Part shown: piece after piece, positions 1 through 38,363 of the stretch | Position numbering within the stretch: the stretch's first letter is position 1 | Layout of the letters: every line of letters begins with the position of its first letter | Notes under the pieces: generated by a model | Database searches by the model: none | Told to the model about the DNA's origin: nothing | The model's input: only the letters and a program-made list of their open reading frames with translations | Translations under genes and position numbers: made by a program | Source of the DNA: a virus | Direction: 5' to 3' (one strand) | Length of the DNA stretch: 38,363 nt | IMG/VR virus record: IMGVR_UViG_3300046001_006545 | Location: 1-38,363 of that record

Positions 1-251
1 GCGGCTACGTTCTCTTTCGGGCCACCGTCGACGGCGTCGTCATCGAGTGGGATGAGGCTTTCCGCGTCGTCCGCCGCATCACGTCGATCGCACTCACCAC
101 GACCACGCTGGCGCACCTCTACCCCGTGGTGCGAAAGCTCTCCTCCTCAAGCGACACCACCCTCGAGGAAGCGATCGAGGCGTCGTGGCGGGCTGTCATG
201 GTGCCGCTGCTTGCGGCTCAAGGCATCCTCGACGAAGACGTGATCACCGAC
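1..251. repeat. Terminal direct repeat, left copy (pairs with 38113-38363)
   Basis: These 251 bases recur at the right end of the window. The copies differ at position 92 (A here, C at 38204) and position 125 (C here, G at 38237). Both differences are third-codon-position and silent in the connector gene they lie in. The repeat is inside a gene and has no flanking target duplication, so the simplest reading is a circular or circularly permuted genome assembled with an overlap. The unique genome would then be about 38,112 bp. Confidence 0.93.
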
Positions 252-473
252 GACGTGCTGATCCCACTTCATGCCATCGCCACCGTGCTGCACCTTGCCC
301 GTCAGTGGCCACAGTCAGACAACGACTATGTGGCCCGGCTGGAGGCGTCCTACGAGCAGACCAAGGCGACCACGTTTGCGCGCATTGACCTCGCTGTCCG
401 TGGCCAAGAAGAAACGCCGTCGGTGCCTGTCCCCGGCGCTGAAAAGCGCATCAGCATCCGGTTGAGCCGATGA
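3..473 (+). CDS. Head-tail connector protein, 3' portion (5' portion at 37680-38363)
   Basis: The frame is open from the window edge, and its upstream part is the open frame that starts at ATG 37680. Joined across the circle (37680-38112 then 1-473) it gives a 301-residue protein. The N-terminal half is rich in Thr, Val and Ala and probably beta. The C-terminal half, roughly residues 185-285, reads as a helical bundle like the gp6/gp15-type head-tail adaptors. It lies between the neck gene and the tail terminator, where connector proteins normally sit, and its stop overlaps the next start (ATGA at 470). The connector role is inferred from position and predicted helices, not from a diagnostic motif. 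Confidence 0.75.
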   Translation, partial: GYVLFRATVDGVVIEWDEAFRVVRRITSIALTTTTLAHLYPVVRKLSSSSDTTLEEAIEASWRAVMVPLLAAQGILDEDVITDDVLIPLHAIATVLHLARQWPQSDNDYVARLEASYEQTKATTFARIDLAVRGQEETPSVPVPGAEKRISIRLSR

Positions 474-919
474 CGTGGGCACTCGCGCGCCGCCAGTTGG
501 TCGCCATTGGTGAGGGCGTCGCCCCAACGACGCGCCTTGGTGGGCTGCCTGCCAAGTTCAGGCATGACAAGAACGGCGACGAGAACGCCGATACCGGCGA
601 CTCCCGGCGGTTCTGGCTGCGCACCTTGTCGGGCTATGGGCGTGGTCCGTTCACGACACAGACGACGTGGTGGCGCGCAACGGTGCAGCTTGTCGTTGAG
701 TACGTCGCCGACAGCAAGACCGACGCCCTCGACGAGTCCATGGTCTCCGACGCCATCGACCTGATCAAAGCCTACTCGCTGGGCTCCAACTGGGACCGCC
801 CGACGTCGGGCATCGTCTCTGTGTCTGCCGCTGGCGACAGCATCGCTCCTTTCGAGATCGAGTCTGGCGATGGTCGCCGACGTCTGCGAATCAACCTTGA
901 GGTGACCTACCATGACTGA
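470..919 (+). CDS. Probable tail terminator / tail completion protein
   Basis: A 149-residue protein placed between the connector and the tail tube gene, the usual place for a tail terminator (lambda gpU or HK97 gp10 role), which caps the growing tail and joins it to the head. The central segment alternates hydrophobic and polar residues as in a small alpha/beta fold, and length fits the family. ATG at 470 overlaps the upstream stop (ATGA), and its own end overlaps the tube start at 912. No diagnostic residues can be named, so the call rests on synteny and size. Confidence 0.6.
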   Translation: MTWALARRQLVAIGEGVAPTTRLGGLPAKFRHDKNGDENADTGDSRRFWLRTLSGYGRGPFTTQTTWWRATVQLVVEYVADSKTDALDESMVSDAIDLIKAYSLGSNWDRPTSGIVSVSAAGDSIAPFEIESGDGRRRLRINLEVTYHD

Positions 920-2147
920 CGTTGCCCGGCTCTCGACCCTCCGCTACGCGCTCCACACCGACGCGTTCACCTTCTCCAACACCCCCGGAACGCTGTTTCC
1001 GTTGCGTCCCACCGACGATGGCGCCAGCTTCCTGCCTCGTCAGCGTGACCCGCTGGCGCGCCCGCTGCGCTCGCTGTCCGGTCGGCGCTACAGCCACGTT
1101 CGCGGCGTGCAGAACACGGGCGACCTCACGGTCCCCCTTGAGTTCCGTGGCGTCGACACGAACAGCGGCGGCGCTGTGGCCGACTGGGAAGCGAAGATGG
1201 AGCAGGGGCTGATCCTCCGCGCCATGTTCGGGGCTGCCGCGACTGCCACGACGGGCGCTGCCCCGACCGTCGCCGCCTCGGGTCACACCCCCAGCACCGG
1301 GACCCTCGTCGTCGTCGGAACCACCTTGGCCAACGGCGACGTGATCGGGTTCGCGACCTCCGACGGGTTCGAGGTCGCCAAGATCTCGGCTGGTGGCGGC
1401 ACCACGACGATCACCCTCGAACACCCCTTCACCGGCACCCCGACCACGGCCGCCACGGTGTTCCGCGCTGCCGTCTACAGCGTCGCCGACGCCACCACCC
1501 ACCACCCACACGCGTTCTTTTCTGCCGAGGGTGAGGACTGGCGCCGCGACTACTTCGGCTGTGCGCCGATGTCCTTCGCCCTTGAGATGAGCAACGCCGG
1601 GATCGTGGGCTTCACGTCGGTGTGGTCGCCGTCGACCCACAGCGATGTGGCCGAGGCCAACCCGACCCACGCGGAGCCCACTGCCGGGAGCCCCGTCGTC
1701 GTCGACCTCTGCCGCCTGTGGTTCGGCGGGTCCGAGTTGATGGCCCGCGACTTCAGCCTCACCTACTCCAACGGCATGGCCGTCCGCCGCGCGGACACCG
1801 AAACCAACGGCAAGTTGGGCGGCGTCGCGGGTGCCGCTGGCGCGAAAGAGTACAAACTCGAGTTCTCCGTCTACATCGGCGCCACCGCGCTGCCCGGCGA
1901 GATCCAGGACAGCACGGGCTCCCCGGCTTCCCTCGCCACCCTGCTCGGCATCAGCGACAGCGCGGGCGACGTGTCGGCCACGCGCGAAGTGTCGTTGCAG
2001 GTCGGGACCGAGGTCGGCTGCACGTTCTACGCGTGGATGCCCACGGCTGATTGCCAAGTCACCACCCAGATCGTGGACGGTCTCACCATGGCGCGCGTTG
2101 TGTGCGTCGGCACCGGCGCCGTCCCCGGCATCCTGGCGGTGCTCTGA
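912..2147 (+). CDS. Major tail tube protein
   Basis: A 411-residue protein rich in Thr, Gly, Ala and Val with the beta-rich composition of siphovirus tail tube proteins. A C-terminal segment around residues 280-330 (YSNGM...KLGGVAG...YKLEFSVYIG) resembles the tube-domain strands of tail tube protein families. It is larger than the roughly 200-250 residues usual for such proteins, so it may carry an extra Ig-like or surface domain, for example around residues 110-180. It is followed directly by the frameshifting chaperone pair and the tape measure gene, the conserved order tube, chaperones, tape measure. The ATG at 912 overlaps the preceding stop by 8 bases. Confidence 0.8.
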   Translation: MTDVARLSTLRYALHTDAFTFSNTPGTLFPLRPTDDGASFLPRQRDPLARPLRSLSGRRYSHVRGVQNTGDLTVPLEFRGVDTNSGGAVADWEAKMEQGLILRAMFGAAATATTGAAPTVAASGHTPSTGTLVVVGTTLANGDVIGFATSDGFEVAKISAGGGTTTITLEHPFTGTPTTAATVFRAAVYSVADATTHHPHAFFSAEGEDWRRDYFGCAPMSFALEMSNAGIVGFTSVWSPSTHSDVAEANPTHAEPTAGSPVVVDLCRLWFGGSELMARDFSLTYSNGMAVRRADTETNGKLGGVAGAAGAKEYKLEFSVYIGATALPGEIQDSTGSPASLATLLGISDSAGDVSATREVSLQVGTEVGCTFYAWMPTADCQVTTQIVDGLTMARVVCVGTGAVPGILAVL

Positions 2148-2797
2148 TGGCGACTCTGCTCATCTACCCCGGCACCAAGGGTGCCCCTGTGGCGCTCCAG
2201 GACGTGTTGAGGGAGGCGCACGAGGCCGGGCGCACCGCTCGTGCTGCCCAGATTGCCGAACGCCAGCGCAAGCGCATCCCGCTTGATGACAGCACCGACT
2301 GGCTGGCCGTCGATGACGTGGCCGGGTCCATTGCGGCGCTCGCCAAGTCGCGGTCATCGGCTGCCCTCGCCCTCGAGGCGCGGCGGCTGGCGGACCTCAC
2401 CGACGGCAACGAGTTGGAGCCCATCGGCGACTATGTCCCGGTGCCCGACCTCGACGGCATCACGGTGACCATGCAGGTCATCGCCGACGCCGAGCGCCGC
2501 ATGTGGGGTGCCCAGATGCAAGGCCAATGGCAGGCGGTGCGGGATGCGCGCGTGAAGGGCGACCCAGTGGCCTCTCAAGCGGCTCTCAACGAGATCGACC
2601 GCATCGGCGAACGCATGGTTGCCGCTGTTGTTGTCGAGATCGGCGGCGTCGAAGGGCTCAAGCCGACCGTGGCCGAGTCCATCCCCGGTCTGGCCCAGGT
2701 GGGTCTGACTGGTCCGCTGTTCCAGGCCGCGCGCTACTTTCTGGAGCTTCCTGCGGGAAAAGCCGTGCGCTGTGGGCTGCAACCGCTGTCGACCTGA
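2147..2797 (+). CDS. Tail assembly chaperone, short form (gpG-like)
   Basis: A 216-residue protein between tail tube and tape measure genes, the position of the lambda G gene. The start is ATG 2147, which overlaps the tube stop (TGATG); longer upstream starts would run inside the tube gene. It is helical and rich in charge and Ala. Near its 3' end, positions 2755-2761 read G_GGA_AAA in the zero frame, a canonical -1 slippery heptamer, so some ribosomes should shift into the next frame and make the long form ending at 3135. Such proteins bind the tape measure during tail assembly and are not part of the virion. Confidence 0.85.
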   Translation: MATLLIYPGTKGAPVALQDVLREAHEAGRTARAAQIAERQRKRIPLDDSTDWLAVDDVAGSIAALAKSRSSAALALEARRLADLTDGNELEPIGDYVPVPDLDGITVTMQVIADAERRMWGAQMQGQWQAVRDARVKGDPVASQAALNEIDRIGERMVAAVVVEIGGVEGLKPTVAESIPGLAQVGLTGPLFQAARYFLELPAGKAVRCGLQPLST

Positions 2798-3135
2798 CGC
2801 GGTTCGACTGTGACGACTGCCCATCGTCACGGCGCACACAGCAGGGATGCACCTCCGACGGGCAGATGGTGTTTTTTGCGAAGACCGAGCACGAAACAAA
2901 GCGATGCCCACGACGTCACATTAGGGACAACCCCGACGTCACAACGGCGCTCGCCATCTGGCGTGCGTGCGACGGCAAGCCGGGCGTGGACGCTCTGCGG
3001 ACTCTCTCGACACATGCGATCGACGCGCTGGCAGTGATTGACGCCGGGCGGGCTGCAAAGAGCGAGAGCGACGCGGCACGCGATAGAGCAACGAGTAGGG
3101 CGGAAGAAGCCGCACAACCACGAGGCCGACGATGA
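2147..3135 (+). CDS. Tail assembly chaperone, -1 frameshift product (gpGT-like)
   Basis: The predicted long form reads codons 1-205 in the zero frame (2147-2761), slips back one base on GGGAAAA at 2755-2761, then continues from 2761 to the stop at 3133-3135, giving about 329 residues. The added T-like domain (about 124 residues) has a Cys cluster (CDDC, then two further Cys) and a charged, helical, Arg/Ala-rich end. No well-placed independent start precedes this domain, and its frame is open right through the slip site. Its stop overlaps the tape measure start (ATGA at 3132). The arrangement matches the conserved G/GT frameshift of long-tailed phages. Confidence 0.85.
2755..2761 (+). promoter_or_regulatory. 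Programmed -1 ribosomal frameshift site GGGAAAA
   Basis: The heptamer is in the right register (G_GGA_AAA) of the 2147 frame. An internal Shine-Dalgarno-like GGAG lies 8 bases upstream (2743-2746), a spacing known to stimulate -1 shifting. Downstream, AACCGC (2781-2786) and GCGGTT (2799-2804) can form a 6-bp stem, although it starts 19 bases after the site, farther than most stimulators. Confidence 0.85.
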
Positions 3136-4715
3136 CCCAGCAAGTGCAGTACATCGTTGACCTGAAGGGCGCTCAAGAGGCGCAACGGGAGTTGGATAAG
3201 ATCGGCAAGAGCATGGACAACGGCGCCGCGTCAGCCGTGAAACTCGGCACCCAACTGGACCGCGTCGAGGAACACACCACGCGCGCCGCTGGCGGTACCC
3301 GCAACATGGGGCAGGCGGCACTTGAAGCGTCGCGCGGGCTTGAGGATCTGCAGTACGGGATCGGCGGCGTCGTCAACAACATCCCATCGCTGGTGATGGC
3401 GTTGGGAGGTGGTGCTGGTTTGACGGCGGCGATCTCGCTGGCCGCTGTCGGGCTCAATCAGGTCTACAAGAACTTCGTCGCCATCCCCGACGCTGCCGAC
3501 ACCGCAACCAAGACGGCAAAGACCTACGTCGACGACCTCAAGACGGAGATTATCGACCTCGGCAAAGAGATCCGCACGCTGCAAGTCGGCGCGACAAAGG
3601 TTGCAGCCGAGGAGCAGTCCAAGCGCATCAAACTGGCGATGGCTGAGGCAAAGAGCGCGGTCGACGCCATCGGAGGCAAGGACCGTCTCGAAAACCTCCT
3701 GACGCTGACGGGCGGCGATGCGGCGAAGCTGGAAAGCCGCTTCAGTTACATGCAACGGTCCATCGTGGAGCGGTCACAAAAGCCGTTCGTCTCTGAAGAG
3801 GGCTTCAAGGCGGCGATCGCCGCTCAAGAGAAGTTCGACCTTGAGGCGCGGCGCATGGCTGCCATGCAACTGGTGCAGCTTGAGAAGGAAGACAAGGCGG
3901 CGCGGGAGGAATCCGCCAAGCGTCGGACCAAGTCCAGTGAAGACATCAACGCCGAGGCCGAGGTCCGCGCCCTCATCGCGCAACAGGAGCACCAAGACGA
4001 GTTGATCGCCAAGAACGAAGCCGCCTACGAGTCGATGGTCGAGAAAGAGATCAACGCCCTCGCCGACCGCGACCAGAAGATCAGCGACCAAGCGTCAAAG
4101 GCGTTCAAGCAGCAAGAGGCCGACCGTCTCAAGGCCCAGAAGGCCGCCGACCGCGCACGGGAAACCCAGAACAAAAAGACCCTCGACGCCATCGCAAAAG
4201 CCGAACGCAAGCACGCCGAGGATCAGGCCCAGATGGCGACCCAAGCCGTGGGCATCGTCGCGGGCGCGTCGACCCAGCTTGTCAGCGACATGATCAGCGG
4301 GCAGGAGCACGCCCTTGAGCGGTTCGGCCTCTCCATCATGGCGCAAGCCGGTCAAGCCCTCGTGTCCTACGGTATCCAAGCCATCGGGCGTGGTGTGCTT
4401 GAGGCGTCGTCCCCGCTGACGGCCCCGTTGGCCCCGGCGTCCTTTGCCGCTGGCGCTGGTCTCGTGACGGCTGGTGTGGGGCTCGGTGGCGTGGCTGGCG
4501 GTCTTGGGAGCCTGATGGGCTCCGCTGGTGGGGATGGCGAGTCCAAGCGCACCACGCGCGATCCTGGTGCTTCTCCTCGTCGTGGCACCGGCACATCACC
4601 CGGTGGCCCTGTCGTGCTGAACCTGACATACGGTGCTGCCGGTCCTCTCCCCGAAGACACGGCGCGGCTCATCTCCCGTGAGCTCCGCACTGGCGCAAAG
4701 AGGGCAGGTCGATGA
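3132..4715 (+). CDS. Tail tape measure protein
   Basis: A 527-residue protein with long Ala/Lys/Glu-rich helical stretches (about residues 120-370), a hydrophobic segment near residues 80-115 and another at about 420-460 rich in Gly and Ala, followed by a Gly/Pro/Ser linker. This is the layout of siphovirus tape measures, which set tail length and are ejected with the DNA. At roughly 0.15 nm per residue it predicts a tail of about 80 nm. It follows the frameshifting chaperones and precedes the tail-tip genes. ATG 3132 overlaps the long-chaperone stop. Confidence 0.9.
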   Translation: MTQQVQYIVDLKGAQEAQRELDKIGKSMDNGAASAVKLGTQLDRVEEHTTRAAGGTRNMGQAALEASRGLEDLQYGIGGVVNNIPSLVMALGGGAGLTAAISLAAVGLNQVYKNFVAIPDAADTATKTAKTYVDDLKTEIIDLGKEIRTLQVGATKVAAEEQSKRIKLAMAEAKSAVDAIGGKDRLENLLTLTGGDAAKLESRFSYMQRSIVERSQKPFVSEEGFKAAIAAQEKFDLEARRMAAMQLVQLEKEDKAAREESAKRRTKSSEDINAEAEVRALIAQQEHQDELIAKNEAAYESMVEKEINALADRDQKISDQASKAFKQQEADRLKAQKAADRARETQNKKTLDAIAKAERKHAEDQAQMATQAVGIVAGASTQLVSDMISGQEHALERFGLSIMAQAGQALVSYGIQAIGRGVLEASSPLTAPLAPASFAAGAGLVTAGVGLGGVAGGLGSLMGSAGGDGESKRTTRDPGASPRRGTGTSPGGPVVLNLTYGAAGPLPEDTARLISRELRTGAKRAGR

Positions 4716-5509
4716 GCTACCCCGTTTTTCTTGGCGCCGTCGTCGTTGTCACCAGCTCCAACGACGTGATCCGCTGGCGTGAGAACGCCACCACGTTCTC
4801 CGCAACGTTGGCTGCGGGGACCTATTTCCTGCGAGGTGACGGCACGGCCAATGACCTCTGTCTCGCCATCAAGACTGCGATTGAGTCGGGTGCCAGCCTC
4901 AACACCTACAGCGTCACGGTTGCGCGTTCGCTCACCCCATCAGTGAGCAACACCCTGATCACCATCACCCGCCTGACGGGTGCCGACACGTTCGGACTGG
5001 TGTCGACCTCGTCGACGTTTGACCTCGCCTTGATCGGGTTCACTGGCTCCACGGCCAACGACGCCACGGCCAAGACCTCGGTACGCTCGTGCGCAGCATC
5101 GTGGGCCTCAAACGACGCCTACCAGCGGCTCAAGCCCTTCTCGTCGACGCCTGCTGTCGTGGCCAAGGTCGCCAGCGGGCGTGTGTCTGGCGTCACCAGG
5201 GGCAGCCGTCAGCAGTCCTGGCGGGTGGCCCTCGGGTTCGTCCACGAGAGCCGCTGCAACGTGGTGGACGGTCTCACGGCTGCGGCGGACACCCTCGAGG
5301 GATTCATTGAGCGTTTCGGCGCTGGCGCCCTCGTCGAGATGCACGAGACGACCAACACCGGTGCCGTCGTCGATGCGGTGACGGCCTCGACACTCAAGGC
5401 GCGATGCCATTTCTCTGAAGAGTCCATCACCGAGTGGGACCCGCAGCAGATCGGCGACGCTGTCCCCCTCTATGATGTGGCGTTGGTCATGCACTCGGAG
5501 GCCGTGTGA
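4712..5509 (+). CDS. Minor tail protein, distal-tail candidate
   Basis: A 265-residue protein immediately after the tape measure, where the distal tail (Dit-like) protein is expected. It is rich in Thr, Ser, Ala and Val with no long helices until about residue 185, consistent with a mainly beta virion protein. ATG 4712 overlaps the tape measure stop, and its own stop is overlapped by the GTG of the next gene. No catalytic motif is visible. Dit is inferred from order only; another tail-tip component is possible. Confidence 0.6.
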   Translation: MSYPVFLGAVVVVTSSNDVIRWRENATTFSATLAAGTYFLRGDGTANDLCLAIKTAIESGASLNTYSVTVARSLTPSVSNTLITITRLTGADTFGLVSTSSTFDLALIGFTGSTANDATAKTSVRSCAASWASNDAYQRLKPFSSTPAVVAKVASGRVSGVTRGSRQQSWRVALGFVHESRCNVVDGLTAAADTLEGFIERFGAGALVEMHETTNTGAVVDAVTASTLKARCHFSEESITEWDPQQIGDAVPLYDVALVMHSEAV

Positions 5510-7746
5510 CTCTGTTTGACGACCTCGCCCGCCTCGACGCCAAGCGGGATCTCACGTTGGCCCTGTTCATCGAGGGCGTGCCGTTCGTCTTCGTGGAGCG
5601 GTCGGTCCCCGTCTCGTTTGGCAGCATCGCCAACCACACCCAGATCGTGTGCATTGAACGTCTGGAGCAAGGCGACGCCGTCCTTGACATGGAGGAACGC
5701 CGGGAGGTTGCCGCGACCTTGTCGGTCGACCTCTTGGACACGGCGACGCTTGAACTTCAGGCGCTGTTCGCGGCCAACTCGCGGCGTTCCTCGTGGGTGG
5801 CGTCTGACGTCCCCGTCGCGACGACGACTATCCCCCTCGACAGCACGGCAGGTCTGACCGCTGGCGACACCATCTATGTGGGTGCGGAATCAATCAAGAT
5901 CGGCACCGTGGCCAGCGCAACGAGCCTCACCGGCTGCACCCGTGGTGCCCATGACTCCAAAGCGGCGGCGCTGACCGGCTCCGACACGGCGGACGGCGAC
6001 GGCGACAGCGTCTACACCACCCCGCCGTCATGGCAGGGGCGGCGTGCATTTCTTTACGGCTACACGGCGACGTCACAGCAGCGGCTCGGGGTGTTCGTCA
6101 TCGACGAATCGCCACAACACGGCGGCGATCGTCGTTGGCGCCTGCAGTGCGCTGGCATCGCTCAGGAGTTCTTCGAGCGTCCGCTGGGCTTTGGGCTTCC
6201 TGTGGTGCCCGTGGCTTGGGGTCGGGCGTCGTCGGCGGTGACTGCCGGGCGGCGTGTCGAAACGTTCACCTGTGACCATCTGACGGCGTTTCGTGAGGCT
6301 GTCTCATTCCCGACCTACGTTGCCCTCCGGTCGGCGGCGGGCTCCACGGGCATCTATGAGATCGCCGACCACGACAGCGGGACCGGAATCCTCAAGGTCT
6401 ACTTCGAACAGGCCCTATTCGGGTCGCAGCGGTTCGCGCTTGACCTCGTCGTGACGGCGCAACAAATCGGGCTCGTGACGGGTGGCGGCACGCCGTACAG
6501 CCTGCTGAACCTCATGCTCTCCCGCGAGGGTCAGGCGGCGGTGTCGACGTATGACCGACTGCCGGGTCGGCTCCCGTCGTCGTTTGCGGACCCCGGTTGG
6601 AGCCTTGGCGCGGGCATGGTCGAGGCTGACGTCGACGTCGCCGCATTCACTGGCGGGACCATCAACGCGCCATCCATGACGCACATCATCGACGGCGAGG
6701 CCAAGCTGTCGGACGCCATCCGCGAGTTTTGTTGGCTGTCAAACTGTGCAGTCGTGACGACGTCAGAAGGCGTGCTGACGCTGGTCAATCTCAGCGACTC
6801 GCGCACGGGGACGACGTCGATCACCGACAGTCACCTGATGCCAGACAGCCGCGTCGAGGTCATCAGCGACGAGGGCACCATCTACCCTTACGCCACGGTG
6901 CGGCTTGGCTACTCGCCAATCACGGCGGACTACACGGCCGAGATCAACCTCGTGGATACCGACCTCGCCCGTCGGTACCCGAGGATGCCCAACCGCAAGA
7001 CGCTGGAGTTCAGGTCCATCGGGTGCCTTGAGGCCCGCCGCATTGGCAGCGGTGACCCATTCATTCACCCGAGCAATCAGGGTTTGGGTGAGCAGGCGAG
7101 CAACCTCGTCAAGTTGTTGCGGGGCGCTGGCGGGGGGCAGGCATCACGGCGAATCGTCATCGATGTGACGCTTGAACTTCTGGCCCTTGGCCTTGGCGAC
7201 CTCGTGAGCCTCAGCGGCTTGCCAGAGGCGTTCTCGGAGTTGCCCGACATGCGGGGCGCCACCATCGAAGGCGTGACCTGCCGCATCGTGGGCCGTCGGC
7301 CAAACTATGACGAGGGCCGAATCACCCTCACCCTGCTGATGCTGGATCGCCTGCTCCACGTCTGCCCGGCTGCCGTCATCGACTCGCTGGCGGGCCTTGT
7401 GCTCACCCTGGCTACGACTACGCCAGAGGTCAGTGGGACGTCACCCGGCGACGATTTCTACGTCGGCTGCTTCGTCCGCATCGTCGATGTGAGCACGGGT
7501 AACCTATTCTTCACGACGGTATCTGCTGTTTCCTCGACGACGGTAACCGTCGCGGCGGTGCCCGTGATCGGTGTGGATGGGTGGGAGATTGACGACGACG
7601 TCGACTACATCGTTCTTGACCCATACAATAGCGCAGACGGAACCACAGCCAGTGGCTACAGCCTGATCGAGATGGCGACCCTGACGGATGACACCGGCGT
7701 CTCCACGGTCTATGCTTCCGTCGACAACCAACCACGGTGGCGCTGA
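5506..7746 (+). CDS. Tail hub / tail-tip protein
   Basis: A large 746-residue virion protein following the Dit-like gene, where siphophages encode the hub or tail-associated protein. It is beta-rich throughout. An early region (about residues 100-160) resembles a small inserted beta domain ([16 protein letters not shown] style), and a similar one recurs near residues 635-700. This suggests repeated carbohydrate-facing or structural insertions around a hub core. The start is GTG 5506 in a GTGA overlap with the preceding stop. No lysozyme or peptidase motif was recognised. Confidence 0.7.
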
Positions 7747-7747
7747 T

Positions 7748-8095
7748 ATGGCTCTCGTCGACAAACGCGCGCTCCAAGTCGCAGCCCTTGAGGTGATGCT
7801 AGTCCGGTCGATTGATGACCGGCTTGTTGACGTTGAGGTTGCTGTCGATGCCCTCGGGGCACCGGGTGGCATCAGCGACGGCGACAAGGGCGACGTGACG
7901 GTCAGCGGCACCGGCACCGTGTGGACCATCGACGCGGGCGCGGTGACGACGGCCAAGATGGCGACGACGGCGGTCACGCCCGGCAGCTACACGTCGGCCA
8001 ACATCACTGTCGACGCGGCTGGACGGGTCACGGCGGCGGCGAACGGTTCGGGCGGTGGTCTCACACAAGCACAGGTCATGGCGAGGGGTGTCTGA
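7748..8095 (+). CDS. Short tail-fibre-like protein
   Basis: A 115-residue protein with an N-terminal helix (about residues 1-35) followed by a Gly/Asp/Thr-rich segment containing DKGDVTVSG and [15 protein letters not shown], then [17 protein letters not shown]. These phrases are common in trimeric phage tail fibres and collar-fibre proteins. The start chosen is ATG 7748, just after the hub stop. Its stop overlaps the adhesin start (TGATG at 8095). It may be a fibre shaft or a connector for the next protein. Confidence 0.65.
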
Positions 8096-9450
8096 TGTCC
8101 TTGGTATTGAACAGCGTCGACGTCGAGATTCAGATCAAACTTGGCGAGGGTGTTTCGACCCTTGAGCCGGACTTTCTCGCCAGCTTCCGCGACTTCGACA
8201 CCACCACATTTGTAGCCGGGTTCGCTCGCGGGTTGGTGTCGTCGACGTCGTTTACCACGGCGGTGCCGAACCCATCGGCGACGATCAACCGCGTGATTGA
8301 CGAGGTGACGATCGTGAACCTCGACGTCATCACCCACACGTTCACGGTGGCCCACGTCGACACGGCGCTGGCCGAGACGGTCGTGATCTACAAATGCACG
8401 CTCGGGGTTGGCGAGTCGGTGCAGTACATGAACGGCAGCGGCTGGCAAAAGTTCAACAGCGCGGGGACGCCTGTCACGTCTGGCACCACCAATGCCGTCG
8501 ATGTCCAGACTTTCACGTCTGCGGGTGCTGGCACTTGGACCAAGCCGACCAGCTTCACCCCGACCATGGTTCGCGTGGTCTTGTTCGGCGGCGGTGGCGG
8601 CGGTGGCGGTGGCGCTTCACAGACTGGCGCTGTGGTCCGCACGGGTGGCACAGGCGGTGGCGGCGGGGCTCGCCTTGAAACCACCTTCAGGGCTGCTGAC
8701 CTTGGCAGCACGGAGCCGCTGACGGTCGGCGCTGCGGGCACGGCAGGCGGTGCGGGCGCATCGGGCGCTGACGGCACGTCGGGCGGTGCTGGTGGCACCA
8801 CGACATTCTCCAGCGGCAACAACCTGCGGTCAGCCTTCGGCGGTGGTGCGGGGATGCTGGGAGACAACGCCGCGTCAGCCGCTTCTGGCGGCGCTGGCGG
8901 CGGTCTCTCGGCTGTTGGCGGAAACGGCGCCGTTGGTGCTGCGACTGGCGGCGGACCGGGCGCCCCGGCGACACCCAACGGCGGATGCGGCGCGAACAGC
9001 CTCGCCACGGCGGGATCGCCGGTCTGTGCCGAGTACGGCGGCGGCGCGGGCGGTGGGCACACCAACATCCCGGCCAACGGTCTTGGTGGCTCATCCCACT
9101 TCGGTGGTGGCGGCGGGGGCTGTGGCGGCGGGGCCACCGTGACCCCGGGCCTCATCAACGCCACGGCGGGCGGCGGCCACATCGTCACGGCTGGCACCGG
9201 TGGCGCGGCTGGTGCCTCGGGCGCTGCCCCGACGGCGGGTACGGCAGGCGCCGCTGGCAACATCGACCACGGCGGATTCGGTGGGGGTGGCGGTGGACCG
9301 ACCATCACGGCGAACACCACGGGCGGTGCTGGTGGCGCTGGTGGGTCCCATGGCGGTGGTGGTGGTGGCGGTGGCGTCGGCAGCAACACCGGGCTGGGTG
9401 GCGCTGGCGGTATCGGTGGCGTCGGTGCGGTCTATGTGATCTCATGGTGA
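8095..9450 (+). CDS. Glycine-rich tail adhesin
   Basis: A 451-residue protein. Residues 1-160 form a non-repetitive attachment domain, ending in WTKPTSFTPTMVRVV, the usual lead-in to phage glycine-rich domains. From about residue 165 to 440 the chain is dominated by runs of 4-10 Gly separated by short variable loops, then closes with VGAVYVISW. This matches the polyglycine-helix sandwich seen in T-even-like gp38 adhesins and other phage Gly-rich receptor-binding domains, where the loops between Gly runs contact the host. The ATG at 8095 overlaps the upstream stop. Receptor binding is inferred from the family. Confidence 0.8.
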   Translation: MSLVLNSVDVEIQIKLGEGVSTLEPDFLASFRDFDTTTFVAGFARGLVSSTSFTTAVPNPSATINRVIDEVTIVNLDVITHTFTVAHVDTALAETVVIYKCTLGVGESVQYMNGSGWQKFNSAGTPVTSGTTNAVDVQTFTSAGAGTWTKPTSFTPTMVRVVLFGGGGGGGGGASQTGAVVRTGGTGGGGGARLETTFRAADLGSTEPLTVGAAGTAGGAGASGADGTSGGAGGTTTFSSGNNLRSAFGGGAGMLGDNAASAASGGAGGGLSAVGGNGAVGAATGGGPGAPATPNGGCGANSLATAGSPVCAEYGGGAGGGHTNIPANGLGGSSHFGGGGGGCGGGATVTPGLINATAGGGHIVTAGTGGAAGASGAAPTAGTAGAAGNIDHGGFGGGGGGPTITANTTGGAGGAGGSHGGGGGGGGVGSNTGLGGAGGIGGVGAVYVISW

Positions 9451-9454
9451 AATA

Positions 9455-10855
9455 ATGGCCCGTCTTGTCTCATCTGCGTTCACCGGCGTTCCACCCCGCG
9501 ACGTCATCGCCGACGCCAGCATCTATCGGCGCACCATCGCACGCGCTCTCGCGGAGCTGGCCGAGATCAAAGACCGGTTGACCGGCGAGAACGCCAACGC
9601 CGTGACCATCAACCACACCGGCGGTGGGCGTGGGTGCCCCCTCGGGCTGTCCATCGCCAACCAGACGATGGATGCGCGTTTGGCCCTCGTGGACACCGGA
9701 GCCGCCCTTGACGCTGATCACTACATCATCGCTGTGCCGGTATTCGTCGCCGAGGGCGAGGGGCAGGCGTGGACGCTTGAGGTTGACGTCACCGATGGCC
9801 CGCCTCGGGTGGTCGGGACTGCTGTCGACGCGAACGTCTATGCCGAGGTGCGGGATTCGTCGTGGGCGCTGGACCTTGGCCCTGTCGCCGGGCGCAAGTC
9901 TGCGACGCCAACCGCTGGCCGACCCATCAACGACGGGTCCGCTCCCCCGCGCGTGATCAGTGACGAGGTGCTGCCAACGTCGGTCGGCATGTCGACGTGG
10001 TCGTGGAACCTCACCCTCGGGCCGGGGCTGCAATACGTCCTTGTCACCCGCTACTGCTCGATCGAGGAACGCGACCCCACGGGTAAACTGTCGGGCTGGC
10101 GGCTGCATCCCGACCGCCGCTATGCGGAGCGCACCGGCGCGGACGTGGTGGCTCCGTCGGTCGTCGGAAACGAGTACCCCGCCGCGACGACGTTTGTCCC
10201 CGGCACATGGACCGAGTTTTGGGATTCTCAGGTCGAGGTCGAGGGCCCGCTTGACGGCTACGTCGTCAGCCGTGCGAACCGGAACATCAACACGCTGTGG
10301 GAGTGGATGACCGGCGACAAGGTCGACGGCAACGCCACGATCACGGTCACGACGACGCGCGACAATGACCGGGTCTCATTCGCTGCCGAGCCCCAGCTTG
10401 ACCTGCCCATCGCGTGCCTCGCCCTTGGTGGCGCGGTTGCCGCTGGTGGCAAGCCTCCGATCAGTCCCATGACGGCGGCACCGACAGAGGGTCTTCTCTA
10501 TTGGTGCCGCTACCCAACGACGCACCCCGACGTGGCCTCGCCGTCCATCGTGGCGCGGGCGTCGTTGCAGATGCCGTCTTTCGATGACGTAACGTCGTCG
10601 CTCAAGTGCACCGTGCTGGTGCAGGCGCCCAACGTTGACAGCCTCACCAGCTGGCGTCTCACGGTAACCGGGTCAGCTGCCGTGGCGTTCGTCCAGTTGG
10701 GGACGTCGGACTACTATGCGGCGACCGCCGTCGCGATCCCGTTCGTGGCGTCTACCATCGTCGACCACACCGTGACGCTGCATCACACGTCTGCGGGCGC
10801 TCTCTCGGCTGAGTTGCTGGTCCTTGGCGCCATGTTCTACTTCGAGGCCCCCTGA
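9455..10855 (+). CDS. Putative tail fibre / receptor-binding virion protein
   Basis: A 466-residue protein directly after the adhesin. It starts with a helical segment (about residues 20-45), followed by a long beta-rich body with many aromatic residues (Trp, Tyr) typical of virion-surface modules. There is no signal peptide and no recognised enzyme motif. Its stop overlaps the next start (TGATG at 10855). Its place among fibre genes suggests a baseplate or fibre component; the exact role is unknown. Confidence 0.55.
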   Translation: MARLVSSAFTGVPPRDVIADASIYRRTIARALAELAEIKDRLTGENANAVTINHTGGGRGCPLGLSIANQTMDARLALVDTGAALDADHYIIAVPVFVAEGEGQAWTLEVDVTDGPPRVVGTAVDANVYAEVRDSSWALDLGPVAGRKSATPTAGRPINDGSAPPRVISDEVLPTSVGMSTWSWNLTLGPGLQYVLVTRYCSIEERDPTGKLSGWRLHPDRRYAERTGADVVAPSVVGNEYPAATTFVPGTWTEFWDSQVEVEGPLDGYVVSRANRNINTLWEWMTGDKVDGNATITVTTTRDNDRVSFAAEPQLDLPIACLALGGAVAAGGKPPISPMTAAPTEGLLYWCRYPTTHPDVASPSIVARASLQMPSFDDVTSSLKCTVLVQAPNVDSLTSWRLTVTGSAAVAFVQLGTSDYYAATAVAIPFVASTIVDHTVTLHHTSAGALSAELLVLGAMFYFEAP

Positions 10856-11514
10856 TGCTCACCCGCTTTATCTCGCGCAAGAGCCTGAGAGCCAACGAGG
10901 CCCGGTCCTTGTCGCCAGCGGTGGCCGATCGGCTGGCTGAGTCGATCGTGGGGCGTGCTCGCCTGCTCTGGGAGTTGGCCACGGGTGAGAGCCCCATCGC
11001 CGACGGCGGCGGGAGCGCACGCAACCCACAAGGCGTGCTCGGCATCGACCGTTCAGGCCCGCCATGGGGCGACGCGCACACACACCCGCTGTGGACCTAT
11101 GAGGCAGACGCGGGGCTGTCGGCTGTCGTCTACGGTACCCAGCAACCGTGGATCTCGCTGACGACGCTCGGACAGGTGGAGCGCCGCAGCGTCCTCATCA
11201 ACGTGCGCCCGTTTGAGCAACGCACCCTGGCCCCCTACAGCCGGGGCATCCTCACCCTGCGGGCACTGCGCATCGGCGGCGCTGGCACGGCGACCGCCAC
11301 GATCCGTTGCTTCGCTGGCGGCGACTTGGCCGCTAGCACAACAGGAGCCATCAGCGCAACGTCAAACACGGCCCTGCAATCGAGCACGTCGGCACCGTGG
11401 GTGGGGCTTGCTCCCGGCCCTGTCCCATTCACGTTTGAAGTCGAGTTGACGTCGACAACCGGCATGGAGATTTGGGGCGCTGCCCTCAGTCAAACGGCAC
11501 GGCGCAGCCACTAG
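10855..11514 (+). CDS. Structural protein of unknown function
   Basis: A 219-residue protein with an N-terminal basic helical part (about residues 1-45) and a C-terminal beta-rich domain. It is the last gene of the tail block, coupled to its neighbour by TGATG. The following 37 bases contain promoter-like elements for the scaffold gene. A virion component is inferred from context only. Confidence 0.5.
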   Translation: MLTRFISRKSLRANEARSLSPAVADRLAESIVGRARLLWELATGESPIADGGGSARNPQGVLGIDRSGPPWGDAHTHPLWTYEADAGLSAVVYGTQQPWISLTTLGQVERRSVLINVRPFEQRTLAPYSRGILTLRALRIGGAGTATATIRCFAGGDLAASTTGAISATSNTALQSSTSAPWVGLAPGPVPFTFEVELTSTTGMEIWGAALSQTARRSH

Positions 11515-11521
11515 CTTGCAG

Positions 11522-11546
11522 AAGTGGTTATGTAGGTGGTAGGCTG
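11522..11546 (+). promoter_or_regulatory. Putative late promoter before the scaffold-capsid unit
   Basis: The 37-base gap before the scaffold gene reads TTGCAG, then 18 bases, then TGgTAGGCT, an extended -10-like element. The -10 hexamer ends about 6 bases before the ATG at 11552. No Shine-Dalgarno sequence sits at normal spacing, so a transcript from here would be leaderless or nearly so. Promoter function is inferred. Confidence 0.45.
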
Positions 11547-11551
11547 GTCGC

Positions 11552-12172
11552 ATGACCACGCAATCCGCCGACACTGGCGCGTCAACCGATGGCGCCACCC
11601 CTCCCGCCGCTGCTCCCGCTCCCTCACCGGAGGCGGTGAAACTGGCTGCGCTTGAGGCGCAGATTGCCAGCGCCAAGGCTGCCGACCGCGACGCCAAGAA
11701 AGCCGCGCAGGCTGACGCCGAGAAGACCGGCGAACTTGCGAAGGCCCTCGAAATGGCCAAGGCCCGCGTGGCCGAACTTGAGGCCAAAGAGCCTCTCGCC
11801 GCCAAGTGGATGGCGTTTGAGGTCAGCGAAACCAAGCGCCTCGACGACGAGGTCGCCACGCTGCCTGACGCCGTCAAAGCGCTGTACGCGCGACAGGCTG
11901 ACCTTGAGAGCAAGCGGGACTTGCTCGCTGCCTTCCGTGTGGCCCCTGCCGCTGGTGCCAAGACGGCGCCCGCCGCTGGCACTGGTACCCCCGCCGCAAC
12001 GAGCGGGATCGACTTCGCCGCTGCTTTCGCTGACCCGACGGGTCAGGCGTGGGCAAAGGCCCGAGCCGCTGACCCCAAGGGCGCAGACGCCTTTGTGTCT
12101 GGTGCTCGCAACCCGGCCACCGCCTCCACGGGCTGGCCGTTCCTGGGTGCGACCACGCGCCCGGCGTCGTGA
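11552..12172 (+). CDS. Head scaffolding protein
   Basis: A 206-residue protein immediately upstream of the major capsid gene. It is highly charged and Ala/Lys/Glu-rich, with a coiled coil at about residues 28-85 and Pro/Ala-rich low-complexity flanks, the usual look of a phage scaffold. No protease motif is present, so maturation cleavage must be absent or come from elsewhere. Scaffolds guide capsid assembly and leave before DNA packaging. The ATG lacks a clear ribosome site and lies about 6 bases after a -10-like motif. Confidence 0.75.
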   Translation: MTTQSADTGASTDGATPPAAAPAPSPEAVKLAALEAQIASAKAADRDAKKAAQADAEKTGELAKALEMAKARVAELEAKEPLAAKWMAFEVSETKRLDDEVATLPDAVKALYARQADLESKRDLLAAFRVAPAAGAKTAPAAGTGTPAATSGIDFAAAFADPTGQAWAKARAADPKGADAFVSGARNPATASTGWPFLGATTRPAS

Positions 12173-12195
12173 CCACCTCACAAGGATCTTGAATC

Positions 12196-13176
12196 ATGGG
12201 TATCACCACCTCGACCACAGTCTCTGTCCACCTTCTCACCGAGGCCCTTGGGCCTGCGGCGCTTGAGCCTCTGCGCGGCAAGCGGATCATGCCGAGCCTC
12301 GTCAACTTCAAGGACATCAGCGGCCTTGGGACCAAGGTCCGCAAGATCAGCAAGCACGCCGCGATCGCTGACGCCGTCAACGATACCGAGGCCTCCTCGG
12401 CTCCTGCGCCTTCCTCGCTGTCGATGTCGTCGATCTCCTGCACGCCGACCACGCGCGTGGCCAGCGTCGAGGTCACCACCGATGCGCTGGAGCTCTACGC
12501 TCCCGGCATGACCCGCGAGTCCGTGCTCGGCGCCATCGCCAGCAACAACGTGGCGTCCATGCCCTTGATCCGCCACATCATGAATCAGATCCTCGAGGCC
12601 CACATGGGCACCTTGGAAACGGAACTGTTCGCGCTGTTCTCCGGCCTGTCGGAGTCCAGCGGCACCGGTAACCCCGCGCTGTCGTTCGACATCCTCTTGG
12701 ACTCCCTGTCCAAGATCATGGACAACAACATCGCCAGCGAAAACCTCGCCTACGTCATCGACGAGAACGGCATGAAGGACCTGCGAGCCCTGGCGGCTGG
12801 CGGCACCGGCGCTGCTTTGAGCACGATCTTCAGCGGCAACGCCACTGACATGTCGTGGTTCAACCACCGCCCCGACGTCCTCAAGACCGGCGTGCGTGGT
12901 GCCTTCGCTGGCATCCCGCTGATCGCTGGCGACAAGGCCAAGATGGTGACCGCCACCAACGACCGCGTTGGCGCTCTCATCGTCGTTGGCAGCGGCGCTG
13001 TCGACGCTCCCGGCGCCGTGCGCGGGTTCGCCGAGCTGGTCGCCCGCTACGCCCCTTCGCTTGAGTTCGTCCGTGACCCGCTCACCGACACGCTGACCGC
13101 CATCGGTCGCTCGTGCTGGGGCAGCGTGGAGCACACCGACGAGCACGGCGTCAAGCTCATCTACGACCTCGACTGA
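12196..13176 (+). CDS. Major capsid protein (HK97-like fold expected)
   Basis: A 326-residue protein after the scaffold and before an intrinsic terminator. The N-terminal arm (residues 1-80) is extended and Ser/Thr-rich. A helical segment follows (about 100-150, containing NQILEAHMGTLETELF), then a mixed domain with short hydrophobic strands and GIPLIAGDKAKMV, as is common in HK97-fold shell proteins. Size is typical. The ribosome site AAGGA lies 8 bases before ATG 12196. The call comes from order, size and overall pattern, since capsid proteins lack short diagnostic motifs. Confidence 0.8.
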   Translation: MGITTSTTVSVHLLTEALGPAALEPLRGKRIMPSLVNFKDISGLGTKVRKISKHAAIADAVNDTEASSAPAPSSLSMSSISCTPTTRVASVEVTTDALELYAPGMTRESVLGAIASNNVASMPLIRHIMNQILEAHMGTLETELFALFSGLSESSGTGNPALSFDILLDSLSKIMDNNIASENLAYVIDENGMKDLRALAAGGTGAALSTIFSGNATDMSWFNHRPDVLKTGVRGAFAGIPLIAGDKAKMVTATNDRVGALIVVGSGAVDAPGAVRGFAELVARYAPSLEFVRDPLTDTLTAIGRSCWGSVEHTDEHGVKLIYDLD

Positions 13177-13185
13177 TGACCTCGA

Positions 13186-13217
13186 CGAGCCCGCCATGTC
13201 GGCGGGCTCGTTTCCTT
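13186..13217 (+). terminator. Intrinsic terminator after the capsid gene
   Basis: CGAGCCCGCC (13186-13195) pairs perfectly with GGCGGGCTCG (13201-13210) around the loop ATGTC, followed by TTTCCTT. It lies between the capsid stop and the next gene. Partial readthrough would let the capsid be made in excess over downstream genes. Confidence 0.85.
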
Positions 13218-13236
13218 CCACTGCCTCGGAGTGCAG

Positions 13237-13671
13237 ATGCGTCGCGCCGTTACCGTTCTCTCCCTCAAAGACGACCACAGCTACGACTTCCAAGACCACG
13301 GCGTCGACCGCGACGGACAGGCGCACCCGCAGCGCCAATCCCTCATCCGCAACCTTGGCAAGCGGTGCAAGGATACCGGGATGCCGATCTTTCGCGTCAC
13401 CGGCGTCAGCGAGTGGAAGCTGTTTGGCAGCGAGGTGCTGCCGACGTCCGACGAGTTCGCGCTGTTCGATGAGAACTATCTCGGCGAGGGCTCGCGCCCC
13501 AATGACAAGTGGATGGCCAAGCGCAAAGAGAACATCGCCAAGCAGGTGGCCTCTCTCAACGAGGCCAAGCGCGACATGGAACGGCGCCAGAACATCCACC
13601 TTGCCGACCAAATCGGCGCGCTCACCCAGTCGCTTGCCAAGGGCATGACGACGGAGAAGGCAGCCAAATGA
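13237..13671 (+). CDS. Hypothetical protein
   Basis: A 144-residue protein. ATG 13237 is preferred over the in-frame GTG 13231 because GGAG (13228-13231) sits 5 bases before it. The first 80 residues look like a compact alpha/beta domain, and the C-terminal 50 residues form a charged helix rich in Lys, Glu and Arg. It follows the capsid terminator and its stop overlaps the next ATG (ATGA at 13668). No family was recognised; a head-associated role is possible from position. Confidence 0.6.
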   Translation: MRRAVTVLSLKDDHSYDFQDHGVDRDGQAHPQRQSLIRNLGKRCKDTGMPIFRVTGVSEWKLFGSEVLPTSDEFALFDENYLGEGSRPNDKWMAKRKENIAKQVASLNEAKRDMERRQNIHLADQIGALTQSLAKGMTTEKAAK

Positions 13672-13808
13672 GCAAAGACATCAAGCCCGCCACCGTCGAC
13701 AAGATGGCGGAAGCCATCAAGAAGTCGAACCCCACCCTGTCCTCGGAGAAGGCACGCGCCATCGCGCGTGAGTCCGCCGAGCGTATTGCCCGCAACAACA
13801 AACGCTGA
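13668..13808 (+). CDS. Small charged protein
   Basis: A 46-residue, Lys/Ala/Arg-rich, probably all-helical protein. ATG 13668 overlaps the previous stop (ATGA). It may be a small DNA-binding or virion-associated peptide. The coupling and strong G/C at third codon positions support it as a gene; the function is unknown. Confidence 0.65.
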   Translation: MSKDIKPATVDKMAEAIKKSNPTLSSEKARAIARESAERIARNNKR

Positions 13809-13817
13809 GGTATCTCC

Positions 13818-14327
13818 ATGTCCCGTTCCGCTTTCAATACTGGTGGTTGCCCCATCACCTTCCTCGCCAAGATCAACGACGGCACCGGCTCCACCGTGAC
13901 CGTCGCCGCCGCTGCCACCCCCCAGGCCATCCTCGACGCCACCCTGTTCGTGCAGGACACCAACACCTCCAACGGCGGGCTGACCTTCAGCGGTACCACG
14001 GGCAAGGTCACCGTGGCCACCGTCGCCGGTCTCGGCAAGTACGAGGTTCTGGCTTGCGCTGGTGACGTCATCGGCACCAACGCTGCCGTGATGGACGTCG
14101 AGATCGTCGCCGTCAGCGGTGGCGCCGCTGCCGCGCAGAAGGGGATCGGCGCCCGCAAGACCGAACCCGCCACCGCCACGCGCGTTGGCATGGCTCCCGC
14201 CCTCGCCATCGTCGATCTGTCCGCCGTCGGTGACACCGTCGAGGCCCAGTTGCGCGTCGGCACCAACGGTCACGCGGGCGTGTTCCGTGATTTCGCGTTG
14301 TTCCTCCGCAAGATCGGCGAGGTCTGA
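13818..14327 (+). CDS. Putative capsid decoration protein
   Basis: A 169-residue Ala/Thr/Val/Gly-rich protein without long helices, suggesting a beta-rich virion surface protein. It lies just after the capsid block, with a GAGGT-type ribosome site before ATG 13818. Size and composition fit head decoration or head-fibre proteins, but no specific family motif was seen. Confidence 0.5.
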   Translation: MSRSAFNTGGCPITFLAKINDGTGSTVTVAAAATPQAILDATLFVQDTNTSNGGLTFSGTTGKVTVATVAGLGKYEVLACAGDVIGTNAAVMDVEIVAVSGGAAAAQKGIGARKTEPATATRVGMAPALAIVDLSAVGDTVEAQLRVGTNGHAGVFRDFALFLRKIGEV

Positions 14328-14330
14328 ACC

Positions 14331-14720
14331 ATGCGGCTCCCCATTCTCGTCGTTGTTCTCGCCCTCGTCGTGAGTGGGGGCCTGTTCGCCTTCTCGCCCC
14401 TGCCTGTGGTCGCTGCCGTTCGTGACGGCGCCACGGCGGTGGGTCCGTCCTACCCGCTGTTTGGTCGCATCACCTGCAACACCACAGCGGGCGGGGTGGA
14501 GATCAAGCCCACGGGCTCGCACAATCTGGTGAGCTACGAGTGCATTTCTCGTGGCGCCATCGCCGTTGGCAACGTCGACGGCGTCGGCGGGGCTCTCACG
14601 TTCGCCAACGGCTTTGTCTTGGCCAACGGCGACCGCATCGGCGCCAACGTGAAGACCCCCGAACGCTGCATCTCGGCGGGCTCGGTGGTTCTTGAGTGCC
14701 GCTTCTTGGTGGCCGAATGA
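14331..14720 (+). CDS. Signal-anchored or secreted protein of unknown function
   Basis: A 129-residue protein starting with a hydrophobic segment after MR (residues 4-22), then a short, mainly beta, Gly/Val/Asn-rich domain with three Cys. The start could be a signal peptide or an anchor. The stop overlaps the next gene (ATGA at 14717), which also begins with a signal peptide, so the two may act together in the host envelope. Confidence 0.55.
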   Translation: MRLPILVVVLALVVSGGLFAFSPLPVVAAVRDGATAVGPSYPLFGRITCNTTAGGVEIKPTGSHNLVSYECISRGAIAVGNVDGVGGALTFANGFVLANGDRIGANVKTPERCISAGSVVLECRFLVAE

Positions 14721-15832
14721 GCGCGCTTGCTCGGGTCCTTTTGTTGGCGGGCGTCCTTGTGGCGCCCGCCTCTTTTGCGCAGATCCTCGGCAACCAGACG
14801 GGAATCATGGGAGGCGAATCTGGGTTCTTCGATCCTGGCGTTCGCGCACCCCTCTCCATCGCCGCCCTTCCCTACGCCCGCACGGTCACCTGTACCGGCG
14901 CGATCACGCTCACCGGCACGGCGACGGGCGCGGGCGCGGTGTCGTGGGCAGCGTCGCCTGACGGGGCATCTGGCGCATGCACGGGTACCACGTCGTGGTC
15001 GTGTGACGTTGCCGTGAGCCCAAACGCGGCAGGTGAGGGCGTGGAGACGATTACGGTGTCTCAGTCGGGTGGCGGGTCGTCGACGGTTGACGTGGGGTTC
15101 TACGTCGCTGGGGCGCATAGCTGCTTCTTGGCGCAGAGCGTCGACGGCACCTACAACAGCACGCTGATCGACGCTGACGCCGTGGCGACGTGGGTCAATC
15201 TCGGCTCGTCGGCGCTGAACGTGACGCAGGCGACGGGAAGCGCGCAGCCGTCGTTGAGGACGTCGGTAGTTGGCGGGCAGCCGGTGGTGCGGTGTGATGG
15301 GTCTGACCATCTCGCGGCATCACTTGCGGCTGATTGGTCATTCGTCAGCGACGGAACCGGCGCGACGATCGACAGCATCTCTTTGACGTCGTCGACGTCG
15401 TTGGCCAGCGTAGTGTCGACATCGACCAGCGGCAGCAATGCCGGTCTGCGGCACCAGCGAGGCACGACGTTTTCGGCGCGGTATTTCTTCGCCGACGGTG
15501 CGGTGGCGACGTCGGTGTCCAGCGGAAACAACACGGCACCGACCGGCACCTTTGTCTCGATTCTGTCGACGGCAGCACTCGCCGATACGCCAGACCTGAC
15601 GCTCTATATCAACAATGCCAGCGTGGGGACGCCTGTCGACGCGCCATCGTTTCCGGTTGCCCCATCTCAACCGCTTGTCCTCTGTGCTCGGTCGGCGGCG
15701 ACTGCCGAACCTCTCACCGGCGACGTCACCAAGGTGCTGATCTACGCCTCGTCTCTCACCTCAACACAACGCGGCATCAACCTCGCCGTCGACGAGTGGG
15801 CTCTCGGTGGTACGCTGCCCGTCACGCCATGA
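14717..15832 (+). CDS. Secreted LamG / concanavalin-like lectin-domain protein
   Basis: A 371-residue protein with a clear signal peptide: a short start, hydrophobic core ALARVLLLAGVLVA, then PASFAQ with a likely cut after ASFA. Residues 50-145 look like an Ig-type beta module with paired Cys. Residues 150-371 resemble the LamG/concanavalin-like jelly roll often seen in phage proteins, with LYINNASVG and a closing helix before the C terminus. A signal peptide is unusual for a virion protein, so it may bind glycans in the periplasm or outside the cell. ATG 14717 is in an ATGA overlap; an ATG at 14696 is also possible but would overlap more. Confidence 0.65.
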   Translation: MSALARVLLLAGVLVAPASFAQILGNQTGIMGGESGFFDPGVRAPLSIAALPYARTVTCTGAITLTGTATGAGAVSWAASPDGASGACTGTTSWSCDVAVSPNAAGEGVETITVSQSGGGSSTVDVGFYVAGAHSCFLAQSVDGTYNSTLIDADAVATWVNLGSSALNVTQATGSAQPSLRTSVVGGQPVVRCDGSDHLAASLAADWSFVSDGTGATIDSISLTSSTSLASVVSTSTSGSNAGLRHQRGTTFSARYFFADGAVATSVSSGNNTAPTGTFVSILSTAALADTPDLTLYINNASVGTPVDAPSFPVAPSQPLVLCARSAATAEPLTGDVTKVLIYASSLTSTQRGINLAVDEWALGGTLPVTP

Positions 15833-16185
15833 GATACCTACTCCCTCTGCTCCTCCTCGTCGGCTGCGACCGCTACCTCTGTGACGACGTCGAGGCTGCC
15901 GAGCAAGGTGGCGACATCGTGCGGGAGGTCTACGGCTGGACCGGGCGCGTCGACGTCATCTGCAAGGACCTCGACCGCGCCAACGACACATGCCGCACCG
16001 ACAGCCCGACACTTGAGGGATGCGCGCCGTTCCCCGGCAGGGCCATCGTCGTCGAGGGGCGCGATACTTGCCGCGTCGTCGTCCACGAGGGCGCCCACTG
16101 GCTGGACCCGTCTTGTGGGCATGATGCACCTTGCTGGCCTGCTGACCTTGAAACCGAGGGCAAGTCCCTCTGTGGTGACCCTTGA
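15829..16185 (+). CDS. Lipoprotein with HExxH zinc-protease-like motif
   Basis: A 118-residue protein. It begins with a lipoprotein signal (LLPLLLLVGC, lipid-carrying Cys13). The mature part is rich in Cys, as expected for a disulphide-bonded periplasmic protein. It contains HEGAH at residues 86-90 with a further His at 98, giving HExxH-x7-H, which could form a zinc site. It opens the probable lysis block and might be an outer-membrane-linked peptidase or a spanin-like protein. It is short for a protease and no known family was recognised. ATGA overlap at 15829; end overlaps the next start (TTGA). Confidence 0.6.
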   Translation: MRYLLPLLLLVGCDRYLCDDVEAAEQGGDIVREVYGWTGRVDVICKDLDRANDTCRTDSPTLEGCAPFPGRAIVVEGRDTCRVVVHEGAHWLDPSCGHDAPCWPADLETEGKSLCGDP

Positions 16186-16547
16186 CCCGTACCTACCTCG
16201 CCGCCCTCGGTCTCACCCTGGCCACCGTCGTGGTCATCGCCCTCTCACCAGAAGCCCCGCCGCTCGACGACACCCGCCGGACCGAGTCTCTGGTCGTCTG
16301 CGTCCCCGTCGCCGATGCCGTGGCGTTCTGGGCCTCGTGGGGTGCGTGGTTCTGCGGTTCTGACCAGCCCTGCCTCGCCGCCAACGCCATCGAGCAAGGC
16401 GTGCCGATGTGTCTCGACGGTGCCCCTGCAGGGTGGGTGCTGCGGATGCCTGCCACGCTTTTCGATGCCGACCGGGCTCACCGGGAGGTCGACGGCGCCG
16501 TCTGGGGTGAGCCCGAGGCGCTGGGCTGGTCAGCGTGTCCGGAGTAG
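16182..16547 (+). CDS. Membrane-anchored Cys-containing protein
   Basis: A 121-residue protein from a TTG start at 16182, which overlaps the upstream stop (TTGA). Residues 5-22 form one transmembrane segment or signal anchor. The rest is probably periplasmic, with five Cys and an aromatic patch around residues 47-60 (AVAFWASWGAWFCG). It follows the lipoprotein gene and may be its partner, for instance as an inner-membrane component. The function is not known. Confidence 0.5.
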   Translation: MTRTYLAALGLTLATVVVIALSPEAPPLDDTRRTESLVVCVPVADAVAFWASWGAWFCGSDQPCLAANAIEQGVPMCLDGAPAGWVLRMPATLFDADRAHREVDGAVWGEPEALGWSACPE

Positions 16548-16562
16548 GGTAGGGTCGGACAC
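16535..16562. repeat. Inverted repeat upstream of the lysis genes
   Basis: GTGTCCG (16535-16541) and CGGACAC (16556-16562) are exact inverted repeats separated by 14 bases that contain TAGGGTAGGGT. No T tract follows, so it is unlikely to be a terminator. It may be an operator or an RNA hairpin acting on the gene at 16600. Confidence 0.5.
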
Positions 16563-16599
16563 CCCTGCAGCGGCTAGCAGCCCTTTTGGAGCCCACATC

Positions 16600-16818
16600 A
16601 TGCCCGACCTTCTGCTTTCTCTCGCCTCGCCTTCGTCGTTGCAGTCGATGCTGGTGGTTCTCTTGGCGCTCTTCGCCAAGGACTTCATCGTCGGTGCCCT
16701 CCGTCGGGTGGCCAAGCGATTCCTCACCGACAAGGACCCGAAAAACGACGTCATCGGCGAGGCCCTTGACCAAGCCGCCGACTCCATCGAGCGCGTTGCC
16801 GCCAAGAAGTCCAAGTGA
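16600..16818 (+). CDS. Small membrane protein, holin candidate
   Basis: A 72-residue protein with one hydrophobic segment at about residues 16-34 and a basic/charged C-terminal helix (residues 35-72). The start is ATG 16600, preceded by GGAG. Size, a single membrane span and position among lysis genes fit a small holin or pinholin, but holins share little sequence so the call is tentative. It is coupled to the next gene by GTGA. Confidence 0.5.
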   Translation: MPDLLLSLASPSSLQSMLVVLLALFAKDFIVGALRRVAKRFLTDKDPKNDVIGEALDQAADSIERVAAKKSK

Positions 16819-17150
16819 CCATCGAAACAGCCGTGAACCTTCTCGCCCTCGGGGTCGCCTTGCTCGCTGCAGGGCGCCTCGCCTTCGTCACGGAGGAACG
16901 CGTAGAGCGCGTGCGCAGCGACGTCGAGAAACTCAACCTCAGTGCCGCTGAGTTCAATGGTCCCGCCCGCGCCAAGCACGTGGAGCTCATGGGCAGGGTC
17001 GACGCCATCGAAAAGCAGGCGCTCAAGTTCGCCACCACGGAAGCCGTCGCTGCCGTCGGGGCCAGGGTTGATGCGGGCTTCAAGCACCTCGAGGACTTGA
17101 TCAAGTCGGAGCGGCGCGATCGGCACGGCAGCAACCGAGACGACGTTTGA
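16815..17150 (+). CDS. Membrane-anchored coiled-coil protein, inner spanin or holin candidate
   Basis: A 111-residue protein with an N-terminal transmembrane segment (residues 5-23) followed by a mostly helical, coiled-coil-like periplasmic part. This is the layout of inner-membrane spanin (Rz) proteins and of some holin partners. The start is GTG 16815 (GTGA overlap). The nearby lipoprotein at 15829 could be the outer partner, but it does not overlap and is not adjacent, so that pairing is inference. Confidence 0.45.
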   Translation: MTIETAVNLLALGVALLAAGRLAFVTEERVERVRSDVEKLNLSAAEFNGPARAKHVELMGRVDAIEKQALKFATTEAVAAVGARVDAGFKHLEDLIKSERRDRHGSNRDDV

Positions 17151-17275
17151 CCGCCTTCCGCGTCTGCTACTCTGACGGTCCGCCGCGCGTCGTCATGGCG
17201 CATGACATCACGGAGGCACTCCGGTTGGGGCGCCTCTTTTCGGCTTCTGTGATTCGGGTGGTGACGCGTGTCTGA
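17147..17275 (+). CDS. Small protein (42 residues)
   Basis: A small open frame that exactly fills the gap between the coiled-coil gene and the endolysin. It starts at TTG 17147 in a TTGA overlap and ends at TGA 17273-17275, overlapping the endolysin GTG at 17268. Third codon positions are strongly G/C, as in neighbouring genes. The product (starts MTAFRVCYSDG) has no recognised domain. Confidence 0.6.
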   Translation: MTAFRVCYSDGPPRVVMAHDITEALRLGRLFSASVIRVVTRV

Positions 17276-17852
17276 CGACCTCCACGGCTGGCCCATTCCC
17301 GCCAAGATCATGGCGCAGCGCAACTACCCACAGCCCTACGGTCATGGCGGCAAGACGATCGGCCAATGGGGCTGCACGGCTGCAAGTCTCGCCGAAGGCC
17401 AGCGCCTCGCCGGTATCAGGGCTGGTGCAACGCCTCACACGGTCTGTGAGCGCGCATCGACGTGGCTCCCGCCCGTGTGGGCTACCGGCTCGTCTCTGGC
17501 CGTCCTGCCTCACCTGGCGGCGTCTGCGGGGTTCACGGTCAGCCCGGCGTTCACCGTCGGCAAAGGCGGGCTCTCAGCGGCGCAAGCGAGTCTCAAGATC
17601 TGTGACGCCATCGACGGCATGGGCCTTTCCCCAAGGAGGGGATTCGGATGGCTCCAAGTCGACAAGGACGCCGATGGCGTGGGCGACCATTGGGTGCTGG
17701 CCATCGCCTACGATGCCGATTGGATCTACTGCACGGACAGCGCACCCGCGAAGATAACGCCGCTGAACCGCAAGACCTTGCGGGGCCTTGCGGTCTGGGG
17801 GTCTGCGGAGAAGACCTATCAGGTCACGCGGGGCTATTTGCTGGAGGTGTGA
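17268..17852 (+). CDS. Cysteine-peptidase-like endolysin candidate
   Basis: A 194-residue protein. It has GQWGCTAAS near residues 32-40 (candidate nucleophile Cys36) and GDHWVLAIAYDAD near residues 139-151 (candidate His141), followed by WIYCTDSA. This Cys...His...Asp layout, with the His on a strand reading HWVLAIAYD, matches C39-like and related papain-fold peptidases used by some phages to cut peptidoglycan crosslinks. It is the last gene of the lysis block. The start is GTG 17268. It could instead be another papain-like hydrolase. Its last 29 bases overlap the convergent gene. Confidence 0.6.
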   Translation: MSDDLHGWPIPAKIMAQRNYPQPYGHGGKTIGQWGCTAASLAEGQRLAGIRAGATPHTVCERASTWLPPVWATGSSLAVLPHLAASAGFTVSPAFTVGKGGLSAAQASLKICDAIDGMGLSPRRGFGWLQVDKDADGVGDHWVLAIAYDADWIYCTDSAPAKITPLNRKTLRGLAVWGSAEKTYQVTRGYLLEV

Positions 17853-18582
17853 GTCTGGCGGATTCTCTCAATCTCGCCCGCTCTTCCTGCTTGTACTCCC
17901 GCGTCCGCTGGCGCTCACATTGCACGCTGTAGCAGGAGTCTCGCTCTGACGTGTGCAGCGTGACGTCGCCGCACCACTTGCAGACGCAGGCGATGGGCTC
18001 TTTTTTGCGGTGTTCCCGATACGCCGCTTGCTTGGCGATCACGCACGGTGGCGCGCTGCAGTATCGCCCATTTCGCTGGACCTCTGTCCCGCACTCGATG
18101 CACCTCGGCAGCGGACCCGGCTTGGCCCTCGACGGCTGCGGGACCTTGGTGCGATATCCGGCCTTCTTCGCCGCCATGCATGGTTTCGCGGAGCAGTAGT
18201 TTCCGTCGGTGCGGATGGCTGTCCCACACTCAGCGCACGCCTTCGATTTTGCAAGAGGCCGCGCCTTCCTCGCTACCCGCTGGCAGGCAACATCCCGGCA
18301 GTACCGTCCACCGCGCGCCACTGCGATCCCGCATACAGTGCAGGACGTTGGTTTGGGGTATGGCTTGGCGCTGGACCGCTGTTGGCTGTCTCGTCGGTCG
18401 GCACCGGGTGACGCCAGCACCCGGCCAGGACACATGCTGCACGGGCGGAGGTTCTCGTCGACGCAGTTTGTCCCCGCGTCGGCGCCGCAGTCGCCGCAGT
18501 AGGCGTAGGCGGTAATGGGGGTGCGTGGTGTCGGGATGCGGACGGGGTCCGGGCGTGGTTGCTGTGAGTGGCGCAGGATCAT
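17824..18582 (-). CDS. Tandem zinc-finger array protein
   Basis: A 252-residue basic protein from ATG 18582 (ATGA overlap with the upstream stop). It carries an N-terminal Cys module (C29, C32, C40, C48, C51) then four similar units of the form CxxC-x10 to 12-C-x4-C: C81/84/95/100, C116/119/130/135, C161/164/175/180 and C201/204/217/222. Several units contain a YCSxxPC-like phrase typical of treble-clef or zinc-ribbon fingers. The spacers are rich in Lys, Arg and Pro, suggesting nucleic acid binding. Last gene of the - strand operon, overlapping the endolysin end by 29 bases. Confidence 0.75.
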   Translation of the reverse strand: MILRHSQQPRPDPVRIPTPRTPITAYAYCGDCGADAGTNCVDENLRPCSMCPGRVLASPGADRRDSQQRSSAKPYPKPTSCTVCGIAVARGGRYCRDVACQRVARKARPLAKSKACAECGTAIRTDGNYCSAKPCMAAKKAGYRTKVPQPSRAKPGPLPRCIECGTEVQRNGRYCSAPPCVIAKQAAYREHRKKEPIACVCKWCGDVTLHTSERDSCYSVQCERQRTREYKQEERARLRESARLTPPANSPA

Positions 18583-18767
18583 GACTGCACCCGGTACTGG
18601 TACCGAGGCCCAAGGACCCGGGCGGCGCACAGCATCTTCGGTTTGCCCTTGGCGTCAACGCAGGGCTCGCCAGCGTCGGCGAGACAGTCACGGCAGTAGG
18701 CGTAGGCCGATGCTGGCGTGCGGGGAATGCTCGGGCGGGTGTGATGCGAGCGGGGGTGTTGGGTCAT
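18579..18767 (-). CDS. Small zinc-finger protein related to its neighbour
   Basis: A 62-residue protein from ATG 18767. Its core AYAYCRDCLADAGEPCVD, followed by a fourth Cys, closely matches the N-terminal Cys module of the next gene (AYAYCGDCGADAGTNCVD), so the two share a duplicated domain. ATGA overlaps link it to both neighbours. Binding of nucleic acid or protein is possible; the function is unknown. Confidence 0.75.
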   Translation of the reverse strand: MTQHPRSHHTRPSIPRTPASAYAYCRDCLADAGEPCVDAKGKPKMLCAARVLGPRYQYRVQS

Positions 18768-19282
18768 GGGGTGGCCCCGTGGATCGGCATGGCGTTCAGT
18801 TGGCGCTTCACGTCTTCGATTTCGTACTCTGTCCTGCGCATCTCCCACGGTCCACGGTCGATGCCTTGCGCCTCGTAGTAGACGGCGACGTCGGGGTTGA
18901 TGACGCCTTCGGGCATGTCCTTCCGCATCCACGCGATCCACTGCCCATTCTCGTCGTGGAAGCAAGGGCGCTTGACCGTGACCGTGGACGGCAGACCGGC
19001 GGGCAGCGGCGGGTCACCGACGGCCACGCAGGTGATGGCGCAGCGACGTGGCCCCATCATGTGCGCGATCAGTTCTTCGGCGAGACACGTCATTGGCTCG
19101 TGAATGTGCACCATGACGGGGCGCATCGTCAGCGTCAGCGTCTTGAAGTTGTCGATGACCGCTTTGGCGATTTGCTCGCCGCGCACGTAGGCGGGCTCCC
19201 GTTCCATGATCGTACAGTGACGACGGAAGAGGACTTCAAGGCGCTGCGTCAGACGCTGCCGTTGTTGTTCTTGCTCGCTCAC
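18764..19282 (-). CDS. Hypothetical protein
   Basis: A 172-residue protein from GTG 19282 (GTGA overlap). It starts with a charged helix (residues 1-50), followed by a mixed alpha/beta region with HIHEPMTC and ITCVAVGDPP. No known family was recognised. It is in the middle of the second - strand operon. Confidence 0.6.
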   Translation of the reverse strand: MSEQEQQRQRLTQRLEVLFRRHCTIMEREPAYVRGEQIAKAVIDNFKTLTLTMRPVMVHIHEPMTCLAEELIAHMMGPRRCAITCVAVGDPPLPAGLPSTVTVKRPCFHDENGQWIAWMRKDMPEGVINPDVAVYYEAQGIDRGPWEMRRTEYEIEDVKRQLNAMPIHGATP

Positions 19283-20226
19283 TCCCCACCTCCCACCAGT
19301 TTGCGCGCGCGGTCTGCCAGCGCGTCAGTGTCCAGCCACAGCGCCTCATGGTCAGAGACGGCGTGATGGGGGCTCGCCATATCGCGGTCTTTGTAGCCCT
19401 GCGTCATCGTCACAAGATCCCGCAAGATGGCCAGCGCCTTCTCCGCACGGGTCTTCCATTCGTCGCGCGCGGTATTGGACTCGCACGCCACTCCCCATGC
19501 TTTTTGAAAACGGGCCTCGGCATCATCCCGCTCGCTCGCCAGACACCACCGACCGGCGATGGGGGCGGCGGCTTCAAGGATGGCACCGGTTCGATGACGC
19601 ACGCACTTCCACCCGTTGAAATGCGGCGAAGCGTCGGCGTAGCACTCGATGCAGGCATAGTCGGTCTGCTCCCACCCGTCCTCTGCTTTGCGCTTCATGG
19701 CGACGATGTGCAGCCGCATCTCCGCCACCATCTGCTGGGCGGCGTCGCGGTCGGCGGTCATCTTGACGAGGTCGGCTTCGGCTTCCGTGTGGGCGTTGTT
19801 GGCTGCTTCCAGATGGTCCCGCGCGATGGCGAGGTCATGCAATGCGGCGTCGCGCTCGCCCTCGACAAAGAGCCGGTCGGCGACAGCGTCGGCCATCGCC
19901 CGCGCATGCGCTGGGTCAAGCCGCTCCCTCGCCAGCGCCTCCGCTGCGTCTCGCTGGATGGTGAGGGAGGCGAGTTGGTCGCGGAGGGCGGGCGCTTCGG
20001 CGGCGGCTTTGGCGCGTTGGTCTTCGGCGGACCACTTCGCCTCCCACCGTGCCGTCGTCTCGTCACGGCGTGCCTTGAGTCGCGCATCCTTCGCAGCGAC
20101 AGCGTCGGGGTGGTGGTGGCCGCAGTAGCCATCTTTCTTGGCGCCGTGCTTGCACTGAACGTCACGCTTGAACCAGCGTTTACCCGTCCGAATCATCTGC
20201 TTGCACTTCACTTTCTCGTCACCCAT
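19279..20226 (-). CDS. Coiled-coil protein with Cys/His cluster
   Basis: A 315-residue protein. ATG 20226 is used, with an in-frame GTG one codon upstream. The N-terminal region has Cys/His residues (VQC.HGAKKDGYCGHHH) that could bind zinc. Residues 45-175 are an Ala/Glu/Arg-rich coiled coil. A second Cys/His cluster lies near residues 190-220 (ACIECYADASPHFNGWKC..H). Long coiled coils with terminal zinc sites suggest a scaffolding or DNA-associated protein, but the role is unknown. Confidence 0.6.
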   Translation of the reverse strand: MGDEKVKCKQMIRTGKRWFKRDVQCKHGAKKDGYCGHHHPDAVAAKDARLKARRDETTARWEAKWSAEDQRAKAAAEAPALRDQLASLTIQRDAAEALARERLDPAHARAMADAVADRLFVEGERDAALHDLAIARDHLEAANNAHTEAEADLVKMTADRDAAQQMVAEMRLHIVAMKRKAEDGWEQTDYACIECYADASPHFNGWKCVRHRTGAILEAAAPIAGRWCLASERDDAEARFQKAWGVACESNTARDEWKTRAEKALAILRDLVTMTQGYKDRDMASPHHAVSDHEALWLDTDALADRARKLVGGGE

Positions 20227-20894
20227 CACACACCACCCTTGTCAAAGTCGGCCAGGAAATCGATCACACGCACGTCATAGGCGTGCTCTCGCAGGAGAGC
20301 GACGGCGCGGGCGAGGAGGTCGGACGCAGGCGGGGCAGCGCGGCGGACGAGGGTTTGGTATTCGGCATCGTAGTAGATGCCGCCGTTTAGGATCGGTTCT
20401 CCATCCTCGGCGAGGCCAGTCACACGCGCATTGTCCCCGCTGCCATTCGTCACCACATCCCCCATCATCGGCACCTCGCCGCTGTCGTAGCGTGGGCGGG
20501 GGTCGGGTTCGGGTTCGGGAGGTGGCGCGCTTGGATGCACGGCGCAAGCGCCAGACAACTCCGCGCACATGCACGCGTCCTTGACTGGCGGAGACACATC
20601 ACCCGGCACGGCGTCGAAGGCGGCGAGGGCGGCACCAAGCGGCCCCCAATCCTCCTCTCCACCGGTGCACGCCAGCACGACTCGCACCTCGTCAACCAGC
20701 CCGTCCGCCAGCTTCAGCCGCTCCTTCAACGCCTCGCATTGGATGCCGAGGGCGAACAGTTCGGACTCGGCTTTGTCGGCGCGGGCTTCAAAGACCTCGC
20801 GGGCAACACGCTGGCCGTCGGCGAAGATCTTGCTGTTGCGGGCGCGGTCTTCCGCGTCTTCAAGTTTGCTCTGCAATTTCTCAATCTGGCTCAT
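20226..20894 (-). CDS. Coiled-coil protein with Pro-rich linker
   Basis: A 222-residue protein from ATG 20894. Residues 1-70 form a coiled coil. A Pro/Glu-rich linker runs about 120-136, followed by a small alpha/beta C-terminal domain (MMGDVVTNGSGDNARVTGL then GGIYYDAEYQTLVRR) that looks like a short beta-barrel. ATGA and TGATG overlaps link it to its neighbours. No family was recognised. Confidence 0.6.
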   Translation of the reverse strand: MSQIEKLQSKLEDAEDRARNSKIFADGQRVAREVFEARADKAESELFALGIQCEALKERLKLADGLVDEVRVVLACTGGEEDWGPLGAALAAFDAVPGDVSPPVKDACMCAELSGACAVHPSAPPPEPEPDPRPRYDSGEVPMMGDVVTNGSGDNARVTGLAEDGEPILNGGIYYDAEYQTLVRRAAPPASDLLARAVALLREHAYDVRVIDFLADFDKGGV

Positions 20895-21040
20895 CGAATC
20901 TCCCCATTCAACTGGCGCAAAAGCGCGTTCTCGTGTCGCAGTCGGTCAATCTCGCTATGCATGGCGTGCCATCGGTCGAGTGGCACGCACACAACGTCGT
21001 ATTCGGTGGAGTGCCACCAGCGCAGGAAGCGGGCGATCAT
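20891..21040 (-). CDS. Small coiled-coil protein
   Basis: A 49-residue protein from ATG 21040, which overlaps the upstream stop (ATGA). The first part is aromatic and basic (MIARFLRWWHSTEYD); the rest is a leucine-spaced helix. An ATG at 21052 is an alternative start. Function unknown. Confidence 0.6.
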   Translation of the reverse strand: MIARFLRWWHSTEYDVVCVPLDRWHAMHSEIDRLRHENALLRQLNGEIR

Positions 21041-21252
21041 CGTTCCAACCATTGGAAGATGCTGATCCCGACGACGCCAAGGCCAGCGAAGAAGGCGAGG
21101 ATCGCGAACCGCACCGTAGCGCGCACCAGCACCGAATAGATGGCGGGCCATTGGCCATCGGCACGGACGGCGAGAAGACCCGTCAAAGACCCGCCGACCA
21201 TGGCGGTCATCATCACGGCGAGGGCGAGGAAATAGACATCATGGACTTTCAT
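21037..21252 (-). CDS. Small two-span membrane protein
   Basis: A 71-residue protein with two hydrophobic segments (about residues 7-29 and 44-66) joined by a short charged loop with VRADGQW. It is coupled to both neighbours by ATGA. Its position in an early operon and small size resemble phage membrane proteins that act on host physiology or superinfection, but no function can be assigned. Confidence 0.65.
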   Translation of the reverse strand: MKVHDVYFLALAVMMTAMVGGSLTGLLAVRADGQWPAIYSVLVRATVRFAILAFFAGLGVVGISIFQWLER

Positions 21253-21611
21253 CGCTTCACCACCACCCCAGACGCCTCATGCGCCCGGTCCAGGACCACG
21301 CCCATGCGGGCCTGAGTCGCAGCCAGGGAGGCGCGCACAGTGAACAGAATCCACGCCGACACCGTCATGCCAGCCTCACGAGCGGCGCTCTCAAATGCCG
21401 CCTTGTCGTCGATGCTGCACCGGGTCCACACCTGCACGGGTTTCGCCGTTGCAACGGGCGAGGGCCGACCGTAGCGCCTTGGAAGGCCCAACACGCAACG
21501 GTGCAGCTTCACGGTCTGCGGCGTGCATCCGAGGATCGCGGCCATCTCGACGTCGTTGGCGTTCGGGTGCTCGCGGAAAAGCGCGGGCCAGTCTGTGGCG
21601 ATGCGGGTCAT
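21249..21611 (-). CDS. Helix-turn-helix plus ribbon-helix-helix-like DNA-binding protein
   Basis: A 120-residue protein. Residues 17-45 (NANDVEMAAILGCTPQTVK) look like a helix-turn-helix. Residues 58-95 (VQVWTRCSIDDKAAFESAA, then SAWILFTVRASL) read as a strand and two helices, as in ribbon-helix-helix proteins. A combined HTH and RHH suggests a transcription regulator of the early genes. ATG 21611 is in an ATGA overlap. Confidence 0.6.
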   Translation of the reverse strand: MTRIATDWPALFREHPNANDVEMAAILGCTPQTVKLHRCVLGLPRRYGRPSPVATAKPVQVWTRCSIDDKAAFESAAREAGMTVSAWILFTVRASLAATQARMGVVLDRAHEASGVVVKR

Positions 21612-21817
21612 TCGTCACCGTCGCTTTTCTGGTTCTCGCGGTTGAGGGCCACGGCGTCGTGGATCTTGGCCTGCAGGGTCGAAGCCCAAGCGAGGATGGC
21701 CTTGGGTTCGATGAGCCCGCAAAGCGTCTCAATGTCGTCGCCAAAGTCGGTTGCGTCGATGGTCTCGCGCACTTCCTCATCAGTCGGCTCGTCGCGGTCG
21801 TCGGCGGGGTCAATCAC
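21608..21817 (-). CDS. Small acidic protein
   Basis: A 69-residue, strongly acidic protein (Asp/Glu-rich, especially in the first 30 residues) from GTG 21817, overlapping the upstream stop. Such small acidic phage proteins sometimes mimic DNA or inhibit host enzymes, but nothing specific supports that here. Confidence 0.6.
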   Translation of the reverse strand: MIDPADDRDEPTDEEVRETIDATDFGDDIETLCGLIEPKAILAWASTLQAKIHDAVALNRENQKSDGDE

Positions 21818-21966
21818 GGTTCACTTCCTTCTTCTTTGGTCTTCGTCATGCTCATGGCCAAATCCAGGGCGCTCCACGCCTCGTCTCTGGTCAGGTCGGT
21901 GCGAGTGTTGCCGTCGATCGTGACGGTCCACACGTCGAGGGAGAGGCGTTCAGCGCTGATTTTCAT
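21814..21966 (-). CDS. Small protein (50 residues)
   Basis: From ATG 21966, just overlapping the preceding gene's end (21950). It starts with an apparent three-stranded stretch (ISAERLSLDVWTVTIDGN) followed by a helix. Its end overlaps the next GTG (GTGA). No family was recognised. Confidence 0.6.
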   Translation of the reverse strand: MKISAERLSLDVWTVTIDGNTRTDLTRDEAWSALDLAMSMTKTKEEGSEP

Positions 21967-22087
21967 CGGGCACCCCCTCGAAGAAGAACGCGACGCTGCG
22001 GCAAAACTCCTCGTCGCTGATCTCATCGCGCTCGTACTCGCGGGCGTCCATTTCGAGCATGTCGGGCGTGTTGTGGTCGTCGTGCAT
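21950..22087 (-). CDS. Small acidic protein (45 residues)
   Basis: From ATG 22087, preceded by the ribosome site AGGGAGACACC that recurs before several early genes. The product is acidic with a helical C terminus. It follows the hairpin at 22107-22125, so its expression may be attenuated relative to the first gene of the operon. Function unknown. Confidence 0.65.
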   Translation of the reverse strand: MHDDHNTPDMLEMDAREYERDEISDEEFCRSVAFFFEGVPDENQR

Positions 22088-22106
22088 GGTGTCTCCCTTA
22101 GCCGAA

Positions 22107-22125
22107 AGCCCCGGCTGTCGGGGCT
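22107..22125 (-). promoter_or_regulatory. Hairpin between first and second genes of the - strand operon
   Basis: On the - strand AGCCCCG, loop ACAGC, CGGGGCT is followed by TTTCGG. The short T run makes a weak or partial terminator, or an RNA-processing or stabilising hairpin. The same arms and nearly the same loop occur at 31309-31328 in the + strand early operon, also after the first gene. Confidence 0.7.
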
Positions 22126-22151
22126 CGCGGGCTTGGTTGTGGGGTGGGAGG

Positions 22152-22331
22152 TCAGCGGGCATCCAGCGCAGCGTGCCAAGCCTTGCGGGCTTCGTTGCAG
22201 GCGGCTTCGGCAGCCTTCGCAGCACGGTAGGCGGCGTCGTCGAAGATGTTGTTGAGGCTGATGCTGTGCGCGGTACCGGAGGCGCTCCAAGCGAGGGCGT
22301 AAGCAGCGAAGGTCGTTTCGACGTTGTTCAT
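22152..22331 (-). CDS. First gene of the - strand early operon (59 residues)
   Basis: From ATG 22331, preceded by AGGGAGACAGA and a strong promoter at 22368-22396. The product (starts MNNVETTFAAYALAWS) is Ala-rich and probably helical, with a C-terminal basic helix. It is likely made early and in quantity given the promoter. No family was recognised. Longer in-frame starts would run through the promoter and are rejected. Confidence 0.7.
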   Translation of the reverse strand: MNNVETTFAAYALAWSASGTAHSISLNNIFDDAAYRAAKAAEAACNEARKAWHAALDAR

Positions 22332-22367
22332 TCTGTCTCCCTGTTGGCCTTGCGTGGCCACATCCAC

Positions 22368-22396
22368 ACTGTACGCACTGCCTGTCAGTGCGTCAA
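22368..22396 (-). promoter_or_regulatory. Strong sigma-70-type promoter with an internal palindrome
   Basis: On the - strand: TTGACG (22396-22391), 17-base spacer, TACAGT (22373-22368). The spacer holds an inverted repeat, CGCACTG (22374-22380) and CAGTGCG (22386-22392), which overlaps the -35 box and is well placed to be an operator. It drives 22152-22331 and the genes down to 17824. Confidence 0.8.
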
Positions 22397-22441
22397 GTGT
22401 CGTGTTGGTGTTGGGGTCTAGCGCAGCAGGATGCGGCGCCA

Positions 22442-23143
22442 CTAGAACAGATCCGGCGTGTAGCCCCGCGCAAAACGCTTGCGAGCGATCTCATGATGGG
22501 CCGGGAGCTCCTCCGACGTGATGCACCGACGGCCTTCTGATGCGGCGGCGAGGGCGGTTGTGCCCGAGCCACAGAACGGATCGACGATCAGATCACCGGG
22601 GCGGGAGTAGTCGCGGACGAGGGCGCGCATCCCGTGATGGTCCTTGGACCCCGTGACTCCGAGGTAGCCGTGCCCATGGCGTGGCGTGTTCACGAGGTAC
22701 CAGCCCGGTCGGCTCCCCTGGTCCTGCTCATCCATGGTGCCCCGTGGGCGGGCGATCATGATGTGGTCGACCTGAGACGCGGGGCCGTCGCTGCAGAAGC
22801 GTGGCGGGGCACCTCGTTTGACCCAGATGACCGGCGCAAAAACGTACCAGCCTTGCGCCTCCCATGCGGCGGCGTGCCACTCGCGGCTGATGTGGTCGCC
22901 AAAGATGACCGCCCATCGCTTGGTCCGTGGCGCCCACGATTCGGCGAACGCGTGCGCATCCGCCAGCGTGATCGGGCGGTAGCCGATGTCTGTCGTTGCG
23001 GCGACCTCGTGCGACCCGTGGCTCATGTAGCCCTCGTCGGTGCGGGCACTATAGGGAGGGTCCGTCACAACCGCGTCACACGTCGTCACATCGGCCAGCG
23101 TGTCCTGCCAGCGGCCAAGGCGTAGGTCGATGGGGTTGGTCAC
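22442..23143 (-). CDS. DNA methyltransferase (beta-class amino-methyltransferase)
   Basis: A 233-residue protein from GTG 23143 (GTGA overlap). DPPY at residues 28-31 is the catalytic motif IV, and DPFCGSGTT at about residues 188-196 is the S-adenosylmethionine-binding motif I. Catalytic motif before binding motif marks the beta class of N6-adenine or N4-cytosine enzymes. No restriction endonuclease is adjacent, so it probably protects phage DNA from host restriction or marks it for control. Last gene of the first - strand unit, stop TAG at 22442. Confidence 0.88.
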   Translation of the reverse strand: MTNPIDLRLGRWQDTLADVTTCDAVVTDPPYSARTDEGYMSHGSHEVAATTDIGYRPITLADAHAFAESWAPRTKRWAVIFGDHISREWHAAAWEAQGWYVFAPVIWVKRGAPPRFCSDGPASQVDHIMIARPRGTMDEQDQGSRPGWYLVNTPRHGHGYLGVTGSKDHHGMRALVRDYSRPGDLIVDPFCGSGTTALAAASEGRRCITSEELPAHHEIARKRFARGYTPDLF

Positions 23144-23472
23144 TTGCGCACCCCGGCGACGCGTTGGACTTCTGCGACGGTGGTCTCCGTCGTGTGCCTC
23201 TCGGAAATGCACCAATGGTCGCCGTCATAGGTGCGCGTGTCGGGCGTGCACACACGGAACACCTTGGAGCGGTAGCCGATGAGGCTCACCACCATGCCAT
23301 CCGCGAGGTCACTCTCGTCGAGAGTCGTCTCCTCTGGCACGTCGAGGGGCTCGACGACGGGGATGGCGTGAAAGCCGATGCAGTCGGCTTTGTGCATCAC
23401 CAAGAGGGCGATCCCCATCGTCGGGGTCGTTGGCACGTCGCCGCACATGGGACACCAGTATTTTGTGGTCAT
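23140..23472 (-). CDS. Zinc-ribbon-like protein
   Basis: A 110-residue protein starting MTTKYWCPMCGD, a CxxC knuckle, with further Cys at about 31, 75 and 88. It is coupled by ATGA and GTGA overlaps to the genes on both sides. It may be a small nucleic-acid-binding protein, but no family was recognised. Confidence 0.6.
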   Translation of the reverse strand: MTTKYWCPMCGDVPTTPTMGIALLVMHKADCIGFHAIPVVEPLDVPEETTLDESDLADGMVVSLIGYRSKVFRVCTPDTRTYDGDHWCISERHTTETTVAEVQRVAGVRK

Positions 23473-23597
23473 CGTTCTTCGTCCTTCCAGAAGTTTTCCA
23501 AGCGCTTGCGGTGGTCTTCCTCGGGGTCAGGCCAGCACAGCACATTCAAAGCGATCAAGGCCAAGGCGCCGACGCCGATCAGGATGAGGGGGGTCAT
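23469..23597 (-). CDS. Small single-span membrane protein
   Basis: A 42-residue protein (starts MTPLILIGVGALALIALN) with one transmembrane segment (residues 3-21) and a charged tail (DPEEDHRKRLENFW). It exactly fills the gap between its neighbours, with ATGA overlaps at both ends, which is strong evidence for a real gene despite its size. Confidence 0.75.
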   Translation of the reverse strand: MTPLILIGVGALALIALNVLCWPDPEEDHRKRLENFWKDEER

Positions 23598-23917
23598 GGG
23601 GTCACCAGTTCGTCAGCAAAGCAGAGGAAACGACGACCGCGACCATCCCGCCAGATGTACCCGGTATCAACGGCGGCGGGCCGGTTGGTGACGCCGTTGA
23701 CCTCGTCAAACCAGAGGTCGGTTGGCGGGATGACCCGTTCAATGGTGCCGACAGCCCCGCGACAGTCGACGACAACCGGCGTCTTGCGGACAAGGAGGTC
23801 GGTGCGAGGGCTCACGCCGTCACGCCGAAGGCTGGCCCGGATGGCGTCAGGGATTGCGAGGTAGTTCGTCGGCGTCCGCAGGCCAATGAACGTCGCTTGG
23901 CTTCCTTCGCGCTTCAT
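23594..23917 (-). CDS. Hypothetical protein
   Basis: A 107-residue protein from ATG 23917 (ATGA overlap). Sequence such as TPVVVDCRGAVGTIERV and DTGYIWRDGRGRRFLCF suggests a compact beta domain of SH3-barrel or KOW type. No family was identified with confidence. Confidence 0.6.
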   Translation of the reverse strand: MKREGSQATFIGLRTPTNYLAIPDAIRASLRRDGVSPRTDLLVRKTPVVVDCRGAVGTIERVIPPTDLWFDEVNGVTNRPAAVDTGYIWRDGRGRRFLCFADELVTP

Positions 23918-24102
23918 GTGGTCACCGTGAGCAGGTGGTAGATGAGGACCGACACGAGGGTCATCGTGGCGGTGATCGTGAAGTTGGCGAGGTTTGGCCG
24001 ATGCCACTTCGGCCCCTTCAACGCCACGGCGACCCACGCCATCATGCATTCCATCAAAACGATCGGGATGGCCGTAGCCAAGACTGCAAACAGGAAGTTC
24101 AC
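23914..24102 (-). CDS. Small two-span membrane protein
   Basis: A 62-residue protein from GTG 24102 with two hydrophobic segments (about residues 2-28 and 40-60) and a short basic loop (KGPKWHRP). It is coupled to the following gene by ATGA. Function unknown. Confidence 0.6.
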   Translation of the reverse strand: MNFLFAVLATAIPIVLMECMMAWVAVALKGPKWHRPNLANFTITATMTLVSVLIYHLLTVTT

Positions 24103-24164
24103 TTCTGCCTCCGTAGTGGCTGCCGCGTCGGGACCATCCCGCGCGATGCCATGTGTTGGGTCAT
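24099..24164 (-). CDS. Possible micro-ORF (21 residues)
   Basis: A tiny frame from ATG 24164 to TGA 24101-24099 encodes a basic peptide starting MTQHMASRG. It overlaps the stop of the upstream gene (ATGA) and the GTG of the downstream gene, as the real genes around it do. Its size makes it uncertain; it may only couple translation of its neighbours. Confidence 0.35.
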   Translation of the reverse strand: MTQHMASRGMVPTRQPLRRQK

Positions 24165-24697
24165 TTGATCCTCAGATGAGTGCCACGGGGGGCGAGACGC
24201 ACACCGGGAAAAGGATCGACGGCGTCGGGCAACTTGGCCAGGATCGCATCACGCACCAGCACTGCCTCCCGCAAGCGGTCAGAATCGACCACAAGCGACG
24301 CGGGGACGATCCGCATGTACTCGGACGGCACAGCCTCGGGCTCGTACACGAGGGACTGCTTGCCGCCGTTGGCCTGCACTGCCACGACGCCGATGGGTGT
24401 GGTCACCTTGTCGAGACTTGCGGAGCGCATCACGCGGTGGACGATCTCACGGAGGGCCGACGCCTTGCGGGCACGGGCTGACGCCAGCGTCGCCAACCGG
24501 TCCGCCTCTGCCTTGGTCGCGGCGGCTTCGGCGTCGAGGGTCACGATCAGGGGCAGCGTGCGGGCCACCTTGTCGGCAAGGGTGCCGTCAAGGCCACCGA
24601 ACCGCGCTTCAATGGCGGCGAAGTCTTCGGGTGTCTCGGCATCCTCGAGGGCTTGGCCAAGGGCGAGGTATTCAGACTGGATTTCGTGGAACTTCAT
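24161..24697 (-). CDS. Gp157-like recombination-associated protein
   Basis: A 178-residue protein from ATG 24697 (ATGA overlap; an in-frame GTG lies at 24703). The N-terminal part is a long helix with periodic Ala, Lys and Glu. The C-terminal part has TTPIGVVAVQANGG and VPSEYMRIVP followed by a valine-rich strand. This layout matches siphovirus Gp157-family proteins, which are encoded next to phage recombination genes, as here with ERF and RusA. The molecular role of the family is poorly known. Confidence 0.7.
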   Translation of the reverse strand: MKFHEIQSEYLALGQALEDAETPEDFAAIEARFGGLDGTLADKVARTLPLIVTLDAEAAATKAEADRLATLASARARKASALREIVHRVMRSASLDKVTTPIGVVAVQANGGKQSLVYEPEAVPSEYMRIVPASLVVDSDRLREAVLVRDAILAKLPDAVDPFPGVRLAPRGTHLRIK

Positions 24698-24894
24698 GGG
24701 CACCCCTTGCCGATGGCATTTCGGGCAATGCGGACCATCGCCTGCGTCGTCGTGTTGGGCGATTGTGTCGATCCTGCAGTGAGGATCGCAGACCCGAAGG
24801 CGACATGCGCCAGAAGGTCAGCGATGCGCTCCAGCGCCTCGACTTGGCGGCGGGCGATGATCTCGGCTTCGGTCTCTTTGCTCGGTTCGGTCAT
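24694..24894 (-). CDS. Small helical protein
   Basis: A 66-residue protein from ATG 24894, with ribosome site AGGGAGACA just upstream. The first half is a charged helix (ETEAEIIARRQVEALERIAD); the second half is Thr/Ala-rich. Coupled to both neighbours by ATGA. Function unknown. Confidence 0.6.
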   Translation of the reverse strand: MTEPSKETEAEIIARRQVEALERIADLLAHVAFGSAILTAGSTQSPNTTTQAMVRIARNAIGKGCP

Positions 24895-25070
24895 TTCTTT
24901 GTCTCCCTGAGTTTCTTGAGGTCGATCGCGTCGTCGACCATGTCGTCTGACGTGTGGACGGTGTCTCTTTCGGCGCAGCGGGCGCACACCGGCGCCCATG
25001 TCGGGTAGTGGTCACAGATCATGCATGACGTCGATGGTGGCTCGTCACGGTTGATTGCCTTGATGGTCAT
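24891..25070 (-). CDS. Small zinc-ribbon protein (59 residues)
   Basis: From ATG 25070 (ATGA overlap with the RusA-like gene). Contains CMICDHYPTWAPVCARC, two CxxC pairs 9 residues apart, a compact zinc-ribbon, followed by an acidic helix. The stop overlaps the next ATG. The coupling at both ends and the Cys pattern support a real gene. It may bind nucleic acid with the recombination proteins. Confidence 0.75.
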   Translation of the reverse strand: MTIKAINRDEPPSTSCMICDHYPTWAPVCARCAERDTVHTSDDMVDDAIDLKKLRETKK

Positions 25071-25465
25071 GGGCGGGTGACGACAAGGCGGGTCGACGGC
25101 GCATCCCCGTAGACCTTGCTGCAGATGATGGTGATTATCTGGCTGTCGTCGACCCAGACGATCCCATTCAAGGCGTCGGTAGCCAACTTGAGCAGGTTGT
25201 CGACATCGGGCTTTGACGTTGGCGCCGTGTTGGCCTCACGCTTGGCGCGGCTCCAGCTTTTCGGCTGAACGCTGGTGAACGTGGCGACCAGACACAGCGG
25301 GCCAGACAGGGGCAGGCCCTCGACCCCTGCCAGGAGAGCCATGGCGCGCCCTGACAGCGTGTCTTCGGCTTTGCGGGTGGCTGCAGGGGTATAGACCCGG
25401 CCCTTCGTGGTGGCCCGTCCACGGCCCTTGGCGATGGGAGCACCGGGGATGGTGATGTCAATCAC
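25067..25465 (-). CDS. rusA: RusA-type Holliday junction resolvase
   Basis: A 132-residue endonuclease expected to cut four-way DNA junctions formed in recombination and replication. The family motif SKPDVDNLLKLATDALNG is at residues 83-100, followed by VWVDDSQI, which carries further catalytic acidic residues. The N-terminal GRGRATTKGRVYTP stretch also fits RusA. Length is typical (about 120-140). The start is GTG 25465, overlapping the ERF gene end. It sits with ERF and Gp157-like genes in a recombination operon. Confidence 0.88.
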   Translation of the reverse strand: MIDITIPGAPIAKGRGRATTKGRVYTPAATRKAEDTLSGRAMALLAGVEGLPLSGPLCLVATFTSVQPKSWSRAKREANTAPTSKPDVDNLLKLATDALNGIVWVDDSQIITIICSKVYGDAPSTRLVVTRP

Positions 25466-26210
25466 GCTTCACCTCGAGGATCAGGGCGTCCATGCGCTGC
25501 AGCATCTTGGCGGCCATCTCGGAAGGCGCCACATCAGGTGACACCTTGCGGGCGATCAGGGCGTCTAGACCAGCCCGCAGGCCCTTGCCCTCTGGGCTGT
25601 CGTCGCAGATGTTGGTGGCCTCGCTCGTGGCGTAGGCAACATCCGCCGCGCTGGCGGACAGGTCGTTGACGATCGACGACGCCAAAAGCAACGCGCGGCG
25701 CTTCATCTCCGACATGGCGGGCGGCAACTGGCGGGCGGGTTGCTGGCGCTGGACCTGCCGTTGGTTGTCGCGGCTGTCGTGGTCAAGGTCTGTCCCTTCC
25801 TCGACACGGGGCAACTGCAGGAGGTCGCGGAGCAGGTAGCCTAGCGACGCCGTGCGGGCAGCGGCCAGCGCCTTATCCAGCGGGCGACCTTTCTCGGGGA
25901 TCACGGGCCATTCGCAGGCAATGGGCAGGGAGCCCCCATCAGCGTGGACCACCACCCACTCCGCGAGAAGGACGGCAAAGGCGCCTTGCTCACGCTCGAA
26001 GACCTTAGGCTCGCGGAGCATCGACGACGACGGCACCACAGCCAATCCCGCTGATGCCAGGGCTGCCTTGGCTTCGGCGATCATGGCTTCGGCGCTGGCG
26101 TAGTTGTACTTGTGGAACTTGTTGGTCGCGTCCTTCTCGACGCTGACGGCGACGGCTTGGGCACGGGAAAGAGCAGCAAAAAGCTCGGCCTGTGGGTTTG
26201 TCTCGGTCAT
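25458..26210 (-). CDS. erf: ERF-family single-strand annealing protein
   Basis: A 250-residue protein from ATG 26210, with SD GGAGG about 7 bases upstream. The N-terminal domain has features of ERF recombinases: NKFHKYNYASAEAMIAEAK, then GLAVVPSS, and later DKALAAARTASLGYLLRDLL at about residues 115-134. ERF proteins anneal single strands and help circularise or recombine phage genomes. The C-terminal region (about 150-250) is variable and helical. First gene of the first - strand unit, divergent from the replication operon. Confidence 0.85.
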   Translation of the reverse strand: MTETNPQAELFAALSRAQAVAVSVEKDATNKFHKYNYASAEAMIAEAKAALASAGLAVVPSSSMLREPKVFEREQGAFAVLLAEWVVVHADGGSLPIACEWPVIPEKGRPLDKALAAARTASLGYLLRDLLQLPRVEEGTDLDHDSRDNQRQVQRQQPARQLPPAMSEMKRRALLLASSIVNDLSASAADVAYATSEATNICDDSPEGKGLRAGLDALIARKVSPDVAPSEMAAKMLQRMDALILEVKRD

Positions 26211-26229
26211 GTGTGGGCCTCCTGACGCA

Positions 26230-26259
26230 TTCGTAGCACTGGACATGACTCCACTGCAA
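26230..26259 (-). promoter_or_regulatory. Promoter for the recombination operon
   Basis: On the - strand: TTGCAG (26259-26254), 18-base spacer, TACGAA (26235-26230). The ERF start at 26210 has SD GGAGG. A TGGA...TCCA inverted repeat (26239-26252) lies in the spacer and could be an operator for the adjacent ribbon-helix-helix protein. Confidence 0.65.
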
Positions 26260-26283
26260 GCGGAATCCTCCCGAAGTCCTTTG

Positions 26284-26313
26284 TTGACGGATGCCGAAGC
26301 GCCGCGCTACAAG
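26284..26313 (+). promoter_or_regulatory. Promoter for the replication operon
   Basis: TTGACG (26284-26289), 18-base spacer, TACAAG (26308-26313), followed by SD GGAGG (26321-26325) and ATG 26331. It is divergent from the recombination promoter, with their -35 boxes about 25 bases apart, so one regulator could control both. Confidence 0.7.
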
Positions 26314-26330
26314 CATGGACGGAGGCCAGC

Positions 26331-26483
26331 ATGGCGAAGATGAAAGAGATCCGATTTGACCTTGTGCCCGAGAAGCACAAGAGCTTGGCGAAGATGGCCA
26401 AGGCTGAAGGCAGTTCCATCGCCGTGCTGGTGCGGCGTGCGATCAACATGATGCTCGAGAAGAGCGAGAAGGACGGTGTCTGA
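26331..26483 (+). CDS. Ribbon-helix-helix transcription regulator
   Basis: A 50-residue protein (starts MAKMKEIRFDLVPEKH). Residues 5-10 form a strand, 13-25 a helix, EGSS a turn, and 28-44 a second helix containing IAVLVRRAINMML. This is the Arc/CopG-like ribbon-helix-helix fold, and its length fits a minimal member. Placed as the first gene between divergent promoters, it probably binds there and represses itself and the ERF operon. The stop overlaps the SSB start (TGATG). Confidence 0.8.
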   Translation: MAKMKEIRFDLVPEKHKSLAKMAKAEGSSIAVLVRRAINMMLEKSEKDGV

Positions 26484-26911
26484 TGGCTGGTGTGAACAAG
26501 GTGATCCTCGTCGGCAACCTGGGGCGTGATCCTGAGGTCAAGTACGCGCAGAGCGGCATGGCCATCTGCAAGATCAGCGTTGCCGTGGGCGAGCGCGTCA
26601 AGGACGGCGACGAATGGAAGGAGCACACGGAGTGGTTCCGGGTGACGCTGTTTGGCAAGACCGCCGAGAACGCGGGCCAGTACCTGCAGAAGGGCCGTTC
26701 GGTCTACGTCGAGGGCCGTCTCAAGACCGAGAAGTACAAGGACAAGGAAGGCGTCGAGAAGACCTCGACTGAGGTCATCGCCAGCGTGGTGCAGTTCCTC
26801 GGCGGCGGCGACGGCCAGCGCACGGTGCCCGATGCGGGCGAGCGCAAGAAGGCCGACGGCAAGGCTCCCCCGGCGTCCGACGGCTTTGACGAGAGCGACC
26901 TTCCTTTCTGA
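26483..26911 (+). CDS. ssb: Single-stranded DNA-binding protein
   Basis: A 142-residue SSB. The OB fold covers residues 1-108 and shows family hallmarks: NKVILVGNLGRDPEVKY at the start, TEWFRVTLFGKTAENAGQYLQKG in the middle (residues 49 onward) and VYVEGRLKTEKY. After a Gly/Lys-rich linker the chain ends in DESDLPF, the acidic tip that recruits replication partners. It coats single strands in replication and recombination. It is coupled to the upstream regulator. Confidence 0.95.
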   Translation: MAGVNKVILVGNLGRDPEVKYAQSGMAICKISVAVGERVKDGDEWKEHTEWFRVTLFGKTAENAGQYLQKGRSVYVEGRLKTEKYKDKEGVEKTSTEVIASVVQFLGGGDGQRTVPDAGERKKADGKAPPASDGFDESDLPF

Positions 26912-26919
26912 GGTGACCA

Positions 26920-27555
26920 ATGTTCACGATCGGCGCCCATGAGTTCCCGAGTAAGGCCGCAGCACATCGCCACCTTTCGGCGATGCTTGAGACGTGGTGG
27001 AAGAAGTCGGAGATCACAGGCACCGATCGTGACTTGCTCGAGGTGCTGATTGACCAGCACCCCGAGGCGGCAACCAAGAAGGGGTCAGGCGTGCGGGATT
27101 TCTTTGTCTCGCACGCAGAGCCCAAGGGTCGGTGCTTTTGGGTGTGGCGCACCGACGGCTCTAGCGAGCACTTTTCATTTCTGCAGTGCCTGAACGGGCG
27201 CACACCGGACCGGACCAAGTTGCGGACGGCGTGCCGTGAGGCTGCTCACTCGTCGGTCCATGCGTTCAAGGTCGCTGCCTTTGCCGAAGGTATGGCGACG
27301 TGCGCAGAGACGGGCGCGCTACTGGCCTGGGGCGGCGCTCACGTCGACCACATCGACCCGTTCCACGTCATCGCTGATGCGTGGATCGACGGTAGCGGCG
27401 TCACCGTGGCCGACCTCGCCGCCGACACACCCACCACCTACGCCGACACGTTCGCAGACCCGAAGGTGGCAGAATCGTTCCGAGCACACCACGATCGCGT
27501 TGCACGTCTCAGGGTCGTGAGTGCATTCGTCAACCTGTCAAAGGGTGCCCGTTGA
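26920..27555 (+). CDS. DCL/DUF3223-like protein with HNH-like segment
   Basis: A 211-residue protein. Residues 60-100 include DFFVSHAEPKGRCFWVWRTD followed by HFSFLQCL, resembling the DCL/DUF3223 family found in phages, bacteria and plant plastids. Further on, GAHVDHIDP followed by FHVI resembles part of an HNH nuclease site. In plants DCL has been linked to rRNA maturation, but the phage role is unknown. The SSB and primase genes around it suggest nucleic acid metabolism. Confidence 0.65.
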   Translation: MFTIGAHEFPSKAAAHRHLSAMLETWWKKSEITGTDRDLLEVLIDQHPEAATKKGSGVRDFFVSHAEPKGRCFWVWRTDGSSEHFSFLQCLNGRTPDRTKLRTACREAAHSSVHAFKVAAFAEGMATCAETGALLAWGGAHVDHIDPFHVIADAWIDGSGVTVADLAADTPTTYADTFADPKVAESFRAHHDRVARLRVVSAFVNLSKGAR

Positions 27556-27583
27556 CCATTCGATGGTGACGACGTAAAAAACC

Positions 27584-27620
27584 GAAGCGCCGTCGACCTT
27601 GGCAGGAGAGACGGCGCTTC
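27584..27620 (-). terminator. Strong inverted repeat, terminator-like on the - strand
   Basis: GAAGCGCCGTC (27584-27594) and GACGGCGCTTC (27610-27620) pair perfectly over 11 bp around a 15-base loop. On the - strand the stem is followed by GGTTTTTT, a typical intrinsic terminator. On the + strand only ATTCGTTC follows, so it would end + transcription weakly. Confidence 0.7.
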
Positions 27621-27631
27621 ATTCGTTCAAG

Positions 27632-27653
27632 GCCCGGCAACCATAAGCCGGGC
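27632..27653 (+). repeat. Second hairpin in the gap before the Cys-rich gene
   Basis: GCCCGGC (27632-27638) and GCCGGGC (27647-27653) can pair around an 8-base loop. It is followed by CAACAAAGG rather than a T tract. With the 27584-27620 hairpin it fills the 114-base gap 27556-27669. It may regulate readthrough into the primase gene or protect the message. Confidence 0.55.
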
Positions 27654-27669
27654 GCAACAAAGGCGCAAC

Positions 27670-27894
27670 ATGGAAAGCACAACAGGCAGTATGCATTCAC
27701 GCCAGACCCACACCCGGTGGTGTCCGGTCTGTCGGACACACCAGCACACACCGATCGGTGAAACGCCGGGACCATGTCGGGCAGAGATCACGGTTGTTGG
27801 CCTCGAGGTCCATCAGGGCTCCGAAGTGCTCGCCATCTGTGACACGGTGCAGACCCGCGATGCCGTCGCGGCCTTCCTCCGGGAGCGTGTGTGA
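27670..27894 (+). CDS. Small Cys-rich protein
   Basis: A 74-residue protein from ATG 27670 with weak ribosome site AAAGG. The N-terminal part has WCPVCRTHQHT and a further Cys, a possible zinc knuckle; the rest is a small alpha/beta segment. Its stop shares bases with the primase start. Function unknown. Confidence 0.6.
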   Translation: MESTTGSMHSRQTHTRWCPVCRTHQHTPIGETPGPCRAEITVVGLEVHQGSEVLAICDTVQTRDAVAAFLRERV

Positions 27895-30263
27895 TGGGCT
27901 GGACCAAGCAATCAATCGAAGACGTCAAACGCGCCGCCAACATCGACGAGGTGGTGGGGGACGATGCCAAACTGACGCGAGAGGGCGACGACATGGTGGG
28001 GTGCTGCACCCTGCCAGGGCACAAGGATGACACCCCGTCGCTTCGGGTGAGCCCGATCAAGGGCCTTTGGCGATGCCACGGCTGCAACTCTGGCGGGTCC
28101 GCTGTCGACTGGCTGATGATGCGGCACAGCATGAAGTTCCCCGACGCCATGCGGGCGCTGTCAGGCAGGACTGGCATCCCCCTCGTCGAGGAAACCAAGG
28201 CCGGGAAGTCCTCGAGGCGCCTCGTTGCCTCCTACCAGTACCAGACGGCTGCAGGTGAAACCCTGTACGTCATCGAGAGGTGGGAGCCAGGGAAGCAGGG
28301 CCGCAGCAAGGACATTCTGCAGCGTGGCGCTGACGGGTCCTATGGCAAGCACCCACAGCAGGTGCTCTACCGCCTGCCCGAGGTGCTGACGGCGGTCGCG
28401 ACACAGCTGCCCGTCTACATCTGCGAGGGGGAGAAGGCCACGGAAGCCCTCGTGAAGTTGGGGGTTTGTGCCACGACTCACGCGGGCGGGGCGAGCGCCG
28501 TCAAGACGTGGCTCGTTGGTGGCTTTGTGGAGCCGTTGCGCGGGGCCGACGTGGTCCTTGTGCCAGACCACGACGACCCAGGCAGGAAGTTGATGGCCCG
28601 CGTTTCCGCCATCGTCAGCACGGTGGCGCGGTCGGTGACGACGGTTCACCTTCCCGTGACCGGCGACGGTGACGACGCGGTGGAGTGGATCGCAGCGGGG
28701 GGTACCAAGCGGGACCTCGAGGGCATGGCCGAAGATTCGGCGGGCTTGGCGCAAGCGGAGAACGCGTCATGGAAGTCGATGCTTCGGCATGGGCGGGACA
28801 GCCTGCGGGGCTCACCCGGGAATCTCGAGCTTGTGCTTGAGAATGACCCGATGGTCCGGGGCTTGTTTGCCTATGACGAGTTCGCTTCTCGCGTCGTCAT
28901 CACGAGACAGCCGCCGTGGTCAGAGCGCAACGCCACCTATCCACGCGCCCTCGTCGATGCCGACATCGTCCGGCTGGCCGTCTACATGGAGAAGGCCGTG
29001 GACGCCGACTTCGCGACCACCACGATCGGTGCCGTCGTCTCGTCAGTCGCCGACCGTGCCGCGTTCAACCCCCTGACGGACTGGCTCGGGCGCCTGTCGT
29101 GGGACGGGACGCCGCGCCTGTCCAAGTGGCTGGCCACCTACGCCGGGGCCGACGACAATGCCTACACGCACGCTGTGGCGCGGGCTTGGGCCATCTCCAC
29201 GGTGGCTCGAGCACTCCGGCCAGGGTGCCAAGTCGACACCACCCTTGTGCTCGAGGGTACCCAAGGTAAGGGAAAGTCCAGCCTGTTGCGCGCCCTCGTC
29301 GGCTCGGAATGGTTCATGGACCACCTGCCCGACTTCTCCAGCAAGGACGCCGCGATCCTTGTCGCCAAGGCTTGGGTCCATGAGCTCTCGGAGTTGGCCA
29401 CTCTCTCGAGGTCCGAGGTCGAGAAGATCAAGCAGTTCCTTTCGCAGCGCCATGACGTCTACCGGGCGCCCTATGCCGCCAACACGATCGACGTGCCCCG
29501 CAAGTGTGTGTTTGCTGCCACGACAAACCGGAGCGACTACCTGCGGGACACCACGGGCAACCGGCGATTCTGGCCCGTGAAGACCACGGCGATCGATGTT
29601 GCTGCCATCGCCCGAGACCGTGACCAGATCTGGGCAGAGGCTGTTGTGGCCTTCAGGGCAGGTGAGGGCTGGCACATCAGCGATCCCGAAGTGCTGGCGC
29701 TGGCGCAGGAAGAGCAGAGCAACCGGGTGGAGGTCGACCCCTGGCTTGACGCGGTCGCCCGTTTCGTGGAAGCTGTGGACCAGACCACCACAGCGGACTG
29801 CCTCAAGCAGATCGGCGTGGAAGTGTCCAAGCGCACACCGCGTGATGGTGAACGGGTGTGCGGGATTCTTCGCTGCCTCGGATGGACCGAGGAACGCCAG
29901 CGCACCACGACAGGCCGAGTACGGGTCTGGAAACCAAAACCAAGTGGACCAGAGGGTGGACCAGAGCTGGACCAAAGGCCTTTGGTCCACACTTTGCCGC
30001 ATTCCAACGCCGTTTCAGAGGCTGGACCAAAGGGACCAGAGAAAAACCTCAAAACACCTGTGGAAGTGGTTGGGGCTCTGCACACCACCACGGTGGGACC
30101 ACACGTTACCACTCCTGTAGATCTTTCATTTTCCTTTGGTCCCTTTGGTCCATTGGTCCCAGGGCGTCCTGATGCGGCGAAAAGTGGACCAGAGGTGGAC
30201 CAAAGGGCTCCGGTCCTTTGGTCCACTGCGGACGATGGTCCAGACCCATGGAGTGGGGAATGA
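27894..30263 (+). CDS. Bifunctional primase-helicase (CHC2 zinc finger, TOPRIM, VirE-like ATPase)
   Basis: A 789-residue replication protein; ATG 27894 is preferred, with GTG 27891 in frame. The zinc-binding primase domain has CTLPGHKDD near residues 37-47 and CHGCNSGG near 61-68. The TOPRIM-like part has ICEGEKATEAL (about 176) and VPDHDDPGR (about 222). The C-terminal ATPase has Walker A EGTQGKGKSS (about 453-462), then KAWVHELSEL and AATTNRSDYLRD, typical of the VirE/virulence-associated E family. The last 110 residues are low-complexity, Pro/Gly-rich and probably disordered; their DNA contains the iteron cluster. It probably primes and unwinds at the phage origin. Confidence 0.9.
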   Translation: MGWTKQSIEDVKRAANIDEVVGDDAKLTREGDDMVGCCTLPGHKDDTPSLRVSPIKGLWRCHGCNSGGSAVDWLMMRHSMKFPDAMRALSGRTGIPLVEETKAGKSSRRLVASYQYQTAAGETLYVIERWEPGKQGRSKDILQRGADGSYGKHPQQVLYRLPEVLTAVATQLPVYICEGEKATEALVKLGVCATTHAGGASAVKTWLVGGFVEPLRGADVVLVPDHDDPGRKLMARVSAIVSTVARSVTTVHLPVTGDGDDAVEWIAAGGTKRDLEGMAEDSAGLAQAENASWKSMLRHGRDSLRGSPGNLELVLENDPMVRGLFAYDEFASRVVITRQPPWSERNATYPRALVDADIVRLAVYMEKAVDADFATTTIGAVVSSVADRAAFNPLTDWLGRLSWDGTPRLSKWLATYAGADDNAYTHAVARAWAISTVARALRPGCQVDTTLVLEGTQGKGKSSLLRALVGSEWFMDHLPDFSSKDAAILVAKAWVHELSELATLSRSEVEKIKQFLSQRHDVYRAPYAANTIDVPRKCVFAATTNRSDYLRDTTGNRRFWPVKTTAIDVAAIARDRDQIWAEAVVAFRAGEGWHISDPEVLALAQEEQSNRVEVDPWLDAVARFVEAVDQTTTADCLKQIGVEVSKRTPRDGERVCGILRCLGWTEERQRTTTGRVRVWKPKPSGPEGGPELDQRPLVHTLPHSNAVSEAGPKGPEKNLKTPVEVVGALHTTTVGPHVTTPVDLSFSFGPFGPLVPGRPDAAKSGPEVDQRAPVLWSTADDGPDPWSGE
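29945..30242. repeat. Iteron cluster, putative replication origin
   Basis: At least 14 copies of GGACCA or its complement TGGTCC occur in about 300 bp, in both orientations: starting near 29945, 29957, 29968, 29983, 30023, 30033, 30096, 30137, 30146, 30154, 30185, 30196, 30219 and 30236. Many extend to (G/A)TGGACCA(A/G)AGG. Positions 29968-29989 form a perfect 22-bp palindrome with half TGGACCAAAGG. The stretches between (for example 30040-30056 and 30121-30136) are A/T-rich compared with the genome. Repeats plus A/T-rich DNA inside a replication gene resemble the lambda ori within O. Confidence 0.75.
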
Positions 30264-30790
30264 GCGCACCTGAACAGAAGGCGCTGGACTGGCTGGCTGC
30301 CAATGTCCGCAGGCCAGCGGGTCCGCTCAAGGTGATCGCCTGTGGTGGGCGGGACTACGCCGATGGGGCCAGGGTCGACCGCATTCTGTCCACCATCCAC
30401 GCGGCGCTGCAGGTGGATGACCTGATCCACGGTGGCGCCAATGGTGCTGACGCCCTCGCCGCCTCTTGGGCTGTCCGGGCTGGTGTCCGGGTTCGGGAGT
30501 ATCAGGCGGATTGGCAAGCTCTCGGGAGGGCTGCAGGCCCCTCGAGGAACGCGGCCATGTTGATGGCTTGCCCTGCCCTCGTTGTTGCGTTCCCAGGTGG
30601 GCGAGGGACAGCCGACATGGTGGCGCAAGCCGGGAAAGCGGGTGTGCCCGTGTGGACGGTCAAGGCCCGGCTCGAGGTGTGGACGCCAAAGGATGCCGCA
30701 CCGGAAGAAGAAGAGCGACGCCAACGACTGGCCAGGGCGATGGTGGCTGGCACTGCGGCGGCTGCAAAGCCTAAGCGGTGGTCACGGTAG
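30260..30790 (+). CDS. SLOG-family (DUF2493-like) protein
   Basis: A 176-residue protein from ATG 30260 (ATGA overlap with the primase stop). It has VIACGGRDYADGARVDRIL at residues 25-43, LIHGGANGADALAASWA at about 55-71, PSRNAAMLMACP and VVAFPGGRGTADMVAQA, the Rossmann-like nucleotide-binding signature of the SLOG/DUF2493 (YspA) family. These proteins are thought to bind nucleotides or nucleotide-derived signals. In phages they commonly sit near replication genes, but the role is unproven. The last 30 residues are basic and disordered. Confidence 0.82.
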   Translation: MSAPEQKALDWLAANVRRPAGPLKVIACGGRDYADGARVDRILSTIHAALQVDDLIHGGANGADALAASWAVRAGVRVREYQADWQALGRAAGPSRNAAMLMACPALVVAFPGGRGTADMVAQAGKAGVPVWTVKARLEVWTPKDAAPEEEERRQRLARAMVAGTAAAAKPKRWSR

Positions 30791-30792
30791 GC

Positions 30793-30820
30793 TTGACCTC
30801 CCGCACCCACCCTGTACCCT
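30793..30820 (+). promoter_or_regulatory. Putative promoter of a small RNA
   Basis: TTGACC (30793-30798), 16-base spacer, TACCCT (30815-30820) just after the SLOG gene stop. No gene follows for 270 bases, and a strong terminator lies about 100 bases downstream, so the likely product is a short untranslated RNA. Confidence 0.5.
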
Positions 30821-30826
30821 AGCCCT

Positions 30827-30935
30827 GCGGCTGGCTATCCAGGGGCAACTCTGGAGATTGACACCGCACCCGCTCCTGACGTCTCCCCACTGCAGGAACG
30901 GTAACGGCACCATTTGCGTTGGTGCCGTTTCTTTT
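30827..30935 (+). ncRNA. Putative phage small RNA
   Basis: The segment runs from the promoter at 30793-30820 to the intrinsic terminator ending at 30935, giving about 109 nt. It can form TCCAG (30838-30842)/CTGGA (30851-30855) and TCCTG (30874-30878)/CAGGA (30893-30897) stems before the terminator hairpin. No open frame with a usable ribosome site lies inside it. The transcription start and function are inferred; it could also be a leader left over from attenuated readthrough. Confidence 0.45.
30903..30935 (+). terminator. Intrinsic terminator of the replication operon / small RNA
   Basis: AACGGCACC (30903-30911) pairs perfectly with GGTGCCGTT (30921-30929) around a 9-base loop, followed by TCTTTT. 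It is one of the two strongest terminators in the window. Confidence 0.9.
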
Positions 30936-30938
30936 GGT

Positions 30939-30971
30939 GGTGATCGCTCCCTTCGCTCAGGACAGATCACC
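30939..30971. repeat. Inverted repeat in the gap before the third early operon
   Basis: GGTGATC (30939-30945) and GATCACC (30965-30971) form an inverted repeat, with further partial pairing outside (GGTG against CACC). It lies between the small RNA terminator and the promoter at 31027. It may be an operator or part of an RNA structure. Apart from this the stretch 30936-31026 shows only an A/T-richer part near 31005-31020. Confidence 0.5.
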
Positions 30972-31026
30972 CACCGCGCCTGATCTGGCTTCCTACAGCC
31001 CTAGGATATTTCTAGCAGCACAGTGC

Positions 31027-38363: not shown

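Follow-up and report, generated by a model that had tools for sequence, protein, structure and literature searches.

A conserved array of putative zinc knuckles, variable in unit number, in the recombination and methylation operon of uncultivated phages

The window analysed here is an entire IMG/VR virus record of 38,363 bases. Its leftward early genes span positions 26246 to 17824, and the rightward genes, which comprise the late genes and other early genes, wrap round the ends of the record. Besides the annealing protein Erf, the resolvase RusA and an N6/N4 methyltransferase, the leftward operon encodes Gp157. Its last two genes are that of a cysteine-rich array protein and, upstream of it with a 4-base ATGA overlap, one for a protein of 62 residues. 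No promoter or terminator was found close to the array gene. The features are as follows.

17824..18582, minus strand: array gene, 252 aa with 22 Cys and an ATG start; acidic N-terminal module, four knuckle units and a basic tail ending ...LTPPANSPA (translation)
18430..18498, minus strand: N-terminal module (N-module), C29-x2-C32-x7-C40-x10-C51, residues 29-51, acidic (alignment, charge count)
17917..18342, minus strand: region of units 1-4, C81 to C222; in each, a Cys4 knuckle precedes a basic stretch with predicted helix (spacing, model, profiles)
18579..18767, minus strand: 62-aa one-module gene with C25, C28, C36 and C47; partial paralogue of the N-terminal region of the array gene (translation)
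17268..17852, plus strand: convergent gene closing the late operon and sharing bases with the array gene's 3' end; unannotated; marks the conserved position (maps of relatives)
22442..23215, minus strand: N6/N4 DNA methyltransferase, same leftward operon (Pfam PF01555, E 1e-16)
25067..26246, minus strand: RusA resolvase and Erf annealing protein, head of the leftward operon (Pfam RusA, E 7e-27; PHROG 155 Erf, E 3e-19)

The position of the array gene, towards the end of the methyltransferase operon, is conserved in relatives. The convergent gene at 17268..17852 is without a match in Pfam or PHROG, and in array-carrying relatives its homologues are found next to the array gene or close by, again convergent. 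Maps of the relatives also identify the methyltransferase as the conserved upstream neighbour of the array gene or of whatever replaces it. Two further genes of this region may be mentioned: 19279-20229 (minus strand) encodes 316 aa in which a Cys/His start (weak DUF5763) leads into a coiled-coil-like stretch, and homologues of the adjoining gene, 20226-20894, occur close to the array gene in several relatives.

The sequence-only reading of this DNA had described an N-terminal Cys module followed by four CxxC units of nearly constant spacing, and the translation, the spacing and shuffled controls bear this out. The first unit reads C81-x2-C84-x10-C95-x4-C100, those at C116..C135 and C161..C180 likewise have the x10 interval, and the last is C201-x2-C204-x12-C217-x4-C222; the linkers between units are basic and Pro-rich. 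Four regular units are beyond chance, as composition-preserving shuffles of the protein gave a mean of 0.26 units and reached four in none of 2000 cases.

As a single query against viral contigs, the array protein found no relative. Relatives were reached through the convergent neighbour gene, which led to three contigs that carry a homologue of the array gene at the equivalent position; profiles built from these, together with a search of records holding related terminases, then yielded about 20 further uncultivated phage records that carry the N-module plus knuckles. No array or N-module relative turned up in sequenced phages. A set of 50,697 phage records yielded no match to either the capsid protein or the array protein, and for the terminase the best matches to isolates reach about 31% identity. 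Profiles of the array family and of TerL found nothing in GTDB genomes, and hence gave no host. The window phage thus belongs to an uncultivated group without a known host, and because its capsid and array proteins are unmatched in those phage records, the family would escape annotation.

Conservation among the relatives strongly supports the zinc-array reading, since all 12 core cysteines (the module plus two units) are invariant across 17 proteins whose identity to the window protein is 24-54%. Loss of the cysteines among homologues had been named beforehand as the observation that would count against such an array; the reverse was found. Every invariant ligand column is Cys, and the 17 homologues share no conserved His, so this is not an array of the C2H2 (Cys2His2) kind. 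Three other residues of the N-module, G33, D42 and R54, are likewise invariant in these homologues, and the module itself is found in every array homologue counted. Values of dN/dS within the family range from 0.02 to 0.18 in close pairs and reach 0.48 between the window and one relative, L015. Taken together, the alignments and substitution rates indicate that the array genes are real and constrained, with the Cys ligands as their most constrained part.

Unit number varies among these constrained genes. Most relatives carry two units, G040 and G046 carry one, G012 carries three and the window four; G058 also has three, one of them ahead of the N-module, and G010 combines four regular units with two irregular Cys clusters, giving a family range of one to about six. 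In the one-unit forms the array stops early and is followed by another small gene with an ATGA overlap; one such form shares 95% of the compared protein with a two-unit relative. A search with the unit profile also found, in G014, a protein with a ribbon and one knuckle but no N-module.

Charge is divided unevenly along the protein. The array protein has a net charge of +24 over 252 aa and its paralogue +6 over 62; per residue, no other listed gene of the phage has a product with so high a net positive charge. The N-module, by contrast, is acidic in all members (-3 over C29-C48 in the window, -2 to -7 across the family), and the stretches after the units are positive in all members, except after the extra N-terminal unit of L036. 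This division bears on the idea that the protein has a structural or metal-handling role, such as zinc storage or scaffolding, without a specific nucleic-acid or host target. The high Cys content and the variable unit number would suit such a role; the conserved acidic/basic division and the invariant G33, D42 and R54 of the N-module nevertheless point to specific contacts, and we regard it as very improbable.

The history of the units can be read to some extent from profiles. Among two-unit members, unit 1 and unit 2 represent separate types of long standing: with leave-one-out profiles the right type was preferred for each of the five representatives, and this preference was clear in four and marginal for the second unit of L147. 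Units 1-3 of the window score as the first type (12.5 vs 8.7, 19.4 vs 7.5 and 14.8 vs 9.2 bits), units 2 and 3 match one another best, and unit 4 shows no clear type by the same profiles. In L036 it is the second type that is doubled (24.7 and 26.2 vs -1.3 and 6.7). That the window multiplied the first type and L036 the second indicates that expansion occurred more than once, through different units. Across the whole family, units are not more alike within proteins than between them (permutation p 0.55), because units 1 and 2 are old positional types.

The suggestion that the array was built by repeat expansion is thus supported by the profiles, but the expansion is old: the window units are just 52-59% identical to one another in DNA, which rules out recent tandem duplication at the DNA level. 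A repeat search returned the N-module pair and two short, chance-like pairs, and nothing else. That pair reflects the neighbouring gene, which had been described as a one-finger paralogue, and this description holds. The N-module region and the 62-aa protein share 52% identity (E 5e-15), and the DNA is 71% identical over 73 nt, which identifies the 62-aa gene as a partial duplicate of the N-terminal region of the array gene. What was copied is the N-module, a different zinc module from the array units. No orthologue of the 62-aa gene was found in the relatives fetched; it was found in the window only.

A broader claim of the sequence-only reading, that this phage relies heavily on small zinc proteins, proved overstated. 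Outside the array and 62-aa genes there are 7 CxxC motifs, of which one lies in the primase-helicase; 2.6 would be expected (p about 0.016). Among the genes that had been listed as carrying CxxC, those at 23140, 24891, 27670 and 32398 do so and that at 32195 does not. The 110-aa product of 23140-23472 (minus strand) has a C2HC-like pattern, CPxCG...H...C, which G010 and G014 conserve; it is a real candidate for a small zinc protein. Most homologues of 32195-32401 (plus strand) align without its Cys-rich start, and distant ones share the TRDDLIRxVxGxQWA part; this part has a homologue immediately ahead of the array gene in G012 and G055. Some halovirus genomes are likewise described as encoding several small CxxC proteins of unknown function, though the part of that account considered here describes no tandem array of one unit type (PMC7230728).

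What kind of zinc module the units represent was approached by modelling. A whole-protein AlphaFold model from the single sequence was set aside (pLDDT 48). With 17 alignment rows, a model of the N-module and units 1-2 gave pLDDT of about 75-85 for the units, with the N-module less sure and an overall pTM of 0.27. Each modelled unit has two short strands forming a hairpin and then a helix at the second Cys pair, in the manner of a treble clef; the helices (98-107 and 133-146) start between the cysteines of the second pairs, C95/C100 and C130/C135. The nearest solved folds are weak matches, to YacG (4tma, Z 2.6) and the FCS finger (2w0t, Z 2.0), two proteins that are related in zinc-finger classification (PMC4999995). 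The best Foldseek E values lie between 0.02 and 0.3, none of them significant; against the PDB nothing fell below E 0.27, and the top rows, C2H2 fingers with TM 0.1-0.2, were disregarded. Viral fold neighbours are phage NinG and HNH proteins and, lower down, proteins named as DNA-binding phage zinc fingers. The units are accordingly predicted to be treble-clef-like knuckles with weak similarity to YacG, FCS and phage NinG/HNH knuckles.

Known families approach these proteins without claiming them. Isolated units touch DUF2116 (PF09889, "probable treble clef"), with 4 of 29 matching at E<=1 and a best value of 6e-4, whereas the whole window array protein, at 9.7 bits, stays far under the gathering cut-off of 26.8. 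The 62-aa protein resembles PF24623 (Phage_zn_bind_8), a putative DNA-binding phage zinc finger domain, at E 0.0052, with 16.9 bits against a cut-off of 24. Positions 11-42 of that profile fall on residues 20-51, so the CxxC...C spacing is shared and the N-module region can be aligned, but here the sub-cut-off module heads a multi-knuckle array; the Pfam scans reported no PF24623 match for the array protein. With the YacG/FCS/TRASH group the units share a CxxC-G-x(n)-YCS-x3-C style of knuckle and the helix at the second Cys pair; they differ in the weak Z and in giving no sequence family match at E<=1, and YacG is a single-finger protein.

The NinG and HNH neighbours raise the possibility that the array is the leftover of an HNH/NinG-type nuclease, whose DNA-binding knuckles were kept without the catalytic domain and then multiplied. 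These proteins have similar knuckles and rank with the best fold neighbours from phages, one unit gives a weak Pfam NinG match (E 0.09), and an HNH_3 endonuclease of G010 (L029:1396-2049, plus strand) ends in two CS..C-type Cys4 knuckles. That endonuclease, however, is not among the matches listed by the unit-profile search, and Pfam and PHROG scans of array members found no nuclease family beyond weak knuckle matches. Such an origin would moreover have to be old, because the layout of module plus two units is common to the most distant members. We consider it improbable.

A target that is a protein is a serious rival to nucleic acid, because YacG, among the nearest solved folds, acts on a protein. 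The knuckles would then bind a host enzyme, in the way of gyrase inhibition by YacG or through a defence or transcription protein, and extra units would add targets or avidity. YacG binds GyrB rather than nucleic acid, and small gyrase inhibitors are known to be encoded by phages (PMC10886550). In structural comparison unit 2 comes closest to the YacG zinc finger, but the Z of 2.6 is near noise, and neither whole proteins nor units match the YacG family in Pfam at E<=1, in a search whose HMMER filters drop weak matches. Replacement of the gene in some relatives and its variable unit number also fit a protein target, while the strong purifying selection in close homologues is unlike that of many arms-race genes. 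On balance this explanation seems rather unlikely, though the least so of the three.

The replacement is seen in relatives without an array, which mostly have, at this end of the operon, one protein with a single zinc ribbon. In G004, G008, G018, G020, G023 and G024 a different protein with one Cys4 ribbon is encoded by the gene or genes that follow the methyltransferase, and in G007 and G047 the ribbon protein has an added knuckle. A protein with the conserved stretch DLFSMGVFDD..RPKQHKPAPVRCLEDEL and one Cys4 ribbon lies directly after the methyltransferase at L163:10996-11415, with equivalents in G004, G008, G018, G020, G024 and G047; the G023 copy of the ribbon protein has no Pfam match. 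On the terminase tree the array label needs two changes, which is consistent with an old array gene that was replaced in one lineage.

The reading we favour, at about even chances, is that the array protein is flexible, holds several zinc ions and serves as an early nucleic-acid-binding accessory in the recombination and methylation operon, where its acidic N-module would contact a partner. The N-terminal module, acidic and of Cys4 type, and the four treble-clef-like Cys4 knuckles would together hold a predicted five zinc ions, with a short basic helix after each knuckle and flexible Pro/Lys/Arg-rich linkers between. The basic knuckles may bind phage DNA or transcripts by avidity while the acidic N-module touches a partner protein, serving an early accessory role beside recombination (Erf, RusA) and DNA methylation; unit number would change as lineages duplicate or lose knuckles. 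Zinc occupancy, the detailed fold and the role of the protein are inferred, and nucleic-acid binding is plausible from charge, fold class and operon company. That said, basic linkers also occur in protein-binding proteins, and some relatives manage with a single zinc ribbon at this place.

Tandem arrays of zinc fingers are characteristic of eukaryotic regulators, and to our knowledge few have been described in phage. A more ambitious interpretation, which we think improbable, is that the phages evolved an array of variable copy number whose targets, nucleic acids or host proteins, differ as units duplicate, swap and vanish between lineages. Its logic would be like that of the eukaryotic arrays, with the difference that the units here are Cys4 treble clefs. 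With its metal ligands conserved, its genome position stable and its members spanning one to about six units, the family offers a natural series for relating unit number to binding. Elsewhere in the window, 30218-30790 (plus strand), downstream of the primase-helicase, encodes a YspA/SLOG-family (YAcAr) protein.

Follow-up and report, generated by a model that had tools for sequence, protein, structure and literature searches.

A moron is a promoter–gene–terminator insertion in a phage genome; it normally brings its own control, and its expression, for example in a lysogen, does not depend on the phage programme. In T4-type phages, cassettes termed PeSL (promoter early stem-loop; Arbiol 2010, Comeau 2014) are associated with the exchange of small genes (summarised in PMC4503421). 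Archaeal viruses contain conserved early regulatory sequences that precede anti-defence genes, some of which have been shown to act in anti-defence (PMC11065993). SAS/ESAS elements have been described in Cluster K mycobacteriophages and in Microbacterium Cluster EF phages (PMC3203893, PMC7302621); SAS is a 13-bp sequence (GGGATAGGAGCCC) that occurs 11–19 times in a genome and is preceded by 17-bp repeats (PMC3203893).

The locus described here belongs to an uncultivated virus whose record comprises 38,363 bases with a GC content of 65%, and this whole stretch is hereafter called the window. It contains two leaders, i.e. leader 1 (− strand, 22396–22087) and leader 2 (+ strand, 31027–31340). We consider it likely that both are copies of one promoter-led cassette with an exchangeable small gene of probable anti-host role and a hairpin behind it. 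The cassette shares principles with PeSLs, morons, and the regulatory sequences of archaeal viruses, and has all the defining features of none of them.

As in PeSLs, a conserved promoter and stem-loop form a unit tied to small-gene exchange between related phages; such exchange is seen here between two related contigs (L060 and G006) and between the window or the related contig G004 and G006. Both leaders have a promoter and hairpins, but the firm stem-loop lies past the first gene and a small upstream stem is seen in only some leaders, so that they agree at best in part with the PeSL combination of early promoter and stem-loop. In contrast to PeSLs, the conserved unit continues here into a hairpin in the 5′UTR and a ribosome site of fixed sequence. 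Nor are these phages T4-like, and instead of a high copy density in variable regions, only two to three copies occur per genome or contig (two in the window).

The cassette also resembles a moron in that a small gene has its own promoter and stem-loop terminator, a description that the first leader 2 unit of another related contig, L084, fits fully; in the window, the terminator is present with a weak U-tract. Unlike morons, different genes are found behind one leader in a fixed slot, and the genes further downstream are apparently reliant on read-through. Absence of a moron from the same place in close relatives would leave an empty site; the relatives examined here have another gene in the slot. 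In common with the archaeal viruses, one regulatory sequence stands before diverse small, poorly conserved genes, and inverted repeats are presumed repressor sites, but the promoters in those viruses are archaeal and the role of the first genes is assigned here by analogy only. Both the cassette and SAS/ESAS have an over-conserved sequence at the ribosome-site position, an upstream element, and genes of many families; the sequence here is, in contrast, AGGGAGACA, with four copies in the window, and a transcribed stem-loop and a terminator stem are present.

Genome context and composition of the two leaders

Stretches 37680–38363 and 126–473 match one and the same ORF in relatives; because one gene is thus split over both ends of the record, the genome is probably circular or circularly permuted. 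No matches were obtained by megablast of 18 kb of the window against 50,697 phage records, or by Rfam and tRNA scans. TerL shows about 31% identity to those of Salmonella and Escherichia phages of about 42 kb, and a VapE-type primase is present. The replication and recombination genes (ERF, RusA, SSB, the VapE-type primase, and a methylase) are located at 22.4–30.8 kb, and the terminase and virion genes start near 33 kb.

Several other features were noted in and around this region. A 50-aa ribbon-helix-helix (Arc/CopG-like) protein encoded just 5′ of the SSB gene (26331–26483, + strand) is a candidate regulator of phage promoters. A 120-aa protein of the leader 1 operon (21249–21611, − strand), which has weak similarity to NikA and seems to contain a helix-turn-helix, is possibly an autoregulator. 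The end of the primase gene (29956–30216) contains 33-nt near repeats and a 24-nt inverted repeat of the TGGACCAAAGG type, and a YspA-like SLOG family protein (PF10686) is encoded between this gene and leader 2 (30218–30790, + strand). SLOG-type proteins sense nucleotides in some defence systems.

Table 1. Features assigned to leaders 1 and 2 and to their operons in the window
Feature	Coordinates	Strand	Sequence or remark
Leader 1 promoter	22368–22396	−	TTGACG (at 22396)-17-TACAGT (ends 22368); GTGCGTA spans the −10
Leader 1 spacer palindrome, putative operator	22373–22393	−	ACGCACTG-ACAGG-CAGTGCGT, between −35 and −10
Leader 1 5′UTR stem-loop	22345–22360	−	TGGCC-ACGCAA-GGCCA, directly 5′ of the ribosome site
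Leader 1 ribosome site, first gene	22334–22342	−	AGGGAGACA
Leader 1 first gene, P0001	22152–22331	−	59 aa
Leader 1 terminator-like hairpin	22107–22125	−	AGCCCCG-ACAGC-CGGGGCT, then TTCGGC (weak U-tract)
Leader 1 ribosome site, second gene	22090–22098	−	AGGGAGACA
Leader 1 second gene, P0003	21950–22087	−	45 aa; kept in both G004 and G006
Terminator upstream of leader 2	30903–30929	+	AACGGCACCATTTGCGTTGGTGCCGTTTCTTTT
Leader 2 promoter	31027–31054	+	TTGACT (at 31027)-16-TAGAAT (ends 31054); GTGCGTA spans the −10; no palindrome
Leader 2 5′UTR stem-loop	31062–31075	+	CGGC-ACGCAA-GCCG
Leader 2 ribosome site, first gene	31078–31086	+	AGGGAGACA
Leader 2 first gene, P0002	31092–31295	+	67 aa
Leader 2 terminator-like hairpin	31309–31328	+	AGCCCCGG-ACAG-CCGGGGCT, then CTTTGG (weak U-tract)
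Leader 2 second gene	31340–31546	+	68 aa; no family match
Strong terminator-like hairpin, operon end before terminase genes	32816–32868	+	−36 kcal/mol, z −6.6

All elements named in the original prediction, i.e. a TTGAC promoter with GTGCGTA at the −10, AGGGAGACA, a short first gene, and an AGCCCCG/CGGGGCT hairpin, are present in both leaders (Table 1). The first genes, described there as encoding dissimilar proteins of about 60 residues, indeed encode unrelated proteins of 59 and 67 aa, and the hairpin loops, described as nearly identical, are ACAGC and ACAG in leaders 1 and 2, respectively. The 5′UTR stem-loop of both leaders and the promoter palindrome of leader 1 are additions to that list. 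When leader 1 was compared with every 75-nt piece of the window on both strands, its best non-self match was leader 2, with a score of 37 against 29 for the next unrelated piece; leader 1 was likewise the best non-self match of leader 2. AGGGAGACA occurs four times in the window (0.27 copies expected), a number reached in none of 100 shuffles, and the hairpin pattern has exactly two matches (none for the reversed control). The further AGGGAGACA copy that had been placed at 24894 does exist, but its position is 24908–24900 and it is an ordinary ribosome site with neither promoter nor hairpin.

The loop of the 5′UTR stem-loop (ACGCAA) is common to both leaders, whereas the stems are GGCC/GGCC in leader 1 and CGGC/GCCG in leader 2; the stem beside the ribosome site is altered on both sides while the loop is kept. 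Because stems are common in this GC-rich DNA (14 of 40 background ribosome-like sites in the window also have one at most 25 nt upstream), the argument lies in the kept loop and the two-sided change rather than in the presence of a stem, which in any single sequence is weak evidence. In two cassettes of L084, the stem is formed only with an internal loop. A small stem upstream of the promoters, for which general occurrence was tested, was found in only some leaders and is not a consistent element.

The palindrome ACGCACTG-N5-CAGTGCGT fills the −35/−10 spacer of leader 1, and none of 300 shuffles yielded an equally good one. In the relatives, its arms are conserved and its centre is free, and the same register is seen in five promoters of the group; at G006:572, the arms co-vary to ACGGAC/GTCCGT. 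Leader 1 probably binds a dimeric repressor at this palindrome. Since the palindrome is absent from the leader 2 promoter, a common operator for both leaders was rejected and one shared repressor is not supported, and the common control proposed in the original prediction is retained in a weak sense, i.e. the same promoter class, 5′UTR design, and ribosome site. A third promoter (L010/G006 572 and L060 1891) contains the palindrome ACGGAC-N9-GTCCGT, and a start codon lies a few bases past its expected transcription start; the small gene located there is possibly leaderless.

The leader 2 operon is bounded by a terminator upstream and a very stable hairpin downstream. Because the latter parts it from the terminase genes, leader 2 appears to head a discrete short operon of small genes, for which the role of an early accessory operon is plausible from its layout. 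A late promoter serving the downstream terminase genes is less likely, as this strong terminator-like hairpin lies in between.

Recurrence of the leader and replacement of the first gene

Ten cassettes were gathered by scans of viral contigs, all from related uncultivated phages represented by metagenome contigs. A leader profile built from all ten matched these same ten with E-values from 2.5e-9 to 9e-16 (next unrelated, 0.016), and among the sequences searched its matches were confined to these phages. Other scan matches (L062, L065, and L067–L219 except L084) were inspected and judged to be due to chance, and a loose-pattern scan of genome contigs gave chance matches among the matches listed. 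In the contigs containing both leaders (the window, G004, and L084), leader 1 is directed leftward and leader 2 rightward, and the two are 8.5–9.6 kb apart.

Four different first genes were found behind leader 1, encoding proteins of 59 aa (the window and G004), 58 aa (G006), 59 aa (L060), and 93 aa (L084). Five were found behind leader 2, with products of 67 aa (the window and L003), 90 aa (G004 and L064), and 103 aa (L061 and L063), and of 57 and 70 aa in two tandem units of L084. Similarity between first genes was limited to the leader 1 pair of the window and G004, which encode an identical protein; one other pair gave a borderline score and is not convincingly related. The window and G004 copies differ at three DNA positions, all synonymous, which argues that this gene is coding. 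In every cassette, the ORF starts a few bases past a strong ribosome site.

L060 and G006 show a single mismatch in 3036 nt and then diverge just past the stop codon of the upstream gene. In the divergent part, only the arms of the promoter palindrome, the −10 region, the 5′UTR hairpin, and AGGGAGACA are kept, and unrelated first genes follow the leader. The promoter must have been part of the exchanged piece, since its flanks and the centre of the palindrome differ as well; an assembly join at a word common to both is therefore the less likely origin of this arrangement. L060 is represented by one metagenome contig, which ends 185 nt into the new gene. When the window and G004 were compared with G006 at leader 1, the blocks on the 5′ and 3′ sides proved constant and the gene enclosed by them variable. 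In L084, two full units consisting of promoter, 5′UTR, gene, and terminator are arranged in tandem, the first closed by CCCCGCTCCGGCGGGGTTTTTTC.

The suggestion that the cassette had been copied is thus supported in three respects: related contigs have the leader at the same two sites, facing outward, the whole promoter–gene–terminator unit occurs twice in tandem in one of them, and the first gene behind a constant leader has been replaced. In more distant relatives (G001–G003, L050–L055; TerL identity, 66–70%), the order of promoter, stem-loop, and GGGAG-type site is kept with other sequences, and the leaders form back-to-back divergent pairs. The promoters of these pairs can be 9 bp apart (e.g. 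G001 30459/30468), and their spacers share a CAGATC-like box.

The hairpin downstream of the first gene

Conservation of the hairpin arms in relatives, whose absence would have counted against the original prediction, was found for leader 1: four phages that differ in their first gene have CCCCGACAGCCGGGGCTTTCGGC in identical form. For leader 2, the hairpin sequences differ and the position is kept in four of five cases, no hairpin being found behind the first gene of L061. Since unrelated phages also contain this stem, the hairpin by itself says little about copying. On the − strand at 22080–22160, CTCCC occurs right past the first-gene stop and is complementary to the GGGAG in the second gene's ribosome site, with which it could pair.

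In the unrelated phages, this stem is nearly always followed by a T-run. The 8 nt past the stem include three or four T in the window and its relatives, compared with five to seven in nearly all other occurrences, so that the GC stem of an intrinsic terminator is combined with a poor U-tract. Given this combination, the hairpin is probably an intrinsic terminator that is leaky in those cassettes whose downstream genes rely on it for transcription. In the first leader 2 unit of L084, the hairpin ends in six T and the next genes have their own promoter.

It is also conceivable that the hairpin acts as a switch of translation or transcription between the first and second genes. In leader 1, the CUCCC past the stop would pair with the GGGAG of the second gene, and terminating ribosomes would open this pairing. 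Pairing of this kind around the hairpin is predicted in the window, G004, and G006 and in a shifted form in L084, and the invariance of CCCCGACAGCCGGGGCTTTCGGC behind different first genes would fit such a function. However, C-rich stretches past stop codons are common in these sequences, leader 2 shows no equal pairing, and the six T in L084 resemble a plain terminator. We therefore regard a switch as unlikely and retain the leaky terminator as the preferred reading.

Origin and possible role of the cassette

In the preferred reading of a copied cassette, a promoter of the housekeeping-sigma type would start a short structured 5′UTR with a strong, fixed ribosome site. Most transcripts would end at the GC hairpin past the first gene and a minority would read on into the next genes, and by this mostly terminating hairpin the first protein would become the most abundant product. 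The leader may also serve as homologous sequence for the exchange or duplication of whole promoter–gene units among phages, which would account for the fast turnover of the first genes.

The resemblance of the two leaders could instead have arisen with no copying at all, the preference of the host machinery for certain sequences making strong promoters, ribosome sites, and terminators alike, while frequent change of small first genes would be normal for any phage. The occurrence of the hairpin stem in unrelated phages is in line with this explanation, as are G001–G003, in which the same general order (TTGAC, −10, stem-loop, and GGGAG site) is built from different sequences, and identical leader sequences could partly reflect host promoter preference. 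Yet the 5′UTR block CACGCAAG and its spacing to AGGGAGACA, which have no role in a generic promoter, are common to both leaders, L084 contains two full tandem units, and the profile matches were restricted to these phages; convergence of this type is improbable as the whole explanation. Production of a short regulatory RNA with its end at the hairpin, the first ORFs being decoys, would suit the distance of only about 260–290 nt from promoter to terminator stem and the lack of protein relatives of these ORFs, but is very improbable in view of the purely synonymous differences in leader 1, the ORF placed just past a strong ribosome site in every cassette, and the lack of Rfam family matches.

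Returning to the copied cassette, the first genes probably encode host-takeover or anti-defence proteins, judging by analogy with other viruses in which a single conserved early promoter precedes small genes of many kinds. Comparisons of the first proteins with phages and with the Pfam, PHROGs, and PADLOC families tested gave nothing usable. With no match among these families, the anti-host role is drawn from gene position and turnover only. P0001 is predicted to form a two-helix hairpin (pLDDT 91), and its model gave no significant structural matches; the prediction for P0002 is of low confidence (pLDDT 69).

A bolder and distinctly tentative version holds that these loci are dedicated gene slots, in which the constant leader and the 3′ hairpin would be recombination handles that swap small anti-host genes like cartridges. 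If so, the leader sequence would allow the direct retrieval of many as yet unrecognised anti-defence proteins. Much of what phages use for anti-defence and host takeover is encoded by small genes with strong promoters; such genes have no sequence in common, which makes them difficult to detect, and a constant leader provides a search handle for them in uncultivated phages. The leader described here flags genes with rapid turnover and a possible effect on the host, and the cassette offers a clean case for how phages swap single genes without disturbing their expression.

Follow-up and report, generated by a model that had tools for sequence, protein, structure and literature searches.

The 38,363-bp IMG/VR virus record analyzed here, the whole of which is referred to as the window, carries a dense set of short repeats inside the 3' end of a primase-helicase gene, and this location raises the question of what the repeats do there and which protein reads them. 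An earlier note had taken them for an iteron origin, on the basis of at least 14 copies of GGACCA or TGGTCC within about 300 bp, in both orientations. The window contains 44 copies of the hexamer on both strands (27.7 are expected from shuffles), and 14 of the 44 lie at 29945–30242, in both orientations, with six of the 14 inverted. The remaining 30 copies never exceed three per 298 bp anywhere outside the array. The genome-wide count thus reveals no comparable density elsewhere, and the window has a single GGACCA cluster. The heptamer TGGACCA is found 17 times in the window (5.6 expected; shuffle maximum 12), ten of these inside the array, where ten of the 14 sites are full TGGACCA. A longer repeat unit, as the note had suggested, does surround the hexamer and is best described as TGGACCA(A/G)AGG.

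The array is composed of two iteron sets that flank an AT-richer spacer, with one extra site within the spacer. The left set (29945–30038) comprises six sites, with GGACCA starting at 29946+, 29958+, 29969+, 29983-, 30024+ and 30033+. The right set (30137–30242) comprises seven sites, including TGGTCC members at 30137-, 30146-, 30154-, 30219- and 30236- and GGACCA members at 30186+ and 30197+. The central spacer of 98 bp (30039–30136), a candidate melting region, harbors a lone GGGACCA site at 30096. The left set includes a perfect 22-bp palindrome (29968–29989; TGGACCAAAGGCCTTTGGTCCA), which joins two TGGACCAAAGG units head to head exactly as had been described; its exact 20-bp core has no match in viral_contigs. 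The A/T-rich spacers of the earlier description are only mildly so, the AT content being 50% in the central spacer, 43% in the array and 35% in the window. The origin reading receives no support from cumulative GC skew, since the curve reaches a maximum (30791) rather than a minimum near the array.

The host gene is a 790-codon open reading frame (27891–30263, plus strand), with the array in its last ~107 codons, and its product is a VapE-type helicase. PF05272 matches residues 401–612 with an E-value of 5.4e-78 and 261.8 bits (gathering cut-off 25), and a PF01807 CHC2 zinc finger spans residues 6–100. The VapE-like helicase domain (29091–29726, plus strand) is thus defined by Pfam and is also seen in an AlphaFold2 model of residues 280–683, a 404-residue fragment modeled from a 29-sequence alignment (A1) with a mean pLDDT of 91. 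This domain is followed by a predicted C-terminal winged helix (29739–29939, plus strand), which encompasses helices 338–347, 355–361 and 371–383 and strands 386–393 and 396–403 of the fragment, and which constitutes the putative iteron-binding domain on the basis of the model and of the motif association described below. The best solved match of the helicase-winged helix part, in both fold and sequence, is PriRep1 in complex with dsDNA (PDB 7PDS; molecule name 'Similar to D. nodosus vapE'). The two superimpose with a Z-score of 34.6 and an rmsd of 3.4 over 389 of the 404 residues, including the C-terminus, and phmmer aligns 7PDS with the helicase protein at E=2.7e-51. The P4 origin-binding domain is absent among the PDB matches listed, which does not imply a different fold.

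Downstream of the winged helix, the array encodes a 107-codon tail (29940–30260, plus strand) that is rich in Pro and Gly (18 P, 13 G), in agreement with the low-complexity segment noticed earlier, and for which a single-sequence model of weak confidence (pLDDT 42) predicts no secondary structure. Because GGACCA read in frame encodes Gly-Pro, the composition of the tail would fit a Gly-Pro repeat selected at the protein level, with the hexamer as its by-product. However, the codon phases of the 14 sites are split into 7, 2 and 5, so that they do not form a one-frame protein repeat: just seven are in the Gly-Pro phase and six of the 14 are inverted. Moreover, the array begins after the end of the reading frame in 45 of the 53 loci that have a 3' array (44 without redundancy), and before it in the other eight. 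A selected protein repeat is, therefore, a most improbable explanation.

The window is the only one of these 53 loci in which the array is located entirely inside the reading frame, where it spans positions -315 to -18 relative to the frame end instead of lying immediately 3' of the initiator gene. The next longest overlap, in L058, is due to a single upstream site. Likewise, the 106 residues that extend past the aligned domain represent the longest tail among 128 loci (median 8.5). The first stops in the other two forward frames are 59 and 76 codons on, and a single base error would consequently not restore the usual layout. Since 7% of shuffles keep a 107-codon stretch open, the open tail provides weak evidence for selection, and chance loss of a stop codon is enough to explain it.

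A replication and recombination neighbourhood lies beside the helicase gene, with an ERF annealing protein (25458–26246, minus strand), an SSB (26483–26911, plus strand) and a DUF3223 protein (26920–27555, plus strand). On the other side, a YspA/cpYpsA-related SLOG protein is encoded by the next reading frame (30260–30790, plus strand), which has an ATG at 30260 that shares bases with the stop of the helicase gene (ATGA). A small 50-codon frame (26331–26483, plus strand) is positioned just upstream of the SSB gene, and its 50-residue product resembles, by eye, a small ribbon-helix-helix protein. Such a resemblance would be expected if the repeats were operators of this or a similar regulator, controlling transcription across the gene end. 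Against this, no promoter-like or terminator-like match was found at 29700–30500, there is no GGACCA cluster near 26331, and the identity of the motif in relatives follows the winged helix of the helicase, as detailed below; the operator explanation is accordingly quite improbable.

A comparison with relatives was carried out on 130 VapE loci, comprising 80 viral and 45 genomic loci found by protein, four found by motif pattern, and the window. In the 80 viral loci, GGACCA never exceeds three copies per 400 bp. A de novo scan of these loci revealed other short repeats packed behind many VapE genes, including TGGGAC, GGTGACA, ACCCGGAC, TGCAACA and GGTTTAC, among others. The best 7-mer cluster is strong (log10 p < -11) in 55 of the 130 loci, and is positioned at the VapE 3' end in 38 of the 55 (three of the 38 being motif-selected) and elsewhere in 17, of which 15 are 0.8–3.4 kb downstream and two upstream. 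Without redundancy, 42 strong clusters remain, 30 at the VapE 3' end and 12 elsewhere.

The protein-selected loci were further analyzed in a more even-handed test, which required the window behind the gene to beat the best of 20 shuffles by at least two copies. The 123 loci were reduced to 83 non-redundant ones, 82 of them with enough sequence. A significant short-repeat array is present behind VapE in 37 of these 82 loci, as against seven of 249 random control windows from the same loci. The remaining 45, including L003, L005 and L009, fail the array test. L003 has the highest identity (45%) among the protein-search relatives and is without an array, and L002, second by E-value, has one. With regard to relatives that keep the protein and lose the repeats, the GGACCA sequence is thus indeed lost, but an array of other sequence is present in the 37 loci. 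A profile search with A1 returned mostly the same contigs as the protein search, and its loci were kept outside the statistics; matches from a search of 385 genomes (367 with a match), mostly to the N-terminal zinc finger, were kept outside the analysis.

Arrays were also observed at other positions. L107 displays a GGCAACA array right behind VapE plus an 11-copy TCTTACA array ~2.2 kb downstream, and L078, L079, L085 and L123 have strong two-orientation arrays 0.8–1.5 kb behind VapE, not adjacent to it. In L018, L019, L021, L030, L074 and L097, one-orientation GACCACC or GACTACC arrays are found 2–3 kb behind VapE, and these differ from the two-orientation iteron arrays.

The geometry of the sites was compared in 40 arrays. 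Neighbours in the same orientation are 8–11 bp apart in 125 of 202 cases, and neighbours in opposite orientation in 13 of 150. A full core, consisting of tandem sites, a gap of 40–125 bp and an inverted tandem, is found in 22 of the 40 arrays; when orientations were shuffled 2000 times, 3.8 arrays on average and never more than 12 had one. Counting arrays with one side of the core or both gives 32 of the 40 (shuffles: mean 14.6, maximum 25), which leaves eight without even a one-sided core. The core elements of the window are the pair 30024/30033 and the triple 30137/30146/30154; because the gap is broken by the lone site at 30096, the window falls only in the looser class, outside the 22 full cores. 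For the comparison of AT content, which covered 39 arrays, the lone site of the window was ignored. The gap exceeds the locus in AT content in 33 of the 39, but exceeds the remaining spacers of its array in just 20 of the 39 (p=0.13). A polarity rule seen by eye, with 5'-TGT...CCA-3' pointing toward the spacer, was dropped, as L010 and L125 seem to break it.

These data bear on the possibility that the array is a chance or recently expanded repeat with no function. The 45 of 82 relatives without a significant array at the VapE 3' end could be read in this way, but the density of the repeats is far above that of shuffles, and the same place and geometry recur in diverse lineages. We, therefore, regard a functionless repeat as highly improbable.

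The GGACCA motif itself was followed with a pattern search for clustered TGGWCCA, which listed 80 of at least 119 stretches. Among the matches listed, three of the 80 loci (L185, L203 and L220) have a VapE match, and all three have GGACCA arrays directly 3' of the VapE gene, L203 and L220 being identical over the stretch shown. In L203, an AT-rich stretch that includes a run of CA dinucleotides separates the two repeat sets. A fourth VapE locus with the motif, L260, came from the 130-locus scan and not from the matches listed; its two GGACCAC clusters, each confined to one orientation, are located behind VapE and 4.9 kb upstream. L124 has a GTGGGACCAG array behind its VapE gene. A Pfam scan of reading frames from the pattern-search loci covered ten proteins, including the VapE proteins of L185, L203 and L220, and found no Pfam family for three of the ten. 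Two-orientation arrays of GGACCA were also found 3' of genes for D5_N/DUF5906-type helicases (L156:5776-5966, L157:798-1072 and L222:1051-1397), so that a second helicase family may use the motif too. The cluster of L175 is 3' of a Toprim/AAA_25 protein. A different arrangement is found in L145, L162 and L165, viral contigs without a VapE match, where 19–25 GGACCA per 400 bp are nearly all in one orientation; these dense runs are possibly Gly-Pro coding repeats.

The protein that reads the iterons was sought through the association between motif and protein sequence in 40 non-redundant proteins (from 52; three of the 40 motif-selected), for which motif matrices, winged-helix identity and helicase identity were compared per pair. 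With the helicase controlled for, motif similarity is associated with winged-helix similarity (partial r=0.26, p=0.0005); with the winged helix controlled for, there is no association with the helicase (r=-0.02, p=0.63). In a second run, the winged-helix association was obtained in seven of seven settings, one of them restricted to protein-selected loci (r 0.21 to 0.31, p=0.001 each), and four helicase slices of equal length gave r values between -0.05 and 0.06 with the motif. Linkage of neighbouring DNA could partly be behind the association. The earlier note had considered both the primase-helicase and the small regulator at 26331 as putative binders; the motif association points to the former, and the reader of the iterons is most likely the C-terminal winged helix of the helicase itself, rather than the 26331 regulator.

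Taken together, the array is probably a cis replication element, an origin or an origin plus crr of the P4-crr/PICI/Sfi21 kind, that has been captured in coding sequence. In the mechanism that we propose, the 14 short sites, observed as a left set of six, a right set of seven and a single one in the 98-bp AT-richer spacer, would be bound at TGGACCA(A/G)AGG by the winged helix at the C-terminus of the helicase that this gene encodes. Tandem sites ~9 bp apart on each side, facing each other, would bring together two hexamers, which would melt the spacer and load themselves; fork assembly would follow, carried out by the primase-like N-terminal part, SSB and a polymerase. Most array-bearing relatives have the stop codon of the gene shortly ahead of the array, which is non-coding; in the window no stop codon is left, and the ribosome would consequently read through the putative origin to the next gene.

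Sixteen annotated VapE-type phages and satellites, hand-picked from hit lists and including Sfi21, which was chosen by name, were then compared. A strong 3' array (log10 p -10 or better) is present in 11 of the 16 and is the top cluster of the stretch in all 11; in Pseudomonas phages U5 and Haddon it lies 381 bp behind the VapE gene. The array behind the gene is weak in Sfi21, Javan21 and Emery, with a blind-scan score of -6.3 for Sfi21 as the second cluster of its locus, and the blind scan detected no cluster behind the VapE gene in Enterobacter phage Arya and Bacteroides phage BU1-1. On P4, the same scan returned crr as the first cluster and ori as the second.

A broader proposition, to which we give even chances, is that VapE-type phages share one origin design, with convergent ~9-bp tandem sites around a 40–120 bp spacer behind the DNA that encodes the winged helix. 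Iteron and winged helix would co-diversify while the geometry stays fixed, and the window would represent a case in which this origin has turned protein-coding. Such co-diversification, if true, would provide each lineage with its own replication 'address'. The origins of many uncultured phages would then be readable from the sequence downstream of VapE, and specificity groups for replication, i.e., initiator-origin pairs, would be predictable from the winged helix and a 7–8 bp motif. Furthermore, one stretch of DNA would be both the origin and the coding sequence for the C-terminus of its initiator, so that the two would be inherited together.

Among known systems, lambda ori had been put forward as the parallel, with iterons inside the O coding sequence. 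The lambda iterons are four direct repeats of ~18 bp in the middle of the gene, O is a non-helicase initiator, and the host DnaB is loaded through P. In the window, by contrast, short two-orientation sites lie at the end of a gene that itself encodes a helicase, and P4 crr, the PICI/SaPI origins and Sfi21 are closer. A search of the literature for VapE names together with iteron or origin words found no report, and a looser one showed none that addressed the matter by title among the 15 of 38 papers listed; the original papers on PriRep1, SaPI, P4 crr and Sfi21 may describe such elements. PriRep1 (7PDS) is likened to the window protein by its helicase-winged helix part.

The P4 crr (NC_001609 4291-4590) contains ten annotated 8-bp 'ori type 1 repeats', five plus five in both orientations over ~270 bp, and resembles the window array in its two clusters of short two-orientation repeats. 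The type 1 repeat is GGTGAACA, as opposed to TGGACCA(A/G)AGG, and crr is positioned directly 3' of the alpha primase-helicase gene, after the stop codon, whereas the window array is within the reading frame. In its N-terminal part, alpha belongs to another type of primase. A winged-helix origin-binding domain of P4 was reportedly described by Yeo et al. in 2002. P4 has a second, separate rep_origin ~4.5 kb from crr, with type 1 repeats at both. This arrangement, together with the annotation of the Sfi21 site as a phage inhibitory sequence, would be consistent with the array being an initiator-binding control element, crr-like and acting in copy control or as a phage-inhibitory site, with melting and priming elsewhere in the genome. 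The window, however, has just one GGACCA cluster, and a single site beside the initiator gene is found in Sfi21 and, in the part of PMC6092414 available, in PICI islands. A pure control element thus appears unlikely, and a replication element with origin function is the preferred reading.

For E. coli PICIs, the available part of the same source describes iteron sets that flank an AT-rich region beside the initiator helicase, at one site immediately 3' of the initiator gene (PMC6092414). According to an excerpt of PMC7581432, the C-terminal domain of SaPI Rep acts on iterons directly downstream of the rep gene. The PICI/SaPI origins and the window are alike in layout, with two iteron sets around an AT-rich region. 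The PICI origin, however, lies immediately 3' of the gene, whereas the window, a phage record that includes a terminase gene and is no evident satellite, has its array inside the gene; because the array is not 3' of the gene, it is not classified as a PICI-type origin. In the same excerpt, the C-terminal domain of SCCmec Cch2 binds short repeats of a putative origin that closely follows the helicase gene, but the iterons are three non-coding AAGTG copies and the helicase is of a different family (PMC7581432). The crenarchaeal plasmid pRN1 likewise needs a region just behind its replication gene, as stated in the part of PMC4234260 available.

In Sfi21 (NC_000872 34487-34784), an 'origin of replication, 302 bp non-coding region, phage inhibitory sequence' is annotated at the 3' end of a putative primase gene, beginning 29 bp ahead of the stop codon. 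This origin has AGTAACT-type repeats on either side of an AT-rich stretch, as in the window layout, but it is mostly non-coding and has another iteron, whereas the window array is coding. Arrays in many relatives, the Sfi21 origin and P4 crr all occur at this place, in agreement with the earlier proposal that the 3' end of the primase-helicase gene houses an iteron origin. What sets the window phage apart from the known P4-crr/PICI/Sfi21 kind is that its array is embedded in coding sequence.
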